The notes under the pieces are model-generated. The model made no database searches. It saw only the letters and a program-made list of their open reading frames with translations, and was not told the origin of the DNA. The position numbers and the translations under genes are program-made. From contig NZ_CALMYP010000057.1 of the NCBI RefSeq assembly GCF_937873615.1, forward strand, positions 62,001 through 126,000: a stretch of 64,000 nt of DNA. Direction: 5' to 3'. How positions within the stretch are numbered: position 1 is the first letter of the stretch; each line of letters starts with the position of its first letter. This DNA is from an uncultured Paracoccus sp. Its GTDB lineage: Bacteria; Pseudomonadota; Alphaproteobacteria; Rhodobacterales; Rhodobacteraceae. Of this stretch, positions 1-64,000 are shown one piece after another.

Positions 1-444
1 GGAGACTATTCGACCGGCCTGCGGAGGGGCACGCTCTCGGTCATCGAACTGATCGCTGAACCTCATGCCACCGGCTTCGTGCCAGAACCGATGCGGATCA
101 GTTCCGACACCGACGAGGGCACGAGCACCAGGGCCTCGCTTATCCTGCTGGGCGTGTTTCTGGCCGGCTTCGCCGCCTTCATCGTCTATATCGTCCGGGC
201 CCAGCCTCGCAGGACGAAGCGCCCCTCCCTGTCGGGCCCATATCTGGACGAGAATGGAGAGCTGCGTGGATATCGCGGCAGCCCAATCTCCGGCAGTTCC
301 GGAAGCTGGAGTTCCGGAAGCTGGAGTTCCGGCCATGACAGCGATTCCGGCGGCTCCGGCAGCAGTAGAAGCAGCAGTAGCAGTTCCAGTGGCGGCTATG
401 GCGGTGGTTCCTCCTCGGGCGGCGGCGCCTCCGGGCGGTGGTAG
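1..444 (+). CDS. TPM-domain (YgcG-like) membrane protein, C-terminal part
   Basis: The reading frame is open from base 1, so the N-terminus lies outside the window. The visible part ends in one transmembrane segment (hydrophobic run LILLGVFLAGFAAFIVYIV), a short basic stretch and a long Ser/Gly-rich tail finishing GGGASGRW. A single C-terminal membrane anchor followed by a Gly/Ser tail of this kind is typical of TPM-domain proteins (the YgcG family, sometimes misnamed methanol dehydrogenase), whose periplasmic domain has been linked to photosystem repair or respiratory complex quality control. The TPM domain itself is not visible, so the family call rests on tail architecture only. The tail contains a short tandem DNA repeat. 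Confidence 0.5.
   Translation, partial: GDYSTGLRRGTLSVIELIAEPHATGFVPEPMRISSDTDEGTSTRASLILLGVFLAGFAAFIVYIVRAQPRRTKRPSLSGPYLDENGELRGYRGSPISGSSGSWSSGSWSSGHDSDSGGSGSSRSSSSSSSGGYGGGSSSGGGASGRW
297..332. repeat. 15-bp tandem repeat in Ser/Gly tail
   Basis: The unit TTCCGGAAGCTGGAG occurs twice head to tail (297-311 and 312-326) and is followed by a third partial copy TTCCGG. Each unit encodes SGSWS, so copy-number change would keep the frame and only lengthen the flexible tail. Confidence 0.85.
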
Positions 445-580
445 CCACTCTGCCTGCGTTCTGCGCAACCTCAACCTTCCCTTGCGTCACGCCCTCGACA
501 GCGGTGGCCTAACCGCTTGCGTGGCTTTCAGCCTGCGGCTAGCGTCGTTCCGCTGACCCTTAACCGAAAGGCCATCGCAT

Positions 581-1621
581 ATGACCTTGCTGCGCTCGAC
601 CGCCCTTGTCGCGGTTCTCGCCACCCCCGCCTTCGCCGCCGATTCCGAACTGACCGTCTTCGACTGGGCCGGTTTCGAGGAACCGGTGCTGTTCCAGCCC
701 TATGTCGACAAGCATGGCGACATGCCGACCTTCGCGCTTTATGGCGACGACGACGAGGCCTTCCAGAAGATCGCCTCGGGCTTCAAGGCCGATCTCGTCC
801 ATCCCTGCAGCCAGATGGTCTCGAAATATCGCGATGCCGGGCTGATCGAGCCCTGGGATGTCTCGAAGATCCCCGCCTATGCCGACATGGACCCGCAATA
901 TAACGACTCCGAGGTGTTCCACGACGCCGAGGGCGTCTGGTATATCCCGACCGACTGGGGTGCCACCGCCATCGCCTATAACACCGAGAAGGTCCCGGCC
1001 GAGGATGTCGAAAGCCTGTCGGTCTTCGTCAACCCGGATTACGCTGGCCGCACCTCGCTGCCCGACAGTTCGGACGATGTCTGGGCGCTTGCCTATCTGG
1101 CGACCGGCGTCACCGACTGGACCGAGGTCAGCGACGAACAGTTCGCCGCCGCCGCCGACTGGCTGCGTCAGGCGCATCAGGGTGTCGTCGCCTACTGGTC
1201 CGACCCGTCCGAACAGGCGCAGCTCATGGCCTCGGGCCAGGTCGATGTCGCCTGGTCCTGGAACGACGGCGTGACCTATCTGCAGGCCGACGATTACCCG
1301 GTCGGCTTCCAGCGCACGCCGAAAGAGGGCTCGTCGAACTTCATCTGCGGGTTCATCAATATGAAGGACGGCCCCGGCAACGAGGACAAGGCCTATGACT
1401 TCATCAATGCCTGGCTGGCCCCGGAATCGGCCAAGGGCCTCCTCGACACCATCGGCTATGGCCCGACAACCCTCGCCGGGATGGAGACCATCAAGGACGA
1501 GGAAGCGGTGAAGACCGGCCTCGGCCCCATCGACGCACCGATCCTGAACCAGACCCCGAACTCGCCGCAACTGCGCGAGAAGCAACTGGCCGAGTTCGAG
1601 AAGATCAAGGCCGGCTTCTGA
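581..1621 (+). CDS. ABC transporter periplasmic binding protein, PotD/polyamine type
   Basis: This 346-residue secreted protein has a Sec signal peptide (residues 1-19, cleavage after AFA) and the fold signature of the PotD/extracellular solute-binding family: mature protein beginning SELTVFDWAGFEEP, then WYIPTDWGATAIAYNTEKV and a VDVAWSWNDG segment in the C-terminal lobe. Such proteins capture spermidine, putrescine or related cations in the periplasm for an ABC importer. No permease or ATPase gene lies beside it in the window, and a strong terminator follows, so it is transcribed alone here. Exact ligand cannot be read from the sequence. The ATG at 581 directly precedes the signal peptide. 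Confidence 0.8.
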   Translation: MTLLRSTALVAVLATPAFAADSELTVFDWAGFEEPVLFQPYVDKHGDMPTFALYGDDDEAFQKIASGFKADLVHPCSQMVSKYRDAGLIEPWDVSKIPAYADMDPQYNDSEVFHDAEGVWYIPTDWGATAIAYNTEKVPAEDVESLSVFVNPDYAGRTSLPDSSDDVWALAYLATGVTDWTEVSDEQFAAAADWLRQAHQGVVAYWSDPSEQAQLMASGQVDVAWSWNDGVTYLQADDYPVGFQRTPKEGSSNFICGFINMKDGPGNEDKAYDFINAWLAPESAKGLLDTIGYGPTTLAGMETIKDEEAVKTGLGPIDAPILNQTPNSPQLREKQLAEFEKIKAGF

Positions 1622-1656
1622 TCGGCCTGACCGGTCGAAATTTGTGCATATCTGGA

Positions 1657-1684
1657 AAGGCGGCCCCGTTCGGGCCGCCTTTTT
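1657..1684 (+). terminator. Rho-independent terminator after the binding-protein gene
   Basis: A perfect 10-bp stem AAGGCGGCCC/GGGCCGCCTT with a 5-base loop (CGTTC) runs into a T tract, 36 bases after the stop codon at 1621. It separates the binding-protein gene from sulP. Confidence 0.9.
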
Positions 1685-1738
1685 CCTTGCCTTTTCAGCG
1701 CAGAACGGCAGTTTAGGCGACACAGACCGGAAAGCCCG

Positions 1739-3001
<1,263 letters not shown>

Positions 3002-3081
3002 GGCGTGGCAGCGACCGGCATGATGTTCTGACGGGCGCACATGCGGAAACTCATGTTTGCGGATCAGAAGTTTCGCGGCGT

Positions 3082-3933
3082 TTACCCTTTGGGCAACAAT
3101 GCGCCCAGAAGCGCACCGTCATGTCCAAGCGCGGCCCGAACGACGGCGACCCTGAAAAGCGGAGGTTCGTCTTCAAGATGCCTGGACAGGCCGGCAAGAT
3201 AGCCATCGGCCAGTCCGACGCTTCCCCCCAATGCGATCCGGTCAAGGCCGAATATGGCTGTCAGATCAGCGCAAAGGCACGCCACAGCCGCGATGGAGCG
3301 GTCGATGGCCGCGTGGCTCTCCTCAGTCCCTTGCGCAAAGGCGGTTCGCGCATCGGGCGTTCCGGCGGCGGATGCAATTGCCCGCCCCGAGGCCACGCTT
3401 TCCACGGTTCCGACCCTGCCTGAGCCGCAAGGATCGTGACCGAAGGGCGAGGACATGAACCCGACATGCCCCGCCAATCCGTTCCCGCTTTGCAGGAGCT
3501 TTCCGCTCAGGACAATCCCACCGCCAACCCCGGTCGACACGGTCAGGTAAGCGAAATGCTGCGCCCCAAGCCCCGCGCCCAGAACCGCCTCGGCCAATGC
3601 CGCGGCAGCCGCATCGTTGATGACAGAAACAGTCCCTTCGAACCTGTCCTGCAATCGCTGGAGCAAGGGCTCGCCACTGATGCCGGGCAGCGTATCGGCA
3701 TTGACCGCCTGCCAGCGCCCCTCGGAATCAACCCGACCGGCAACCGCCACGCCAAGGCGTTCGCCATTTCGATGACCCAGGCGCTTCAGAAGCGCAGCCA
3801 TCTCGGCAATCTGGTGGTCCAGCCCGGCCTGCCCGTCTGTCAGGACCTGTTCGCGTGCGATGACACGACCGTTTTCGATCCGGGCGGCGGCCGTCTTCGT
3901 GCCGCCGAGATCGACGGCAAAACCTGTGATCAT
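3082..3933 (-). CDS. nanK: N-acetylmannosamine kinase (ROK family)
   Basis: NanK phosphorylates N-acetylmannosamine to its 6-phosphate with ATP, the second step of sialic-acid breakdown. The 283-residue protein has the ROK nucleotide loop DLGGTKT (residues 8-14), the catalytic aspartate in VINDAAAAALAE (D107), and a TGVGGGIV motif. The ROK zinc site normally reads GH...CxCGxxGCxE. Here, after GH (155-156), only one cysteine (C169) remains, in DPCGSGRVGTVE, so zinc binding is probably lost. Last gene of the nan operon; its ATG overlaps the nanE stop by 4 bases (ATGA), which implies translational coupling and supports the substrate assignment. Confidence 0.85.
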   Translation of the reverse strand: MITGFAVDLGGTKTAAARIENGRVIAREQVLTDGQAGLDHQIAEMAALLKRLGHRNGERLGVAVAGRVDSEGRWQAVNADTLPGISGEPLLQRLQDRFEGTVSVINDAAAAALAEAVLGAGLGAQHFAYLTVSTGVGGGIVLSGKLLQSGNGLAGHVGFMSSPFGHDPCGSGRVGTVESVASGRAIASAAGTPDARTAFAQGTEESHAAIDRSIAAVACLCADLTAIFGLDRIALGGSVGLADGYLAGLSRHLEDEPPLFRVAVVRAALGHDGALLGALLPKG

Positions 3934-4604
3934 CGCGCGCCCCTGACAGCGTCGGCGAACCAGCCAGTCACGATCTCCATCCGTGTCAATGCGCTGCCGA
4001 CAGTCACGGCATCCGCACCTGCCCGCATGGCCTCGGCTGCAAGGGCGGGCAGATTGAACCTGCCTTCGGCCATGACGAAGCCACCCAGGTCCCGGAACCG
4101 GCCGAGCAGCGCGAGATCGGGCCCGTCATCGTCCGAGGCGGTTTCCGCCGTATAGCCTGAAAGCGTCGTGCCGATGACAGTCGCACCTGCAGCGAGGGCG
4201 GCCCGAGCATCTTCTTCGGTCGCGCAATCCGCCATCGCGATCGCGCCGTGGGCAAGAATGGCTGCGAGTATATCTTCGCGTTTGTCGGTTCGGGGGCGCG
4301 GGGTCGCGTCATAAGCGACGATATCGGCCCCGGCCTCGATCAGTGCGATCACATCGGCGACGGTCACCGTAATGCGCACCGGGCTGTCGTCAAGATTCCG
4401 TTTGACGATCCCGATGATCGGAACATCGACCAGCCGTCGGGTCGCGCGCAGGTTCGCCATACCCTCGATCCGCAGCCCGACCGCACCGCCAGCGACAGCG
4501 GCCTGCGCCATTGCCGCAACGATGTCGGGTCGGTCCATCGGCCCGTTGTCAACAGGCTGGCAGGACGCCACCAGACCGCCCCGCAATCTTTCAACAACGC
4601 TCAT
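3930..4604 (-). CDS. nanE: N-acetylmannosamine-6-phosphate 2-epimerase
   Basis: NanE converts N-acetylmannosamine-6-P to N-acetylglucosamine-6-P, the third step of sialate catabolism. The 224-residue (beta/alpha)8 barrel begins with the family signature RLRGGLVASCQPVDNGPMD and keeps the catalytic lysine in IIGIVKRN (K68) and the glutamate in FVMAEGRFN (E180). Length matches the family (about 220-230). It is fused by 4-base overlaps to siaM upstream and nanK downstream, so the operon order is transport, epimerase, kinase. The later enzymes nagA and nagB are not in the window. Confidence 0.93.
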   Translation of the reverse strand: MSVVERLRGGLVASCQPVDNGPMDRPDIVAAMAQAAVAGGAVGLRIEGMANLRATRRLVDVPIIGIVKRNLDDSPVRITVTVADVIALIEAGADIVAYDATPRPRTDKREDILAAILAHGAIAMADCATEEDARAALAAGATVIGTTLSGYTAETASDDDGPDLALLGRFRDLGGFVMAEGRFNLPALAAEAMRAGADAVTVGSALTRMEIVTGWFADAVRGAR

Positions 4605-5875
4605 TCCATCAGGCTCGGAAGGCCGGTCGCCAGGATCGGGAAGATGCAGACCAGCAGCAGCACCACCAGCGGCGGGATCAGCCAGGGCAGAATGGCCCGG
4701 GCGAGTTTCTGGAACGGAATCCCGCCGACCTGCGCCACCACGAACAGCGCCATTCCCATTGGCGGCGTCAGGATCGAAATCATCAGGTTCAGCACGACGA
4801 TAATGCCGAAATGGACCGGATCGATTCCGAAGCCCAATGCGATTGGCACCAGAATCGGCACGACGATCAGCAGGATCACCAGCGATTCAATGAACATCCC
4901 GAGCACGAAGATCATCAGGTTCACGGCGATCAGAAAGCTGATCGGCCCGTCCGCAATGCTGAGAAACAACGAGGCGATCTGCTGCGGCGCCTGCTCTCGT
5001 GCCAGCACATAGCCGAGCAGAGAGACGCCCGCGATGATCGTGGCGATGCTGGCCGAGGTCGCCGTCGTTTCATAGATCGCGTCCCACAGCCGCCGCCAGG
5101 TCAGCTCTCGATAGAAGGCCAGGTCGATCAGGACCGCATAGACCACGGTGACCGCAGCGGCCTCGGTTGGCGAAAACAACCCGCTGAAGATGCCCCCGAC
5201 AATGACCGCCGGCGTCAGCAGCGCCGGAAAAGAGCGGACGAACAGCCCACCGACAGCCTGAAGGCCCGGCCAGGAATCGCGCGGATAATCGCGCCTGGAT
5301 GCGATGACATAGACCATGACCATCAGCGCGACCGCGCAGAGCACGCCCGGCACGACACCGCCCAGAAACAGCTTGCCGATGGAGGTGTTCGAAATCACGC
5401 CGTAGAGCACCATGGTGATCGACGGCGGCACCAGCGGGCCGATCATCGACGAGGCCGCTGTCACGGAACCGGAAAACTCATCGTCATAGCCGGCCTTGCG
5501 CATGGCCTCGATTTCCATCTTTCCAAGCCCGCCCGCATCTGCGAGCGCCGAGCCCGACATACCGGAAAAGAACAGGCTGGCCATGATGTTGACATGACCG
5601 AGGCCGCCACGGATGTGACCGACCAGCGCACGGGCGAACCCGAACAGCAGGTTGGTGATGCCGGCCCCGTTCAGGATCGCGGCGGCAAGGATGAAAAGCG
5701 GCACCGCCAGCATCGGAAAGCTGTTCAGCCCATCCACCATCCGCGACAGGGCAAAAGCCAGCCCGAGACCGGACCAGTAGAAATAGCCCATGGACACAAG
5801 GATCATCGAAATTCCGATCGGCACACCGACAAGAACCATGGCCAGCCATGAAATGGCGATAATCGACAGGATCAC
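4601..5875 (-). CDS. siaM: Sialic acid TRAP transporter large permease (DctM family)
   Basis: A 424-residue protein with about 12 hydrophobic segments and the DctM signatures: FPMLAVPLFILAAAILNGAGI, FFSGMSGSALADAGGLGKMEIEAMRKAGYD and ASSMIGPLVPPSITMVLYG. It is the sodium-coupled transport subunit of a tripartite (TRAP) importer. Its place directly between siaQ and nanE, together with a SiaP-like binding protein, makes N-acetylneuraminate the likely substrate. Both ends overlap the neighbouring genes by 4 bases (ATGA). Confidence 0.9.
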   Translation of the reverse strand: MILSIIAISWLAMVLVGVPIGISMILVSMGYFYWSGLGLAFALSRMVDGLNSFPMLAVPLFILAAAILNGAGITNLLFGFARALVGHIRGGLGHVNIMASLFFSGMSGSALADAGGLGKMEIEAMRKAGYDDEFSGSVTAASSMIGPLVPPSITMVLYGVISNTSIGKLFLGGVVPGVLCAVALMVMVYVIASRRDYPRDSWPGLQAVGGLFVRSFPALLTPAVIVGGIFSGLFSPTEAAAVTVVYAVLIDLAFYRELTWRRLWDAIYETTATSASIATIIAGVSLLGYVLAREQAPQQIASLFLSIADGPISFLIAVNLMIFVLGMFIESLVILLIVVPILVPIALGFGIDPVHFGIIVVLNLMISILTPPMGMALFVVAQVGGIPFQKLARAILPWLIPPLVVLLLVCIFPILATGLPSLME

Positions 5876-6381
5876 AGCGGCACCTCCAACTCGTCGGGAC
5901 TATGGCGATAGCCGATACCCAACAGGCGTCTGATCACCCTGTTGGCGATCAGGATCATGGCGACGAAGCCGGAGGCATAGAGCACCGCATTGGTGACCGG
6001 CAGGGTGACCGCCTCGTTGGACCAGGTGCGCTGCATGGTCTTCCAGCCGATCCAGATCAGATGCAGGACCACCCCCAGATAGACGAGATCGATGAGCGTC
6101 AGCACGGCAATCCTTGCGCGCCGCTGCAATTGTTCAACAAGAAAACCCATGCGGAGTTGACTGTCGGTGCGCTCCACTTCGGGAATGGCGATCAACGCCA
6201 TCCAGACCCAGAGCCAGCGCGCCGCCTCCTCGGTCCAGACCGGACCGGTGAACAGAGGCGTGCGCCCAAGGATCTGGATCATCAGCACGACAATCAACAC
6301 GATGAAAAGGATCGACGCGGCGATTCCTTCCGGACTGTATCTTCTCAGCGGTCTCACGCAGCCAACCTCCCGTAAATCCAC
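5872..6381 (-). CDS. siaQ: Sialic acid TRAP transporter small permease (DctQ family)
   Basis: A 169-residue protein with four predicted membrane helices, the usual DctQ size and topology. The WTEEAARWLWVWMALIAIPEVERTDSQLRMGFL stretch in helices 2-3 is the family hallmark (tryptophan/glutamate then a conserved Arg). It partners SiaM in the membrane and supports docking of the SiaP binding protein. Start at 6381 (MDLREV) is the first ATG in frame; a hairpin lies between it and siaP. Confidence 0.88.
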   Translation of the reverse strand: MDLREVGCVRPLRRYSPEGIAASILFIVLIVVLMIQILGRTPLFTGPVWTEEAARWLWVWMALIAIPEVERTDSQLRMGFLVEQLQRRARIAVLTLIDLVYLGVVLHLIWIGWKTMQRTWSNEAVTLPVTNAVLYASGFVAMILIANRVIRRLLGIGYRHSPDELEVPL

Positions 6382-6395
6382 CCGATAGGAGCGGG

Positions 6396-6422
6396 GGTGC
6401 CGACACTTATAGTCCCGGCACC
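6396..6422 (-). terminator. Intercistronic hairpin between siaP and siaQ
   Basis: Arms GGTGCCG (6396-6402) and CGGCACC (6416-6422) with a 13-base loop sit in the 49-base gap between siaP and siaQ. There is no T tract. Hairpins in this place commonly protect the binding-protein mRNA so that it is made in excess over the permease; that role is inferred. Confidence 0.55.
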
Positions 6423-6430
6423 TTGCACGC

Positions 6431-7384
6431 TTACTTTGCGGTCACCGCGGCGATGGAGCCTTCTCCGAACTCCTGTTCAAGCTCATCGTAATAGGATTGC
6501 ATCGCGGCCTTGAACGGCTCCAGATCCGGGTGCGTTACGGTCAGGCCTTTCCCTTCGAATTCCGCGACCAGTTCCGCTTCACCGGTCTGAAGCAGCTCGT
6601 CATTCAGGTCACCGCCAGCCGCGACTGCCGTTGCGACCCACTCCTTCTCCTGATCCGACAGCCCGTCCCAGGTCGGCTTCCCGACCAGAACCGCCGATGA
6701 GGCGACAAAATGATTGGTCATGGCAACCGAGCTTTGCACTTCATAGAACTTCTGCGCGTCGATTGTGGTCAGCGGGTTTTCCTGCGCATCGACCTGATTG
6801 GTCTGCAGCGCCAGATAAACCTCGGGGAAAGCCACGGGTGCCGGGGTCGCGCCCACAGCCTCGGCATAGGCAATCAGGAAGGGAACGTTCGGGGTGCGCA
6901 GCCGCAAACCCTTCATGTCCTCAATCGAGTTGATCGGCTTGTTCGCGGTCGTCTGGCGGGTGCCATAATACCAGACGTCGAGGACATGAATGCCCTTTTC
7001 CTCGAACTTTCCGGCCATGCCCTGACCCCACGGCCCGGCCACGATCTCTTTCAACTGGGCGTAGTCGCTGACGACATAGGGTGCCCCGATCAGCTTCAAT
7101 TCGGGGATGGTATAGGACATGTCCGGGTAGCCGGTGATGACGATGTCCAGCTCACCCGCCTGGGCTTGCTGAACCATGGCCTTGAAATCGCCAAGCGTGG
7201 CCGAAGGGAACAGGTTGATCGAGAGTTCACCCCCCGACACCTCGGCCAGTTTGTTGGCGAACTCTTCCGCACCCTTGTAAACGGGCGTCGCTTCATTGTC
7301 CTGCAATCCCAGCGTCAGTTCGCGGGCATCAGCAGCGGCTGCGAGGCCAAGGAATGCCGCACCGGCCATTACGAATTTATTCAT
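6431..7384 (-). CDS. siaP: Sialic acid TRAP transporter binding protein
   Basis: A 317-residue periplasmic DctP-family protein with a signal peptide (residues 1-20). It closely follows the Haemophilus influenzae SiaP pattern as I remember it: RTPNVPFLIAYAEAVGATP, FPEVYLALQTNQVDAQENP and AQKFYEVQ, and late THPDLEPFKAAM. The arginine of LRLRTP (R163) corresponds to the family residue that binds the substrate carboxylate. With nanA, nanE, nanK and nanR alongside, N-acetylneuraminate is the expected ligand. It is second in the operon after nanR, which is unusual only in that the regulator is promoter-proximal. Confidence 0.92.
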   Translation of the reverse strand: MNKFVMAGAAFLGLAAAADARELTLGLQDNEATPVYKGAEEFANKLAEVSGGELSINLFPSATLGDFKAMVQQAQAGELDIVITGYPDMSYTIPELKLIGAPYVVSDYAQLKEIVAGPWGQGMAGKFEEKGIHVLDVWYYGTRQTTANKPINSIEDMKGLRLRTPNVPFLIAYAEAVGATPAPVAFPEVYLALQTNQVDAQENPLTTIDAQKFYEVQSSVAMTNHFVASSAVLVGKPTWDGLSDQEKEWVATAVAAGGDLNDELLQTGEAELVAEFEGKGLTVTHPDLEPFKAAMQSYYDELEQEFGEGSIAAVTAK

Positions 7385-7400
7385 CTTCTCATCCTCCAGG

Positions 7401-8126
7401 TTATCTTGATTGCTGTGGGGTGCCGCCCGATCTGGCGGCCAACAGCCGCGCCCGATACGAACGCTCCAGATGGCGCCCCATCACATCGGTTGCCGTCATC
7501 ATGTCACCGTTCAGGACAGCCACATAAATGGCGCGATGTTCCTCGTGGGCCGTTGCATCGTGCCGCGCCGGATCGTCGACCGGTGGTCGCTGTGCAAGCA
7601 GATCCGAGACGAACATGTCGTGCAGCGTCAGGATCACCGGATTGCCGACGATCGAGACCAATGCACGATGAAAGGCGATGTCGGTTTCCGCAAATCGTGA
7701 GGTCCCGATGGCGGCCTCATTCTGATCCAAAGCGTCCTGAAGCCGAGCGATCTGAACCCGGTCACCGCGGATCGCAGCCTCTCTGGCTGCACCGATCTCG
7801 ATGAACTGGCGCATCTGCTCAAGATGCGCGCCGCCTTCGGCATCGCCCATGACTTCGCGGATATTTCCGGCGGCTGACTGCAGGATCGCCTGCAGCGACG
7901 GGCGACTGGCACGAGGGCGACGCCCGCCGCCGGCATCCAGAAAGCCGCGCATCTGCATCTGTGACAGTGCCTCGCGCACGGTCGGACGCGACGCATCGAA
8001 CCGGTCGCACAGCTCGCGCTCGGGCGGCAACGCCTGGCCCTGCGCGATATCACCACGCCGGATCTCTTCGATCAACTCACAGGCGATCAGGTCTGGCAAG
8101 CGAATCACATTGACTGAATCCCCCAT
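7401..8126 (-). CDS. nanR: GntR/FadR-family regulator of sialic acid catabolism
   Basis: A 241-residue repressor with an N-terminal winged helix-turn-helix (about residues 12-75, including LPPERELCDRFDASRPTVREALSQMQMRGF) and an all-helical FCD ligand domain in the C-terminal two thirds. FCD-type GntR proteins usually bind TGGT-N3-ACCA sites, and exactly such a site lies 30 bases upstream. In E. coli NanR releases DNA when it binds N-acetylneuraminate; the same logic is likely. It heads the nanR-siaPQM-nanEK operon, so the regulator is autoregulated. Start ATG 8126 has the strong ribosome site GGAGGGGG. Confidence 0.88.
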   Translation of the reverse strand: MGDSVNVIRLPDLIACELIEEIRRGDIAQGQALPPERELCDRFDASRPTVREALSQMQMRGFLDAGGGRRPRASRPSLQAILQSAAGNIREVMGDAEGGAHLEQMRQFIEIGAAREAAIRGDRVQIARLQDALDQNEAAIGTSRFAETDIAFHRALVSIVGNPVILTLHDMFVSDLLAQRPPVDDPARHDATAHEEHRAIYVAVLNGDMMTATDVMGRHLERSYRARLLAARSGGTPQQSR

Positions 8127-8143
8127 GCCCCCTCCTGCATTGG

Positions 8144-8172
8144 TTGATGGTATTTTGGTATTACCATAAAAT
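8144..8172 (+). promoter_or_regulatory. nanA promoter with embedded NanR operator
   Basis: A sigma70-like promoter for nanA reads TTGATG (8144-8149), 17-bp spacer, TAAAAT (8167-8172). The spacer contains TGGTATTACCA (8156-8166), a perfect TGGT-N3-ACCA site of the FadR/FCD class, so repressor binding would cover RNA polymerase. The half-site TGGTAT also occurs 8 bases earlier (8148-8153), giving two direct repeats that recall the GGTATA repeats bound by E. coli NanR. On the other strand TTGACA (complement of 8179-8184) could be the -35 element for nanR, so one operator can control both directions. Confidence 0.75.
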
Positions 8173-8231
8173 ATATATTGTCAAACAGAAAAAGAAAATT
8201 ATGCTTACATTACGAATTTTGGGGGATCACC

Positions 8232-9122
8232 ATGACCAGAAAACTCGCGGGCATGTATGCGGCGCTGATGACCGGACTCGATGACAATGGGGCGTTCAGC
8301 CCCGACCGCCAGCGGGGCCTTGACGAATATGTGCTGCGACAGGGGCTGACCGGGCTTTATGTCGGCGGCAGCAGCGGCGAATCCGGCCTGCTCGACACGG
8401 AGGAACTGCTCGCGCAGCAGGAAATCGTTGCACAGGATGCACCGGACACTGTGTTGATCGCCCATGTCGGGGCGCCCAGCCTGCGCGATTCCATCCGGTT
8501 GGCGAAAAATGCCGCGAAGCTGGGCTATCATGGCCTGTCGGCCCTGCCACCGCATTCCTATCCCTTCACGGATGCCGAGATCTGTGCCTATTACCGCGAC
8601 CTTCAGGCAGCGACTGACCTGCCGCTGATCGTCTATGAGGTGCCGGTTCGAACCGGACGCCCCATCGCCATCGAGGTTCTGACCGAGATCCTTGCCATGC
8701 CCAATGTCACGGGGCTGAAATTCACGTCGACGGACATGTTCAAGCTCTCCATGCTTCGCCGCGCCTGCCCCGATTCGACGCTGTTTTTCGGGTTTGACGA
8801 GATCTATCTGTCGGGCGCGGTGATCGGGGCCGATGGCGGTATCGGCACCACCTACAATCTTCTGGGCAAACTCTATGTCGCGCTGGATCGGTCGATCCGC
8901 AACGGCGACATGACAGAGGCACAACGGCTTCAGGATATTTCCGCCCGCTTTGTCGAGGCGTTGCTGGCAACAGGCGTCCTGCCCGGCATGAAGGCCGCCT
9001 TGCGTGCCATCGGCATTGACGCAGGCCCCACCCGCGCACCGATGGCCATGCGCGTCGACGATGGCGAAGCGCGTATGGCCGCGCTGATGGCGAAGCCCGA
9101 CTTTGCCGAATGGATCGCCTGA
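8232..9122 (+). CDS. nanA: N-acetylneuraminate lyase
   Basis: NanA splits N-acetylneuraminate into N-acetylmannosamine and pyruvate. The 296-residue protein is a class I aldolase of the DHDPS/NAL family: YVGGSSGE (43-50), the tyrosine in LIVYEVPVRTG (Y135) and the Schiff-base lysine in TGLKFTS (K163). I chose ATG 8232 (MTRKLAGMYAAL) because a ribosome site GGGGGA lies 6 bases upstream and homology starts there; an upstream TTG would lie in the promoter region. It is transcribed divergently from nanR and its product feeds NanK and NanE. Confidence 0.9.
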   Translation: MTRKLAGMYAALMTGLDDNGAFSPDRQRGLDEYVLRQGLTGLYVGGSSGESGLLDTEELLAQQEIVAQDAPDTVLIAHVGAPSLRDSIRLAKNAAKLGYHGLSALPPHSYPFTDAEICAYYRDLQAATDLPLIVYEVPVRTGRPIAIEVLTEILAMPNVTGLKFTSTDMFKLSMLRRACPDSTLFFGFDEIYLSGAVIGADGGIGTTYNLLGKLYVALDRSIRNGDMTEAQRLQDISARFVEALLATGVLPGMKAALRAIGIDAGPTRAPMAMRVDDGEARMAALMAKPDFAEWIA

Positions 9123-9255
9123 CAAACGGCTTCAATTCTACGAAGGGGGCTGTGCCGGGGGGCGGTGGGCACGATCCCGGCATGGATCAACCGCCCCGAG
9201 GCGTCGTGACGATCTCGGTCGATGCAGAAGCCAGGGCGGATTCACCAACCGAGCC

Positions 9256-9861
9256 CTAGCGCAGCGGGATCGCGTTCTCAGCCTTGGCCCCCTGATAAGC
9301 CTCTGACAGTGCCGCATATTCCGCCCGGATCGCATCGACCCGCGCCCGCAATGCGCCCTGCGCCGCAGGATCCGCACCGCCAATGACCTCATCGACCGAG
9401 CGCGCCACCCAATAGGCATTCTCGCGACGGTAGCCACCGGGATCGAGCGTGAATACCTCTTTCAGGATCTTCAGGTCATGCGGGATGGCAAAGCTGTCGC
9501 GGCTGTCCTCATGGGTGAAGAAATCGAAGAAATTGTCGAACCCGGCCCAGGTGATCGCCGAAAGACACATCGAGCAGGGCTCGTGCGTGCTGAGAAAGAT
9601 CAACTCGTCGGGTGGCGGCAGGCCCTCGACCTCGTGATAGCGCTTCAGCAGATGCACCTCGCCATGCCAGAGCGGGTTCTCGGTCTCGTTATTGGTTTCC
9701 GCCAGAACCACCGCGCCATCGGATTTGCGCAGAAGCGCCGCCCCGAAGATCTTGTTGCCCTGCGCCACGCCCTGCCGGGTCAGGGGCAGGACATGATCTT
9801 CCAGCGCGCCCAGAAACGCGCCGGCAAGATCGGTATCGGTCAAGTGGATCGGCTTGTTCAT
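9256..9861 (-). CDS. Nucleoside/cytidine deaminase-like protein
   Basis: A 201-residue cytoplasmic zinc hydrolase with the deaminase motifs HGEVHLL (H66, E68) and HEPCSMCLSAI (cysteines 96 and 99), the HxE...PCxxC set that binds zinc and activates water. Family members deaminate cytosine, guanine, or modified pyrimidines and purines; the FFTHEDSRDSFAIPHDLKILKEVF tail is not diagnostic to me. The start ATG 9861 (MNKPIHLTDT) is favoured since an upstream extension would overlap the lrp gene. Transcribed alone from the strand opposite nanA. Confidence 0.8.
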   Translation of the reverse strand: MNKPIHLTDTDLAGAFLGALEDHVLPLTRQGVAQGNKIFGAALLRKSDGAVVLAETNNETENPLWHGEVHLLKRYHEVEGLPPPDELIFLSTHEPCSMCLSAITWAGFDNFFDFFTHEDSRDSFAIPHDLKILKEVFTLDPGGYRRENAYWVARSVDEVIGGADPAAQGALRARVDAIRAEYAALSEAYQGAKAENAIPLR

Positions 9862-9908
9862 GCTTCTTGCTAGGCCGCCGAGACAGCGGGTGCAAGCCGT
9901 CGCCCCCC

Positions 9909-10367
9909 CTAGCTCGACAGGTGAAAGCCACGGAATTCCTTCACCGTCGACAGGCTCAGCAGGGTCTTCATCTGCGCGACGGAAGGAATGAGCGTCAGGC
10001 GCTCGCGATAGAGCTTCTCGTAATCCTCCGTATTCCTTGCCGCAACCCGCATCAGATAGTCGAACTCCCCCGAGATGAGATGGCATTCGAGTACCTCGGG
10101 CATGTCGCGGATGGCGGCTTCGAACCCCTCGATATCCTCGCGGCGCTGACCGGTCAGCTTGGCCTCGATGAAAACCTGGATATGCAGCCCGACCAGCTTG
10201 CGGTTCAGCCGGGCGGCGTAGTGAGAGATTTTCCCATCCGCCTCCAGCAGCTTCACCCTTCGGTGGCAGGCCGAAAGCGACAGCCCCACCTGTTCGGACA
10301 GCCGCGCCATGGAGGTTTGGCCATCCCGCTGCAGAATGGAAAGAATACGGATATCCAACCTGTCCAT
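9909..10367 (-). CDS. Lrp/AsnC family transcription regulator
   Basis: A 152-residue regulator with the N-terminal helix-turn-helix (DRLDIRILSILQRDGQTSMARLSEQVGLS...HRRVKLLE) and the C-terminal RAM amino-acid sensing domain (GEFDYLMRVAA, TLLSLSTVKE). Lrp proteins form octamers and respond to amino acids. It is divergent from the usp gene and, beyond it, an AGCS amino-acid symporter, so an amino-acid responsive control of that symporter is plausible. A GTG start 15 bases upstream (10382) is possible; MDRLD is the usual family N-terminus. Confidence 0.88.
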   Translation of the reverse strand: MDRLDIRILSILQRDGQTSMARLSEQVGLSLSACHRRVKLLEADGKISHYAARLNRKLVGLHIQVFIEAKLTGQRREDIEGFEAAIRDMPEVLECHLISGEFDYLMRVAARNTEDYEKLYRERLTLIPSVAQMKTLLSLSTVKEFRGFHLSS

Positions 10368-10512
10368 CGGAAATTTTCTCACTCACATCACAATTTTCGT
10401 AATTATTCTATAATTTTTCTCGAATGAAAAGAAATAAGAGAACCTTTTCAACATCAAAACTTCTACCTTGAGGGCTCTAGCGAACAAGAAAAAACACACA
10501 GGAAGGTTAATG

Positions 10513-10947
10513 ATGGCTCACAAGATCGTCGTCGGATACGACGGCAGCGACAGCGCCAAGGCGGCGCTCAGTTTCGCTGTGAACGTGGCGCGTTTGCAGG
10601 GCGGCAGCATCGTCGTGGCGCATGTCCTGGAATGGTCGCCCTATTCGTTCCTCACCCCAAACGAGTTGGAAGAACGTCACAAGCGTCGAGGAGAGGAATT
10701 GGCCCGGGCAGAGGATGCGATCCTGTTGCCAGCGCTCAAGAAGCTCACGGAAAGCGGGGTCCCGATCAGCACCGCGCTGAAATATGGCCATATCGCCTCG
10801 ACCCTTGCCCAGATCGCCAAGGACGAGGGCGCCGATCAGATCGTGATCGGCCGCAATGGAGAGCCGGGCCTGGCATCGCGCGTGTTCGGGTCGGTCGCCA
10901 TCAGCCTGGCGCAAGGCGCGCCGGTGCCGGTCACCATCGTACCCTGA
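10513..10947 (+). CDS. Universal stress protein UspA family, ATP-binding type
   Basis: A 144-residue single-domain Usp. The N-terminal KIVVGYDGSD and the C-terminal G-x2-G-x9-GS motif (GRNGEPGLASRVFGS, residues 113-127) identify the ATP-binding subclass (MJ0577-like) rather than UspA proper. Two ATGs occur in tandem (10510, 10513); the second is preferred because the ribosome site GGAAGG then sits 6 bases upstream. The gene is 32 bases upstream of an AGCS symporter and probably cotranscribed. Usp proteins often sit beside transporters and may modulate them, which is inference here. Confidence 0.9.
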   Translation: MAHKIVVGYDGSDSAKAALSFAVNVARLQGGSIVVAHVLEWSPYSFLTPNELEERHKRRGEELARAEDAILLPALKKLTESGVPISTALKYGHIASTLAQIAKDEGADQIVIGRNGEPGLASRVFGSVAISLAQGAPVPVTIVP

Positions 10948-10979
10948 GTCCAACAATTACAAGCCCAACAGGAAAACCA

Positions 10980-12524
10980 ATGAAAAATCACCTCAAGGCG
11001 GCCGCATTGGCTGCCCCCGCCATGCTGGCCGCATCTGCGCCAGCCATGGCCCAAACGCTTGACGAGAAGATCAACGGGATCTTCGCCAGCTCGACCGGCT
11101 GGTTCGTCAACTTCATCTTCGCCTCGTTCCCCGGCACCAACTTTCCCTGGATCGTGCTGTGGCTGGTCGTGGGCGCAACGGTTTTCACGCTCTATTTCGG
11201 CTTCATCCAGTTCCGCGCCTTTCCGCACTCGATCTCGCTGGTGAAGGGCGACTATTCCGATCCGAACGACGCCGGAGAGGTCAGCCACTTCCAGGCCCTG
11301 GCCACCGCATTGTCTGGCACGATCGGGCTGGGCAATATCGCCGGTGTGGCCGTTGCCGTCGGAATTGGCGGGCCGGGCGCGACCTTCTGGATGATCCTGG
11401 CCGGGCTGATGGGCATGGCCTCGAAATTCACCGAATGCACGCTGGCGGTGAAATACCGCAACGAATATGCCGACGGCGCAGTATCGGGCGGCCCGATGTA
11501 TTACATGACCAAGGGCTTTGCCGAACGCGGCCTGCGCGGAGGTGGCATCATGGCCATTCTCTTTTCCGTCTTCTGCATTCTGGCCACACTCGGCGCCGGC
11601 AACATGTTCCAGGCCAATCAGGCACATGCCCAGATCGCCAATATCGCCGGCGACTTCCCCGGCTGGATCACCGGCATCATCTTTGCCGGGATCGTGTTCG
11701 CGGTGATTATCGGCGGGCTGCAATCCATCGCCAAGGTGACCGAGAAGATCGTGCCCTTCATGGGCATCATGTATGTCACGACCGCGCTGATCATCATCCT
11801 GATGAACTATGACAAGATCGGCTGGGCCTTCGGTCAGATCTTCGCCGGGGCGTTCACGGGCCTTGGTGTCGCCGGCGGCATCGTCGGCGCCCTGATCCAG
11901 GGCTTCAAGCGCGCCGCCTTCTCGAACGAGGCCGGCGTCGGCTCTGCCGCCATTGCCCATTCGGCGGTGCGGACCAAGGAGCCGATCACCGAAGGCTTCG
12001 TGTCGCTGCTTGAGCCCTTCATCGACACCGTCGTGATCTGCACCATGACCGCATTGGTTATCGTCATTTCCGGCCAGTTGGTCAGCGACCCGGCAACCGG
12101 CATGTATCTGCTGGATGACGGCGCCGCCACGATCCAGACCATCGGCGACAACAAGGGCGTGGCGCTCACCTCGGCCGCCTTCTCCTCGACCTTCGGCTGG
12201 TTCAAATATGTGCTGGCGATCGCGGTCATCCTGTTCGCCTTCTCGACCATGATCAGCTGGTCCTATTACGGGCTGAAGGCCTGGACCTACCTGTTCGGCG
12301 AAGGCAAGAACAAGGAAATCGCCTTCAAGGTCATCTTCTGCATCTTCGTGGTGATCGGCGCTTCGGCCAATCTCGGCCCGGTGCTCGACTTCTCGGACGC
12401 GGCGCTGTTTGCCATGGCCGTGGTCAATATCATCGCGCTCTACCTGCTGATGCCACTCGTGAGACGAGAGCTGAACAGCTATATGTCGCGCCTCAAGTCG
12501 GGTGAGATCACGAAGTTCCACTGA
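10980..12524 (+). CDS. Alanine/glycine:cation symporter (AGCS family)
   Basis: A 514-residue inner-membrane protein that takes up alanine or glycine with sodium or protons. The family signature ATALSGTIGLGNIAGVA is at residues 108-124 and FSNEAGVGSAAIAHSA at about 313-328; about 11 hydrophobic segments are visible. The first 24 residues (AAAPAMLAASAPAMAQ) look like a cleavable signal peptide, seen in some alphaproteobacterial members. Start ATG 10980; a longer upstream frame overlaps usp and is not real. Hairpins follow the stop codon. Confidence 0.9.
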   Translation: MKNHLKAAALAAPAMLAASAPAMAQTLDEKINGIFASSTGWFVNFIFASFPGTNFPWIVLWLVVGATVFTLYFGFIQFRAFPHSISLVKGDYSDPNDAGEVSHFQALATALSGTIGLGNIAGVAVAVGIGGPGATFWMILAGLMGMASKFTECTLAVKYRNEYADGAVSGGPMYYMTKGFAERGLRGGGIMAILFSVFCILATLGAGNMFQANQAHAQIANIAGDFPGWITGIIFAGIVFAVIIGGLQSIAKVTEKIVPFMGIMYVTTALIIILMNYDKIGWAFGQIFAGAFTGLGVAGGIVGALIQGFKRAAFSNEAGVGSAAIAHSAVRTKEPITEGFVSLLEPFIDTVVICTMTALVIVISGQLVSDPATGMYLLDDGAATIQTIGDNKGVALTSAAFSSTFGWFKYVLAIAVILFAFSTMISWSYYGLKAWTYLFGEGKNKEIAFKVIFCIFVVIGASANLGPVLDFSDAALFAMAVVNIIALYLLMPLVRRELNSYMSRLKSGEITKFH

Positions 12525-12540
12525 CCGCCAGGATGAAGGG

Positions 12541-12571
12541 CGTCCCCGGCAGGATAGCTGCCGGGGGCGTT
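12541..12571 (+). terminator. Probable terminator of the AGCS gene
   Basis: A 12-bp stem CGTCCCCGGCAG/CTGCCGGGGGCG (one G-T pair) with the 5-base loop GATAG starts 17 bases after the symporter stop. Only two T residues follow, so termination strength is uncertain. Confidence 0.6.
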
Positions 12572-12606
12572 CCAGCTGCGGCAGCCTCACCCCATCATCG
12601 ACGACA

Positions 12607-12641
12607 GAACCCGGCGCCAGCAGATTGCGGGCGCCGGGTTC
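12607..12641. terminator. Perfect 12-bp inverted repeat between convergent genes
   Basis: GAACCCGGCGCC (12607-12618) and GGCGCCGGGTTC (12630-12641) pair perfectly around an 11-base loop in the gap between the AGCS symporter (+) and phoX (-). It probably stops transcription from the phoX side or both sides. Confidence 0.6.
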
Positions 12642-12659
12642 ACCGTTTCAAGGCAAGGC

Positions 12660-14522
12660 TCAGCCGATGGTGGCGCCGTCCTCGCGCCAGACGGCGATCA
12701 CCGAGGAACGCGGCTTGCCGGTGCCATCGGGCCATGACCCGCCCGGATGCTGGATGCCGACAAAGGCCACCTTGCGGTCGGGCGACCAGGTCAGGCCGGT
12801 CACCTCGGCCCCGTTCGGCGCGGTCAGGAAGCGCGCGATCTCGCCGGTATCGGGATTGCCGATCAGCATCTGGTTATTGCCCATGCCGGCAAAGTCGCCC
12901 TCGTTGCTGTCATCGCCATCGGTCTGGATCCACAGCATCCCGTCGGACGAGAACGCCATCCCGTCGGGAGAGTTGAACAAATTGCCGGCGGTCACGTTTT
13001 CGGACCCGCCATAGATGTTGTCATAGACCTCCGGGTTGCCAGCCATCACATAGAGATCCCAGGTGAAGCTATCGGCACCGTGATCCTCATCCGCAGGCCG
13101 CCAGCGAATGATCTGGCCGTATTCGTTGGTCTCGCGCGGGTTGGCGGCATTGACCGGCATCCCATCGCCGCCGCGCTTGGAGTTGTTGGTCAGCGCGCAA
13201 TAGGCCTCGACCCGGTGCGGATGGGCGGCGATCCATTCCGGGCGATCCATGGTCGTCGCACCCACCGCCGAGCCGGCAAGGCGGGCGAAGACCAGCACGT
13301 CCTCGATGCTCATGCCGGTGGTTTCGGGCGTCAGCGCCAGCCATTCGCCGGTCATGTCATCGTTGAACCGGGCAACATAGAGCGTGCCGTCAGACAACAG
13401 CCCATCGGTCGGCTGACCCTCGGCCCAGGTGCCGTTCGAGACGTAGCGATACATGAACTCGCCGCGCTCGTCGTCACCCATATAGACCACGATCCGGCCA
13501 TCGGCGGCCTGCACCATTTCGGCATTCTCATGCTTGAAACGCCCAAGCGCGGTGTGCTTGACCGGGGTGCTTTCCGGGTCGGCGGGGTCGATCTCGGTCA
13601 CCCAGCCATGCCGGTTCGGCTCATTCGGTTCCTGCGAAAGATCATAGCGCGGATCGAATTTCTCATAGGCATAGCGCCCCTCGCCGCCGATGCCATAGCG
13701 AACCAGGCCGTCGGTTTCCTCGAAGCTGCCGGTGGCGCCGAAATAGCCGTTGAAGTTTTCCTCGCAGGTCAGATAGGTGCCCCAGAGCGTCTTGCCCGAA
13801 CCGCAATTGTTCATCGTGCCCTTGGGCGACAAACCCTCGGGGTCGGCATTCGTCTTCACCAGATCGGACCCGGCGGCCGGGCCGTCCATGGTCATCTGCG
13901 TTTCATGGGTGATGCGGCGGTTATAGGGGCTGTCCAGCACGACCTGCCAGCCATTGCCGGCATCGGCGATTTCCATGACGGTGACGCCCTGCATGTTCTT
14001 CAGCAAGGTCACTTCGTCGGCGGTCTGCGGCACCCCTTCCGAGGCCGCCGGCAGGTTGATCTCGGGGTTCACATATTCCGAATTGATGGCCAGCAGCACA
14101 TGGCCGTCATGCTCGAAGGTCTCCATCCCGTCGGTATTCTCGCCGAAGACCTTGTCGGACATCTCCACCGGCACGCCGGTCTCGGGCGACCAGGCGCCCT
14201 CGGCATCCGAGAACAGCGCCTGCCCCCATTTCACCAGCGGCTGCCAGTGATAGCCTTGCGGCACATGAATATCGAAATCGGTCGCAATTCCGATTGGCTC
14301 GAAGGCGAAAGCGGCAGCCTGCGCGCGCGCCGACGTGGCCTGAGCCAGAACACCCGAGCCGAACACCATCGCGCCCGACCCGAAAGCCAGTGCCCCGCCC
14401 AGGAAGCCGCGCCGCGAAACGGCAGCCTCGACCACCCGGTCGAAATCGCTTTCTGCGGGCCGCGGGTTGCGCAGTTCGTCAAACTCGTCCCAGGACAGGT
14501 GCACTGTCGATCTGATATCCAT
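12660..14522 (-). CDS. phoX: PhoX-family alkaline phosphatase, Tat-exported
   Basis: A 620-residue periplasmic enzyme that releases phosphate from organic esters. The N-terminus has a 35-residue leader then the twin-arginine motif SRRGFLGG (36-43) and a hydrophobic stretch ending ARAQA, so it is exported folded by Tat, as known for PhoX, which carries an iron-calcium cofactor. PhoX features seen include SPKGTMNNCGSGKTLWGTYLTCEENFNGYF (metal-binding cysteine/glutamate region), RFKHENAEM, and NSPDGMAFSSDGMLWIQTDGDDS. Length fits the family. A PhoB-like site lies 78 bases upstream, consistent with phosphate-starvation control. Confidence 0.9.
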   Translation of the reverse strand: MDIRSTVHLSWDEFDELRNPRPAESDFDRVVEAAVSRRGFLGGALAFGSGAMVFGSGVLAQATSARAQAAAFAFEPIGIATDFDIHVPQGYHWQPLVKWGQALFSDAEGAWSPETGVPVEMSDKVFGENTDGMETFEHDGHVLLAINSEYVNPEINLPAASEGVPQTADEVTLLKNMQGVTVMEIADAGNGWQVVLDSPYNRRITHETQMTMDGPAAGSDLVKTNADPEGLSPKGTMNNCGSGKTLWGTYLTCEENFNGYFGATGSFEETDGLVRYGIGGEGRYAYEKFDPRYDLSQEPNEPNRHGWVTEIDPADPESTPVKHTALGRFKHENAEMVQAADGRIVVYMGDDERGEFMYRYVSNGTWAEGQPTDGLLSDGTLYVARFNDDMTGEWLALTPETTGMSIEDVLVFARLAGSAVGATTMDRPEWIAAHPHRVEAYCALTNNSKRGGDGMPVNAANPRETNEYGQIIRWRPADEDHGADSFTWDLYVMAGNPEVYDNIYGGSENVTAGNLFNSPDGMAFSSDGMLWIQTDGDDSNEGDFAGMGNNQMLIGNPDTGEIARFLTAPNGAEVTGLTWSPDRKVAFVGIQHPGGSWPDGTGKPRSSVIAVWREDGATIG

Positions 14523-14599
14523 TGTCGGTTTCCTCGTTCTCGTGAATCGTCATGATGCCGCAACCGGCATGTCACCACGCAGACCGATACACGCTTCGT

Positions 14600-14617
14600 C
14601 TTTCAGTTTTGTGACGG
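14600..14617 (-). promoter_or_regulatory. Candidate Pho box upstream of phoX
   Basis: On the minus strand CCGTCACAAAACTGAAAG agrees at 13 of 18 positions with the PhoB consensus as I remember it (two CTGTCAT-like repeats 11 bases apart). It is in the same orientation as phoX and 78 bases from its start; a weak -10 candidate TGTATC follows 9 bases downstream. The second half-site is poorly conserved. Confidence 0.45.
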
Positions 14618-14753
14618 CGCCCAACTCTCGCATAGATGGATAATCCGCCGGCCAGAACGGCATTGGGCCACCCCTCCTCAGGGAAGGACTGCGCATGTCA
14701 TGGCAGGACGGTTCTTCTCAGCTCAGGTCGCTGCGCGCGCGACCGGCGGCGCG

Positions 14754-15932
14754 TCAGGATTGCGCGTCCCTCATCGACGCCGCACCTTCGCGGAGCAGGT
14801 CCAGGAATTCGCGCTGCGCCGCCGTCGGCTCCCATCCGGCGCGGGTGGTGATGCCGATGGGGCGCAGCGATTCGGGCAGCTCCAGCGGCAGCACACCGAA
14901 CGCCGAGGCCTCGCCCTCGGGCAGGGCCTGCACCCGCGACAGCGCGCCGAGGTAATCCGACTTGCGCAGGATCTCGCGCAGCAGGATCACCGAGGAGGTG
15001 ACGATGGCGCCGCGAATGCTGTCCTCGGGCAGAAGCGCCTCCAGCGCCGCGCGGATCGGTGTGCCGGGGCGGGCGACCACCCAAGGATAGGCGGAAAGAT
15101 CGGCGGGCGACACCTTGTCCTGCGCCAGCAGCGGGTGGTCGCGCCCGGCGACGATGACCACGGAATCGTCGAAAAGCGGCTCCTGATGGATATCCTCGAT
15201 CGGGCTCGGGATGCGCAGCGCACCGATCATCATGTCGATCTCGCCCCGGCGCAGCCCGGCCAGAAGCTCGTCATAGCGGCCGTCGATGACCTCGAAAGGG
15301 ATACCCGGATGGGCCTGACGGAAGGCCAGCATCGCGCCGGGCAGCAGGGTCGAGCGCGACAGCGGCAAGGCGGCGATGGTGATGCGCCCGACCTCTCGCC
15401 CGGCCAGGGCGGCCAGTTCGGCCTCGGCCTGTTCCATCTCGGCGAATGCCAGCCGCGCCGCCTGCGCCAGTTGCCGTGCCACACGGGTGGCGATCAGCCC
15501 ATGGGCGGTGCGTTCGAAGAAGCGCAGGCCCGCCGCCTGTTCCAGCATCGAGGCCGAGCGATGCACGGTCGGCTGCGCCAGCCCGAGCTGGCGCGCGGCA
15601 AGGGTGAAATTCTCGGTCTCGGTGACCGCGATCAGCGCCTGAAGCTGGGGCCGCGTCGCCTGAAAGCGGATCGCGCGGGCCATGTCGGCCATGGCCGCAT
15701 CGAGGAAAGCCAGCGCCCGCCTTGTCCGATGCGCCATCGCCTGCCCGGCCTCGTTCGGAAAGATCCCCTGCGGGCTGCGCTGGAACAAGGGCTGGCCGGC
15801 ATCGCGTTCCAGCTTGTTCATGGCCTGAGTCACCGCCGGTTGCGAGACATGACAGATCTCGGCCGTGCGGGTTACCGAATGGGTTTCGGCCAATGTCTGA
15901 AACATGCGCATATGGCGAATGCTGGGCTGCAT
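14754..15932 (-). CDS. LysR-family regulator with two tandem DNA-binding domains
   Basis: A 392-residue regulator, about 90 longer than a normal LysR protein. The extra length is a second N-terminal domain: HTH 1 at residues 5-65 (SVTRTAEICHVSQPAVTQAMNKLE) and HTH 2 at 96-155 (NFTLAARQLGLAQPTVHRSASMLE), followed by one periplasmic-binding-like effector domain (about 180-392). Start ATG 15932 has GGAGGA 6 bases upstream. It lies beside the tannase and gal genes in the same orientation and is the only regulator there, so it probably controls aromatic catabolism with gallate or a pathway intermediate as inducer (inference). Confidence 0.88.
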   Translation of the reverse strand: MQPSIRHMRMFQTLAETHSVTRTAEICHVSQPAVTQAMNKLERDAGQPLFQRSPQGIFPNEAGQAMAHRTRRALAFLDAAMADMARAIRFQATRPQLQALIAVTETENFTLAARQLGLAQPTVHRSASMLEQAAGLRFFERTAHGLIATRVARQLAQAARLAFAEMEQAEAELAALAGREVGRITIAALPLSRSTLLPGAMLAFRQAHPGIPFEVIDGRYDELLAGLRRGEIDMMIGALRIPSPIEDIHQEPLFDDSVVIVAGRDHPLLAQDKVSPADLSAYPWVVARPGTPIRAALEALLPEDSIRGAIVTSSVILLREILRKSDYLGALSRVQALPEGEASAFGVLPLELPESLRPIGITTRAGWEPTAAQREFLDLLREGAASMRDAQS

Positions 15933-16057
15933 GGTCTCCTCCGCGCCGGTCAGAGGGACCGGCGCGGCCATCATAACCCTATGAATGTCATAATGTTAAC
16001 TAGTGCTTTCAGTCAGAACGGCACGGCGATCCGGTGAGCCGCCGCACCACTCTTGGG

Positions 16058-17743
16058 TTAGTCGGCGAAGGCATAAGGTGCGAACAGGTCGGCCCCCGGC
16101 CAGTCGCGCAGGCGGACGATCTCGGCCGCGGGCCCCTCGGACCAGGTGGCGGCGTCATGCACATCGCCCTCGCCCGACCAGCCGGCCAGATGCGGATAGG
16201 GATAGACGGGCCGCGTCATCTCGGGCAGCGGCGCCACGCCCAGATCGAGCGGTGCCGGACGTCCGCCGCCACCGCCCACCCCGTCCGGCTGGCCGAAGCT
16301 GGACGCCTCGCCCGCCGTTGCGGTCATGATCGCACCCGGTGCGGCGCCGTCCTCGACCCAGGCCATCATCGGGCTGAGCAGGTCCAGATGGCTCGGCCCC
16401 TCGCCGCCGCCGCAATGATCGACGCCGGGCAACAGATAGAGACGTTCGAAACCGGCCATCGCCTCGGCCCCCAGAATCGCCTCGATCCCCGTGTGCAGGG
16501 CCAGCGTATTGGCCGGCGAGATATGCGGATCGGCCAGGCCATGCCACATGATCAGCTTGCCGCCGGCGGCATTGAAACCCGAAAGATCGGGGCTGGTGGC
16601 ATCGAACAGCGGGTGGCGCGGGCGCAAATCGTCCAGCACCGCCTCGGTGAAGTCCAGATCGGCCAGTGTCATCTCGGGCCGGGCCGGATCGAAGGCCAGA
16701 TATTTCAGAACCGGATCGACAATCATCTGCGAAAACAATTCGCTGTCGGCATTATCTGCGACATAGACGCCCTGCCAGTTCAGCTCGGAGCCGTAAAGCG
16801 GCTGGCCGGCGGTCAGATAGGCCCCGGTCGCGGCATCCTGCGGTCCGGCATAGAATTTCCGCACCACCTCGACCTGCGCGCCGGTCAGGCACCGGTCCGT
16901 TTCCGGCGCATCGGCCGGGCAACTGATCCGGTGCGGATCGAATTCGCACAGTGCCGGCTGGGCGATCAGCCCGTCCTTTACGCCATCGGTCTCGTCACAG
17001 GCGGCGACCACCGCCGCATGCAGTGCCGGCAGCTTCTTCGAGGTCAGGATCACCTCGCCCCGCTCATTGTAATTCGAGGCCGCCATCCAGCCGTGATAGA
17101 GCGTATTCTGCACCTGAAACAGCATCGCCGGCGCGCCGGCAATGACGCCGTCGAAATCCTCGGGGAAGCGCATCGCCGCCATCAGCCCCTCGCGCCCGCC
17201 ATCCGAGCAACCGTTGAAATAGCTGTATTGCTGCGGCTGGCCGTAATAGGCCGCGATCAGCGCCTTCGCCGCCTCGACGGTCAGATGCTGGGCGCGATAG
17301 GCGAAATCGGCCCGCTGGGTCGCATCGAGGCCCCATCTGCCGTCATTGCCGCCATGCCCCATATCGGTCGCGGCCATGACGAAACCGCCATCGTTCAGCA
17401 CCTTGCACCCGGTCGAGGCACCCGAGCGCAGGGTGATATTCCCGCACAGCCCGCCGCAGCCGAGTTGCAGATAGCGCTGCGTCCAGCTTTCCATGGGCAG
17501 GATCACCTGAAAGTTCACCTGCGGCGCCAGCCTGCCGGTGACGCTGCACACGGGGATGCCATCGCTGGTGGTTTCCTCGGCGCCGGTGATCTCGCTGCCT
17601 TCGCCGCCGATGGCGCCCATATCGGTGCCGATCAGACTGGCACAGGTGACCGCAGGCTTGACCACATCCAGCACCGCAGCCCTGCCAGGTGCGGCCCCCA
17701 ACCAGATCACGCAGGAAATAGCAATAAACTTCAATACATTCAT
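16058..17743 (-). CDS. Tannase/feruloyl esterase family hydrolase, secreted
   Basis: A 561-residue alpha/beta hydrolase with a signal peptide (residues 1-22). It carries the tannase-family catalytic arrangement: nucleophile serine in NGCSDGGREG (S180), an acid in HGLADPHISP, and the histidine in GVDHCGGGEGP. The cysteines next to Ser and His (GCS and DHC) form the disulfide that defines the CS-D-HC family. These enzymes cleave galloyl, feruloyl or terephthalate-type esters outside the cytoplasm. With GalB, GalC and GalD alongside, release of gallate from galloyl esters is the best reading; a MHETase-like or feruloyl activity cannot be excluded. Confidence 0.85.
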   Translation of the reverse strand: MNVLKFIAISCVIWLGAAPGRAAVLDVVKPAVTCASLIGTDMGAIGGEGSEITGAEETTSDGIPVCSVTGRLAPQVNFQVILPMESWTQRYLQLGCGGLCGNITLRSGASTGCKVLNDGGFVMAATDMGHGGNDGRWGLDATQRADFAYRAQHLTVEAAKALIAAYYGQPQQYSYFNGCSDGGREGLMAAMRFPEDFDGVIAGAPAMLFQVQNTLYHGWMAASNYNERGEVILTSKKLPALHAAVVAACDETDGVKDGLIAQPALCEFDPHRISCPADAPETDRCLTGAQVEVVRKFYAGPQDAATGAYLTAGQPLYGSELNWQGVYVADNADSELFSQMIVDPVLKYLAFDPARPEMTLADLDFTEAVLDDLRPRHPLFDATSPDLSGFNAAGGKLIMWHGLADPHISPANTLALHTGIEAILGAEAMAGFERLYLLPGVDHCGGGEGPSHLDLLSPMMAWVEDGAAPGAIMTATAGEASSFGQPDGVGGGGGRPAPLDLGVAPLPEMTRPVYPYPHLAGWSGEGDVHDAATWSEGPAAEIVRLRDWPGADLFAPYAFAD

Positions 17744-17761
17744 GGACGCATCTCCTGTAAA

Positions 17762-18823
17762 TCAGGCGCGCGGAAAGACACGCCCGTCAAAGAGCTTCCG
17801 TGCCGTGCGCAGGGTGCCTGCGGCAACCATCCTGCCTGCGCCATCCGTCTCGATCAACACCTCGGCCGCGCCGCCCGGATGCTCGACCAGATAGCGGCCA
17901 TCCGCCGGGATCGAGGCCAGTTCCGCCGCCGGAGAGCCCTTCAAGGTGCAGGCCGTGGCCACGCTGACGGCGGCAAAAACGCCGATGGTGGCATGGGCGC
18001 GATGCGGAATGAAGCTGCGGGTATTGATCGCGCCCCCATGCGCGGGGCTTGAAACCAGCGTCATCTTCGGCACCGATTTCTCGGTCACATCGCCCAGATT
18101 CATCATCGGCCCGACCGCCAGCCGGATCTTCTCGATCCGCGCCTTCAGATCGGCATCGGCGTCCAGATCCTCGCGGCTTTCCTGCCCGGTCAGCCCGAAA
18201 TCGGCGGCCCGCATGACCACGATGGGCATGCCGTTGTCAATCAGCGTGCAGTCCACGCCCTCGACGACATCGACGGCATTCCCGGTCGGCAGCAGCGCCC
18301 CGGTCATGGAGCCGGCGATGTTCTGAAACATCAGCGGAATCGGCGCGGCGGTCCCCGGCACCCCGTCAATCGCGGCCTCGCCATCGTAACGCACCCGCCC
18401 GCCCGGCGTATTGACCCGCGCCACGGCGATCTCTCCGGTGTTCAGCATATGGATGCGCACCACCGTTTCGCCATCCTCGGCCACGACCAGCCCGCGCTCG
18501 ATGGCTGCCGGGCCGACGCCGGCCAGAATATTCCCGCAGCCCTGCGCGCCGGAGACAAGCGGCCGGTCGACGAAAACCTGCAGGAACAGGTAATCCACAT
18601 CCGCATCCGTGCGAGAAGGCGGCCCGAGGATCGCCACTTTCGAGGTCAGCGGATCCGCCCCCCCGATCCCGTCGATCTGCGCCGCATCCGGGCTGCCCAT
18701 GACGCGCAGCAGCAGATCGTCCCGCGCCGCCTCATCCGCCGGCAGGTCCGAGGCCAGGAAATACGCCCCTTTCGAGGTTCCGCCCCGCATCCACAGGCAG
18801 GGCACGCCGTCATCATGGATCAT
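17762..18823 (-). CDS. galD: 4-oxalomesaconate tautomerase
   Basis: A 353-residue PrpF-family isomerase. It opens with VPCLWMRGGTSKGAYF and has the GAQGCGNILAGVGPAAIE cysteine motif plus SPAHGGAINTRSFIPHRAHATIGVFAA in the second half, as in GalD of Pseudomonas putida, which converts the keto form of 4-oxalomesaconate to the enol form. PrpF proteins share this fold with a different substrate, but the neighbouring galC and galB genes decide for GalD. Ribosome site GAAGGAAG precedes ATG 18823. A repeat element separates it from galC. Confidence 0.87.
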   Translation of the reverse strand: MIHDDGVPCLWMRGGTSKGAYFLASDLPADEAARDDLLLRVMGSPDAAQIDGIGGADPLTSKVAILGPPSRTDADVDYLFLQVFVDRPLVSGAQGCGNILAGVGPAAIERGLVVAEDGETVVRIHMLNTGEIAVARVNTPGGRVRYDGEAAIDGVPGTAAPIPLMFQNIAGSMTGALLPTGNAVDVVEGVDCTLIDNGMPIVVMRAADFGLTGQESREDLDADADLKARIEKIRLAVGPMMNLGDVTEKSVPKMTLVSSPAHGGAINTRSFIPHRAHATIGVFAAVSVATACTLKGSPAAELASIPADGRYLVEHPGGAAEVLIETDGAGRMVAAGTLRTARKLFDGRVFPRA

Positions 18824-18828
18824 CCGCC

Positions 18829-18905
18829 GCTTCCTTCTTCGGTGGCCAAATACCTCGGGGGTGAATTACCCGGGAACCGGACAAGAGGGGGCAGCGCCCC
18901 CTTCC
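18829..18905 (-). repeat. Rhodobacterales-type intergenic repeat with terminator hairpin
   Basis: In the 85-base gap between galC and galD the minus strand reads a hairpin AGGGGGC-GCT-GCCCCCT (18886-18902), then CCCCCGAGGTATTTGGCCA and a GAAGAAGGAAG tail. From memory, the combination of a GGGGGC/GCCCCC hairpin with CCCCGAGGTATTT..CCA recurs between genes throughout Rhodobacterales genomes. The hairpin can act as a terminator for galC; only one copy lies in this window. Confidence 0.5.
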
Positions 18906-18908
18906 CGC

Positions 18909-19580
18909 CTAAAGATATTTCAACCCCTTCTCCTCCAACCGGGGCCGCATATTGTAGATATCGAGCCCCAATTCGCCCGCGGCCAGCCGCTTGCGCTTCG
19001 CCTCCTCGGCCTCCAGCCGCTTCGTTGCTGCGGCCAGCACCGCCTCGGCATCGGCGCGTTTGACCACACAAACCCCGTCATCGTCGGCCACGATCACATC
19101 GCCCGCCTCGATCGCCTGCCCGGCGCAGGTGATGGGGACGTTCACCGAACCCAGCGTCTCCTTCACCGTCCCCTGCGCGCTGACGGCCTTCGACCAGACC
19201 GGGAAACCCATCTCGGTCAGGTCGCGCACGTCGCGGACGCCGGCGTCGATCACCAGCCCCCGGCAGCCCCGCGCCATGGCCGAGGTCGCCAGCAGATCGC
19301 CGAAATAGCCGTTATCGCAGGGCGAGGTCGGGGCGAGAACCAGCACATCGCCATCCTGCAACTGCTCGATGGCAACATGGACCATCCAGTTATCGCCGGG
19401 CGGCGCGCTGATCGTCACCGCCGATCCGGCGATGCGGGCGCCTGCATAGATCGGGCGCATGTAGGATTGCAGGCAGCCGATTCGGCCCTGCGCCTCGTGA
19501 ACGGTGGCGACGCCGGCCTCTGCCAGCGCGTCGATGACCGCCGCCGGGGCGCGGGTGATATTCCGGACAACCTTTGTCAT
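18909..19580 (-). CDS. galC: 4-carboxy-4-hydroxy-2-oxoadipate aldolase (RraA-like)
   Basis: A 223-residue class II aldolase of the HMG/CHA aldolase family (LigK, ProA, GalC). It splits 4-carboxy-4-hydroxy-2-oxoadipate into pyruvate and oxaloacetate with a divalent metal. Diagnostic segments are [26 protein letters not shown] (with the R116-D117 pair of the active site) and [14 protein letters not shown]. Full family length. The last step of the gallate 4,5-cleavage pathway. It lies 3 bases downstream of the dioxygenase gene, so the two are cotranscribed. Confidence 0.92.
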
Positions 19581-19583
19581 GGT

Positions 19584-20549
19584 TCAGCCTTTCTTGACCG
19601 GCGGGGTGCCGTGAGTATGGAAGGATTCGATGGTTTTCAGCCCCCAGGCCTGCCCCTTCATGCGGTCGGCCTGGGTCCATTTCACCGGCTGCCAGTCCGG
19701 CGCCAGGATCAGCCGCGCCCCGGCATTGGCCAGTTCGACCCGGTTGCCCGCCGGTTCCCAGACATAAAGGAAGAACGTCCCCTGCACCGCGTGCTTGTGC
19801 GGGCCGGTCTCGATATGGACGCCGTTCTGAAGGAAGATATCGGCGGCGCGCAGGATGTCCTCGCGCTGATCGGTGGCATAGGTGACGTGATGCAGCCGCC
19901 CCATGCCGCCGCCATGTTCCTCGGTGCAGGCAAGGTCATAGGTCTTGTTGTTCACCGTGAACCAGCAGCCGCCAAGCCTGCCATTGTCGAGCTGGATATA
20001 TTCCGTCACCCGGCTGCCGAGACAGGTTTCCATGAAACGCCGGAACTCGGTCACGTCGTCCGACAACAGGTTCAGGTGGTCGATCCGCCGGGGTGCCGCG
20101 CCGGTGAAGGCGCTGGCGGTGTTCTTCAGCGCCGCACGCTCGGTCTCCTCCTGCGGCTCGAACCAGACGGTGTCGTAATAGATCTCGAAGACATGGCCGA
20201 ACGGATCCTCGAAACGGAAGGCGCGGCCATGGCTCTGGTCGCCCTCGATCCAGCCATGGGTCTTGTAGCCCGAGGCCTCGATGGCGGCGACCCGGCGTTC
20301 CAGCGCCTCGGGCGAGGCGGCGCGATAGGCGATATGCCCGACCCCGGTGGTGCCGGCCCGGGTCAGTTTCAGCGTGCAATGTTCGTAATCGTCCCAGGCC
20401 CGCAGATAGGCACTGTCCGCGTCGAGCCCCGACAGCTTCAGCCCATAGACGCGGGTGAAGAAATCAAGGCTCTCGTCGAACCTGTCGGTCAGCATCTCGA
20501 CATGGCCGAGATGGGCGAGGTCGAAACCGGGATTGGTGGGCGCGGACAT
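19584..20549 (-). CDS. Type I (VOC-fold) extradiol ring-cleavage dioxygenase
   Basis: A 321-residue two-domain vicinal-oxygen-chelate protein resembling catechol 2,3-dioxygenase. Each half is a VOC domain (HLGHVEM near 13-19; RIDHLNLLSDD from 155). The Fe(II) triad is intact: H158 (RIDHLN), H221 (LHHVTYA) and E272 (GNRVELANAG); the GPHKHAVQG...FLYVWEP stretch holds the usual second-shell His and Tyr. It sits between galB and galC, where gallate or protocatechuate dioxygenases of the unrelated LigAB/GalA class are expected and are absent. It is therefore the best candidate for ring opening of gallate here. Substrate is inferred from context only. Confidence 0.85.
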   Translation of the reverse strand: MSAPTNPGFDLAHLGHVEMLTDRFDESLDFFTRVYGLKLSGLDADSAYLRAWDDYEHCTLKLTRAGTTGVGHIAYRAASPEALERRVAAIEASGYKTHGWIEGDQSHGRAFRFEDPFGHVFEIYYDTVWFEPQEETERAALKNTASAFTGAAPRRIDHLNLLSDDVTEFRRFMETCLGSRVTEYIQLDNGRLGGCWFTVNNKTYDLACTEEHGGGMGRLHHVTYATDQREDILRAADIFLQNGVHIETGPHKHAVQGTFFLYVWEPAGNRVELANAGARLILAPDWQPVKWTQADRMKGQAWGLKTIESFHTHGTPPVKKG

Positions 20550-20603
20550 GGCATTTCCTTCACTGGGATGAGAACCGGCCCTTCGCGCATTGCCGGTCGA
20601 AAG

Positions 20604-20628
20604 GCCGCGCCGGATCGACCGGCGCGGC
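20604..20628 (-). terminator. Intercistronic hairpin between galB and the dioxygenase gene
   Basis: A perfect 10-bp stem GCCGCGCCGG/CCGGCGCGGC with a 5-base loop sits 8 bases after the galB stop. No T tract is present, only CTTTCG on the transcribed strand, so it may partly attenuate or stabilise the galB message. Confidence 0.6.
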
Positions 20629-20636
20629 AGGACGGA

Positions 20637-21368
20637 TCAAAGCTCGTCGACGGTGCGCGGGAAGATCGACTGGAAGCCCTCGGCATATTTCGCCTTGCGA
20701 CCGCCGCCCTGCCCGCCGGAATTGCGCATGAAGTGATTGGCGCGGTTCTCGGCGACGCGGGTGTAATATTCCCACAGATGTTCCTGCCCTTCCATGCATT
20801 CGATGGCGGCACGTTTCTTGTCCCAGACCGGAGTGATGTCGAGGAAGGTATCGGGCTTCCAGCCCATCTGCTCGGTCTGGTGCGGCTCGAACAGGTAAAG
20901 CTGCGGCGCGCCCAGCACCTTCTCGCCCGGGTTATGGCCCCAGGCCTGGGCGATCATCCGGCATTCCAGCGCCACCTGGGTCGCATACATGTGGTCGGTG
21001 TTATAGGGATCGTATTGGCTGTGGCTCAGCATGAAGCTGGGCTGGACCTTGCGGATCACCTCGACCAGCCGGAACTTGTCCTCCTGCGTCAGGTGCAGGG
21101 GATAATCGCCAAGGTCGAACTCGATCAGGTCATGCACGCCAAGCGCCTTGGCCGCCTTCTCGGATTCGGCGCGGCGGGCGGCCTTGACCCGGTCCATGGT
21201 CATGCCGTCCAGCTTCCACAGCTTTGCGCTTTCGCCGCGCTCGCCGAAAGACAGGCAGACGACGGTGACATCATAGCCCTTCTCGGCATGAAGCGCGATG
21301 GCCCCGCCGCAGCGCCAGACGAAATCGGCGGCATGGGCTGAAATCGCGAGGGCGGTTTTCTTGGTCAT
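20637..21368 (-). CDS. galB: 4-oxalomesaconate hydratase (PIG-L family)
   Basis: A 243-residue zinc-dependent hydratase. It matches the GalB pattern rather than de-N-acetylases: N-terminal ALAISAHAADFVWRCGGAIALHA, then VCLSFGERGESAKLW, SHSQYDPYNTDHMYA, APQLYLFEPHQTEQMGW and MAGQEHLWEYYTRVA-like ending (here MEGQEHLWEYYTRVA). GalB adds water to enol 4-oxalomesaconate to give 4-carboxy-4-hydroxy-2-oxoadipate for GalC. ATG 21368 is chosen because GGAGG lies 7 bases upstream; an upstream in-frame ATG at 21452 lacks family similarity. First gene of the gal operon, divergent from the TRAP permeases. Confidence 0.93.
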   Translation of the reverse strand: MTKKTALAISAHAADFVWRCGGAIALHAEKGYDVTVVCLSFGERGESAKLWKLDGMTMDRVKAARRAESEKAAKALGVHDLIEFDLGDYPLHLTQEDKFRLVEVIRKVQPSFMLSHSQYDPYNTDHMYATQVALECRMIAQAWGHNPGEKVLGAPQLYLFEPHQTEQMGWKPDTFLDITPVWDKKRAAIECMEGQEHLWEYYTRVAENRANHFMRNSGGQGGGRKAKYAEGFQSIFPRTVDEL

Positions 21369-21705
21369 GGTTTTCCTCCGTAGGGCCGGCAAGACGGGCT
21401 GATGGCAGGATTGCACCCGCGGGTCCCTCTGCGCAAATTTGAAGCACGGCAAGTTTCATAATTTTTTGCTAGTCAAATTCCTGAAAGATATTCCAAGCCC
21501 AAATAATGAAGGTGTTCCTATAGCAAAATTTTATCCCCAATTGACCGCTTTCTATTTTTCAAGCCGCACCGTCGCCCTTAAGCTGCATGTACGCTGAATC
21601 TTTTGCGGCCCGCGCCCGACGCGGGCCCGATCAGCCAGGAGGATAAGCAGTGTTGATTTCCGATGGCGTGGCATTTGCCCGCGCACCCGATGGGAGGACC
21701 AGTTC
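21369..21705. other. Divergent control region between galB and TRAP genes
   Basis: This 337-base gap has no gene of normal size. Its middle (21460-21560) is markedly AT-rich compared with its surroundings and holds the LysR-type motif described separately. Towards the TRAP side there is a GGCCCGCG/CGCGGGCC hairpin (21607-21627) and then a strong ribosome site CAGGAGGATAAGCAG that leads only to a GTG-initiated 22-codon frame (21650-21718) overlapping the start of the small permease. That orphan ribosome site suggests that a gene, most likely the TRAP binding protein, has been lost from this spot (inference). Confidence 0.6.
21465..21477. promoter_or_regulatory. Candidate LysR-type operator (T-N11-A)
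   Basis: TTTGCTAGTCAAA is a palindrome of the T-N11-A form recognised by LysR proteins, about 97 bases upstream of galB. The core TTTTGCTA recurs in inverted orientation (TAGCAAAA, 21521-21528) about 50 bases away. The double-headed LysR protein encoded at 14754 is the obvious candidate ligand. Evidence is motif shape only. Confidence 0.35.
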
Positions 21706-22209
21706 ATGCAGGCCGTAACCGATGCACGCCGGACCCGGCTTCTCGACCGGGTCACGCTCTGGCTGGCCTGGCTGGCCGGGCTGGCGCTGATCTTCATGGT
21801 CGTCATCATCTCGACCGGCGTGATGTTGCGCTATGTCTTCGGCACGCCGCTTCTGGGGCTGAACGAGATCAACCAGCTGACCGCCGTGGTGCTGGTCATG
21901 GCGGCGCTGCCCTATTGCACGCTGCATAACGGTCATGTCGGTGTCGATGTCTTCGACAATGCCATCGGCGCGGTGGGCCGTCTGCTTGGCGACGTGGTCT
22001 CTCGGCTGCTCTCGGGTTTCGTGCTGTCGGTGCTGGTCTGGCGGGCGGCGCTGAAGGCGCTGGATGCCTGGGAATACGAGGATGCGACCAATATGCTCGA
22101 CCTGCCGGTCTGGCCCTTCTATGCCGTGCTGGGCATCGGCGCGGCGCTTTGCGTGCTGATCTTCGCCGTGCAGCTGATCGACATCCTCAAGCGCGGAGGC
22201 CGGGCATGA
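21706..22209 (+). CDS. TRAP transporter small permease (DctQ family)
   Basis: A 167-residue four-helix membrane protein of DctQ type, with FMVVIISTGVMLRYVFGTPLLGLNEINQLTAVVLVMAALPYCTL as the conserved helix pair. It has the good ribosome site GGGAGGA and is followed by the large permease with a 4-base ATGA overlap. Divergent from galB, so it probably imports the aromatic acid or ester fragment used by the gal enzymes. Unusually no DctP gene lies upstream or downstream. Confidence 0.88.
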   Translation: MQAVTDARRTRLLDRVTLWLAWLAGLALIFMVVIISTGVMLRYVFGTPLLGLNEINQLTAVVLVMAALPYCTLHNGHVGVDVFDNAIGAVGRLLGDVVSRLLSGFVLSVLVWRAALKALDAWEYEDATNMLDLPVWPFYAVLGIGAALCVLIFAVQLIDILKRGGRA

Positions 22210-23510
22210 GCGGCACGACAGTCGGCCTTCTGGGCATCGCCCTTCTGTTCATCCTGATGGTCTTCCGCACCCCGGTCGCCTTCGCCATGCTGCTGGCGGG
22301 CTTCTTCGGCATGTGGGCGCTGGAAGGGTTCCGCACCGCCGGCGCCCTGATCCTGACCGAAAGCTATGGCGCCGTCGCCAGCGAGACGCTGATCGTGGTG
22401 CCGATGTTCGTGCTGCTGGGCAATATCGCCTCGGCGGCGGGCTTCTCGCGCGGGCTCTATGACGCCGCCTATGCCTGGGTCGGGCATTTCCGGGGCGGGC
22501 TGGCCTCGGCCTCGGTGCTGGGTTGCGCGGCGTTTTCCGCTGTCTCCGGCTCCTCCGTCGCCACCGCCGTCACCATCGGCAAGGTCGCCCTGCCCGAGAT
22601 GAAGCGGCTGGGTTATGCCGACAGCCTCGCCACCGGCTCGGTCGCGGCGGGCGGCACATTGGGGTTCCTGATCCCGCCCTCGACCGGCTTCGTGATCTAC
22701 GCCATCCTGACCGAGCAATCCATCGGCCGGCTGTTCATGGCCGGCATCCTGCCCGGTGCGCTGCTGATGATCCTGTTCATCGCCACCGTCTGGCTGATGG
22801 CCCTGCGCAATCCCACCGAGGCCCCCGCCGGCCCGAATGTCCCGATGGGCGAACGCTTCCGCATTCTCGGCCATGCCGCGCCGCTTCTGGGCGTCATGGT
22901 GCTGACCATCGGCGGCATCTATGTCGGCGCCTTCACCCCGGTCGAGGCCTCGGGCATCGGTGCCGGTCTGGTCATCCTGATCGCGCTTCTGACCCGCAAG
23001 CTGAACTGGCAGGGTTTCTACGAGGCACTGCTGGACACGCTGAAAACCTCGGCCATGCTCTATATGATCGTGATCGGCGCCAATGTGCTGAACCCGTTCT
23101 TCGCCGTGACCCAGATCCCGGCCACGCTTGGCGAGGGGCTGCAATCGCTGGGGCTCGGGCCTTACGGGACGCTTCTGGTCATCATCCTCGCCTATGTGGC
23201 GATGGGGATGTTCATGGACGGGCTGTCGATGCTGGTGATCTCGATCCCGGTGGTCTTCCCGGTGATCGTCGCCATGGGCTTCGACCCGATCTGGTTCGGC
23301 GTCGTCGCGGTGATCGTGATCGAGATGGGGATGATCACCCCGCCGGTGGGGCTGAACGTCTTCGTCGTGCGCGGCGTGGCCGGCGACGTGCCGCTGACCA
23401 CGGTCTTCCGCGGCGTGGCGCCCTTCCTGCTGGCGATGATCGTCGGACTGATTCTCATCATCCTGATCCCGCAGATCGCGCTGCTGATCCCGAATTCGAT
23501 GTTCGGATAG
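22206..23510 (+). CDS. TRAP transporter large permease (DctM family)
   Basis: A 434-residue protein with about 12 hydrophobic segments and DctM hallmarks: VVPMFVLLGNIASAAGFSRGLYDAAYAWVGHFRGGLASASVLGCAAFSAVSGSS, GTLGFLIPPSTGFVIYAILTEQSIGRLFMAGILPG and the C-terminal MGMITPPVGLNVFVVRG. Start ATG 22206 overlaps the small permease stop. It should form the transport channel of a sodium-driven importer, but needs a periplasmic binding protein which is not encoded nearby. A hairpin follows the stop codon. Confidence 0.92.
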   Translation: MSGTTVGLLGIALLFILMVFRTPVAFAMLLAGFFGMWALEGFRTAGALILTESYGAVASETLIVVPMFVLLGNIASAAGFSRGLYDAAYAWVGHFRGGLASASVLGCAAFSAVSGSSVATAVTIGKVALPEMKRLGYADSLATGSVAAGGTLGFLIPPSTGFVIYAILTEQSIGRLFMAGILPGALLMILFIATVWLMALRNPTEAPAGPNVPMGERFRILGHAAPLLGVMVLTIGGIYVGAFTPVEASGIGAGLVILIALLTRKLNWQGFYEALLDTLKTSAMLYMIVIGANVLNPFFAVTQIPATLGEGLQSLGLGPYGTLLVIILAYVAMGMFMDGLSMLVISIPVVFPVIVAMGFDPIWFGVVAVIVIEMGMITPPVGLNVFVVRGVAGDVPLTTVFRGVAPFLLAMIVGLILIILIPQIALLIPNSMFG

Positions 23511-23517
23511 GCCAAGA

Positions 23518-23543
23518 CGGGCCGGATCTTGTGGTCCGGCCCG
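23518..23543 (+). terminator. Hairpin after the TRAP large permease
   Basis: A perfect 9-bp stem CGGGCCGGA/TCCGGCCCG with an 8-base loop starts 7 bases after the stop codon at 23510. The T tract is weak (CAACCTT). Confidence 0.6.
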
Positions 23544-23617
23544 CAACCTTCCACCAGATGCGGAAAGACGGCGGCCAAGGGGTCGCCGAATTTGACTCGG
23601 GCATGGCAAAGGGGATA

Positions 23618-23632
23618 GAACAAAAGAAGAAC
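23618..23632. promoter_or_regulatory. LexA (SOS) box of the imuA operon
   Basis: GAAC-AAAAGAA-GAAC is an exact match to the alphaproteobacterial LexA operator GTTC-N7-GTTC read on the other strand. It lies 21 bases before the imuA start, where it would block transcription of imuA-imuB-dnaE2 until DNA damage inactivates LexA. Confidence 0.92.
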
Positions 23633-23652
23633 TTTCAGCCATCTGAACATGT

Positions 23653-24306
23653 ATGACCCTCGCCGATATCCCCGCGAATGCTGTCTCTGTCCCGCCCCAT
23701 CCGGCCCGCAGCGCCGAGGTTTTCGCGGCAGCGGACGGGGCATTCGCGGGCTTCCTGTCGGCGCATCTGACCGGGCCGGTCCTGTGGCTTCAGGACCGGC
23801 AGAGCGCGCGGCTGACCGGGCGCCCCTGGCTGAGATCGGGCGCGGCGCTACTGATGCGACCGGCCCATCCCCGCGACGTTCTGGCCGCCGCCGAAGAAGG
23901 GCTGACCTGCCCCGCGCTTGCGGCGGTGGTGGCGGAAATCCACGGCAATCCCACGGCACTCAGCTTCACCGCCACGCGCCGCCTCGCCCTGCGGGCCGAG
24001 GCGCATGGCGTCACCCTCTGGCTGATCCGCCATGCTGCGCGGGCCGAACCGAGCGCGCTGCGCGACCGCTGGCGGATCGGCGCCCTGCCCTCGGCGCTGA
24101 ACCCGGAGGATCCGGCCGCCCCGGGCGCGGCGCTCTGGCGTGTGGAACTGCTGCGCTCGCGCGACAAGCGGCCCGGCATCTGGGTGGTCGGCCATGACCC
24201 CGCCACGCCGGATCGCCTGCATTTCGCTGCCGAGTTTCGCGATGGAACGCCATCTGCGCCGGACGACACACAGCCAGCCGCAGACCGGGGCCGCGCCGCC
24301 GGCTGA
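23653..24306 (+). CDS. imuA: ImuA, SOS mutasome accessory protein
   Basis: A 217-residue protein with weak RecA/SulA-like similarity. It shows the ImuA pattern PVLWLQDRQSARLTGRPWL...RPAHPRDVLAAAEEGLTCPALAAVVAEIHGNPTALSFTATRRLALRAEAHGVTLWLIRH, equivalent to the RecA core without a full Walker A loop. ImuA works with ImuB and DnaE2 in damage-induced translesion synthesis. First gene of the cassette, directly behind a perfect LexA box. Its end overlaps the imuB start by 113 bases. Confidence 0.88.
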   Translation: MTLADIPANAVSVPPHPARSAEVFAAADGAFAGFLSAHLTGPVLWLQDRQSARLTGRPWLRSGAALLMRPAHPRDVLAAAEEGLTCPALAAVVAEIHGNPTALSFTATRRLALRAEAHGVTLWLIRHAARAEPSALRDRWRIGALPSALNPEDPAAPGAALWRVELLRSRDKRPGIWVVGHDPATPDRLHFAAEFRDGTPSAPDDTQPAADRGRAAG

Positions 24307-25738
24307 CCCCCCTGTCGCGCTCTGGATCGAGGGCGGGCACGGACCGGTCATCCATGCCGCGAATGCCGCTGCCCAAACCGCCGGCATCGCCCCCGGCGCG
24401 CGGCTGACCGATATGCGCGCGCTCTGCCCGGCCCTGCACGCTGCCCCCGCCGATCCCCAAGGCGATGCGGCGGCACTGGCGCAACTGGCGCTCTGGTCGC
24501 GGCGCTTCTGCCCCTGGACCGCCATGGATGCCAGCGGCCCCGGCCCTGCCGGGCTGGTCATGGACATCACCGGCAGCGCCCATCTGTGGGGGGGAGAGGT
24601 CGGGATGATGGCGGCGATGGTGGCCGAATTCGGCAGGCTCGGCCATCTGGCGCAGGCCGCCTTCGCCCCGACATGGGGCGCGGCCTGGGCGCTGGCACGG
24701 CTGGACCCCGGACGCATCGCGACCAAGACCGAGGCCGCGCATCCGCTGCCGGCCTCAGCCCTGCGGCTTTCAGGCGATACGGTCCTGCTGCTGCGCCGGC
24801 TCGGGCTGAAGACGGTGGGCGATCTGGCCGCCATGCCGCGCATCACCCTGGCTCGGCGCTTCAATCGCCACGATGCCGCCGATAACCCACTGATCCGGCT
24901 GGACCAGTTGAGCGGCCGCCTGGCCGAGCCGATCAACCCGCCCCATCCCCCGGCCCGCTTCCGGATCGAGGCGCGGCTGCCCGAGCCGGTACAGGACCCG
25001 ACCCATCACCTGCCCGATCTCTCAGCCGCGCTTTGCCGCGCGCTTGCGGCGGCGGCGCAGGGCGCGCGGCGGCTGCGGCTGTCAGTCTGGCGCACCGATG
25101 GCGAGATGCGCTGGATCGAGGCCGGCGCCGCCACCCCCACCCGCGACCCCGACCATATCGCCTTCCTGTTCCGCGAGCGGCTGGAGAAGATCGACCCCGG
25201 TTTCGGCTTCGACCTGATCGAACTGGCCGCGCCGGAGACCGAAACCTTCGCCCCCAGCCAGCGCGACCTGACCGGCCGCCGCGATGACAGCCGCGACCTG
25301 CCGCGCCTGATCGACCGGCTGGCCGCGCGTTTCGGGCCGGACCGGTTGCTGCGGCCTGTCGTGCTGAACAGCCATATCCCCGAACGCAGCCGGGGAGAGG
25401 TCGCGGCCACCGCCCCGGCCCCGAACGCGCAGGACCAGCCCGAAGACCGCCCCCTGCGCATCTTCGATCCCGCCGAGGAGGTTCGTGTCCTCTATGCCGT
25501 TCCCAAAGGCCCGCCGGCGCAATTCCAGTGGCGCGGCCACCCGACCCGCATTGCCCGCTGGCAGGGGCCGGAACGGATCGCGCCGGAATGGTGGCTCGAC
25601 CGGCCCGGCACGAGGCTGCGCGATTACTACAAGGTCGAGGATGAGACCGGTCAGCGTCTGTGGCTCTATCGCGAGGGGCTGGCCGGCGACGGGCGCGGCG
25701 GGCCGCCCCGCTGGTTCGTGCAGGGGGTCTTCGCCTGA
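24194..25738 (+). CDS. imuB: ImuB, Y-family polymerase-like mutasome hub
   Basis: A 514-residue protein of the Y-family polymerase fold that lacks the catalytic acidic residues and acts as adaptor between the sliding clamp, ImuA and DnaE2. Family marks are the start RIACISLPSFAMERHLRR, VMDITGSAHLWGGE (about residue 115), LGLKTVGDLAAMPRITLARRF (helix-hairpin-helix region) and the C-terminal RVLYAVPKGPPAQFQWRG...GPERIAPEWW...RDYYKVEDETGQRLWLYRE. The ATG at 24194 fits the family start, which makes it overlap imuA by 113 bases in another frame. Its stop overlaps the dnaE2 start (TGATG). Confidence 0.92.
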   Translation: MTPPRRIACISLPSFAMERHLRRTTHSQPQTGAAPPADPPVALWIEGGHGPVIHAANAAAQTAGIAPGARLTDMRALCPALHAAPADPQGDAAALAQLALWSRRFCPWTAMDASGPGPAGLVMDITGSAHLWGGEVGMMAAMVAEFGRLGHLAQAAFAPTWGAAWALARLDPGRIATKTEAAHPLPASALRLSGDTVLLLRRLGLKTVGDLAAMPRITLARRFNRHDAADNPLIRLDQLSGRLAEPINPPHPPARFRIEARLPEPVQDPTHHLPDLSAALCRALAAAAQGARRLRLSVWRTDGEMRWIEAGAATPTRDPDHIAFLFRERLEKIDPGFGFDLIELAAPETETFAPSQRDLTGRRDDSRDLPRLIDRLAARFGPDRLLRPVVLNSHIPERSRGEVAATAPAPNAQDQPEDRPLRIFDPAEEVRVLYAVPKGPPAQFQWRGHPTRIARWQGPERIAPEWWLDRPGTRLRDYYKVEDETGQRLWLYREGLAGDGRGGPPRWFVQGVFA

Positions 25739-28700
25739 TGCCCGACCATGACCGCCCGCGCCGCGCACCCCTGACCGGGGATTTCGCCCCCAACCCCCGC
25801 GCCGCTTTCATTGAGCTTGGCGTGACCACGCCGTTTTCCTTCCTGCGCGGCGCCAGCCCGGCCGAGGATCTGGTCGCGACCGCCCATGCGCTCGGCTATG
25901 ACGCGATCGGGGTGGCCGACCTGAACAGCCTCGCCGGCGTGGTGCGGCTGCATGTGGCGGCGCTGAAGGCGCGGATGCGGCCAGTGATCGGGGCGCGGAT
26001 CGTGCTGGCCGATGGCACCGCGTTTCTGGCCTATCCGAAGGACCGGGCGGCTTACGGGCGGCTCTCGACGCTGATCGCCAAGGGGCGGCGGCACGATCTG
26101 GACGGCAACTGGCAGGCCAAGGGGCAATGCGACCTGAGCCTGGACGATCTGGCGGGTCACGCCGAGGGGCTGCAACTGATCTGGACCCCGCCCGAGCATT
26201 GCGACAAGGCGGAACTGGCCGCCCTGCCCGCTCTGGCCGCGCGGCTGCCGGGGCTGGGCCATGTCGCGGCCTCTTATCTTTATCGCGGCGATGACGTGGC
26301 CCGGATCAACCGGCTGGAACGGGCGGCGCGGGCTTCGGGGCTGGCGCTTCTCGCCACCAATGACGTGCATTACCACGCGCCCGAATGCCGCCCCCTGCAG
26401 GACGTGATGACCTGTATCCGCGAGGGCGTGACCATCGACCGCGCCGGTCGCCTGCTGAACTCCAATGCCGAACGGCACCTGAAATCGCCGGCGGAAATGG
26501 CGCGGCTTTTCGCCCGCTGGCCCGATGCGCTGGCACAATCGCGCCGCATCGCCGATGCCTGCGATTTCCGGCTGACGGATCTCGCCTATGAATATCCGCG
26601 CGAAACCGTGCCCGCAGGCCAGACGCCCGAGGATCATCTGGCCACCCTGACCTGGCAGGGCGCCGCCGAACGCTATCCCTCTGGCATCCCCGACAAGGTC
26701 CGCGCCCAGTTGCGGCACGAATTGACCCTGATCGCGAAGAAACGCATCGCCCAGTATTTCCTGACCGTGCATGAAATCGTCCGCTTCGCCCGCAGCCAGG
26801 ACATCCTCTGCCAGGGGCGCGGTTCCGCCGCGAACAGCGCGGTCTGCTATGTCTTGGGCATCACCCCGGTCGATCCGGCCACCAGCGAGTTGCTGTTCGA
26901 GCGTTTCATCAGCGAATCCCGCGACGAGCCGCCCGATATCGACGTCGATTTCGAACATGAACGCCGCGAGGAGGTGATCCAGCATATCTATGCCAAATAC
27001 GGTCGCGACCGGGCCGGGCTTTGCGCGACGGTGATCCATTACCGCCCGCGCAGCGCCATCCGCGAAGTCGGCCGCGCCATGGGCCTGTCCGAGGACGTGA
27101 CCGGGGCACTGGCGAATACCGTCTGGGGCAGTTGGGGCGAAGATCTGGAACATGCGGATCAGGCCGGGCTGCCCCTGTGCGACAGGCGCATGGCGATGAC
27201 CATCCGCCTGGCCGAGCAGATGATCGGCATGCCGCGCCACCTGTCCCAGCATGTCGGCGGCTTCATCCTGACCGAGGGACCGCTGACCGAAACCGTCCCC
27301 ATCGGCAATGGCGCCATGCCCGAACGCAGCTTCATCGAATGGGACAAGGACGATATCGACGCTTTGGGGATCCTCAAGGTCGATGTGCTGGCGCTTGGGA
27401 TGTTGACCTGCATCCGCAAATGTTTCGACATGATCTCAGCGCATTACGGAAAGGATTTCACGCTCGCCAACCTGCCTCCCGAAGACCCCGAGGTTTACGC
27501 CATGCTGTCGAAGGGCGACAGCGTCGGCGTCTTTCAGGTCGAAAGCCGGGCACAGATGAACATGCTGCCGCGCCTGCGCCCGCAATGTTTCTATGATCTG
27601 GTGATCGAGGTCGCCATCGTCCGCCCCGGCCCGATCCAGGGCGACATGGTCCATCCCTATCTGCGCCGCCGCAATGGCAAGGAGGCCGAGGAATACCCCT
27701 CGCCCGCCGCGCCCCATGACCCGGATGAATTGCGTGGGATCCTCGGTCGCACCAAGGGCGTGCCGATCTTCCAGGAACAGGCAATGAAGATCGCCATGGT
27801 CGCGGCCGAGTTCTCGGATGCCGAGGCGAACGAGCTGCGCCGTGCCATGGCCACCTTCCGCTCGCGCGGGACCATCGGCGAGTTGCAGGACAAGATGGTC
27901 GGGCGCATGGTCGGGCGCGGCTATGACCCCGATTTCGCCCGGCGCTGCTTCGACCAGATCAAGGGTTTTGGCGATTACGGCTTTCCCGAAAGTCATGCGG
28001 CGGCCTTCGCGCATCTGGTCTATGTCTCGTCCTGGCTGAAGCTGCGCTATCCGGCCGCCTTCGCAGCCGCGCTTCTGAACAGTCAGCCGATGGGGTTTTA
28101 TGCCCCGGCCCAGATCGTGCGCGATGCGCGCGAACATGGTGTCACCGTGCTGCCGGCGGATGTGAATTACTCGGATTGGGACAACCTGCTGGAGCCCTGC
28201 GACAGCGGTTTCGCGCTGCGGCTGGGTCTGCGCCAGATCGACGGCACCCGGGCCGAGGAGGTCGCACGGCTGATTGCGTCCCGCGACGTGCCCTATGCTT
28301 CCCCCGAAGACCTGCAACGCCGCGCCCGCCTGGGTGCCGCCGCGATCCGACGCCTGGCGGAAGGCGACGCTTTCGGTTCGACCGGGCGCGACCGGCGGGC
28401 GGCGATGTGGGACGCCCGGGCGCTGAAGGACGCGCCGGCGCTGCCGCTTTTCGCGCAGGACGAGGGCGAGGAACCCGCAGCCCCCCTGCCCGCCATGCCG
28501 GTCTGCGAGCAGGTCGTCGCCGATTACCAGACCCTGCGGCTGTCGCTGAAGGCCCATCCGATGCGCTTCCTGCGCGCCAGCCTGCGCGCGCAGGGCTATG
28601 TCACCACCGGCGATCTGGCCGGGCTGCGCAATGGCGCGCCGGTCCGGCTGGCCGGGCTGGTGCTGATCCGGCAGCGCCCCGGCTCGGCCAAGGGGGTCTG

Positions 28701-28986
28701 CTTCATCACGCTGGAGGATGAGGCCGGCAGCGCCAATCTGGTGCTCTGGCCGACGGTGTTCGAGGCGTTCCGCAAACCCGCCATGACCGCCCGCGTTCTG
28801 GCCGTTTCCGGTCAGGTCCAGCGGGCCGAAGGGGTGACGCATGTCGTTGTCGGCAAACTGACCGACCGCAGCGACGTGCTGGCCCGGCTGGCAGGCATGA
28901 CCGGCCCGGCACCGAAACCGGGCACGCAGGGGCGTCACCACCCGCGCAATCTGCGGGTGCTGCCGAATTCACGGGATTTCCACTGA
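25738..28986 (+). CDS. dnaE2: Error-prone DNA polymerase DnaE2
   Basis: A 1082-residue C-family polymerase alpha subunit responsible for damage-induced mutagenesis. The N-terminal PHP domain starts FIELGVTTPFSFLRGASPAEDLVATA; the palm has the catalytic acidic motif PPDIDVDFEHERREEVI (about residue 398); further DnaE marks are GRGSAANSAVCYVLGITPVDP, QVESRAQMNMLPRL and RPGPIQGDMVHPYLRRR. The C-terminal OB fold (GLVLIRQRPGSAKGVCFITLEDE) is present and the clamp/tau-binding tail of DnaE1 is missing, as expected for DnaE2. The ATG overlaps the imuB stop, so it belongs to the LexA-controlled operon. Confidence 0.95.
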   Translation: MPDHDRPRRAPLTGDFAPNPRAAFIELGVTTPFSFLRGASPAEDLVATAHALGYDAIGVADLNSLAGVVRLHVAALKARMRPVIGARIVLADGTAFLAYPKDRAAYGRLSTLIAKGRRHDLDGNWQAKGQCDLSLDDLAGHAEGLQLIWTPPEHCDKAELAALPALAARLPGLGHVAASYLYRGDDVARINRLERAARASGLALLATNDVHYHAPECRPLQDVMTCIREGVTIDRAGRLLNSNAERHLKSPAEMARLFARWPDALAQSRRIADACDFRLTDLAYEYPRETVPAGQTPEDHLATLTWQGAAERYPSGIPDKVRAQLRHELTLIAKKRIAQYFLTVHEIVRFARSQDILCQGRGSAANSAVCYVLGITPVDPATSELLFERFISESRDEPPDIDVDFEHERREEVIQHIYAKYGRDRAGLCATVIHYRPRSAIREVGRAMGLSEDVTGALANTVWGSWGEDLEHADQAGLPLCDRRMAMTIRLAEQMIGMPRHLSQHVGGFILTEGPLTETVPIGNGAMPERSFIEWDKDDIDALGILKVDVLALGMLTCIRKCFDMISAHYGKDFTLANLPPEDPEVYAMLSKGDSVGVFQVESRAQMNMLPRLRPQCFYDLVIEVAIVRPGPIQGDMVHPYLRRRNGKEAEEYPSPAAPHDPDELRGILGRTKGVPIFQEQAMKIAMVAAEFSDAEANELRRAMATFRSRGTIGELQDKMVGRMVGRGYDPDFARRCFDQIKGFGDYGFPESHAAAFAHLVYVSSWLKLRYPAAFAAALLNSQPMGFYAPAQIVRDAREHGVTVLPADVNYSDWDNLLEPCDSGFALRLGLRQIDGTRAEEVARLIASRDVPYASPEDLQRRARLGAAAIRRLAEGDAFGSTGRDRRAAMWDARALKDAPALPLFAQDEGEEPAAPLPAMPVCEQVVADYQTLRLSLKAHPMRFLRASLRAQGYVTTGDLAGLRNGAPVRLAGLVLIRQRPGSAKGVCFITLEDEAGSANLVLWPTVFEAFRKPAMTARVLAVSGQVQRAEGVTHVVVGKLTDRSDVLARLAGMTGPAPKPGTQGRHHPRNLRVLPNSRDFH

Positions 28987-28996
28987 TCGCGCTTCG

Positions 28997-29875
28997 TCAG
29001 TTCACCTGAATGCGGATCGGCAGATCGAAGGAGGCCGCCCTGCCATTCGGCGGTGCCGGCATGTTCGGCATCCCCGAGGCAAGACCCGCAAGCGTCGAAT
29101 CGACCCGGGCATCGCCGGTCGCCCCGACCAACCGGGCCGAGGTCGCGCCGCTGGCCGCGATCGAGACCCGCACCGTCACCGTCATCTGCCCCCGGTGCCC
29201 GCTGCCGCGTATCCGGCGGCTGGACATCTGGCGCACGATCCGCGACCGGACCTGCGATTGCCAGCCTGCCTGCTGGCGCGCCGTAGCCGCCGGGTTGCCC
29301 TGCCGCTGGCCCTCGCCGCCCCCGGCCTTGCGCTGCACCTGGCCCGGCTGCTGCACCTGCCGGCTTTGCCGCGCCGGTTCGGCCTGCCGTTGCGGTTCCT
29401 GCTGTTGCGGTTCCTGCCGGGTCTGCTGGCGTTGCGGTTCAGGCGTGCGGCGTGGCGGGCGGGCCATGGGCCGCTCGGAGGCGGACAGAAGCAGCGCGGA
29501 CTCCGGCAGAAGTGCTGCGAAATCGGTGATCGGGGGCAGTTCCGTCAGCGGCGGCGGCTGGAAATCCGGGGCGGAAACGGGGTCCGGGATCAGATCCGCA
29601 AAATCCTCGACCGGCGGCAGTTCCTGAAAATCGGGCGGGGTGAAATCCGGCACAGGCTCAGCCTCGCCCGCCACGGCCTCCGGGCTTTCGGCGGCAGCCG
29701 GGGCCTCCTCCGGGGCGGGTGCCGGCGCCAGATCTATCGCAATGGCGTCGGGAAGACCGGCGATCTCGCCCCGCTCAGCCGCCTGGACCAGCCAGAAGCC
29801 GGCCCCGACATGCGCGGCCAGCACAAGCGCGCCGCCAAGCCCCCAGCGGGCGAATTCGCCGCCCCAACCTGTCAT
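28997..29875 (-). CDS. tonB: TonB energy transducer
   Basis: A 292-residue periplasm-spanning protein: one N-terminal membrane helix (about residues 12-32), a long Pro/Glu and then Gln/Arg-rich spacer, and a TonB C-terminal domain (about 200-292: WQSQVRSRIVRQM...GQMTVTVRVSIAASGATSARLVGATGDARVD). It passes proton-motive energy from ExbBD to outer-membrane receptors for iron chelates or vitamins. Last gene of exbB-exbD-tonB, with a 4-base ATGA overlap to exbD. The repeat-rich glutamine stretch (EPQRQQTRQEPQQQEPQRQ) is typical for alphaproteobacterial TonB. Confidence 0.87.
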   Translation of the reverse strand: MTGWGGEFARWGLGGALVLAAHVGAGFWLVQAAERGEIAGLPDAIAIDLAPAPAPEEAPAAAESPEAVAGEAEPVPDFTPPDFQELPPVEDFADLIPDPVSAPDFQPPPLTELPPITDFAALLPESALLLSASERPMARPPRRTPEPQRQQTRQEPQQQEPQRQAEPARQSRQVQQPGQVQRKAGGGEGQRQGNPAATARQQAGWQSQVRSRIVRQMSSRRIRGSGHRGQMTVTVRVSIAASGATSARLVGATGDARVDSTLAGLASGMPNMPAPPNGRAASFDLPIRIQVN

Positions 29876-30306
29876 GGGCCGGCATTCCCCGCCGGCCCGC
29901 TTTCCAGCCCGACAAGCGCGATCCGGTTATAGGAAATGTCGCGCAGAAGGTTCATCACCTCCATCACCTCGCCATAGCTGACCGATTTGTCGGCGCGCAG
30001 GAAGACCCGCGTCTCGCGGTCGCCCTCGGTCGCGGCATCGAGCGCTGCGGGCAAGCCATCCACGGTCACCGCCTCCTGTCCCAGCGTCAGGCTCAGGTCG
30101 GGCGCGATGGTCAGCCAGACCGGCTGATCGGGCCGTTCCGAGGCGACCCCGCGCGAGGGCGGCAGATCGACATTGATATCCACCGTCGCCAGCGGTGCGG
30201 CGACCATGAAGATGATCAGCAGCACCAGCATCACGTCGATGAAGGGGGTGACATTGATCTCGTGGTTTTCCTCAAGCGTATCGCCTTCCTGAAAGCGGCC
30301 AGCCAT
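29872..30306 (-). CDS. exbD: ExbD biopolymer transport protein
   Basis: A 144-residue protein with one membrane helix (residues about 22-42). The helix has the essential aspartate in NVTPFIDVMLVLLIIFMVAAPL, the proton-carrying residue of the ExbD/TolR family. The periplasmic part includes FLRADKSVSYGEVMEVMNLLRD. It forms the motor with ExbB that drives TonB. Start 30306; exbB ends 2 bases before it. Confidence 0.93.
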   Translation of the reverse strand: MAGRFQEGDTLEENHEINVTPFIDVMLVLLIIFMVAAPLATVDINVDLPPSRGVASERPDQPVWLTIAPDLSLTLGQEAVTVDGLPAALDAATEGDRETRVFLRADKSVSYGEVMEVMNLLRDISYNRIALVGLESGPAGNAGP

Positions 30307-30307
30307 G

Positions 30308-31108
30308 TCAGCCCCCCTGCCGGCTGCGGAAATCGAGGTCGCGGCTGACCAGTCGCTCGATCCCGGCGGCGGCCTCGTTCAGGCGCATCCGGTAGCCGGC
30401 GATCTCGCGGGCGAAATAGTTGTAGATGACCACCGCCGGAATCGCCGCGACCAGACCCAGGGCCGTGGCCAGCAGCGCCTCGGCAATGCCCGGCGCCACG
30501 ACGGCAAGGTTGGTGGTCTGCGCTTCGGAAATGCCGATGAAGCTGTTCATGATCCCCCAGACGGTGCCGAACAGCCCGACAAAGGGCGCGGTCGAGCCGA
30601 TGGTGGCGAGCACGCCGGTGCCGATCCCGGCCCGACGCCCGGCAAAGGCAACGATGCTGGACAGATAGGAACCGATACGCTCCTTCAGCCCCGCCGCGCC
30701 CGCCGCATCCAGTGCCGGGGCGGAGCGGTTCATCTCACTCTCGACCGCGCGCAGCATCTGCGCGGCCGGAGAGTTGCGCCCATGCGTGGCCGCCACCGCT
30801 TCGGGCAGGTCGGCGGCGCGGGCGATGATGCCGGCAACCTCGCGCGCGTTGCGATTGGCGCCCCGGATCTCGACCAGTTTTACCACCAGCACCGTCCAGG
30901 TCACGACCGAGGCGAAGGCAAGGCCGATCATCACCGCCTTCACCACGATATCGGCCGCCATGAACATCCCCCAGGGGGACAGGTCATGCGGCAGGACAGC
31001 GCCCGCGAAGGCGATCACCTCGCCGACGGTTTGCGCCCCTGCCGGGGTCGCGGCGGAAAGGGCAAGGGCGGCAATCGGAAGAAAGCTGCGGAAGGGGCGC
31101 TGAAACAT
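30308..31108 (-). CDS. exbB: ExbB biopolymer transport protein
   Basis: A 266-residue protein with an N-terminal signal-like stretch ([13 protein letters not shown]) and three membrane helices. The conserved region is [30 protein letters not shown]...[27 protein letters not shown], the MotA/TolQ/ExbB signature. The long periplasmic N-terminus marks the TonB-linked ExbB type. I chose ATG 31108 (MFQRPFRS); a longer frame starting at 31234 would include the promoter region. Encodes the stator partner of ExbD and TonB. Confidence 0.92.
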
Positions 31109-31161
31109 GGGTCGGCTCGGCAGTTGAAAAGCGGATATCCGGCGGGGCCGGTGCGCAGCGG

Positions 31162-31189
31162 ATATTTCAAATCCGAGTATTATTGTCAA
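31162..31189 (-). promoter_or_regulatory. Promoter candidate for exbB-exbD-tonB
   Basis: On the minus strand TTGACA (complement of 31184-31189), 16-bp spacer, AAATAT (complement of 31162-31167) forms a good sigma70-like promoter 54 bases before the exbB start. The AT-rich spacer could hold an iron regulator site, but I could not match a Fur or Irr box with confidence. Confidence 0.5.
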
Positions 31190-31413
31190 CATACGCCCTT
31201 CCTTCCCGGCCCAGCCCTTGCTGCCGGCATCCATTACACGCGTTCTTTACCAAGGATCATCTGGCATATGCGCATGAATCCGCCGATTTATCCGCTGTCA
31301 AACCAACCTGCGTGAATTTCCGCCAATTCGATGCCGCACCCTTCCGTGTTTCTTGCCGTTGTCATCGCGATGACATAATGGGCGATTGAAGCCTCTGTTT
31401 GGATATTACCAGA

Positions 31414-32955
31414 GTGAAACGCCGTTTTTTCCTTGGATCTATCTCTGCCGCGATGACGCTCGGTCACGCAGCGAAGCCCTTCGCGCAAGAGGCCGCACCG
31501 CCCGATGCAGCACCCGCCGCCCCTTTCGGATTCGAAAGCGTCGCCGCGATTGCGGCGGGGGTTTCCGCGCGCGCCTGGGAAAACCCCTCGCGGCCACTGA
31601 CCGGGCCTTACGCGGATATCAACTACGACGCCTATCGCGGCATCCGCTTCCGCCGCGACGCCGATCCGTGGAAGGATATCGGCGGATTCGGGCTGGACCT
31701 GCTGTCGCCGGGGATGATCTTCCACGAGCCGGTGCGGATCAATTTCGTCACCGGCGGCGTGCCGCGCGCGATGCCCTTCGATCCTTCGGTCTTCGATTTC
31801 GATCCGGCCTTCTTCCCCGAGGATGCCAGCCAGGCCAGCCCCGATGAAATGGGCTGGTCGGGCTTTCGCATCCGCCACGCGCTGAACCGGCCCGACGTGC
31901 TGGACGAGCTGGCGGTGTTTCAGGGCGCCTCCTATTTCCGCATCCTCGGCCGGGGCAGCCATTACGGGCTTTCGGCGCGCGGGCTGGCCATCGGCACCGG
32001 CAGCGCCGAGGGCGAGGAGTTTCCGGTCTTCAACGAGTTCTGGATCCACGATCCGAACCCGGAAACCGGCACCATCACCATTCAGGCGCTGCTCGACAGC
32101 CGCTCGGTCGCGGGGGCCTATGAATTCGTCATCGCACCCGGCGCGGCCACGGTGCTGACCACGCGCGTGGCCCTGTTCCCGCGCAAGGACATGAGCAATG
32201 TGGGCATCGCACCCCTGACCTCGATGTTCTGGTTCGGGCCGGCCGATGGCGCCGGTCAGGACGATTATCGCCCCGCCGTTCACGACAGCGACGGGTTGCA
32301 GATGTGGACCGGCAGCGGCCAGCAGTTGTGGCGCGTCCTCAGCAACCCGGCGAAGCTGCAGATCTCGGCCTTCGTCGATCAGGACCCGCGCGGCTTCGGG
32401 CTGATCCAGCGCCCGCGCGCCTTCGCCGATTACGAGGATGCCGAGGCCCGCTATGAGAAACGCCCCTCGGCCTGGATCGAGCCGACCGGCGATTGGGGAC
32501 GCGGCAATGTCACCCTGATCGAGATCCCGGTCGACAGCGAGTTTCATGACAATATCGTCAGCTACTGGCAGCCGGCTGAACCGCTGAAGGCCGGCAACCG
32601 CACCGATTTCGGCTATCGGCTGGGCTTCGGCAACGAGGTCGTGGCCCCGACCACGCTGGCGCAGGTCGTCTCGACCCGTTCGGGCCTGTCGATCAACCGC
32701 AAGAATGTCCGCAGCTTCTTCGTCGATTTCGAACTGGCCCCCTTCGAGGGCCGCGACGATCCCGAGATCGAGCTGAGCGCGGCGCGCGGCACGCTGGAAC
32801 ATCCCTATATCCTGCGCCTGCCCGCCGAAAACATCCTGCGCCTGTCCTTCGAATATGTCCCCGACGGCTCGGGCGCCTCGGATCTGAGCGCGGTGCTGCG
32901 CGGCCCGGAGGGAAATCTGACGGAAACCTGGCTGTACCGCTGGTCCGGGGGCTGA
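31414..32955 (+). CDS. opgG: Periplasmic glucan biosynthesis protein, OpgG/OpgD family
   Basis: A 513-residue periplasmic protein (MdoG family) that shapes osmoregulated periplasmic glucans, adding beta-1,6 branches or modifying the backbone made by OpgH. It begins KRRFFLGSISAAM, a twin-arginine type signal, as in OpgD. Family segments visible: YDAYRGIRFRRDADPW, VFQGASYFRILGRGSHYGLSARGLAIGTG, GEEFPVFNEFWIHDP and DVNDWGRG-like PTGDWGRGNVTLIEIP. The GTG at 31414 is preferred over a TTG 15 bases upstream; neither has a strong ribosome site. The start is therefore uncertain. It leads the opg operon. Confidence 0.87.
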   Translation: MKRRFFLGSISAAMTLGHAAKPFAQEAAPPDAAPAAPFGFESVAAIAAGVSARAWENPSRPLTGPYADINYDAYRGIRFRRDADPWKDIGGFGLDLLSPGMIFHEPVRINFVTGGVPRAMPFDPSVFDFDPAFFPEDASQASPDEMGWSGFRIRHALNRPDVLDELAVFQGASYFRILGRGSHYGLSARGLAIGTGSAEGEEFPVFNEFWIHDPNPETGTITIQALLDSRSVAGAYEFVIAPGAATVLTTRVALFPRKDMSNVGIAPLTSMFWFGPADGAGQDDYRPAVHDSDGLQMWTGSGQQLWRVLSNPAKLQISAFVDQDPRGFGLIQRPRAFADYEDAEARYEKRPSAWIEPTGDWGRGNVTLIEIPVDSEFHDNIVSYWQPAEPLKAGNRTDFGYRLGFGNEVVAPTTLAQVVSTRSGLSINRKNVRSFFVDFELAPFEGRDDPEIELSAARGTLEHPYILRLPAENILRLSFEYVPDGSGASDLSAVLRGPEGNLTETWLYRWSGG

Positions 32956-32961
32956 GCCTTG

Positions 32962-35091
32962 ATGACGACAATGGAAAACGCCCCCGGAGACGCCGGCACG
33001 ACGACGCGCGCCGGGGCGCGGCAGGGCCGGTTGATCCCCGACCCCGCCGTGCCGCCCGAATCCCCGCTGGAGATGCCGGCGCAGGATTTCTCGGCCCCGC
33101 CGCCGCAGGGTCCGGCCTTTGTCGCCCCCTCGGTCGAGGTGCTGGCGGCGCGGCTGATCTCTTTCGGGGGGGCGCTGCTGATCGCGGGGCTTGGCGCCTG
33201 GCAGATGTGGGCGGCCTTCGGGACCAATATCCAGCTCATGCAATATGTGCTGCTGACGCTGTTCACGATCACCTTCGCCTGGATCGGGTTCAGCTTCTGC
33301 TCGATGCTGGCCGGGCTTCTGGCGCGTCAGCAGGAAACGCCGGGCGATGACGGCAAGGCCCGCATCGCCGTGGTCATGCCGGTCTATCACGAGGACCCGG
33401 CCGAAAGCCTGGGCCTTCTGGCCGCCCTTGCCGACGAGCTGGCCGCCCTCGGCATGGCGGATCGCTGCGAGATCTTCGTGCTTTCGGACAGCCGCGACCC
33501 CGACGTTCTGGCCGCCGAGGCGCTGACGGCGGCCAGGCTGCGAGAGCGCGCGGCCCTGCCGGTCTGGTATCGCCGCCGCACCGACAATGCCGGGCGCAAA
33601 TCCGGAAATATCGCCGAATTCGTCCGCCGCTGGGGCGGGCGCTATGACCAGATGGTGGTGCTCGACGCCGACAGCGTGGTCTCGGGCGAGGTGATCCGGC
33701 AGATGTCGGCGCGGATGTCGGCCGATCCGGCGCTGGCACTGATCCAGACCATGCCGATTCTGGTGAACGGCCAGACCATCTTCGCCCGCGTGATCCAGTT
33801 CGCCGGCCGCATCTATGGCCCGCCCATCGCCCGCGGCGTCGCCGCCTGGTCGGGCGATAACGGCAATTTCTGGGGCCATAACGCGATGATCCGGGTCGCC
33901 GCCTTCGCGCAATGCTGCGGGCTGCCGGAGCTGCCGGGCCGCCCGCCCTGGGGCGGCACCGTCCTGTCGCATGATTTCGTCGAAGCGGCACTGCTGCGCC
34001 GCGCCGGCTGGAAGGTCCGGCTGGACTGGGACCTGCGCGCCAGTTTCGAGGGCAGCCCGCCCACGCTTCTGGACATGGCCGTGCGCGAGCGGCGTTGGGC
34101 GCAGGGCAACCTGCAACATTTGCGCCTGATCGGCGGGCGCGGATTTACCGCCATCACCCGGGCGCATTTCATGATCGGCGTGCTCAGCTTCCTGATGAGC
34201 CCGATCTGGCTGCTGCTGATCCTCGCCGGGCTGATCCTGACCGCCAATGTGATCCTGTCGAGCCCGGTCTATTTCCCGAACACCTATCAGCTGTTCCCGG
34301 ACTGGCCGACCTTCGATGCGCGGCGGATGATCTGGCTGCTGGCAGCCTCGGCGGCGCTGCTGCTGGTGCCGAAGATCTTCTCGATCGTCCGGGCGTGGCG
34401 CCGACCGCTGGCGGCAAGCGCCGGCGGCAAGTCGCGCATCCTGCTGAGTGCGGCCTTCGAGATCGTCATGTCGGCGCTGATCGCGCCGGTGCAGATGCTG
34501 ATCCAGACCCGGCAGATCTGCGAGATCCTGATCGGGCGCAATTCCGGCTGGGAAAGCCAGGTCCGCAAGGGCTCCATGCCCGGCTGGGGCGTGGTCCTGC
34601 ACCGGCACTGGATCCATGTCGCCGCCGGTCTGGTGACCGGGGTGACCATCGCCTATCTGGCACCGGGCCAGCTGATCTGGCTGTCGCCGATCCTGGCCGG
34701 GCTGATTCTCGCACCGCTGACCTCGCGCTGGAGCGCATCGCCCGTGCTGGGCCGTTGGGCCCGGGCGGCGGGCCTGCTGGTCACGCCCGAGGAACGCACA
34801 ACCCCGCCGATCATGGCCGGATCGGTCAATCATGCCCGCCATCTGCGCGTCTCCGGCGATGCCACGGCGCTTCTCGGGCGCGATACCGGGGCAAGGGCGG
34901 ATTATGTCGCCCTGATCCCCGAACAGCCGCCGCGCTCGGTCCCCGAGCGGCTGCCGGCGATCTCGGCCGCAGCCAAGATCGCGGTGGCCGAGGATCAGGG
35001 CCAGGCGCTGAGCTTCCTCGACCGCGACGAGCGGCAGGCGCTGCTGAACAGCCCCGCCCTGATCGACGACTGGGCCAGACTGCCGCAATGA
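32962..35091 (+). CDS. opgH: Glucans biosynthesis glucosyltransferase OpgH
   Basis: A 709-residue inner-membrane GT2 glucosyltransferase that makes the linear beta-1,2-glucan backbone from UDP-glucose and passes it to the periplasm. GT2 motifs in order: RIAVVMPVYHEDP, VVLDADSVVSG, GTVLSHDFVEAALLRRAGW, and RERRWAQGNLQH (the [Q/R]xxRW site). Several helices frame the catalytic domain. It is preceded by opgG with a 6-base gap and its stop overlaps opgC (ATGA). OpgH in some species also moderates cell division with nutrient state; nothing here tests that. Confidence 0.94.
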   Translation: MTTMENAPGDAGTTTRAGARQGRLIPDPAVPPESPLEMPAQDFSAPPPQGPAFVAPSVEVLAARLISFGGALLIAGLGAWQMWAAFGTNIQLMQYVLLTLFTITFAWIGFSFCSMLAGLLARQQETPGDDGKARIAVVMPVYHEDPAESLGLLAALADELAALGMADRCEIFVLSDSRDPDVLAAEALTAARLRERAALPVWYRRRTDNAGRKSGNIAEFVRRWGGRYDQMVVLDADSVVSGEVIRQMSARMSADPALALIQTMPILVNGQTIFARVIQFAGRIYGPPIARGVAAWSGDNGNFWGHNAMIRVAAFAQCCGLPELPGRPPWGGTVLSHDFVEAALLRRAGWKVRLDWDLRASFEGSPPTLLDMAVRERRWAQGNLQHLRLIGGRGFTAITRAHFMIGVLSFLMSPIWLLLILAGLILTANVILSSPVYFPNTYQLFPDWPTFDARRMIWLLAASAALLLVPKIFSIVRAWRRPLAASAGGKSRILLSAAFEIVMSALIAPVQMLIQTRQICEILIGRNSGWESQVRKGSMPGWGVVLHRHWIHVAAGLVTGVTIAYLAPGQLIWLSPILAGLILAPLTSRWSASPVLGRWARAAGLLVTPEERTTPPIMAGSVNHARHLRVSGDATALLGRDTGARADYVALIPEQPPRSVPERLPAISAAAKIAVAEDQGQALSFLDRDERQALLNSPALIDDWARLPQ

Positions 35092-36215
35092 AACGGATCG
35101 CAGCGCTGGATATGCTGCGCGGTTACGCGCTGGCGGCCATCATGGTCGATCACATGCCCGATGGCGTGCTGCGCCATGTCACCCTGGCGAATTTCGCCGT
35201 CTTCGACGCGGCAGAGCTGTTCGTGCTGCTCTCGGGCTTTCTGGTCGGGCTGGTCTGGCTGACGGTCGAACGCAAGGACGGCCGCCGCGCCGCCCAGAGG
35301 CGCTTCCTGCGCCGGGCCTTTCAGGTCTGGCTGGCTCTGGTGATCGGCGGCATCCTGCTGGCGCTCGTCTCGCGGTTCCTGTTCGCGGCCGGGATGCCGC
35401 ATACCGCCGTCTGGTCGGAATATGCCCGCTGGATCGTCGATTTCCCGGTCGGCTATGTGGTCACGCTCGGCGTGTTGTGGATGCAGCCGAACCTGCTCGA
35501 TGTGCTGGCGCTTTATGTGATCGTGCTGGCCTTCACCCCGATCACCGTGCCGCTGATGCTGCGCTGGCCCTGGGCCTTCGCGGCGGGCGCCATCGCCCTC
35601 TGGGCGGTGTCGCTGCCGCTGAACCAGATGCTGCCCAATCAGCGCGGCGGCTCGGGCGGGATGCTGTTCAACCCCTTCGCCTGGCAATTGCTGTTTCATA
35701 CCGGCGTGGCCATGGGCCTGTTCCGTGAACGCTTCATGCCGGTCCTGCGCCGTCATGCCACGGCGCTGAACATCTTCGCGGCAATCTATGTGATCTTCGG
35801 CCTCGCCATGGCGCAGCTCTGGCGCTATGGGCCGGAGTTGAAGCAGGTCTTCTACATGCTGCGCGACCTCGTCGGCTCGGTCGACAAATGGTCGCTGGAC
35901 TGGGTGCGCTATGTCGGCATCCTGGTCGCCGCCTGGCTGGTCGCGGCGCCGCTGGCCCGCCCCATGGCCTGGCTGGCCGATACGGTGATCGGGCGCGCAT
36001 TGGCGGTGATCGGGCGCGGCGGGCTGGTGACCTTTGTTGCCTGCGTCATGCTGTCGGTCATCGGCGATGCGCTGATGACACGACCAGGCGGCGCCGGCAC
36101 CGGGTTCCGCATCGCGGTCGAGCTGTGGACGCTTGGCGTCCTGTGGCTGGTCGGAATGATCGAGGCCCGGCGCAGCGCCGGGCGCAAGCAGGCCGCCCGA
36201 TTGAAGGCGGGCTGA
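35088..36215 (+). CDS. opgC: OpgC-type glucan substituent transferase (acyltransferase 3 fold)
   Basis: A 375-residue protein with about 10 hydrophobic segments, matching the OpgC domain. The start RIAALDMLRGYALAAIMVDHMPDG is the hallmark, with the conserved RG and H for acyl transfer; FVLLSGFLVGLVW follows. OpgC adds succinyl groups to periplasmic glucans. It is translationally coupled to opgH by ATGA overlap at 35088, and the gene set opgG-opgH-opgC is complete for making substituted glucans. Confidence 0.88.
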   Translation: MKRIAALDMLRGYALAAIMVDHMPDGVLRHVTLANFAVFDAAELFVLLSGFLVGLVWLTVERKDGRRAAQRRFLRRAFQVWLALVIGGILLALVSRFLFAAGMPHTAVWSEYARWIVDFPVGYVVTLGVLWMQPNLLDVLALYVIVLAFTPITVPLMLRWPWAFAAGAIALWAVSLPLNQMLPNQRGGSGGMLFNPFAWQLLFHTGVAMGLFRERFMPVLRRHATALNIFAAIYVIFGLAMAQLWRYGPELKQVFYMLRDLVGSVDKWSLDWVRYVGILVAAWLVAAPLARPMAWLADTVIGRALAVIGRGGLVTFVACVMLSVIGDALMTRPGGAGTGFRIAVELWTLGVLWLVGMIEARRSAGRKQAARLKAG

Positions 36216-36308
36216 ACCTCGCCCGCGTGGCAAGGCTGCATCGGCAGGAACAACTTTGCGCCAATCCTGAACTGAAAGGTTGAATTCTGGTCCCGCAATC
36301 CCCTATCT

Positions 36309-36360
36309 GAGGGGCAGTCGCGCGCCTTCGCGCCGACTTGCAGTGGTGACCGGGCCCCTC
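36309..36360 (+). ncRNA. Structured leader upstream of the DUF475 gene
   Basis: Two nested helices are visible 68 bases before the DUF475 start: P1 GAGGGGC/GCCCCTC (36309-36315 with 36354-36360) encloses P2 AGTCG/CGACT (36316-36320 with 36334-36338) and an inner GCGC stem with a CTTC loop. There is no T run, so it is not a simple terminator for opgC. TerC-related genes are often controlled by the manganese riboswitch yybP-ykoY, and GGGGCAGTCGC slightly resembles its first conserved block, but the match is not convincing. Confidence 0.4.
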
Positions 36361-36427
36361 TGGCGGATGTGGCGGCACATTCGTGATGTCGGCACTGAAA
36401 CATGGCCTGCCGCACCGGAAAAACACC

Positions 36428-37567
36428 ATGCAAACCCCGACAGGCGCTGCCGCTGGCAGCGGAGTCCTTCACTATTTCAAATGGGCCTTCATCGTCACCG
36501 TGATCGGGCTGGCGCTTGGTGCAGCCCTCGGCTGGCAGATGACCGGCAGCCTTGCCGGCATGGCCAGCGTCTTCTTCATCTGCGCCGTGCTGGCGGTGCT
36601 GGAAATCTCGCTGTCCTTCGACAATGCCATCGTCAATGCCAACAAGCTGAAGGACATGACGCCGAAATGGCAGCATCGCTTCCTGACCTGGGGCATCGTC
36701 ATCGCCGTCTTCGGGATGCGAATCGTCTTTCCGCTGATGATCGTCGTGATCGCCGCCAGGATCGGCCCCTGGCAGGCCATGGTCCTGGCCGCCACCCGCC
36801 CCGAGGAATACGCCCATATCATGCATGAGGCGCATCTTCCCATCGCGGCTTTCGGCGGCACCTTCCTGATGATGGTCGGCCTCAGCTTCTTCTTCGACCA
36901 CGAGAAGGACGTGCACTGGCTGCGCTGGCTGGAAGGCAAGATGCAGAAATATTCCACGATCCGCGGCGTCGAGGTCGCCATCGTGCTGGTCACGGTGCTG
37001 GGCTTCGCCCATTTCCTCGATCCGGTCTCCTCCGAGATCTTCTTCAAATCGGCGATCTGGGGGCTTCTGACCTTCCTGCTGGTCGAGGTGCTGGGCGGTT
37101 TCCTCGACAGCCATCAGCAGGTGCTGGAGGCCGGCGCCAAGGGCGGGCTGGGGGCGTTTCTCTATCTCGAAGTGCTCGACGCCTCGTTCAGCTTCGACGG
37201 GGTGATCGGGGCCTTCGCGCTGACCCAGAACCTGTTCGTCATCGCCATCGGGCTGGGCATCGGGGCGATGTATGTGCGCTCCATGACCATCATGCTGGTC
37301 GAGAAGGGCACGCTGACGCAATACCGCTTCCTCGAACATGGGGCCTTCTATGCCATCGTGGCGCTGTCGATCATCATGTTCATGCAGAGCTTCGTCGAGA
37401 TCCCCGAGGTGGTGACCGGCCTTGGCGGCGCGGCGCTGATCGGGTTCTCGCTCTGGTCCTCGATCCGCTGGAACCGGGTCTTCGGTCAGGATGAAGGCCA
37501 ATTGACCGATGAATCCGCTGAACCGGCGCCTGCTGAGACCGCGCATGGCGCGGACATGCATCGCTGA
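36428..37567 (+). CDS. DUF475/TerC-like integral membrane protein
   Basis: A 379-residue polytopic membrane protein of the DUF475 family (TerC/Alx superfamily). The diagnostic stretch is VLAVLEISLSFDNAIVNANKLKDMTPKWQHRFLTWGIVIAVFGMRIVFP and the second half repeat FLYLEVLDASFSFDGVIGAFALTQN, each with a membrane-embedded aspartate next to SFD. Members are thought to move Mn2+ or other metals, possibly to load exported enzymes. ATG 36428 lies beside homology start; an ATG upstream at 36383 is less likely. Neighbours are unrelated; a structured leader precedes it. Confidence 0.88.
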   Translation: MQTPTGAAAGSGVLHYFKWAFIVTVIGLALGAALGWQMTGSLAGMASVFFICAVLAVLEISLSFDNAIVNANKLKDMTPKWQHRFLTWGIVIAVFGMRIVFPLMIVVIAARIGPWQAMVLAATRPEEYAHIMHEAHLPIAAFGGTFLMMVGLSFFFDHEKDVHWLRWLEGKMQKYSTIRGVEVAIVLVTVLGFAHFLDPVSSEIFFKSAIWGLLTFLLVEVLGGFLDSHQQVLEAGAKGGLGAFLYLEVLDASFSFDGVIGAFALTQNLFVIAIGLGIGAMYVRSMTIMLVEKGTLTQYRFLEHGAFYAIVALSIIMFMQSFVEIPEVVTGLGGAALIGFSLWSSIRWNRVFGQDEGQLTDESAEPAPAETAHGADMHR

Positions 37568-37589
37568 ACCCTCGCGGATCGGCGTCCGG

Positions 37590-37620
37590 GTCTGAAATGC
37601 CGGTTGCCGGGGTTTCAGAC
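37590..37620. terminator. Bidirectional hairpin between DUF475 gene and MATE gene
   Basis: GTCTGAAA (37590-37597) and TTTCAGAC (37613-37620) pair perfectly, with an inner CCGG-TTG-CCGG stem. It lies between two convergent genes and probably serves both. Confidence 0.65.
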
Positions 37621-37627
37621 TGTCCGG

Positions 37628-39112
37628 CTAGCGCTCCGCCACCTCGCCCGGGCGCAGGGGCTGGCCGCCGGTCGCTGCGCCGGGCGGGCCGGCCTCGGTA
37701 TAAAGCGCCGCGGCGGCGGGCTGCGCCTCGGGCGGGCGTTCAGGCGCGATCTGCATGTCATGCTCGCTGCGCCAATTGCCGAAACGATAGAGCAGGATCG
37801 CCATCGCCATGGTGGCGACCATGGCGACAGGGAAGCTCAGCCAGATGGCATCGGTGCCGAAGGCCCCCTGCATCCCATAGGCAAAGCCGAGCCGCACCGG
37901 GAACAGCGAGACGATCAGGATCATCAGCGGCCAGATCACCTGCCCATTGGCGCGGATGGTGGCAAAGAGCACCATGGTGACGCCGAAGGGCACGAAACCC
38001 CATGTCGCCAGAAGCGCGATATGGCGGCCGATCTCGACCGCAGCAGAGCCCCGGCCCAGAAAGACCTCCATCGCCTGACGGTCGGCGGCGATCAGCAGCG
38101 CGACCAGCCCGCCGGTCAGCAGGATGTTGTAAAGGATGCCGACCCGGGTGATCTGGCCGACCCGGTCCCAGCGACCGGCGCCGATATTCTGCGCCGCCAT
38201 GGCGCTGACCGCAGCGCCAAGCGCCATGGCCGGCATCTGCACATAGGTCCAAAGCTGCTGCGTCGCCCCGAAAGCCGCCGTGGTATCGACGCCCTGCCGG
38301 TTCACCAGCCTCATCATCGCCAGCATCGAGCCCGAGACGACGACCATCTGCACCCCCATCGGCAGCCCCTTGCGCAGCATCAGCATCAGGATCGAGGGAT
38401 CGGGGCGCAGATAGGACAGCTCGGCCCCGCGCAGGCGAAGGGGCAGGTCGCGAGCATAGATATAGGCCAGCATGGCGATCAGCGCGGTGTAATTCGCGAT
38501 TGCCATGGCGAAGGCGGACCCGCCGATCCCCATCGCCGGCGCCGGCCCGAGGCCAAGGATGAAGACCGGGTTCAGCACCACATCCAGCACCACGGCAAGG
38601 ATCATGAAGATCAGGGGCGTGATCGCGTCGCCGCTGCCGCGCAGCGTCATCATCAGCATGGTCATCATCAGGATCGCCGGCAGGGCCAGGAAGGTGACCT
38701 TCAGAAAGGCCCGCGCCAGCGGCGTGATCGCCGGGTCCGTCCCCAGCAGCGCCAGCACATGCGGGGCCACAAACCAGCCCACCACCGCCAACGTCAGCGC
38801 CACCGGCACGAAAGTGCCCACGGCCGTGCCGACGACGCGGCGCGCGCCCTCGATATCGCCGCGCCCGAAGGATTGCCCGACCAGAATCGTCGCCGCCATG
38901 CCGAAGCCGAAGACGAAGGCGGTCATCAGGAACATGACCAAATTGCCATTGGTCGTGGCCGCCACCGCATCCTCGCCGATCAGCTGCCCGACCCAGACCG
39001 TGTCGATGGAGCCATTGGCCGATTGCAGCACCGAAGAAGCCAGCGTCGGCAGCGCGAAAGCCAGCAGCGTCGAGGCTATCGGGGCGGAAACGAGGTTGTT
39101 CTGACGCGCCAT
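37628..39112 (-). CDS. MATE family efflux transporter
   Basis: A 494-residue membrane protein with about 12 helices and MATE-type internal duplication. Segments such as SANGSIDTVWVGQLIGEDAVAATTNGNLVMFLMTAF and the symmetric GATQQLWTYVQMPAMALGAAVSAMAAQNIGAGRWDRVGQI identify the family. It exports drugs or metabolites in exchange for Na+ or H+. The C-terminal 45 residues (after WRSEHDMQIAP) are a hydrophilic Pro/Ala-rich tail. Start MARQNNL at 39112; an upstream in-frame ATG at 39172 is less likely because it overlaps the intergenic region. Confidence 0.9.
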   Translation of the reverse strand: MARQNNLVSAPIASTLLAFALPTLASSVLQSANGSIDTVWVGQLIGEDAVAATTNGNLVMFLMTAFVFGFGMAATILVGQSFGRGDIEGARRVVGTAVGTFVPVALTLAVVGWFVAPHVLALLGTDPAITPLARAFLKVTFLALPAILMMTMLMMTLRGSGDAITPLIFMILAVVLDVVLNPVFILGLGPAPAMGIGGSAFAMAIANYTALIAMLAYIYARDLPLRLRGAELSYLRPDPSILMLMLRKGLPMGVQMVVVSGSMLAMMRLVNRQGVDTTAAFGATQQLWTYVQMPAMALGAAVSAMAAQNIGAGRWDRVGQITRVGILYNILLTGGLVALLIAADRQAMEVFLGRGSAAVEIGRHIALLATWGFVPFGVTMVLFATIRANGQVIWPLMILIVSLFPVRLGFAYGMQGAFGTDAIWLSFPVAMVATMAMAILLYRFGNWRSEHDMQIAPERPPEAQPAAAALYTEAGPPGAATGGQPLRPGEVAER

Positions 39113-39306
39113 GACATGAACCCCTGAAAATACCGCATGCCCCGGGGTTTCGCCGGGACCTTCGGCCTGCATAGTCCATGCCCGGCGGGAAGTCAGCGCC
39201 CCTTCGCGCCGGGCCGGCCTTGCGCCGGCGGAATGCCGCGCCCGTTTTTCGCGCGCAACCGCCCCCGGGGGCTGCTAGCAGGGGCGAAAAGGGAAAGGGC
39301 AGGACG

Positions 39307-40233
39307 ATGGCGGAAACCACCGCGAACCGGCAGATGGGGGCCGGCGAATGGGGAATGCTGCTGGCGCTTTCGGCGCTCTGGGGCGGGTCCTTCTTCTTCA
39401 ACGAGATCGCGGTGCGGCAATTGCCGGTCTTCACCGTGGTTGTCGCCCGCGTCGCCCTTGCCGCGCTGATCCTTTGGGCGGTGATGCGGCTTGGCGGTCA
39501 GTCCATGCCGAAGGACCGCCGCGTCTGGGCCGCCTTCTTCGCCATGGGGCTGTTGAACAATGTCATCCCCTTCTCGCTGATCGTCGCCGGCCAGCAGAGC
39601 CTCGCCTCGGGCGTGGCCTCGATCCTGAACGCCGCGACGCCGCTTTTCACGGTGATCTTCGCGCATTTCCTGACCGTGGATGAGCGGATGACGCCTGCCC
39701 GGCTGGCCGGCGTGCTGACGGGCTTTCTGGGTGTCGCGGTGATGATCGGGCCGGCGGCCTTGCGCGGCATGGGCGGCAATCTGGGGGCGCAGCTGATGTG
39801 CCTAGGCGGTGCGGTCTCCTATGCGCTTGCCGGGATCTACGGGCGCCGCTTCCGGGCCATGGGGGTGACGCCGATCCAGACCGCGACCGGGCAGGTCACG
39901 GCGTCGAGCGCGATCCTGCTGCCCCTGATGCTGATCGTCGACCGGCCCTGGACCTTGCCCATGCCCGGCATGGACGCCGTGGCGGCACTGATCGCGGTGG
40001 CGGCTTTGTCGACCGCGCTCGCCTATCTTCTCTATTTCCGCATCCTCGCCACGGCGGGTGCGACCAACCTGCTGCTCGTCACCTTCCTGATCCCGGTCAG
40101 CGCCATTCTTCTGGGCACCCTTGTCCTGAACGAGGTTCTGCTGCCCCGCCACATCGCCGGCATGGCGCTGATCGGGCTGGGCCTTGCCGCCATCGACGGG
40201 CGCGCGGCCCGGCTATTCGCCCGGGGCGGTTGA
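39307..40233 (+). CDS. EamA-domain (DMT) transporter
   Basis: A 308-residue protein with ten predicted helices and two EamA repeats, as in RhaT/YdcZ-type exporters. It begins GEWGMLLALSALWGGSFFFNEIAVRQLPVFTVV and has ALSTALAYLLYFRILATAGATNLLLVTFLIPVSAILLGTLVLNEVLLPRHIAGM near the end, the classic second-repeat motif. Members export amino acids, nucleosides or drugs; no substrate is suggested by neighbours. ATG 39307 follows a GGGCAGGACG ribosome site and is divergent from the MATE gene. Confidence 0.9.
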   Translation: MAETTANRQMGAGEWGMLLALSALWGGSFFFNEIAVRQLPVFTVVVARVALAALILWAVMRLGGQSMPKDRRVWAAFFAMGLLNNVIPFSLIVAGQQSLASGVASILNAATPLFTVIFAHFLTVDERMTPARLAGVLTGFLGVAVMIGPAALRGMGGNLGAQLMCLGGAVSYALAGIYGRRFRAMGVTPIQTATGQVTASSAILLPLMLIVDRPWTLPMPGMDAVAALIAVAALSTALAYLLYFRILATAGATNLLLVTFLIPVSAILLGTLVLNEVLLPRHIAGMALIGLGLAAIDGRAARLFARGG

Positions 40234-40290
40234 ACTTTCGCCCGCGCGGGCACAGGTTCACTCCATAACCCTTCAGGAACAGGACAGGTC

Positions 40291-41433
40291 ATGAGTGACG
40301 ACTATACCCCGCCGAAAGTCTGGACATGGGAAAAAGGCAATGGCGGCGAGTTCGCCAGCATCAACCGCCCCATCGCCGGCCCCACGCATGAAAAAGAGCT
40401 TCCCATCGGCAAGCACCCGCTGCAGCTTTACTCGCTGGCGACGCCGAACGGCCAGAAGGTCACCATCCTGCTGGAGGAGTTGCTGGCCGCCGGCCATACG
40501 GGCGCAGAATACGACGCCTGGCTGATCCAGATCGGCGATGGCGACCAGTTCGGCAGCGGCTTTGTCGGGGTGAACCCGAACTCCAAGATCCCGGCGCTGA
40601 TGGACCATTCCGTAAGCCCGGCGCTGAGGGTGTTCGAATCCGGCTCGATCCTGCTCTATCTGGCCGAGAAATTCGGGGCCTTCCTGCCCAATGACCTGCC
40701 CGCGCGCACGCAGGCGCTGAACTGGCTGTTCTGGCAGATGGGCTCGGCGCCCTTCCTCGGCGGCGGTTTCGGACATTTCTTCCATTACGCGCCGGTCAAG
40801 ATCAAATACGCCATCGACCGCTACACGATGGAGGTGAAGCGCCAGATGGACGTGCTGGACCGCCACCTTGCGGATAACCGGTTCATGGCCGGCACGGAAT
40901 ATTCCATCGCCGACATGGCCATCTTCCCCTGGTATGGCCGCATCACGCAGGGCGGGGCTTACGGCGATGCCGTGACCTTCCTCGATGCGAAAACCTATAA
41001 GAACGTCGTCCGCTGGACCGAGGAAATCGCCGCCCGCCCCGCCGTGCAGCGCGGGCTGATGGTCAACCGCAGCTCAGGCGAGTTGTCAGGCCAGTTGCGC
41101 GAGCGTCACGACGCCTCGGATTTCGAGACGATGACGCAAGATAAGCTGGAGCGGCTCACCCGCAAAGATGTCGTAGATATGCTGAGTTACCTGGAGCAAC
41201 ACGGCCTAGACGAAGAACTTTATGCTCAACTCCACCATTTTTCTCTGAAGGGTGAAAAGGAAAAATTCAGTCGAACGCGGCAATATTGGTCCAAAGATGG
41301 CGAAATAGGTTCCGAAACAAACCGCGACTTCGCAGCGCGCCTCTATTGCGTTGTAGCCGGTCACAAGCGGGGCGAGGAATGGGATGACATCGCAGCCGCA
41401 GCTCTCCGGCTTTACCCTCTGAAGGCGGATTAA
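40291..41433 (+). CDS. yghU: YghU-type glutathione S-transferase with extra C-terminal domain
   Basis: A 380-residue protein. Residues 1 to about 290 follow YghU (nu-class glutathione transferase with disulfide reductase activity): HPLQLYSLATPNGQKVTILLEEL, FVGVNPNSKIPALMD, ESGSILLYLAEKFGAFLP, FGHFFHYAPVKIKYAIDRYTMEVKRQMDVLDRHLADN and RERHDASDFETMTQDKLE, where YghU normally ends. About 90 more residues follow (LTRKDVVDMLSYLEQHGLDEELYAQ...), of no family I recognise. That tail is coded by DNA of about 48% GC by hand count (41161-41340) inside a region of clearly higher GC, so it looks acquired. A terminator follows directly. Confidence 0.88.
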   Translation: MSDDYTPPKVWTWEKGNGGEFASINRPIAGPTHEKELPIGKHPLQLYSLATPNGQKVTILLEELLAAGHTGAEYDAWLIQIGDGDQFGSGFVGVNPNSKIPALMDHSVSPALRVFESGSILLYLAEKFGAFLPNDLPARTQALNWLFWQMGSAPFLGGGFGHFFHYAPVKIKYAIDRYTMEVKRQMDVLDRHLADNRFMAGTEYSIADMAIFPWYGRITQGGAYGDAVTFLDAKTYKNVVRWTEEIAARPAVQRGLMVNRSSGELSGQLRERHDASDFETMTQDKLERLTRKDVVDMLSYLEQHGLDEELYAQLHHFSLKGEKEKFSRTRQYWSKDGEIGSETNRDFAARLYCVVAGHKRGEEWDDIAAAALRLYPLKAD

Positions 41434-41439
41434 CGAGAT

Positions 41440-41463
41440 AAAGCCCGGCATTGCCGGGCTTTT
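41440..41463 (+). terminator. Rho-independent terminator after the GST gene
   Basis: A perfect 10-bp stem AAAGCCCGGC/GCCGGGCTTT with the 3-base loop ATT starts 7 bases after the stop codon and ends in T residues. It also is symmetric enough to serve the alaS side. Confidence 0.9.
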
Positions 41464-41479
41464 CAATGTTTTGACGCGT

Positions 41480-41560
41480 TCAGTTACGCGCCTTGTCCCC
41501 CATCTTGCGCTTGGAGATTTAGGGCATCATCTCGCGCAGCTTGGCGCCGACCTGTTCCAT
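41480..41560 (-). pseudogene. Remnant of the ilvC 3' end
   Basis: Directly behind alaS, in the same frame and 3 bases after its stop, the minus strand reads MEQVGAKLREMMP, a stop, then ISKRKMGDKARN and another stop. Class I ketol-acid reductoisomerases (IlvC) end G.KLR.MMPWI...K.VDK..N, so the fragment looks like the last 27 codons of ilvC with the tryptophan codon TGG changed to TAA. No ribosome site or start context is present. It is probably a leftover of a rearrangement or partial duplication. The identification is from memory of family C-termini. Confidence 0.65.
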
Positions 41561-41563
41561 TGT

Positions 41564-44215
41564 TTACGCGCCAATGACCCCTTCCGCCGCCGCGAAGGCC
41601 GCATCCGCCGCATCCAGCGAGGGCGCGCCGCCCTGTGCGCGATCCGGCCTGCCGCCGCCGCCCTTGCCGCCGAGTGCAGCCGTAGCCGCCTGAACCAGTG
41701 CCACGGCGCTGATCCGGTCGGTCAGATCGCCGGTCACGCCCGCCGCGACCGTGGCCTTGCCATCGGCCTCGGCCAGAACCAGCACCGCACCGCTGCCAAG
41801 CTGCTGCTTCATCTCGTCGACAAGCGCGCCGAGATCCTTGCCGGACACGCCCTCGACCTTGCGGCCGATGAACTTGACCCCGGCGATCTCCTTGGCTTCC
41901 GACGCCCCGCCGCCGCCCATGGCAAGCTGGCGTTTCAGCTGCGCGACCTCGTTCGCCAGTGCCTTGCGCTCATCCGACAGCGCACGCACCTTGCCGACGA
42001 CATCGCCCGCCTGCGCCTTCAGGATGCCGGCGATTTCCGACAGTTCGCGGTCGACCCGGCGCAGCTCGGCCATGGCCGCCTGCCCGGTCAGCGCCTCGAT
42101 CCGGCGGATCCCGGCGGCCGAAGCGGTTTCCGTGGTCAGCGCGAACATGCCGATATCGCCGGTGCGCGCGACATGGGTGCCGCCGCAGAGTTCCAGCGAA
42201 TAGGTCTGCTTGTCCGCGCCCTTGCCGGACCCGTCCAGCTTGCCCATGGAGACCACGCGCACCTCGTCGCCGTATTTCTCGCCAAACAGCGCCTGCGCGC
42301 CAAGATCGCGGGCATCGTCGGGGGTCATGATGCGGGTCTCGACCGGCGTATTCTGGCGGATGAAATCGTTCACCTCGGCTTCGACCTGCGCGATTTCCTC
42401 GGACGTCATCGCCTTGTTATGGCTGAAATCGAAGCGCAGCCGGTCATGCGCGTTCAGCGAGCCGCGCTGTGCCACGTGATCGCCAAGCGCGCGGCGCAGC
42501 GCCTCGTGCAGCAGGTGGGTGGCCGAGTGGTTGGCGCGGATCGTCCCGCGCCTTGCATGCTCGACCTCCAGCTTCGCCGCCTGCCCGCGCGCGATCTGGC
42601 CCATGGTCACTTCGCCGACATGGATGAAGACGCCGCCGGATTTCTTCGTATCCGAGACCCGCACCAGACCGCTTTCGGTCCTGATCGTGCCGGTATCGCC
42701 GACCTGACCGCCGGATTCGGCATAGAACGGCGTCTGGTTGACGACGAGTTGCACCGCCTCGCCTTCCTTGGCCGTCTCGATCTCGGCCCCGTCGCGGACC
42801 AGCGACAGGACCTGCCCTTCGGCGCTTTCGGTGTCATAGCCCAGAAATTCGGTCGCGCCGTGTTTTTCGCCCAGTTCGAACCAGATCGCGGCATCCTTGG
42901 TCTCGCCCGAACCGGCCCATGCAGCCCGCGCCTGACGCTTCTGTTCGGCCATGGCGGCGTCGAAACCGGCAATATCGACCGCACGCCCCTGTTCGCGCAG
43001 CGCATCCTGCGTCAGGTCGAGCGGGAAGCCGTAAGTGTCGTAAAGCTTGAACGCCGCCTCGCCCGGCAGGTCGGCACCTTCGGGCAGCCTGGCAAGCTCA
43101 TCGTCCAGCAGCCGCAGGCCACGGTCCAGCGTCTTGCGGAAGCGGGTTTCCTCGGACAGAAGCGATTCCTCGATCATCGACTGGGCCCGGCCAAGCTCGG
43201 GGTAAGCCGCGCCCATCTGGCGGACAAGCGAGGGCACCAGCTTGTGCATGACCGGGTCCTGCGCCCCCAGCATATGCGCGTGACGCATGGCGCGGCGCAT
43301 GATCCGGCGCAGCACATAGCCGCGCCCCTCGTTCGAGGGCATCACCCCATCCGCCAGCAGGAACGAGGTCGAACGCAGGTGATCCGCGATCACCCGGTGA
43401 TGGACCTTGCCCGGCCCGTCGGGATCGGAACTGGTCGCGTGCGCCGAAGCCTCGATCAGCGCCCGCATCAGGTCGGTGTCGTAATTGTCATGCTTGCCCT
43501 GCAGAAGCGCGCCGATCCGTTCCAGCCCCATGCCGGTATCGATCGACTGCATGTCGAGATCGCGCATGGTGCCGTCCTCGAACTGCTCGTTCTGCATGAA
43601 GACGAGGTTCCAGATCTCGATGAAACGGTCGCCGTCTTCCTCGGCAGAGCCGGGCGGGCCGCCCCAGATCTTGTCGCCATGGTCGAAGAAGATCTCGGTG
43701 CAGGGGCCGCAGGGGCCGGTCGGGCCCATGCGCCAGAAATTGTCGTCGGTCGGGATGCGGATGATGCGGTCGTCGGTGAGGCCCGCGACCTTCTTCCAGA
43801 TCTCCGCCGCCTCGTCATCGGTGTGATAGACGGTGACCAGCAGCTTGTCCTTGGGGATACCGAAATCCCTGGTCAGCAGCTCCCATGCGAAGGGGATGGC
43901 ATCGGATTTGAAGTAATCGCCGAAGCTGAAATTCCCCAGCATCTCGAAGAATGTATGATGGCGCGCCGTATAGCCGACATTGTCCAGATCGTTATGCTTG
44001 CCGCCCGCGCGCACGCATTTCTGCGACGAGGTGGCGCGCTGATAATCGCCCTTCTCGACCCCGGTGAAGCGGTTCTTGAACTGAACCATGCCGGAATTGG
44101 TGAACATCAGCGTCGGATCGTTGCGCGGCACCAGCGGCGAGGAGGCCACGACCTCGTGCCCGTTGCGCTTGAAGAAATCGAGATAGGTCGAGCGGATATC
44201 GTTAAGGCTTGGCAT
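41564..44215 (-). CDS. alaS: Alanyl-tRNA synthetase
   Basis: An 883-residue class II synthetase that charges tRNA-Ala and clears misacylated products. The catalytic N-terminus begins with [45 protein letters not shown] and [20 protein letters not shown]. The editing domain has the zinc motif [12 protein letters not shown]...[13 protein letters not shown] (HxxxH and CxxxH). The C-terminal C-Ala domain ends ...[32 protein letters not shown]. Length is normal. It is in the same direction as glyS but separated by a 265-base gap with a strong inverted repeat. Confidence 0.97.
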
Positions 44216-44310
44216 GGTTTCCCTCGGGGGCTGGTCGCCCTGATTTAGTGCTGCGCGGCGGCCATGTCCACATGGGCCGATGCTTGATTGGTTTTCAGGT
44301 CGTGACGCAG

Positions 44311-44450
44311 CCGTGCCAGCGCCGGACCGGGGGCTGGCGCAGCAAGAGATGTGCGGCGCGCTTTATGGCGGCAACTGCCGGACGATATATATACGGCGCA
44401 CCGGCGGCGACAAAGCGCCAGACCGTGGGGCCGGTCCGGCGCTGGCGCGG
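44311..44450. repeat. 140-bp inverted-repeat element upstream of alaS
   Basis: The gap between glyS and alaS has a 20-base terminal inverted repeat (44311-44330 and 44431-44450, one mismatch, 16 perfect: GCCAGCGCCGGACCGG). A second nested pair is CTGGCGC (44334-44340) with GCGCCAG (44415-44421), so the whole element can fold into a long hairpin. Its centre contains TATATATA. It may be a MITE-like element, a structured RNA or an alaS control palindrome; no target-site duplication is obvious. Confidence 0.7.
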
Positions 44451-44480
44451 CGGCCTGCGGCCTTGATTCCGCGCCGGGGC

Positions 44481-46781
44481 TTACCCTTCGACCTTGGTGA
44501 AATCGGCGATCTGGCGGCCTGCTTCGCGGATGCGGCTGAGCAGGTTCAGCCGGTTGCGGCGCACGATCTGGTTGTCGGTGTTCACCTGAACCGCCTCGAA
44601 AAAGGCGTCGATGGGGGCGCGCAGCCCGGCGATGGCGGACATGGCGGCCGGGAAGTCCTCGGACGCGGTGGCGGCCTTGATCGCCGGCTCGGCGCTGTCG
44701 AGCGCCGCGAACAGGGCGCGCTCCGCGTCCGTCTCGGCGAATTTCGGATCGGCGCCGAAGGAGTATTCGACCCCGTCCTTTTCCTCGGCCTGACCGAGGA
44801 TATTGCCGGCCCGCTTGAGGCCCTGCGTCAGGTTCTGCCCGTCCTCGGTCGCCAGCATGTCGTTCAGCGCCTTGGCCCGGTTCACCACCAGCACCAGATC
44901 GTCATTGCCCGGCTGCGCCAGCACGGCGTCGATGATGTCATGCCGGATACCCTGATCGCGGAGATAGACTTTCAGGCGGTCGTGGAGGAAGGAGAGGAGG
45001 TCGATAGCGGACCCGTTGATTTCGAGATGTCGCTGCACCACCATGTAGAAAAGCATCTCGTCAACACGCGTTGAAGGATCTTCCTGCTGCGACGCTATTG
45101 TTTTTTCCCAATCGTTGGTTTGCGTGATGTTTGGATCGAAATCGCCAGTGAGAATTCTTCTTACCGCCTTTTCTACCCGTTTTGCATAGGTAGAAGATCG
45201 CTGCCCTAGTGCCTCCTGATACGCCACGGTATCTTTAAAACTATCTGCGCTAGCTTTGATGACTAGGCTAGCGGAAGTTATCCGTTGGAGTTCCAGTTTT
45301 AGGTTGTTTTGTAGAACCAGACGAATAACCCCCAACGCCGCCCTACGCAGCGCAAACGGATCCTTCGAACCCGTGGGCTTCTCGTCAATCGCCCAGAAGC
45401 CGGTCAGCGTGTCGATCTTGTCGGCAAGCGCCACGGCCACCGAAACCGGAGCAGTCGGCACATCGTCCGACGGACCCAACGGCGAGTAGTGATCGCGGGC
45501 GGCGTCGGCCACGGCCTCCGGCTCGCCGGCCTCAAGCGCATAGTAACGCCCCATCACGCCCTGCAATTCCGGGAATTCGCCGACCATCGACGACCGCAGG
45601 TCCAGCTTGGCCAGTTCCGCCGCCCGCGCCGCCTGATCCGGGTCAGCCCCGACCATCGGCGCGATCTCGCGCGCAAGCGCCGCGATGCGGGCGACGCGGT
45701 CGGCCTGGCTACCCAGCTTGTTGTGGAAGGTCACGGATTTCAGCCCCTCGGCCCAATCCGTCATGCCCGCTTTCGCCTCGCGCAGGTCGTTTTCCCAGAA
45801 GAACAGCCCGTCCGAGAGCCGCGCCGCCAGCACCCGCTGGTTGCCGGCAAGGATCGTCTCGCCATCGTCCGTGGCCTCGATATTGGCGACAGTGACAAAA
45901 CCCTCGATCCGGCCGGTCTTGGGATTGCGGGCGGAAAAGAACTTCTGGTGCTCCTTCATCGAGGTCTGCAGCACCTCGGGCGGCAGGGTCAGGAAGCGCG
46001 CCTCGATGGCGCCCATCAGCGGCACCGGCCATTCGACAAGGCCCGCGACCTCGGCCAGCAGCCCCGTGTCCTCGACGATCTCAAGACCGCGCGCAAAGGC
46101 CAGGTTCGCGGCCTCCTGTTCAATCGCCGCCTCGCGCTCGCCGGTGTCGAGCATCACCTTGGCGCGGCGCAGCTTTGCGGCGTAATCCTCGAAATTCGTG
46201 ACGGAAAACGCGTCGGGGGCCATGAAGCGATGGCCGCGCGTCGTATCGCCCGAGACGATGCCGTCCACCTCCAGCGGCACCACCTCTGCCCCGGCCTCGT
46301 CCGAGAGAATGCACAGGATCGAATGCAGCGGGCGGACCCAGCGCAGCGTGCCCGAGCCCCACCGCATCGACTTCGGCCAGGGGAAATCGCGGATGGTCTT
46401 TTCCAGCACCTCGGCCACGATCTCGGCTGCCGGGCGACCGGGGCGTTCGATCACGGCGAAATAGACCTGCCCCTTCTTCTCGTCGCGCAGTTCAAGCTGG
46501 TCCTTCGTCAACCCGGTCGAGCGCAGGAAGCCTTCCAGCGCCTTTTCCGGCGCATCGGCGCGCGGACCCTTGCGTTCCTCGCGCACGGGTTTCGAGGCCG
46601 CATCCAGCCCCTCGACCGACAGCGCCAGCCGGCGCGGGGTCGAAAACGCACCCGCACCGGCATAGGTCAGCCCGGCCTCGACCAGCCCGTCGGTGACCAG
46701 CTTCTTCAGGTCCGCACGGGCCTTCGGCTGCATCCGCGCCGGGATTTCTTCCGAAAAGAGTTCGATCAGCAGGTCGGGCAT
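44481..46781 (-). CDS. glyS: Glycyl-tRNA synthetase beta subunit
   Basis: A 766-residue beta chain of the alpha2beta2 bacterial glycyl-tRNA synthetase. It starts PDLLIELFSEEIPARMQPKARADLKKL, the family signature, and has KDPFALRRAALGVIRLVLQNN and FLHDRLKVYLRDQGIRHDIIDAVLA, as in E. coli. E. coli GlyS has 689 residues. The extra roughly 70 lie between these last two blocks (about residues 500-592), in DNA of about 47% GC by hand count (45061-45300), far below the flanking DNA. The insert (SADSFKDTVAYQEALGQ..., EDPSTRVDEMLFYMVVQ) keeps the frame, so the protein should remain functional. The fkbM-like gene lies 24 bases upstream. Confidence 0.95.
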   Translation of the reverse strand: MPDLLIELFSEEIPARMQPKARADLKKLVTDGLVEAGLTYAGAGAFSTPRRLALSVEGLDAASKPVREERKGPRADAPEKALEGFLRSTGLTKDQLELRDEKKGQVYFAVIERPGRPAAEIVAEVLEKTIRDFPWPKSMRWGSGTLRWVRPLHSILCILSDEAGAEVVPLEVDGIVSGDTTRGHRFMAPDAFSVTNFEDYAAKLRRAKVMLDTGEREAAIEQEAANLAFARGLEIVEDTGLLAEVAGLVEWPVPLMGAIEARFLTLPPEVLQTSMKEHQKFFSARNPKTGRIEGFVTVANIEATDDGETILAGNQRVLAARLSDGLFFWENDLREAKAGMTDWAEGLKSVTFHNKLGSQADRVARIAALAREIAPMVGADPDQAARAAELAKLDLRSSMVGEFPELQGVMGRYYALEAGEPEAVADAARDHYSPLGPSDDVPTAPVSVAVALADKIDTLTGFWAIDEKPTGSKDPFALRRAALGVIRLVLQNNLKLELQRITSASLVIKASADSFKDTVAYQEALGQRSSTYAKRVEKAVRRILTGDFDPNITQTNDWEKTIASQQEDPSTRVDEMLFYMVVQRHLEINGSAIDLLSFLHDRLKVYLRDQGIRHDIIDAVLAQPGNDDLVLVVNRAKALNDMLATEDGQNLTQGLKRAGNILGQAEEKDGVEYSFGADPKFAETDAERALFAALDSAEPAIKAATASEDFPAAMSAIAGLRAPIDAFFEAVQVNTDNQIVRRNRLNLLSRIREAGRQIADFTKVEG

Positions 46782-46805
46782 GGGGGCATCCTCAGGGTCG
46801 CCGCG

Positions 46806-47492
46806 TCAGATCCATTCAAGATTGACATGAGTAGGTTTGTAATTTTCAGCGACCGTCTTGCGCAGGGCCGCGAATGCATCCGCGAGGTGGCGGAACTTCT
46901 TCTCGTGGGTTTCCACGACCGTGAGCGATATCCGGTCCAGAAGCCCGTCTGAATGAAGCTTGTTCACCAGATCTATCTCGGCCCCTTCGATGTCGATCTT
47001 CACGAAAGCAACGCGTTCCCCCTTGCCGAGAAGGTCAGAGATGAAGGCCGGCAGGTCGATGACATCGACCAGAACGCTGTTCTCTTCATCGACGCCGCGA
47101 CCGCCACTGATCAGCGTATTCTTGACCGACGAGGCCTCAAGCGTCCCGGCGCCGCTTACTCCACGGAACAGAAGAAGCTGGTCGGCGCGGGCGCCAACGG
47201 CGGAGTTGTGCAGGACGACATTCGGCTTCCCGGCAAAACGATCGCAAAGATGGGCAAAACAGTCCGGATCAGGCTCAAACGCGTGCGCCGTCGCCGGCGT
47301 TTCAGCAAGCTTCGCCGTGATCTCGCCCATATTCGCGCCGCAATCCAGAACCACATCGCCCGGACGCAACATGGCGACCACGCCATCGAGAACGCCATAG
47401 GCCCGCGCTGCGCGTTGCAGCTTGGCGCTGCGGCGACGCAGTTTGCCGATCTTCTTTTCAAGCTCGGAAATCTGGAGATCTTCGTCGGACAT
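46806..47492 (-). CDS. FkbM-family SAM methyltransferase
   Basis: A 228-residue methyltransferase of the FkbM family. It has the SAM motif VLDCGANMGEITAKLAE, an acidic AFEPDPDCFAHL, and FVKIDIEGAEIDLVNKL, the second hallmark of FkbM; an N-terminal coiled coil (ISELEKKIGKLRRRSAKLQRAAR) precedes. FkbM enzymes O-methylate sugars, lipids or natural products. Its location inside the glyQ-glyS operon is unusual, and its DNA is somewhat lower in GC than glyS outside the insert. Overlaps the upstream small gene (TGATG), so cotranslated with it. Target unknown. Confidence 0.85.
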   Translation of the reverse strand: MSDEDLQISELEKKIGKLRRRSAKLQRAARAYGVLDGVVAMLRPGDVVLDCGANMGEITAKLAETPATAHAFEPDPDCFAHLCDRFAGKPNVVLHNSAVGARADQLLLFRGVSGAGTLEASSVKNTLISGGRGVDEENSVLVDVIDLPAFISDLLGKGERVAFVKIDIEGAEIDLVNKLHSDGLLDRISLTVVETHEKKFRHLADAFAALRKTVAENYKPTHVNLEWI

Positions 47493-47977
47493 CAATCCAT
47501 CACTCCCCGCTCGTCCAGTTCGTCGTTCATCTGGTGCCAGGCAAAGGCGCGGCCATCGGGATAGACGGCGATCACGCGGTCGACTCCGGGGTGGACATTC
47601 GGCTGGCCAAGATAGGCCACGGCCGCGCCGCTTTCCAGATCGCCCGTCAATGCCTTGGCCGAGAAGCAGGAGAACCAGCGGGGACCGACAAGCGGCGTCG
47701 CCCCGTCATAGGGTCGTGCGGTCGCAAGCGCGGCGGCATCGTCCAGCCGGAAGCAGGAACGATAGCGCAGCGGAGAGCTGTCGGCATCGATGCCACGGAA
47801 CTCGCTGACGGCAAGCGGAACCGGCTCCATGTCGGCGGCGGTGGCATGAATTTCCGCCGCGCCGGCCTGTTCGTCCAGCGGCGCGTAGAAGCCATAGACC
47901 TGCAGGTAATAGACCGCGAGCCCCGTCAGCAGCGCCGACAGCACGATCATCGAGGCAAGGATCTTGCCCGTGCTCAT
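47492..47977 (-). CDS. Small membrane-anchored protein in the glyQ-glyS operon
   Basis: A 161-residue protein I do not recognise functionally. It has one N-terminal membrane helix (residues about 6-26, [25 protein letters not shown]) and a periplasmic domain with two cysteines in YRSCFRLDD and [10 protein letters not shown]. The C-terminus includes [25 protein letters not shown] believe similar proteins occur between glyQ and glyS in other Rhodobacterales, but function is unknown. The ATG at 47977 overlaps the glyQ stop by 4 bases; the stop overlaps the fkbM start. Confidence 0.8.
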
Positions 47978-48906
47978 GGCGCGATCTCGGCCAGCGGCGT
48001 CTGCATGAACAGGTCGGCGCATTTCTTGGTCAGCGCGCGCACCCGGCGGATGTAATCGGCGCGCTCAGTGACCGAGATCACGCCGCGCGCATCCAGCAGG
48101 TTGAACAGATGGCTGGCCTTGATCGCCTGATCATAGGCCGGCTGCGCCATCAGGATGGCCCGCCCGGCGGCATCTTCAGGGGCGGCGCTGACAATGCGTT
48201 CGCATTCGGCCTCGGCATCGGCGAAATGCTGGAACAGCATCGCGGTATCGGCGGTGTCGAAATTCCAGCGGCTGTATTCCTGCTCGGCCTGGCGGAAGAT
48301 GTCGCCATAGGTCAGCGGGATCGGGCTGTCGGGGTCGTTGAAGGGCATGTCCATCACATGCTCGACCCCCAGCACATACATGGCCAGCCGCTCCAGCCCA
48401 TAGGTCAGCTCGCCCGAGACCGGATGGCAGTCATAGCCGGCGACCTGCTGGAAATAGGTGAACTGGCTGACCTCCATCCCGTCGCACCAGACCTCCCATC
48501 CCAGGCCCCAGGCGCCGAGCGTCGGGCTTTCCCAGTCGTCCTCGACGAAGCGCACGTCATGGGCCAGAGGGTCCAGCCCGATGGCGCGCAGGCTGTCGAG
48601 ATAGAGATCTTGCAGGTTCGGCGGCGAGGGTTTGATGATGACCTGATACTGATAATAATGCTGCAGCCGGTTCGGGTTCTCGCCATAGCGCCCGTCGGTC
48701 GGGCGGCGCGAGGGCTGAACATAGGCCGCAGCCCAGGGACGCGGCCCGAGCGAGCGCAGCGTGGTGGCCGGATGAAAGGTTCCCGCGCCGACCTCCATGT
48801 CATAGGGTTGCAGGATGGCACAGCCCGATTTCGCCCAATGATCCTGAAGCCGCAGGATCACATCCTGAAAACAACGCGGCTTTGCGTCATTGCGGGGGCT
48901 GGTCAT
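47974..48906 (-). CDS. glyQ: Glycyl-tRNA synthetase alpha subunit
   Basis: A 310-residue class II catalytic subunit that activates glycine. It is near-canonical: [79 protein letters not shown] and the motif region [22 protein letters not shown]. Start MTSPRND at 48906; an upstream in-frame extension is not related to the family. First gene of glyQ-small protein-fkbM-glyS. The complex is alpha2beta2 with GlyS. Confidence 0.97.
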
Positions 48907-49037
48907 GGGGGCATCCTTTTTCGTATGTCTGCCAGAACTCGCGCGTGTTCTAGGCGCGACGCGGGGCGTGGTCAATCGGACCGGCACTGTGCAGACGAAG
49001 AAACCGGGCAAGACAAGAAACAGGGCAGGACAGAAAG

Positions 49038-50426
49038 ATGACAGGGAACATGATGAAACCACTTGCCGTTCTGCTGCTGACGGCGGCGTTTCCGGGGTTG
49101 GCACTGGCCGAGGATGTCTTCATCCGGGTCGAGGCCAAGCGCGGCAACGAGGCCGCCCTGACCGCCGCCGCCGAATGGCAGACGCGCGTCGGCGATATTC
49201 CGGCGGTGATCTTCCCGGTCGGTGCGACCTGGACGGCAATAGGCCTTGGCCCCTTGCCCCGCGAGGAGGCCGAGGCGCGCATGTCCGCGCTGAAAGCCGC
49301 GCGCAGCATCCCCGCCGACAGCCTGCTGACGCCAGCAGCCGGCGTGAACGCCACGACCCTGACCGGGCAGGCCATGAACCAGGCTGACGCGGGCAGCAAC
49401 GCCGCGACCTCGCCGGACGCCCCCGCCGAGCCTGTCGTGGCCGAACCGCCCGCACCCCCTGCCCCCGACCGCTTCATCCGGTTGGAGGCCTTTCAGGACC
49501 GCGCAACAGCCGATGCGGCCCTGGACCAATGGCGAGAGAACATCCCCGAGGCCGGCCTCTGGTCCCTGCCGAATGGCTGGTTCGCCATCGCCGCAGGTCC
49601 GCTGTCCGAAGCCGCTGCCGGTCAATGGCTGGCTGCGCTGAAAGAGGGCAAGGCCATCCCCGACGATGCCCTGATCACGCCCGAGGCCGAAATGGGCAGT
49701 AACGCCACCCCCGGCACGACGCCCGACTGGCCCGAGAATCCTGAAACCCTGCCCGAGATGCCCGATCTCACCGAGGTGCAGGAATTGCTGGGCTGGGCCG
49801 GCTTCTACGATGGCGAGATCGACGGGCAGAGCGGCCCGATGACCCGCGCCGCGATTGCCTCGGCTGTGGCCGCGCAGCGACGGACGGCATCGGCGGCGCA
49901 GGCCATGCTCGATCTCGGCCAGGCCCGCGACGCCTGGCGGCAGGAAATGGGGCTGGAGGTTCTGCAGGACGATTATACCGGCCTCTCACTGATCGCGCCG
50001 ACCCGGATGATCCAGCACGACCGCAACGAGCGGGCGCTGTCGATCTATGGCCCCAAAGACGAATCCGGCGCGGCGCTGATCCTGTTCTCGACCCCCGGCG
50101 GGGCGCAGGAGATGCAGGACATGACCGGGCTCGTCACCGCGCTTGGCTGGGTGCCGGCACCGACGCGCGAGATTGGCCGGACAAGCGCCGTGCTCAGCGG
50201 TCGCAACGAGACCCATATCGGACGCTCGGAAGCGCGGGTCGCCGATGGGCATGTTGAGGGCTGGGTGCTGATCTGGCCGGTGGCGGACGGCCAGAACGCG
50301 CCGCGCATCGCCGCCGAAATCGCCAAGAGCTTCGCCCGCAGCCAGCCGAGCGCCGCCGAGCGCGCGGCAACCGAGGCCGAAGCGCAGCCGCCGGCCGAAG
50401 CGCAGCCCGCACCCGCCGCCAACTGA
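49038..50426 (+). CDS. Secreted SPOR-like/peptidoglycan-binding-like protein
   Basis: A 462-residue periplasmic protein with a signal peptide (about residues 1-24, ending LALA). Two similar N-terminal repeats ([23 protein letters not shown]... and [25 protein letters not shown]...) look like SPOR-type modules that bind denuded peptidoglycan. A peptidoglycan_1-like module is near residue 240-290 ([38 protein letters not shown]). The C-terminal domain (about 290-440) is not known to me. Divergent from glyQ. A cell-envelope role is likely but unproven. Confidence 0.7.
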
Positions 50427-50471
50427 GCGATGCGGTGAAGAACAGCGGTGGCCGGGCGATCCGGCCGCCGC

Positions 50472-51923
50472 TCAGTTGCGCCAGAAGCGCGGCAGCAGCA
50501 GCACGAAGACGCTGACCAGTTCCAGCCGGCCCAGATACATGCCGAAGGTCATCAGCCATTTGGCCAGTTCGGGGAAGCGCTGGATGCTGCCATTGCCGGT
50601 CACCTCCGGCCCCCAGACCGGCCCGACATTGGCAATCGCCGTCCAGGCCCCGGTCAGCGCCGTCTTCGGATGCAGCCCGGTCAGCGCCAGCCCGACGATC
50701 AGCAGCCCGAAGGTCAGCACGAACATGGTGAAGAAGGCCATGACCGAATTGACCACCTCGGCATCCAGCCGCTTGCCGGCCAGCCGCAGCGGATAAAGCC
50801 GGTGCGGCGACTGCATCCGCTTGATCTGCGCCCGCACCGCCTGAAACAGCACCTGATAGCGGAAGATCTTGACCGAACAGCCGGTCGAGCCGGTGCAGCC
50901 CCCGATCAGCGCCACGCAGAACAGCAGCGCGAAGGGCAGATGCCCCCAGAGCAGCACATTGGTGGAGGCATAGCCGGTGCCCGAGAAGATGGTGATGACG
51001 TTGAAGGTGGTCTCGCGCAGCACCTCCCAGGGGTGGCTGGTCTGGTGGATATAGGCCAGCCGGTAAAGCACGATCACCGCCACCGCATAGAAGATGTAAC
51101 GCAGATAGGCGCGGATCTGGGTATCGCGCCAGAATGGCCGGAAATCGCCGCGCGCGGCCTGGATCATGCGCACGAAGGGGATCGAGGCCAGCACCATGAA
51201 GACCGAGGACACCCATTCCGCCGGCCCGATGAAGGTGCCGAAACTGGCGTCGTAATTGGAAAACCCGCCGGTCGAACAGGTGGTCAGCGCATGCAGCATG
51301 GCGTCGTAAGGGCTCATCCCGGTGACGATGTAAAGCAGCGCGCAGGCCACGGTGATGCCCAGATAGGTCCAGGTCATCTCGGCCGCGATCTGGCCGGCGC
51401 GCGGCAGCACCTTGCCAAGCGTGTCGAACCCTTCCGAGCGGAAGAACTGCATCCCCCCCACCTTCATCACCGGCAGGAAGACCATCGCCACGACGACGAT
51501 CCCCAGCCCGCCCGACCATTGCAGGATGCCGCGCCACATGTTCGCGCCCGGCGGCAGGTTGTCGAGCGCGGGGATCACGGTGGTCCCGGTCGTGGTCAGG
51601 CCGGACATGGATTCGAAGAAGGCATCGGTAAAGCTCAAGCCCGGCGCGCCGATCATCAGGGGCAGCGCCCCGGCCAAGGGCAGCACCAGCCAGAGGCCCG
51701 AGGTCAAAAGAAAGCTCTGTTCGATATTCAGCCCGCGCGGCGCGGAATGGGTGGCGGCGACGACCAGCCCCGAGAGCACCATGACGATCAGCATGGATTG
51801 CGCCATGCGCAGCCAGTTCGGATCGCCGGCGGCATAGTCGATCAGCGCAGGGAAGATCATCATCGCCCCGAGCGCGAAGGTGATGCGGCCGATGATATGG
51901 ACGACGGGACGAAAATCTATCAT
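50472..51923 (-). CDS. trkH: Trk potassium uptake channel subunit TrkH
   Basis: A 483-residue membrane protein with four pore repeats. The K+ filter glycines are seen in SGLTTTGTTVIPALDNLP, TTCSTGGFSNYDASFG, GGCTGSTGCSVKIFR and NVGPVWGPEVTGNG, with linking helices. TrkH pairs with the cytoplasmic RCK protein TrkA (not in the window) to import potassium. Start MIDFRPVVHIIGRI at 51923 fits the family. A hairpin separates it from dppF. Confidence 0.92.
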   Translation of the reverse strand: MIDFRPVVHIIGRITFALGAMMIFPALIDYAAGDPNWLRMAQSMLIVMVLSGLVVAATHSAPRGLNIEQSFLLTSGLWLVLPLAGALPLMIGAPGLSFTDAFFESMSGLTTTGTTVIPALDNLPPGANMWRGILQWSGGLGIVVVAMVFLPVMKVGGMQFFRSEGFDTLGKVLPRAGQIAAEMTWTYLGITVACALLYIVTGMSPYDAMLHALTTCSTGGFSNYDASFGTFIGPAEWVSSVFMVLASIPFVRMIQAARGDFRPFWRDTQIRAYLRYIFYAVAVIVLYRLAYIHQTSHPWEVLRETTFNVITIFSGTGYASTNVLLWGHLPFALLFCVALIGGCTGSTGCSVKIFRYQVLFQAVRAQIKRMQSPHRLYPLRLAGKRLDAEVVNSVMAFFTMFVLTFGLLIVGLALTGLHPKTALTGAWTAIANVGPVWGPEVTGNGSIQRFPELAKWLMTFGMYLGRLELVSVFVLLLPRFWRN

Positions 51924-51934
51924 CGCCACTGATT

Positions 51935-51983
51935 GCCGCGCCCGGTCCTGCCGGTCAAGCCGGGTTCTGGAACCGGGCGCGGC
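51935..51983 (-). terminator. Perfect 12-bp inverted repeat after dppF
   Basis: GCCGCGCCCGGT (51935-51946) and ACCGGGCGCGGC (51972-51983) enclose 25 bases with an inner CCGG/CCGG pair. It starts 6 bases behind the dppF stop on the minus strand and likely ends the dpp transcript; there is no T tract. Confidence 0.6.
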
Positions 51984-51989
51984 CATGGC

Positions 51990-52976
51990 TCAGGCCGCTT
52001 CGGTTTCGTCGAGCGGGATCGGGTTGTGGCAGGCGAAGCAATGTCCCTGCCCCTGCAACTCCGGCTCGACTTTGGTGCAGACATCCTGCCGCCGCCAGCA
52101 GCGCGGGTTGAAGGAACAGCCCTGCGGCTTGTTCATGGGCGAGGGCAATTCGCCTTCCAGCTTGATGCGTTCCTTCCTCAGCGCCGGATCGGCCACCGGC
52201 GTCGCCGACAGCAGCGCCTTGGTATAGGGATGGCGCGGGGCCTCGAAGATCGCCTGTTTCGGGCCGATCTCGACCGGCTGACCGAGATAGAGCACCAGCA
52301 CCTCGTCGGCGATGTGGCGCACCACCGACAGGTCGTGGCTGATGAACAGATAGGCCAGATCCATCCGCTCCTGCAGGTCCATCAGCAGGTTCAGCACCTG
52401 GCTTTGGATGGACAGATCCAGCGCCGAGACGGGTTCGTCCAGCACCAGGATCTTGGGTTCCAGCATCAGTGCCCGGGCGACGGCGACGCGCTGACGCTGC
52501 CCGCCCGAGAACATATGCGGGTAACGCTCGAAATGTTCGGGGCGCAGGCCGACCATGGCCAGCATGTCGCGGGCGCGGGTCTCGCGCTCGGCGGCCGAAA
52601 CCTCGGGGCGGTTCAGCAGCAGCGGCTCCATCAGGGTCTGGCCGATGGTCTGGCGCGGGTTCAGGCTGCCGTAAGGGTCCTGAAAGACGATCTGGACCAT
52701 GGCCCGCAGGTCGCGGTCGCCCGAGGCGCCTTCAGGGCCGATCTTGCGCCCGCCGATGATCAGATCGCCCTCGGTCGGCGGCTCGATCATGGTCACGACG
52801 CGGGCCAGCGTCGATTTGCCCGACCCCGATTCGCCGACCACGGCCAGCGTCTTGCCCGGTGTCAGGGTGAAGCTGGCCCCGTCGAGCGCGCGCACCGTGG
52901 CATCGGGCTTCAGGAAGCCGCCCTTCACCTCGTAATGGCGTTTCAGGTTCTTCGCGGTGAGGATCGCTTCGCTCAT
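51990..52976 (-). CDS. dppF: Peptide ABC transporter ATP-binding protein DppF
   Basis: A 328-residue ABC ATPase: Walker [10 protein letters not shown], signature FSGGQRQRVAVARAL, Walker B ILVLDEPVSALD, and the oligo_HPY C-terminus with cysteine cluster GCSFNPRCWRRQDVC. It powers uptake of di- or oligopeptides with DppD. Start [10 protein letters not shown] at 52976 overlaps the dppD stop by 4 bases. The FLKPDATVRALDGASFTL linker is typical of DppF/OppF. Confidence 0.93.
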   Translation of the reverse strand: MSEAILTAKNLKRHYEVKGGFLKPDATVRALDGASFTLTPGKTLAVVGESGSGKSTLARVVTMIEPPTEGDLIIGGRKIGPEGASGDRDLRAMVQIVFQDPYGSLNPRQTIGQTLMEPLLLNRPEVSAAERETRARDMLAMVGLRPEHFERYPHMFSGGQRQRVAVARALMLEPKILVLDEPVSALDLSIQSQVLNLLMDLQERMDLAYLFISHDLSVVRHIADEVLVLYLGQPVEIGPKQAIFEAPRHPYTKALLSATPVADPALRKERIKLEGELPSPMNKPQGCSFNPRCWRRQDVCTKVEPELQGQGHCFACHNPIPLDETEAA

Positions 52977-53962
52977 GCGGCGGACTCCTTGCCGGTGGGC
53001 TGACCGTCGATCAGCGGGTAATGACACAGCGCGCGGCCCAGTTCGGGGCCGGCAGGGCTCGGACGCTGGGCGATGCAGCGCGCATCGGCGAAGCTGCAGC
53101 GGGGCGAGAACAGACAACCGGCGGGCCGGTCGAACTGGCCCGGCACGACGCCGGGAATGGTTGGCAGGCGCTTTTCGGTCGCGCGTTCCGGCAGCGCCGC
53201 CAGCAGCGCCGCCGTATAGGGGTGATGCGGGTTCTGAAACAGCCCGCCCACCTCCTGCAACTCGACCCGCTGGCCGGCATATTGCACCTGCACACGCTGC
53301 ACGGTTTCCGCCACCACGCCCATGTCATGAGTAATCAGCACCAGGGCCATGCCGGTTTCCTGCTGCAAGCCGGTCAGCAGTTCCAGAATCTGCGCCTGAA
53401 TGGTCACGTCGAGCGCCGTGGTGGGTTCGTCCGCGATCAGCAGTTTCGGCTTGTTCGCCAGTGCCATGGCGATCATGGCGCGCTGGCTCATCCCGCCGGA
53501 AAGCTGGTGCGGATAGGCCTGCAACCGCTTTTCCGGGGCCGGGATGCCGACCTGACGCATCAGTTCCACCGCGCGGTCCTGACGCTGGCTGCGCGTCATG
53601 TCGGTATGCTTGCGCAAGGATTCCTTGATCTGCCAGCCGATGGTGAAGGCCGGGTTCAGGGACGACATCGGCTCCTGAAAGATCATCGAGATGTCCTTGC
53701 CGACGATCCTGCGCCGGGCCCGCGCCGAGATGGTGCGCAGATCCTGACCGTCGAATTCCAGCTTGTCGGCGGTGACGGTGGCGGTCCAGGGCAGAAGGCC
53801 CATCAGCGCCAGCATCGAGACCGACTTGCCGGACCCGGATTCGCCGACAATCGCCAGCAGATCGCCTTCGTCCACGGTGACATCGACCCCGTCCACGGCC
53901 CGGAACTGGCCGGAATGGGTGGCGAAATCGACGCTGAGGTTACGGATTTCCAACAGGGCCAT
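52973..53962 (-). CDS. dppD: Peptide ABC transporter ATP-binding protein DppD
   Basis: A 329-residue ATPase with Walker [17 protein letters not shown], signature [15 protein letters not shown], Walker [13 protein letters not shown] and the iron-sulfur-type C-terminal cysteines in [12 protein letters not shown]. It works as a heterodimer with DppF. The gene lies 3 bases downstream of dppC and overlaps dppF by 4 bases. Confidence 0.93.
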
Positions 53963-53965
53963 GGC

Positions 53966-54880
53966 TCAGCTCCGCTTCAGTTTCGGGTCGAGCGCGTCGC
54001 GCAGACCGTCGCCCATCAGGTTGATGGCCAGAACGGTGACAAGGATGCACAGGCCCGGGAAGGTCACCACCCACCAGGCGCTGAGGATGAACTCGCGCGC
54101 CTCGGCCAGCATGGTGCCCCATTCGGGCGTCGGCGGCTGCGCGCCCATGCCGAGAAAGCCCAGGGCCGCCGTATCCAGCACCGCGGTCGAGAAGGACAGC
54201 GCCGCCTGCACTATGATCGGTGCCAGGCAATTCGGTAGCACGGTGCGGAACATGATCCTGATCGGCCGGCCCCCGGCGACGCGGGCGGCGATGACGTAAT
54301 CCTTGGACCGCTCGGTCAGGACGGCGGCGCGGGTCAGGCGGACGAAATGCGGCTGCAGCACGATGGCGATGGCGATCATCGCATTGAGCAGGCTCGGCCC
54401 GAGGATGGCGACCAGAACGAGCGCCAGCAGCAGGCTGGGGAAGGACAGCACGATATCCATCAGCCGCATGATCAGCGTGTCCAGCCAGCGCGGCGCAAAG
54501 CCCGCGATCACCCCCAGCAGCACGCCGAGCGAGGTCGCCAGCGTCACCACCAGCAACCCGATGAAGAAGCTGAACCGCGCGCCATAGATCAGCCGCGACA
54601 ACAGATCGCGCCCGACCGCATCGGTGCCCAGAAGGAAGCGGGTCGATCCCCCTTCCTGCCAGAAGGGCGGCACCAGTTGGGCGTCGCGATATTGCGTGTC
54701 GGGGGCATAGGGGGCCAGCAGCGGCGCCAGAATGGCGACGAACAGAAAGCCCAGGAAGACGATCAGGCCGATGACCGCGCCCCGGTTCTCCTTGAACGAG
54801 GACCAGAATTCGCGCAGCCGCGAGGGCGGCGCCTTCTGGGTGCTGGCGGGGCTGGCCGGGTGGCTGGCGCTGTCGGTCAT
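53966..54880 (-). CDS. dppC: Peptide ABC transporter permease DppC
   Basis: A 304-residue inner-membrane permease with six helices. It has an N-terminal cytoplasmic tail, the motif LLGTDAVGRDLLSRLIYGARFSF and the ATPase-contact loop RVAGGRPIRIMFRTVLPNCLAPIIVQA (EAA-type), then FLGMGAQPPTPEWGTMLAEAR, as in DppC/OppC. Forms the pore with DppB. Separated by 3 bases from dppB and dppD on each side. Confidence 0.93.
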   Translation of the reverse strand: MTDSASHPASPASTQKAPPSRLREFWSSFKENRGAVIGLIVFLGFLFVAILAPLLAPYAPDTQYRDAQLVPPFWQEGGSTRFLLGTDAVGRDLLSRLIYGARFSFFIGLLVVTLATSLGVLLGVIAGFAPRWLDTLIMRLMDIVLSFPSLLLALVLVAILGPSLLNAMIAIAIVLQPHFVRLTRAAVLTERSKDYVIAARVAGGRPIRIMFRTVLPNCLAPIIVQAALSFSTAVLDTAALGFLGMGAQPPTPEWGTMLAEAREFILSAWWVVTFPGLCILVTVLAINLMGDGLRDALDPKLKRS

Positions 54881-54883
54881 GTC

Positions 54884-55891
54884 TCAGCCCTTCCGTATCT
54901 TGGGATTGATGAAGCCGTAAAGCACATCGACAATGAGATTGACGATCATCACCACGAGCGCGATCAGCAGCAGACCGCCCTGCACGACCTGATAATCGCG
55001 CCGGAAGATCGAATCGACCATCCATTTGCCGATGCCGGGCCATGAGAAGATCGTCTCGGTCAGGATCGCCCCGGCCAGCAGCGTGCCGACCGACAGCCCG
55101 ATCACCGTGACCACCGGGATCAGCGCATTGCGCAGCGCATGAACCCCGTTGACGCGCAAAGGCGACATGCCCTTGGCGCGGGCGGTGCGAACGTAATCCT
55201 CGCCCAGCACCTCCAGCATGGCGGACCGGGTCTGGCGCGCGATCACCGCGAGCGGGATCGTCGCGAGTGCTATGGTCGGCAGGATCAGATGCGAGACCGC
55301 CGAACGGAAGGCCCCGGACTGGCCCGACAGCAGACTGTCGATCAGCATGAAGCCGGTCGGCGTGTCGAAGTAATATTGCAGCCCCATCCGCCCCGAAACC
55401 GGCGTCCAGCCGAGCGTGCCGGAAAACACGATGATCAGCAGCAGCGCCCACCAGAAGATCGGCATCGAATAACCGACAAGGGCCGAAGACATCAGCGCCT
55501 GATCGAAGAACTTGCCCCGGTTCACCGCAGCGATGACCCCCGCAGGAATACCGATCAGCGTCGCCAGGACGATGGCGCAAAGCCCAAGCTCCACCGTTGC
55601 CGGGAAGAGTTGCATGAACTCGTCCAGCACCGGCCGCTTGGTCGAGAAGGAGGTGCCGAGATCGCCGTGGAAGATGCCGATCACATAGTCGATATATTGC
55701 CGCCAGACCGGCTGGTCGAAGCCGAACTGGTGCTGCAATTCGGCATAACGCTCGGCGCTGACGCCACGTTCGCCGGCCAGAAGCAGGATCGGGTCGCCCG
55801 GCAACAGGCGAATGAAGGCGAAAGCGATGACAGTCACGCCGATGAAGGTCGGAATGAAGGTCGCCAACCGGCGGATCAGAAAGCTCAGCAT
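54884..55891 (-). CDS. dppB: Peptide ABC transporter permease DppB
   Basis: A 335-residue permease with six helices. It starts MLSFLIRRLATFIPTFIGVTVIAFAFIRLLPGDP, the DppB/OppB consensus, and has the loop EDYVRTARAKGMSPLRVNGVHALRNALIPVVTVIG that contacts the ATPases. I chose ATG 55891 over 55897 since GGGA lies 7 bases upstream. The gene follows dppA with a strong hairpin in between. Confidence 0.92.
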   Translation of the reverse strand: MLSFLIRRLATFIPTFIGVTVIAFAFIRLLPGDPILLLAGERGVSAERYAELQHQFGFDQPVWRQYIDYVIGIFHGDLGTSFSTKRPVLDEFMQLFPATVELGLCAIVLATLIGIPAGVIAAVNRGKFFDQALMSSALVGYSMPIFWWALLLIIVFSGTLGWTPVSGRMGLQYYFDTPTGFMLIDSLLSGQSGAFRSAVSHLILPTIALATIPLAVIARQTRSAMLEVLGEDYVRTARAKGMSPLRVNGVHALRNALIPVVTVIGLSVGTLLAGAILTETIFSWPGIGKWMVDSIFRRDYQVVQGGLLLIALVVMIVNLIVDVLYGFINPKIRKG

Positions 55892-55922
55892 CGGCATATC
55901 CCGGGCATGGCAATAACGGAAA

Positions 55923-55951
55923 CGGCCGGGCAGCGTCACGCCGCCCGGCCG
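55923..55951 (-). terminator. Hairpin between dppA and dppB
   Basis: A 9-bp stem CGGCCGGGC/GCCCGGCCG extended by an inner GCG/CGC pair with a TCA loop lies in the 78-base gap. No T run follows. In such operons a hairpin behind the binding-protein gene keeps its mRNA more abundant than the permease part; that is inferred here. Confidence 0.7.
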
Positions 55952-55969
55952 CATAGCTTCGGGAAAAGC

Positions 55970-57556
55970 TTACTCGGTCAGGCTGACGCCATAGAAGACG
56001 TGGCCGCCGAACGGGTCGATCTTGTAGCCTTCGACCTTGTTGCTCAGCGGTTCGTTCACGACCGAATGGGCGATGGTGGCCCAGGGCGCCTGCGCCTTGA
56101 AGACGACCTGCGCCTGTTCATAGAGCTTGGTGCGCTCGGCCTGATCGGATTCGACCTTGGCCTTCTGGATCAGGTCCTCGAACTCCTCGTTGCACCATTG
56201 CGCGCGGTTGGCATTGCCGACGCCGTCGCAACCCAGCAGCACGGCCAGGAAGTTGTCCGGGTCGCCATTGTCGCCGGTCCAGCCCAGCAGAACCGCACCG
56301 TCGCGATCCACGGCCTTCGACTTGTCCAGATACTCGCCCCATTCGTAGGAGACGATCTCGACCTTGACCCCGACCTTGTCGAAATCGGCCTGGATCATCT
56401 CGGCCATGCGGCGGGCATTGGGGTTATAGGGACGCTGCACCGGCATCGCCCAGACCTTCATCGACAGATCGCTGACGCCGGCCGCTTCCAGCGCCGCCTT
56501 GGCGGCTTCCGGGTCATAGGCATCGTCGACCACGGCATCGTTATAGGACCACATGGTCGGCGGGATCGGGTTCTTGGCCACCGCACCGGCGCCCTGGAAG
56601 ATACCGTCGACGATGGCCTGCTTGTCGATGGCCATGTTCAGCGCCTTGCGCACCTCGGGCTTGTCGAAGGGCGGCTGCTGGGTGTTATAGGCCAGATAGC
56701 CCACGTTCAGGCCTTCGCGGCTGACGACATTGATGTTCGGATCGGACTTCATCGCCTCAAGATCCGCCGGGTTCGGATAGGGCATGACATGGCATTCGCC
56801 GGCCTTCAGCTTCTGATAGCGGACCGAAGCGTCGGGGGTGATGGCGAAGATCAGGTTCTCGATCGCCGCCGGTTCCTGCCAGTATTCGTCGTTGCGGGCA
56901 TAGCGGATCACCGCGTCCTTCTGGTAATCGACGAATTTGAACGGGCCGGTGCCGATGGGCTTCTGGTTGAACATCTCAGCCGTGCCGGCGGCGATCAGCT
57001 GATCGGCATATTCCTTCGACACGATCGAGGCGAAGGGCATGGCCAGGTTCGCGATCATCGGCGCCTCGGGGCGGTTCAGCACGAACTTGACGGTCATGTC
57101 GTCGACCTTCTCGATCGACTTGATCAGGTCGGGCATCGACATCGAGTTGTAATATTCATAGGTCGCCGCCGGGGTCATGGCGAAATAGGGGCTGTCTTCC
57201 TTGCCCTGACGCTCGAAGCTGAAGATCACGTCATCGGCGTTGAAATCGCGGGTCGGCGTGAAGAAGTCGGTGGTGTGGAACCTCACCCCCGGACGCAGGT
57301 GGAAGGTGTATTCCAGCCCGTCCTCGCTGACCTCCCAGCTTTCGGCCAGACCCGGCTCGGTCGCGGTCTCGCCGCGGGTGAATTCGACCAGCCCGTTCAT
57401 GACGCTGCGGGCCGAGGCGTCGAAGGTCGTGCCAGAGGTATAGAGCGCCGGGTCGAAACCCTCGGGCGAGCCTTCCGAGCAATAGACCAGGTTGGCGGCC
57501 GATGCGGCCGAACCCATCAGCATGGCGGCCAGGCTGAGTGCGACAAGCTTTTTCAT
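55970..57556 (-). CDS. dppA: Peptide ABC transporter binding protein DppA
   Basis: A 528-residue periplasmic solute-binding protein of cluster C (peptide/nickel type). It has a signal peptide (MKKLVALSLAAMLMGSAASA) and mature start ANLVYCSEGSPEGFDPALYTSGTTFDAS, very like E. coli DppA, followed by FKFVDYQKDAVIRYARNDEYW and LLGWTGDNGDPDNFLAVLLGCDG. It captures dipeptides or related compounds and may serve heme in some species. The start at 57556 has GGAG ahead (CAGGAG). First gene of the dppABCDF operon, divergent from a MarR regulator. Confidence 0.94.
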   Translation of the reverse strand: MKKLVALSLAAMLMGSAASAANLVYCSEGSPEGFDPALYTSGTTFDASARSVMNGLVEFTRGETATEPGLAESWEVSEDGLEYTFHLRPGVRFHTTDFFTPTRDFNADDVIFSFERQGKEDSPYFAMTPAATYEYYNSMSMPDLIKSIEKVDDMTVKFVLNRPEAPMIANLAMPFASIVSKEYADQLIAAGTAEMFNQKPIGTGPFKFVDYQKDAVIRYARNDEYWQEPAAIENLIFAITPDASVRYQKLKAGECHVMPYPNPADLEAMKSDPNINVVSREGLNVGYLAYNTQQPPFDKPEVRKALNMAIDKQAIVDGIFQGAGAVAKNPIPPTMWSYNDAVVDDAYDPEAAKAALEAAGVSDLSMKVWAMPVQRPYNPNARRMAEMIQADFDKVGVKVEIVSYEWGEYLDKSKAVDRDGAVLLGWTGDNGDPDNFLAVLLGCDGVGNANRAQWCNEEFEDLIQKAKVESDQAERTKLYEQAQVVFKAQAPWATIAHSVVNEPLSNKVEGYKIDPFGGHVFYGVSLTE

Positions 57557-57902
57557 TATATCAATCTCCTGTTGGACTTGGGGTGCAGTCCCGCACCCTC
57601 TGGTCATTGCACCAAGCTGCCCCATAATGAACCGTTTATGCAAGCGGCTTTGCTGCCCGAAGCACGGGCATTCAGCACCCGAAGACAGGCGTTCCGGGCA
57701 GGTTGACGACATGACGTTGCGTCACCGACCCCAGTGCTGACCCTGCGACCTTTTGAGCGAATTTGTGCTGATAGATTGGCGGTCAGGATTGACGAAACCT
57801 GATACAACATAGCTAGTGGTCCGCAGTTTTTTCGCCGTTCGTGGCATGGGCATTTAAAGCGCCGATTTCAGATCCAAAGGGTTAAGAGAAGGTTTTTCTT
57901 AT
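57557..57902. other. Divergent control region between dppA and the MarR gene
   Basis: This 346-base gap contains no credible gene. Near dppA a small hairpin GGGTGC-AGTCCC-GCACCC (57581-57598) lies in its leader. A TTGACG -35-like element is at 57789-57794 on the plus strand, but I found no good -10 element to go with it. No clear MarR palindrome was found. Confidence 0.5.
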
Positions 57903-58415
57903 ATGACTGCTCGTGACGGTATCGCCGTTCTTTCCGACCGAATCGTACTCGGCTACCTGTCGCGTGACCTGACTTTCATGACCCGCGTGCTGCGTGCCCA
58001 TGTCCGTTGGGCAAATACGAATGGCGGCGATGAAAACTCTGCCCTTGGCAGCGATGCTGCGGTGCTCAGCGTGATCGGCCTCAATCCCGGCATTTCGCAG
58101 AACGATCTGGCAAGCGCGGTGGTGCTGAAAAAATCCGCCGTCACCAAGCTGGTCAGCGACATGGAGGTCGAGGGTTTCGTGATCCGCCAAAAGCCCGAGA
58201 CGGATCGCCGTTACAACGCGCTGCGTCTAACCGCCGCAGGCCATGCCAAATGGCAACTCCTGCAAAGAGAGATGCACGCCCGTCAGGAGGCGCTTCTGGC
58301 GCCGCTCGACGGGCGCGAGCGCGACAAGCTGTTCGAGCTTCTCGGCAGGTTGGTCATCCATTATTCCGATCAACTGTCCGCCGACGGCCAGCCGCAGACC
58401 GATCAGCCCACCTGA
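57903..58415 (+). CDS. MarR family transcription regulator
   Basis: A 170-residue regulator with the MarR winged helix: AVLSVIGLNPGISQNDLASAVVLKKSAVTKLVSDMEVEGFVIRQKPETDRRYNALRLTAAG, with the D-R-R of the wing tip. The ligand is unknown. It is transcribed divergently from dppA and could control the peptide transporter. Ribosome site AGAGAAGG lies 10 bases upstream of ATG 57903. Confidence 0.9.
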   Translation: MTARDGIAVLSDRIVLGYLSRDLTFMTRVLRAHVRWANTNGGDENSALGSDAAVLSVIGLNPGISQNDLASAVVLKKSAVTKLVSDMEVEGFVIRQKPETDRRYNALRLTAAGHAKWQLLQREMHARQEALLAPLDGRERDKLFELLGRLVIHYSDQLSADGQPQTDQPT

Positions 58416-58457
58416 TCCGCCCCGAACGATCCGAGGCACTCGGCTAGCCCCCCGCGA

Positions 58458-59480
58458 TTAGCGGAAGGGCATCGCGTAAAGCAGCCCGCCCTGCGTCCAT
58501 TGCGCGTTCAGTCCGCGCGCCAGCCCGATCGGGGTCTGTTCGCCGATGGTGGCGGCGAAGATCTCGCCGTAATTGCCCGAAGCCGCGATGGCGCGCTTGG
58601 CCCAGTCGTTGCTCAGGCCCAGCATGGCGCCAAGCTCGCCCTCCGATCCCAGCAGACGCTGCACTTCGGGGTTCTTCGAGGATTTCGACAATTCCTCGAT
58701 ATTGGCCGAGGTCACGCCATATTCCTCGGCAGCGATCAGCGCGTAAAGCGTCCAGCGGACGATATCGCCCCAATTGTCGTCGCCATGGCGCACCACCGGG
58801 CCGAGCGGCTCTTTCGAGATGATCTCGGGCAGGATGATGTGATCGGCCGGATTGGCGAAGGTCGCGCGCGTGGCGGCCAGCCCCGAGGCATCCGTCGTAT
58901 AGGCATCGCAGGCGCCTGCCAGATATTGCTGCTCGCCCTCGGCATTGCTGTCGACGTTGACCGGCTGGAAGTTCATGTTGTTGGCGCGGAAGTAATCCGC
59001 AAGGTTCAGCGCCGTGGTGGTGCCGGTCTGAATACAGATCGAAGCGCCGTCCAACTCCTTGGCAGAGCTGACGCCAAGCGTGCGCGACACCATGAAGCCC
59101 TGACCGTCATAGTAGTTCACACCGGCGAATTCGATCTGCAACTCGGCATCGCGAGAGAAGGTCCAGGTGGTATTGCGCGACAGCAGATCGACCTCGCCCC
59201 CCGCCAGGTTGGAGAAGCGATCCTCTCCGCTCATGGCGCGGAACTCCACCTTGCGGGGGTCGCCCAGGACTGCCGCCGCGATGGCCTTGCAGAACGAGAC
59301 ATCGAAGCCGGTCCAGTTGCCGTTCGCATCGGGCGAGGCGAAGCCGATCAGCCCGGGATTGACGCCACAGATCACCTTGTCCCGGCCCTTCACCGCGGCA
59401 AGTGTATCACCATCGGCGGCCCGGCCCTCTGCGACAAAACCTAACACCGCCGCCATGCCGAGAATGACCGCTGTCTTCAT
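58458..59480 (-). CDS. Amino-acid ABC transporter binding protein, AapJ/BztA type
   Basis: A 340-residue periplasmic protein with a signal peptide and the general amino-acid binding protein pattern: LAAVKGRDKVICGVNPGLIGFASPDANGNWTGFDVSFCKAIAAAVLGD, VDLLSRNTTWTFSRDAEL, FAGVNYYDGQGFMV and SICIQTGTTTALNLADYFRANNMNF. It matches AapJ of rhizobia and BztA of Rhodobacter, used for broad amino-acid uptake. No aapQMP genes flank it, so it stands alone or pairs with a permease elsewhere. It is convergent with the MarR gene. Confidence 0.9.
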   Translation of the reverse strand: MKTAVILGMAAVLGFVAEGRAADGDTLAAVKGRDKVICGVNPGLIGFASPDANGNWTGFDVSFCKAIAAAVLGDPRKVEFRAMSGEDRFSNLAGGEVDLLSRNTTWTFSRDAELQIEFAGVNYYDGQGFMVSRTLGVSSAKELDGASICIQTGTTTALNLADYFRANNMNFQPVNVDSNAEGEQQYLAGACDAYTTDASGLAATRATFANPADHIILPEIISKEPLGPVVRHGDDNWGDIVRWTLYALIAAEEYGVTSANIEELSKSSKNPEVQRLLGSEGELGAMLGLSNDWAKRAIAASGNYGEIFAATIGEQTPIGLARGLNAQWTQGGLLYAMPFR

Positions 59481-59601
59481 CTATTATCCTTCCCGTTGAG
59501 GCGGCCTTTCCGCCAAGCGCTCACGGTGCGCCACACGAACCAATGCGCGACATTGTGCCGATCAACGCGGTTGCGTCAAGCGGCGGTCCGCCGATACGAA
59601 T

Positions 59602-60312
59602 TCACGAAGCCAACAGCTTCAGCAGCCTCTCGGCATTTTCCATCGCCACGAGCCGGTTCGCGGCCGCGGTCTCGGCCTCGTCGTCGCGCCCCCAGCCCTC
59701 GGCCTGAAACTCGTCGTCGACGCGCGACAGCGCATGTGCCTCGGCCGCCGTCAGCCTGCCGTCCAGCACCGCCAGCCCCAGCACCAGCGAACCGGGCAGC
59801 GTCACCAGATCGTGCAGCGCCGTCAGCCGGAAGGCATCGAGCCCGTCCAGCGGCGCGCGCAACCGTGCCAGTGCCTCGGCGTCCTGCGCCACCGGCATCA
59901 GCCCTCGGGTGGTGGTCAGCCGCGCCCCGTGGCGGGCCTCGGCCCAGTCGAGAATCGGGTCCCAGGCGGCGCATTGACGTTCATGCAGGCGCTCCGGCTC
60001 GGTCGCGCGATAGGACAGAAGATCGGTGCCGCCATATGCCGCCAGCATCTCGGCCACGGCATCGAATTGCGGTGTCACCTTCTCGATGGCGGAATTGGCG
60101 GCCCGGGTCAGCGGCATCGAGAGCGGGTCGATCACATCCTGCTGCGCCTCCCATTCTGCGGCAATGGCGCGGGCAAACGCCTCGGTCGGCAGGATCAGGG
60201 GCAGCTTGCCGGGGGTCATGACCGGCTTGCCGTCCAGCGTGACGCACCAGCCGCCCGTCGCCGGCTCGGCCGCGGCGGCTTTCCAGAACCGGCGGGCTTT
60301 CCATTCGCTCAT
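59602..60312 (-). CDS. ATP12-family F1-ATPase assembly chaperone
   Basis: A 236-residue soluble protein of the ATP12 family, which helps the F1 alpha subunit to fold or assemble in alphaproteobacteria and mitochondria. Marks include RRFWKAAAAEPATGGWCVTLDGKPVMTPGKLPLILPTEAFARAIAAEWEAQQDVIDPLSMPLTRAANSAIE and the central GTDLLSYRATEPERLHERQCAAWDPILDWA. The start at 60312 overlaps the stop of the preceding phosphatase by 4 bases. Confidence 0.92.
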   Translation of the reverse strand: MSEWKARRFWKAAAAEPATGGWCVTLDGKPVMTPGKLPLILPTEAFARAIAAEWEAQQDVIDPLSMPLTRAANSAIEKVTPQFDAVAEMLAAYGGTDLLSYRATEPERLHERQCAAWDPILDWAEARHGARLTTTRGLMPVAQDAEALARLRAPLDGLDAFRLTALHDLVTLPGSLVLGLAVLDGRLTAAEAHALSRVDDEFQAEGWGRDDEAETAAANRLVAMENAERLLKLLAS

Positions 60313-60962
60313 TGCGCCCATTCCCCGATCATCCGGGCCAGATCGGCGAAATCCTTCGCCACCGGCACATCCATCCGTTCCAGCGCCTCGGCCGGGTGAT
60401 AACCCCAGCCGACGCCAATCGCGGCTGTGCCGGCGGCGCGGGCCATGTCCATGTCGAATTCGGTATCGCCGATCATCACCGCCTCGGACGGGTCAACCCC
60501 GGCATCGGCGCAGGCCGCCAGCAGCATTTCGGGATGCGGCTTCGAGGGATGGGTATCGGCGGTGCGCAGGCTGACGAAATAGCCGCGCAACCCGTGATGC
60601 TCGATCATCGCATCGAGCCCCCGGCGCGACTTGCCGGTGGCCACGCCAAGCAGCAGGTCGTCGCGCGGCCTGAGCGCGTCGAGGCAATCGCGCGCGCCGG
60701 GATAAAGCGGGGCCTCATTGGCGATGCGGCGGGTCATGAAGGCCTGACGGTAAGCCTCGACAGCGGCCCCGCGCTGCGCCTGCGGCGCATCCGGCACCAG
60801 CCGCTCGACCGCCACATCGAGCGACAGCCCGACGATGGACAGCACCTTCTCGCGCCCGAGCGGCGCGAGGCCGACGCTGTCGAAGGCCATGTCCATGGCC
60901 CCCACGATCAACGCCTGGCTGTCGATCAGCGTGCCGTCGACATCGAAGACGACCAGTTTCAT
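60309..60962 (-). CDS. HAD-family phosphatase, phosphoglycolate phosphatase-like
   Basis: A 217-residue HAD hydrolase. Motif I is FDVDGTLIDS (Asp7 nucleophile, Asp9 acid/base), motif II is in ATGKSRRG, the lysine of motif III is in SKPHPEM, and motif IV is MIGDTEFDMDMA. The cap is the helical C1 type, as in Gph and PgmB. It overlaps atp12 downstream (ATGA) and rluC upstream. Substrate may be 2-phosphoglycolate, but this subfamily acts on many small phosphate esters. Confidence 0.85.
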   Translation of the reverse strand: MKLVVFDVDGTLIDSQALIVGAMDMAFDSVGLAPLGREKVLSIVGLSLDVAVERLVPDAPQAQRGAAVEAYRQAFMTRRIANEAPLYPGARDCLDALRPRDDLLLGVATGKSRRGLDAMIEHHGLRGYFVSLRTADTHPSKPHPEMLLAACADAGVDPSEAVMIGDTEFDMDMARAAGTAAIGVGWGYHPAEALERMDVPVAKDFADLARMIGEWAQ

Positions 60963-62002
60963 GCCTGCTCCTCGAACGGGTCGGCGGGCACGTCGTTCTC
61001 ATACCAGCCGAGGGTCTTCCAGGTCCGCTTCATGTGATCCGGCAGGGGCGCGGTCAGGGTGATCCGCTCCTTGGTGATCGGATGGGTAAAGGACAGGCTG
61101 CGGGCATGAAGATGCAGCTTGCGGCTGATGTCGCCGCCAAGCTGCGCGCCCCAGCCATCGCCCAGATTTTCCTGCCCCGAGCCGCCATATTTGCCGTCCC
61201 CGACGATGGGATGGCCGAGTTCCGCCATATGCGCGCGCAGTTGATGGGTGCGCCCGGTGATCGGAACGAGCGCGCACCAGCTGGCCCGCTGCGCGAGATT
61301 GTCGAGCACGGCATAATCGGTGGTTGCGCGCTTGGCACCTTCCACCTTGTCGATGTCGCGGGGATGGACGGCCATCATCTTCTCGCCCTCGCCGCCGCGC
61401 CCGTGGCCGGGTGCCTTGACCAGCCCGTAACGGATCGTGCCCATCTTCGGGCTGGGCACACCGGCGACGGCGGCCCAGTAGATCTTGCGGGTGTCGCGGT
61501 GCCGGAAGGCCTCGGACAGGGCGCGGGCCACCCGGTCGGTGCGCGCCAGAAGCAGGATGCCAGAGGTATCCTTGTCCAGCCGGTGCACCAGCTTGGGCTT
61601 GTCCTTGTAGCCGAATTTCAGCGCCTCGCTGAGGCCATCGACATGCCGGTCCCCCTGCCCCGAACCGCCCTGGCTGGGCAGCCCCGGCGGCTTGTTCAGT
61701 GCGATGATATGCTGGTCCTTCCAGATCACCGCTTTCTGGATCATCTCGGCATCGGCATCGCTGATCCGGGTTTCGGCCTTCTGCACGGGGGCGGCATCGG
61801 GCAAGGGCGGAATGCGCACCTCCTGCCCCGCTTCGACCCGGGTATTCGCCTTGACCCGGCCGCCATCGACGCGGATCTGGCCGGTCCGGCACATCTTTTC
61901 GACCGCGCCATGCGTCACCTGCGGGAATTTCTTCCGTAGCCAGCGATCCAGCCGCTGATCGCCCTCATCCGCGCCCACGCGGACGGTCTGCACGCCGCTC
62001 AT
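60959..62002 (-). CDS. Pseudouridine synthase RluC/RluA family
   Basis: A 347-residue RNA pseudouridine synthase. An S4 RNA-binding domain at the N-terminus (DQRLDRWLRKKFPQVTHGAVEKMCRTGQIRVDG) precedes the catalytic core with the invariant aspartate in VHRLDKDTSGILLLA and GRTHQLRAHMAELGHPIVGDGKYG. RluC in E. coli modifies 23S rRNA at 955, 2504 and 2580. Start MSGVQTVRVG at 62002 overlaps crcB; a longer upstream frame is not credible. It belongs to a chain of coupled genes. Confidence 0.9.
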   Translation of the reverse strand: MSGVQTVRVGADEGDQRLDRWLRKKFPQVTHGAVEKMCRTGQIRVDGGRVKANTRVEAGQEVRIPPLPDAAPVQKAETRISDADAEMIQKAVIWKDQHIIALNKPPGLPSQGGSGQGDRHVDGLSEALKFGYKDKPKLVHRLDKDTSGILLLARTDRVARALSEAFRHRDTRKIYWAAVAGVPSPKMGTIRYGLVKAPGHGRGGEGEKMMAVHPRDIDKVEGAKRATTDYAVLDNLAQRASWCALVPITGRTHQLRAHMAELGHPIVGDGKYGGSGQENLGDGWGAQLGGDISRKLHLHARSLSFTHPITKERITLTAPLPDHMKRTWKTLGWYENDVPADPFEEQA

Positions 62003-62364
62003 GCCCAGAGCCCCCTGCCGATGGCCATGCCAGCCAGAACCGCCGCGATCGACAGCGCGACCGAGACAAGGACATAGATCAGCGCAGCACCACCCTGCCC
62101 GCGCTCCCACAGCGTCAGCGCATCCAGCGAGAAGGCCGAAAACGTGGTGAAGCCGCCCAGCACCCCGGTCAGCAGCAGCGGCGCGTAATGGTTGTTCCAG
62201 CGATGCGCCATCAGCGCCGCCAGAAGCCCCATGGCCAGGCTGCCCAGCACATTGACCACACCGGTCGCGACCGGAAAGCCGGTCACCGGAATGGCGCGAT
62301 AGACGCCATAGCGGGCAGTCGCGCCGATTGCGCCACCAAGGGCGACCTGAAGGAACGGGTTCAT
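61999..62364 (-). CDS. crcB: Fluoride channel CrcB/Fluc
   Basis: A 121-residue four-helix protein that exports fluoride as a dual-topology dimer. The family core is GGAIGATARYGVYR near the N-terminus, NVLGSLAMGLLAAL, and GGFTTFSAFSLDAL (the Fluc TTFS signature). Two ATGs are adjacent at 62367 and 62364; the second has better spacing from GGAAGG. No fluoride riboswitch was recognised upstream. Overlaps rluC by 4 bases. Confidence 0.92.
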   Translation of the reverse strand: MNPFLQVALGGAIGATARYGVYRAIPVTGFPVATGVVNVLGSLAMGLLAALMAHRWNNHYAPLLLTGVLGGFTTFSAFSLDALTLWERGQGGAALIYVLVSVALSIAAVLAGMAIGRGLWA

Positions 62365-62398
62365 CATCGGCCTTCCATCTGTCCCGGCGCCGGCAAAG

Positions 62399-63724
62399 TC
62401 AACCGCGCTTGGCGCGCTGCTGCACGAACCAGTCGAGGCGCTTCTTCAACTCGCGCTCGAACCCGCGCTCGACCGGGGTGTAAAGAACCGGGCGCTTCAT
62501 GCCCTCGGGGAAATAGTTCTGGCCGCTGAAGGCGCCCTCGGCATCGTGGTCGTATTCGTAACCGGCACCGTAGCCCTGTTCCTTCATCATCTTCGTCGGC
62601 GCGTTCAGGATATGGGCGGGCGGCATCAGGCTGCCGGTGCGTTTGGCCTCGGATCGCGCCGCCTTATAGGCGACATAACCGGCATTCGACTTCGGCGCGA
62701 GCGCCAGATAGATCACCGCCTGCGCCAGTGCCAGTTCACCCTCGGGGCTGCCGAGACGTTCATAGAGCGCCCAGGCATCGAGGCAATGGCGCTGCGCCGC
62801 CGGATCGGCCAGGCCGATATCCTCGACGGCCATGCGGGTGATGCGCCGGGCGAGGTAGCGCGGGTCCTCGCCCCCTTCCAGCATCCGCGCCAGCCAGTAA
62901 AGCGCCGCATCCGGGTCGGAGCCGCGCACCGATTTGTGCAGCGCCGAGATCAGGTTGTAATGTTCGTCCCCCGACTTGTCGTAAAGCGTCGCCCGCTTCA
63001 TCAGCCGTTGCGACAGCTGTTCGGTGCTCAGCCTGCCGTCCAGCTTCCAGGCCATGACCTGCTCGATCAGGTTCAGGGCCGCGCGCCCGTCGCCATCGGC
63101 CATTTCCAGCAGCGCCTCGCGCGCCGGGCCGTCCAGCGGCAGTGCCCGGTCCAACTCATGCTCGGCGCGTTGCGCCAGAAGCTCCAGATCGGCCAGATCG
63201 AGGCGCTTCAGCACCACGACCTGGGCGCGCGACAGAAGTGCTGCATTCAGCTCGAAACTCGGATTCTCGGTGGTGGCCCCGACCAGAAGGATGGTGCCGT
63301 CTTCCATATGCGGCAGGAAACTGTCCTGCTGGGCGCGGTTGAAGCGGTGGATTTCATCGACGAACAGCAATGTGCCGCCGCCGGTCTGGCGGCGCAGCTT
63401 CGCGGCCTCGAACACCTTGCGCAGTTCCGGCACCCCGGAAAAGATCGCGCTGATCTGGACGAAATGCAGGTCGGTCTCATCCGCCAGCAGCCGCGCGATG
63501 GTGGTCTTGCCGACACCCGGGGGCCCCCAGAGGATCAGCGAGGACAGGCTGCCCGCCCCCAGCATCGCACCGAGCGGGCCGTCGGCATCCAGCACCTTCT
63601 GCTGGCCGATCACCTCGGACAGCGCGCGCGGTCGGATGCGGTCGGCAAGGGGTGCGGCCCGAAGCGCGGTCGCATCGGGCGAAGATGAACCCTTTCCGGG
63701 CAGGCTGTCGAACAGATCGGCCAT
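62399..63724 (-). CDS. rarA: Replication-associated recombination protein RarA (MgsA)
   Basis: A 441-residue AAA+ ATPase that acts at stalled replication forks. It carries LADRIRPRALSEVIGQQKVLDADGPLGAML, Walker A GPPGVGKTT, Walker B LLFVDEIHRFN, sensor GATTENPSFELN, and the C-terminal tetramer domain ending NYFPEGMKRPVLYTPVERGFERELKKRL. Start MADLFDSL at 63724 is the family start; a longer frame to 63760 overlaps the neighbour. Probably in one transcript with crcB and rluC. Confidence 0.95.
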   Translation of the reverse strand: MADLFDSLPGKGSSSPDATALRAAPLADRIRPRALSEVIGQQKVLDADGPLGAMLGAGSLSSLILWGPPGVGKTTIARLLADETDLHFVQISAIFSGVPELRKVFEAAKLRRQTGGGTLLFVDEIHRFNRAQQDSFLPHMEDGTILLVGATTENPSFELNAALLSRAQVVVLKRLDLADLELLAQRAEHELDRALPLDGPAREALLEMADGDGRAALNLIEQVMAWKLDGRLSTEQLSQRLMKRATLYDKSGDEHYNLISALHKSVRGSDPDAALYWLARMLEGGEDPRYLARRITRMAVEDIGLADPAAQRHCLDAWALYERLGSPEGELALAQAVIYLALAPKSNAGYVAYKAARSEAKRTGSLMPPAHILNAPTKMMKEQGYGAGYEYDHDAEGAFSGQNYFPEGMKRPVLYTPVERGFERELKKRLDWFVQQRAKRG

Positions 63725-63765
63725 GACGGGCGGAAGATACGCCGCCCGCCCAGCAAGCAAAAGGG

Positions 63766-64000
63766 TCAGTGCAGCTTCTGGACCAGATTCGTCGCCACCA
63801 CCTGGAAGGCGCCATCATCGAAGTTCAGCACCGGCCCCAGGGCCTCGCCTTCCATCCCGCAGCGGCGATACCACCGCGGCCAGTTGGAATCGATCAACCC
63901 GATATGGCGCACCGCGCCAAGCTCGCGCGCCGCCTGGTTCAGGCCCGAGATCAGCTCGGCATGAACCTTGCGGCGGACGCCCATCGGCACGCTGTGGCTG
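63766..64000 (-). CDS. Probable acyl-homoserine lactone synthase (LuxI family), C-terminal part
   Basis: Only the last 78 or so residues are in the window; the frame continues past base 64000. The visible part, VPMGVRRKVHAELISGLNQAARELGAVRHIGLIDSNWPRWYRRCGMEGEALGPVLNFDDGAFQVVATNL, follows the C-terminal pattern of LuxI autoinducer synthases (an alpha-helix, a GVRxxxG strand, then RxxRxCG...LGPxxxxxx). A GNAT acetyltransferase is the alternative. It lies 41 bases upstream of rarA, transcribed the same way. The conserved N-terminal Arg and acidic residues are outside the window. Confidence 0.55.
   Translation of the reverse strand, partial: SHSVPMGVRRKVHAELISGLNQAARELGAVRHIGLIDSNWPRWYRRCGMEGEALGPVLNFDDGAFQVVATNLVQKLH

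Follow-up and report, generated by a model that had tools for sequence, protein, structure and literature searches.

A VOC-fold protein encoded among gal genes in Paracoccus is a candidate gallate 4,5-dioxygenase

Extradiol opening of gallate yields a carboxylate, the carbon adjacent to the cleaved bond bearing a hydroxyl, and GalD can take the product directly; because of that hydroxyl, neither an aldehyde dehydrogenase nor LigC is needed. To our knowledge, 4,5-cleavage of gallate is known only from enzymes of the LigB fold. The reaction that we propose below for a different protein is that of GalA of Pseudomonas putida and DesB of Sphingobium SYK-6, which feed 4-oxalomesaconate to GalD, GalB, and GalC and which are assigned to the LigB (type II) superfamily in the AromaDeg account (PMC4250580). 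As substrates of type I extradiol enzymes, that account names catechol, dihydroxybiphenyl, dihydroxynaphthalene, homoprotocatechuate, dihydroxycumate, 2,3-dihydroxybenzoate, and others, and gallate is not in its list. According to the DesB paper (PMC3962378), the carboxylate of gallate is held in that enzyme by Thr13, Thr267, Tyr391', and Tyr412'. We found no report of a gallate dioxygenase of the VOC family in the literature searched, which took in few subscription papers and no bioRxiv preprints.

Here we describe a gene cluster in a 64,000-nucleotide stretch of DNA from an uncultured Paracoccus species (hereafter, the window). On the basis of sequence comparison, we propose that the product of one of its genes is probably an Fe(II) gallate 4,5-dioxygenase of type I (VOC fold), standing in for the structurally unrelated GalA/DesB.

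The VOC gene and its neighbors

The cluster consists of the following genes.

14754..15974, minus strand: LysR-type regulator, possible GalR (best NCBIfam match PcaQ, under the cut-off)
16058..17743, minus strand: tannase/feruloyl esterase family protein (PF07519, 424.5 bits)
17762..18823, minus strand: galD, 4-oxalomesaconate (OMA) tautomerase (NF033377, 512.6 bits, over the cut-off of 440)
18909..19580, minus strand: galC, 4-carboxy-4-hydroxy-2-oxoadipate aldolase (TIGR02798, 380.6 bits, over the cut-off of 304.5)
19584..20549, minus strand: VOC-fold (type I) extradiol dioxygenase-like gene, 321 amino acids, ATG start; proposed gallate 4,5-dioxygenase
20637..21368, minus strand: galB-like gene for a PIG-L protein (PF02585), proposed 4-oxalomesaconate hydratase; likely start at the ATG at 21368, after GGAGG
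21706..22209, plus strand: TRAP small permease, DctQ (PF04290), divergent from galB
22149..23510, plus strand: TRAP large permease, DctM (PF06808, TIGR00786), candidate uptake system

Read along the minus strand, the order is galB, VOC, galC, galD, tannase-family gene, and LysR gene, with successive gaps of 87, 3, 85, 18, and 83 bases. (The mechanically called open reading frame of galB begins farther upstream, at 21452.) The genes galB, galC, and galD thus lie together as in a gal-type gallate cluster, with the VOC gene between galB and galC as originally predicted; the products of galC and galD exceed curated cut-offs, and that of galB is a PIG-L protein. The possibility that GalD is instead an unrelated PrpF protein was rejected, as it passed NF033377. 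Judged by eye, the N-terminus of the tannase-family protein resembles a signal peptide, and no gene for a DctP binding protein was recognized among the open reading frames near dctQ and dctM (21706–23510). Such a gene is annotated next to the TRAP permeases in two related loci (L002 and L003).

An open reading frame for an extradiol dioxygenase of the VOC fold had been predicted at 19584–20549, and both the domain content and the fold of its product agree with that assignment. The protein matches PF00903 in two stretches (5.3e-21) and PF22247 at its N-terminal domain, and so has the two VOC/glyoxalase domains of the type I extradiol superfamily; unlike GalA and DesB it lacks the LigB catalytic domain, PF02900, in the Pfam scan. 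An AlphaFold model (pLDDT 86.2, pTM 0.88) was closest, among the 50 best matches in the Foldseek copy of the PDB, to 3lm4 and 7q2a (AphC), with query TM-scores of 0.88–0.90, and to other extradiol dioxygenases. Among NCBIfam models, HpaD covers most of the protein at a score under its cut-off, and TIGR03211, the catechol 2,3-dioxygenase equivalog, aligns over nearly the full length (residues 11–315), yet at 291.2 bits falls short of its cut-off of 320.2. Moreover, the eight cluster proteins scanned include no 2-hydroxymuconate-semialdehyde dehydrogenase or hydrolase, 2-oxopent-4-enoate hydratase, or 4-oxalocrotonate decarboxylase, and a catechol meta-pathway was rejected.

Linkage to gal genes and the distribution of LigA and LigB

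We sampled the best 80 of at least 567 confirmed relatives of the VOC gene, each with up to 10 kb on either side (less at contig ends), and sought gal genes in these stretches using the proteins of the window as tblastn queries. Homologues of galB were found in 70 loci (51%–94% identical; the window protein is also 60% identical to the product of a Pantoea gene annotated galB), of galC in 71, and of galD in 70. All three genes were present in 67 of the 80 stretches, at least one in 73, and the strict order galB–VOC–galC–galD on one strand in 60, it being understood that the loci are related to each other and do not represent 80 independent events. By comparison, an OMA tautomerase over the cut-off occurs in 40 of 385 genomes of the class, and a linkage in 67 of 80 loci is thus not a matter of chance. 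The seven loci with no gal gene in the stretch were L050, L060, L064, L072, L085, L086, and L099; six of the corresponding genomes have an OMA tautomerase over the cut-off elsewhere, the exception being the metagenome-assembled genome (MAG) of L072. Homologues of the LysR regulator (mostly 45%–54% identical) and of DctM also recur in many VOC loci.

The nearest loci to the window's VOC gene are from Paracoccus. Farther out, members of the Rhodobacterales, the Rhizobiales, and a few Gammaproteobacteria (Halomonas, an Arenimonas MAG, Pantoea, and Chimaeribacter) are intermixed in a rapidly built tree, which we read for broad grouping only, since support is weak for many of its branches and some are very long. 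Annotated plasmids with the same gene order are those of Thioclava, Agrobacterium (with a tannase gene), A. vitis, Rhizobium SL42, and Paracoccaceae La6, where a small hypothetical gene separates galB from the VOC gene. The intermixing and the plasmid copies in several genera suggest that the VOC gene has been transferred. Other arrangements exist as well. The VOC gene of Pantoea piersonii GABEKP28 comes after a gene for an aromatic acid/H+ symporter (MFS) and is divergent from galB–galC–galD–DUF1932, and on a Chimaeribacter plasmid the VOC gene has no gal genes within 9 kb. In a Paracoccus MAG, an esterase-like open reading frame (PF20434; L021, 11006–12802) lies between the VOC gene and galC, and its product is perhaps another tannin or feruloyl esterase.

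Two kinds of neighboring gene bear on the substrate. Tannase-family genes accompany the VOC gene in the window, in L022 (79% identical), in L048 (65%), and on Agrobacterium pAt (61%); just two of the 80 loci have one. Homologues of LigM, which acts with DesA in converting syringate to gallate in Sphingobium according to PMC6888825, are found in 11 of the 80 loci. They are 41%–88% identical to the LigM of L099, itself counted among the 11, which scores 617 bits against a cut-off of 580 and is the sole one checked with the family model. The tannase-family gene of the cluster and the LigM-type homologues together point to gallate.

Might the source genome (3.86 Mb, 99.6% complete) nonetheless hold a conventional enzyme? 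The original prediction had named a galA or desB homologue elsewhere in the genome as a finding that would count against it, and one was looked for with PF07746 (LigA) and PF02900 (LigB fold). The profile search with PF07746 gave no match in the source genome; the built-in control of that search was silent, and the same model gave matches in 23 of 41 class-sample genomes and in 8 of 47 genomes that carry the VOC gene. In the class-sample genomes it finds LigA subunits and also LigA domains in open frames of 421–477 amino acids, a size expected of fused GalA/DesB-type enzymes, and we call them such, putatively, from length and LigA domain alone. The sole PF02900 protein of the source genome has 278 amino acids and best matches the 4,5-DOPA-extradiol-dioxygenase model, under the cut-off. 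A hidden GalA, DesB, or LigAB was rejected on these grounds. Two more NF033377-type proteins are encoded in the genome, one on C29 (480.7 bits, over the cut-off) and one on C34 (341.4 bits, under it). The C29 copy (L149) is near a contig end, among open reading frames that by eye are tricarboxylate-transport-, two-component-, and aconitase-like.

It had also been proposed to look for galB–VOC–galC in genomes devoid of ligAB or galA, and the outcome was favorable. Fifty of the 80 loci were chosen, mainly those of isolates, with the lone-VOC loci added, and 47 of their genomes were searched, those of L054, L090, and L093 being left out. LigA gave no match in 39; five had strong matches (93.9–116.8 bits), each with a LigB gene beside it, and three had weak ones (27.7–33.1 bits). 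The LigB fold gave no match in 20 of the 47, and in 16 of those 20 the VOC locus includes galB, galC, and galD. Among individual loci, L074 has LigA and LigB in the VOC stretch, and at L047 a LigJ-like gene was found and galB gave no match.

Other results, like the five strong LigA matches, go against a simple picture. An OMA tautomerase scored over the cut-off in 40 class-sample genomes, of which 23 have LigA and 17 do not, and the VOC gene (at least 70% identity) is present in only three of the 17, namely the source genome, G040, and G107. Two genomes (G117 and G189) have both the VOC gene and LigA, and another (G361) has a 60%-identical VOC relative and neither OMA tautomerase nor LigA. The VOC protein is thus no general explanation for a missing LigA; there must be further solutions, redundancy, or additional roles for tautomerases of this family.

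The metal site and Tyr204

The intact Fe(II) triad foreseen by the original prediction is borne out by alignment. In homoprotocatechuate 2,3-dioxygenase (HPCD) the counterparts of H158, H221, and E272 are H155, H214, and E267, which we take to be its iron ligands, and each residue of the VOC protein's triad is found in all 81 rows (the window and the 80 loci; one row has an internal stop), giving the 2-His-1-Glu set.

The canonical catalytic set as a whole is not conserved, however, for the second-sphere catalytic histidine is missing. At the position of H200 of HPCD the VOC protein has Tyr204, and the alignments with HPCD and with AphC are gapless from W196 to residue 204. The tyrosine is present in all 81 rows of the VOC clade and also in PDB entry 9wgj, in the Roseomonas and Methylobacterium relatives, and in Thermus oshimai, whereas all nine outgroup rows (the 44%-identical relatives L016–L020, Thermus HB8, Rhodococcus, HpaD, and a XylE-like enzyme) have histidine. 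Four further residues, K202, H251, N275, and R279, are invariant in the 81 rows, and of these only K202 recurs in the outgroup, in one row. As judged from the titles in the Foldseek listing, H200 is the residue changed in the HPCD structures "H200N/Q/E/C." In the type I enzyme BphC, the authors of the DesB study name His194 as the catalytic histidine (PMC3962378). With Tyr204 where the usual catalytic histidine would be, catalysis by the VOC protein cannot simply be assumed. Tyr204 might serve in proton transfer in place of the histidine, or it might bind the third hydroxyl group of gallate.

A proposed gallate route, its rivals, and known enzymes

In the route that we envisage, the order of the genes, the fold family and metal triad of the VOC protein, the conservation, and the failure to find a LigA- or LigB-type candidate in the genome come from observation, whereas substrate, product, transport, and induction are inferred. 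The tannase-family esterase would free gallate from tannin esters, and gallate would be imported by the TRAP system here and by ABC or aromatic-acid MFS transporters in relatives. The VOC enzyme would bind two vicinal hydroxyls of gallate on its iron and cleave the ring to 4-carboxy-2-hydroxymuconate, the enol of 4-oxalomesaconate, which GalD, GalB, and GalC would then convert to pyruvate and oxaloacetate. The idea that the VOC enzyme is a non-orthologous replacement of the known gallate dioxygenases is thus supported at the level of comparative evidence, namely the linkage, the missing LigA and LigB candidates, the tannase-family gene, and LigM. On balance we also favor the broader view that the whole VOC clade, in the Alphaproteobacteria and some Gammaproteobacteria and with a deeper relative in Thermus, took over the 4,5-cleavage of gallate, and perhaps of protocatechuate in its deeper branches, with tyrosine in place of the catalytic histidine.

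A different substrate would be protocatechuate. The VOC protein would then be a 4,5-dioxygenase replacing LigAB with a type I enzyme, and the semialdehyde would be oxidized by an unlinked dehydrogenase and passed to GalD, GalB, and GalC, with or without a LigI-like lactonase. The strongest argument for this comes from a plasmid of Thermus oshimai (L176, 4342–12355), on which a 58%-identical Tyr-type VOC gene is clustered with genes for an aldehyde dehydrogenase, a DUF6282 protein, a PIG-L protein, an RraA-type aldolase, a DUF1932 protein, and 4-hydroxybenzoate 3-monooxygenase (pobA). From its gene content the cluster reads as one for protocatechuate 4,5-cleavage, in which the aldehyde dehydrogenase would make open-chain 4-carboxy-2-hydroxymuconate, and it may represent a LigAB-free pathway of this kind in the Deinococcota. 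It suggests that enzymes of the Tyr clade may be 4,5-dioxygenases of 3,4-dihydroxybenzoates, with the use of gallate belonging to the galB–VOC–galC–galD branch. Two further points in favor of protocatechuate are that L082 has LigA, LigB, LigC-like, and LigI-like genes in its VOC stretch and that 38 of the 80 loci have a homologue of a DUF1932/NAD_binding_2 oxidoreductase (tblastn, 1e-20).

The absence of LigC and LigI, on which the original prediction had relied, was upheld in part. It is true of the window, and no LigC-like orthologue was found in the rest of the genome (best match 29%), but a LigI-like protein is encoded elsewhere (56% identity), which again would suit protocatechuate; the queries were named "LigI" and "LigC" from their position in lig clusters of other genomes, their NCBIfam matches being below the cut-offs. 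Set against this, pobA, pcaH, and pcaG of the source genome are over their cut-offs, giving protocatechuate a route of its own. The cluster proteins scanned include no dehydrogenase, and they do include a tannase-family protein. Finally, LigC-like matches (at least 30% identity) occur in just one of the 80 loci and LigI-like ones (at least 62%) in five, and a LigC-dependent protocatechuate route is therefore not a common theme. We consider protocatechuate an unlikely substrate of the window's enzyme.

Two of the genes just mentioned have neighborhoods of some note. The LigI-like amidohydrolase of the source genome (L174, on C68, about 7766–10557) lies beside an open reading frame that by eye encodes a TRAP-like fused permease, and similar pairs are seen in VOC loci L084, L094, and L023; the pair is possibly a module for the uptake and hydrolysis of pyrone dicarboxylate that feeds GalD, GalB, and GalC. 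The DUF1932 oxidoreductase (examples are L003:7190–8065, L004:2402–3289, L160:7540–8415, and L176:9855–10622) also occurs beside other OMA-tautomerase loci, as it does in the Thermus oshimai cluster, and has no match in the window.

We give little credence to the proposal that the substrate is 3-O-methylgallate, as for a DesZ-like enzyme, or a gallate ester, cleaved to a methyl ester or to a pyrone dicarboxylate that the LigI-like lactonase would open. The LigM-type and LigI-like genes in some of the loci, and the LigI-like protein elsewhere in the source genome, are compatible with it, but most of the 80 loci have neither in the stretch, the source genome has no LigM over the cut-off (best score 21.4 bits), and a tannase would release free gallate. 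Least probable of all is cleavage of gallate to the same product by PcaHG or another intradiol enzyme, with a different role for the VOC protein: the source genome does have a third intradiol-family gene besides pcaH and pcaG, but this reading leaves unexplained both the strict order galB–VOC–galC–galD in so many loci and the association of the VOC gene with galB, galC, and galD on the plasmids of Pantoea and several other genera.

We also note that on a Roseomonas mucosa plasmid (L159, 3040–8975) a 60%-identical Tyr-type VOC gene adjoins genes for a class III extradiol dioxygenase and an alpha/beta hydrolase. From these neighbors, the deeper branches may have other substrates.

Should gallate indeed be the substrate of the window's enzyme, many Rhodobacterales and Rhizobiales would have a gallate and tannin catabolism that has escaped notice, its genes going by such names as "VOC family protein" or "catechol 2,3-dioxygenase." The enzyme would be a clear case of non-orthologous replacement at a key step of lignin and tannin breakdown, would provide lignin valorization with a small gallate dioxygenase made of a single chain, and would constitute a natural test of whether tyrosine can replace the second-sphere histidine in type I extradiol enzymes.

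How, then, does the VOC protein compare with enzymes of known structure? The closest solved sequence is PDB 9wgj, 49% identical, whose chain is named "Catechol 1,2-dioxygenase" and which has the same tyrosine at the position of the catalytic histidine. This entry is not among the 50 best Foldseek matches (the copy ends in April 2026), is at most 56.5% identical to the plasmid relatives of the VOC protein, and led to no relevant paper when searched for by its PDB code; as a solved Tyr-type relative it could lower the novelty of the gallate-dioxygenase reading. The closest folds, AphC and the 2,3-dihydroxybiphenyl dioxygenase of RHA1 (3lm4), are 34% identical and align at the metal triad, but have histidine where the VOC clade has tyrosine; the title of 7q2a describes a complex with 4-ethylcatechol. 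HPCD (PDB 1f1x) is likewise a type I enzyme, and its H248 and Y257 are kept in the VOC protein as H253 and Y262. Apart from the replacement of H200 by Tyr204, the VOC protein differs from HPCD in having T248 and G299 in place of R243 and R293, the two arginines that presumably bind the substrate carboxylate in HPCD.
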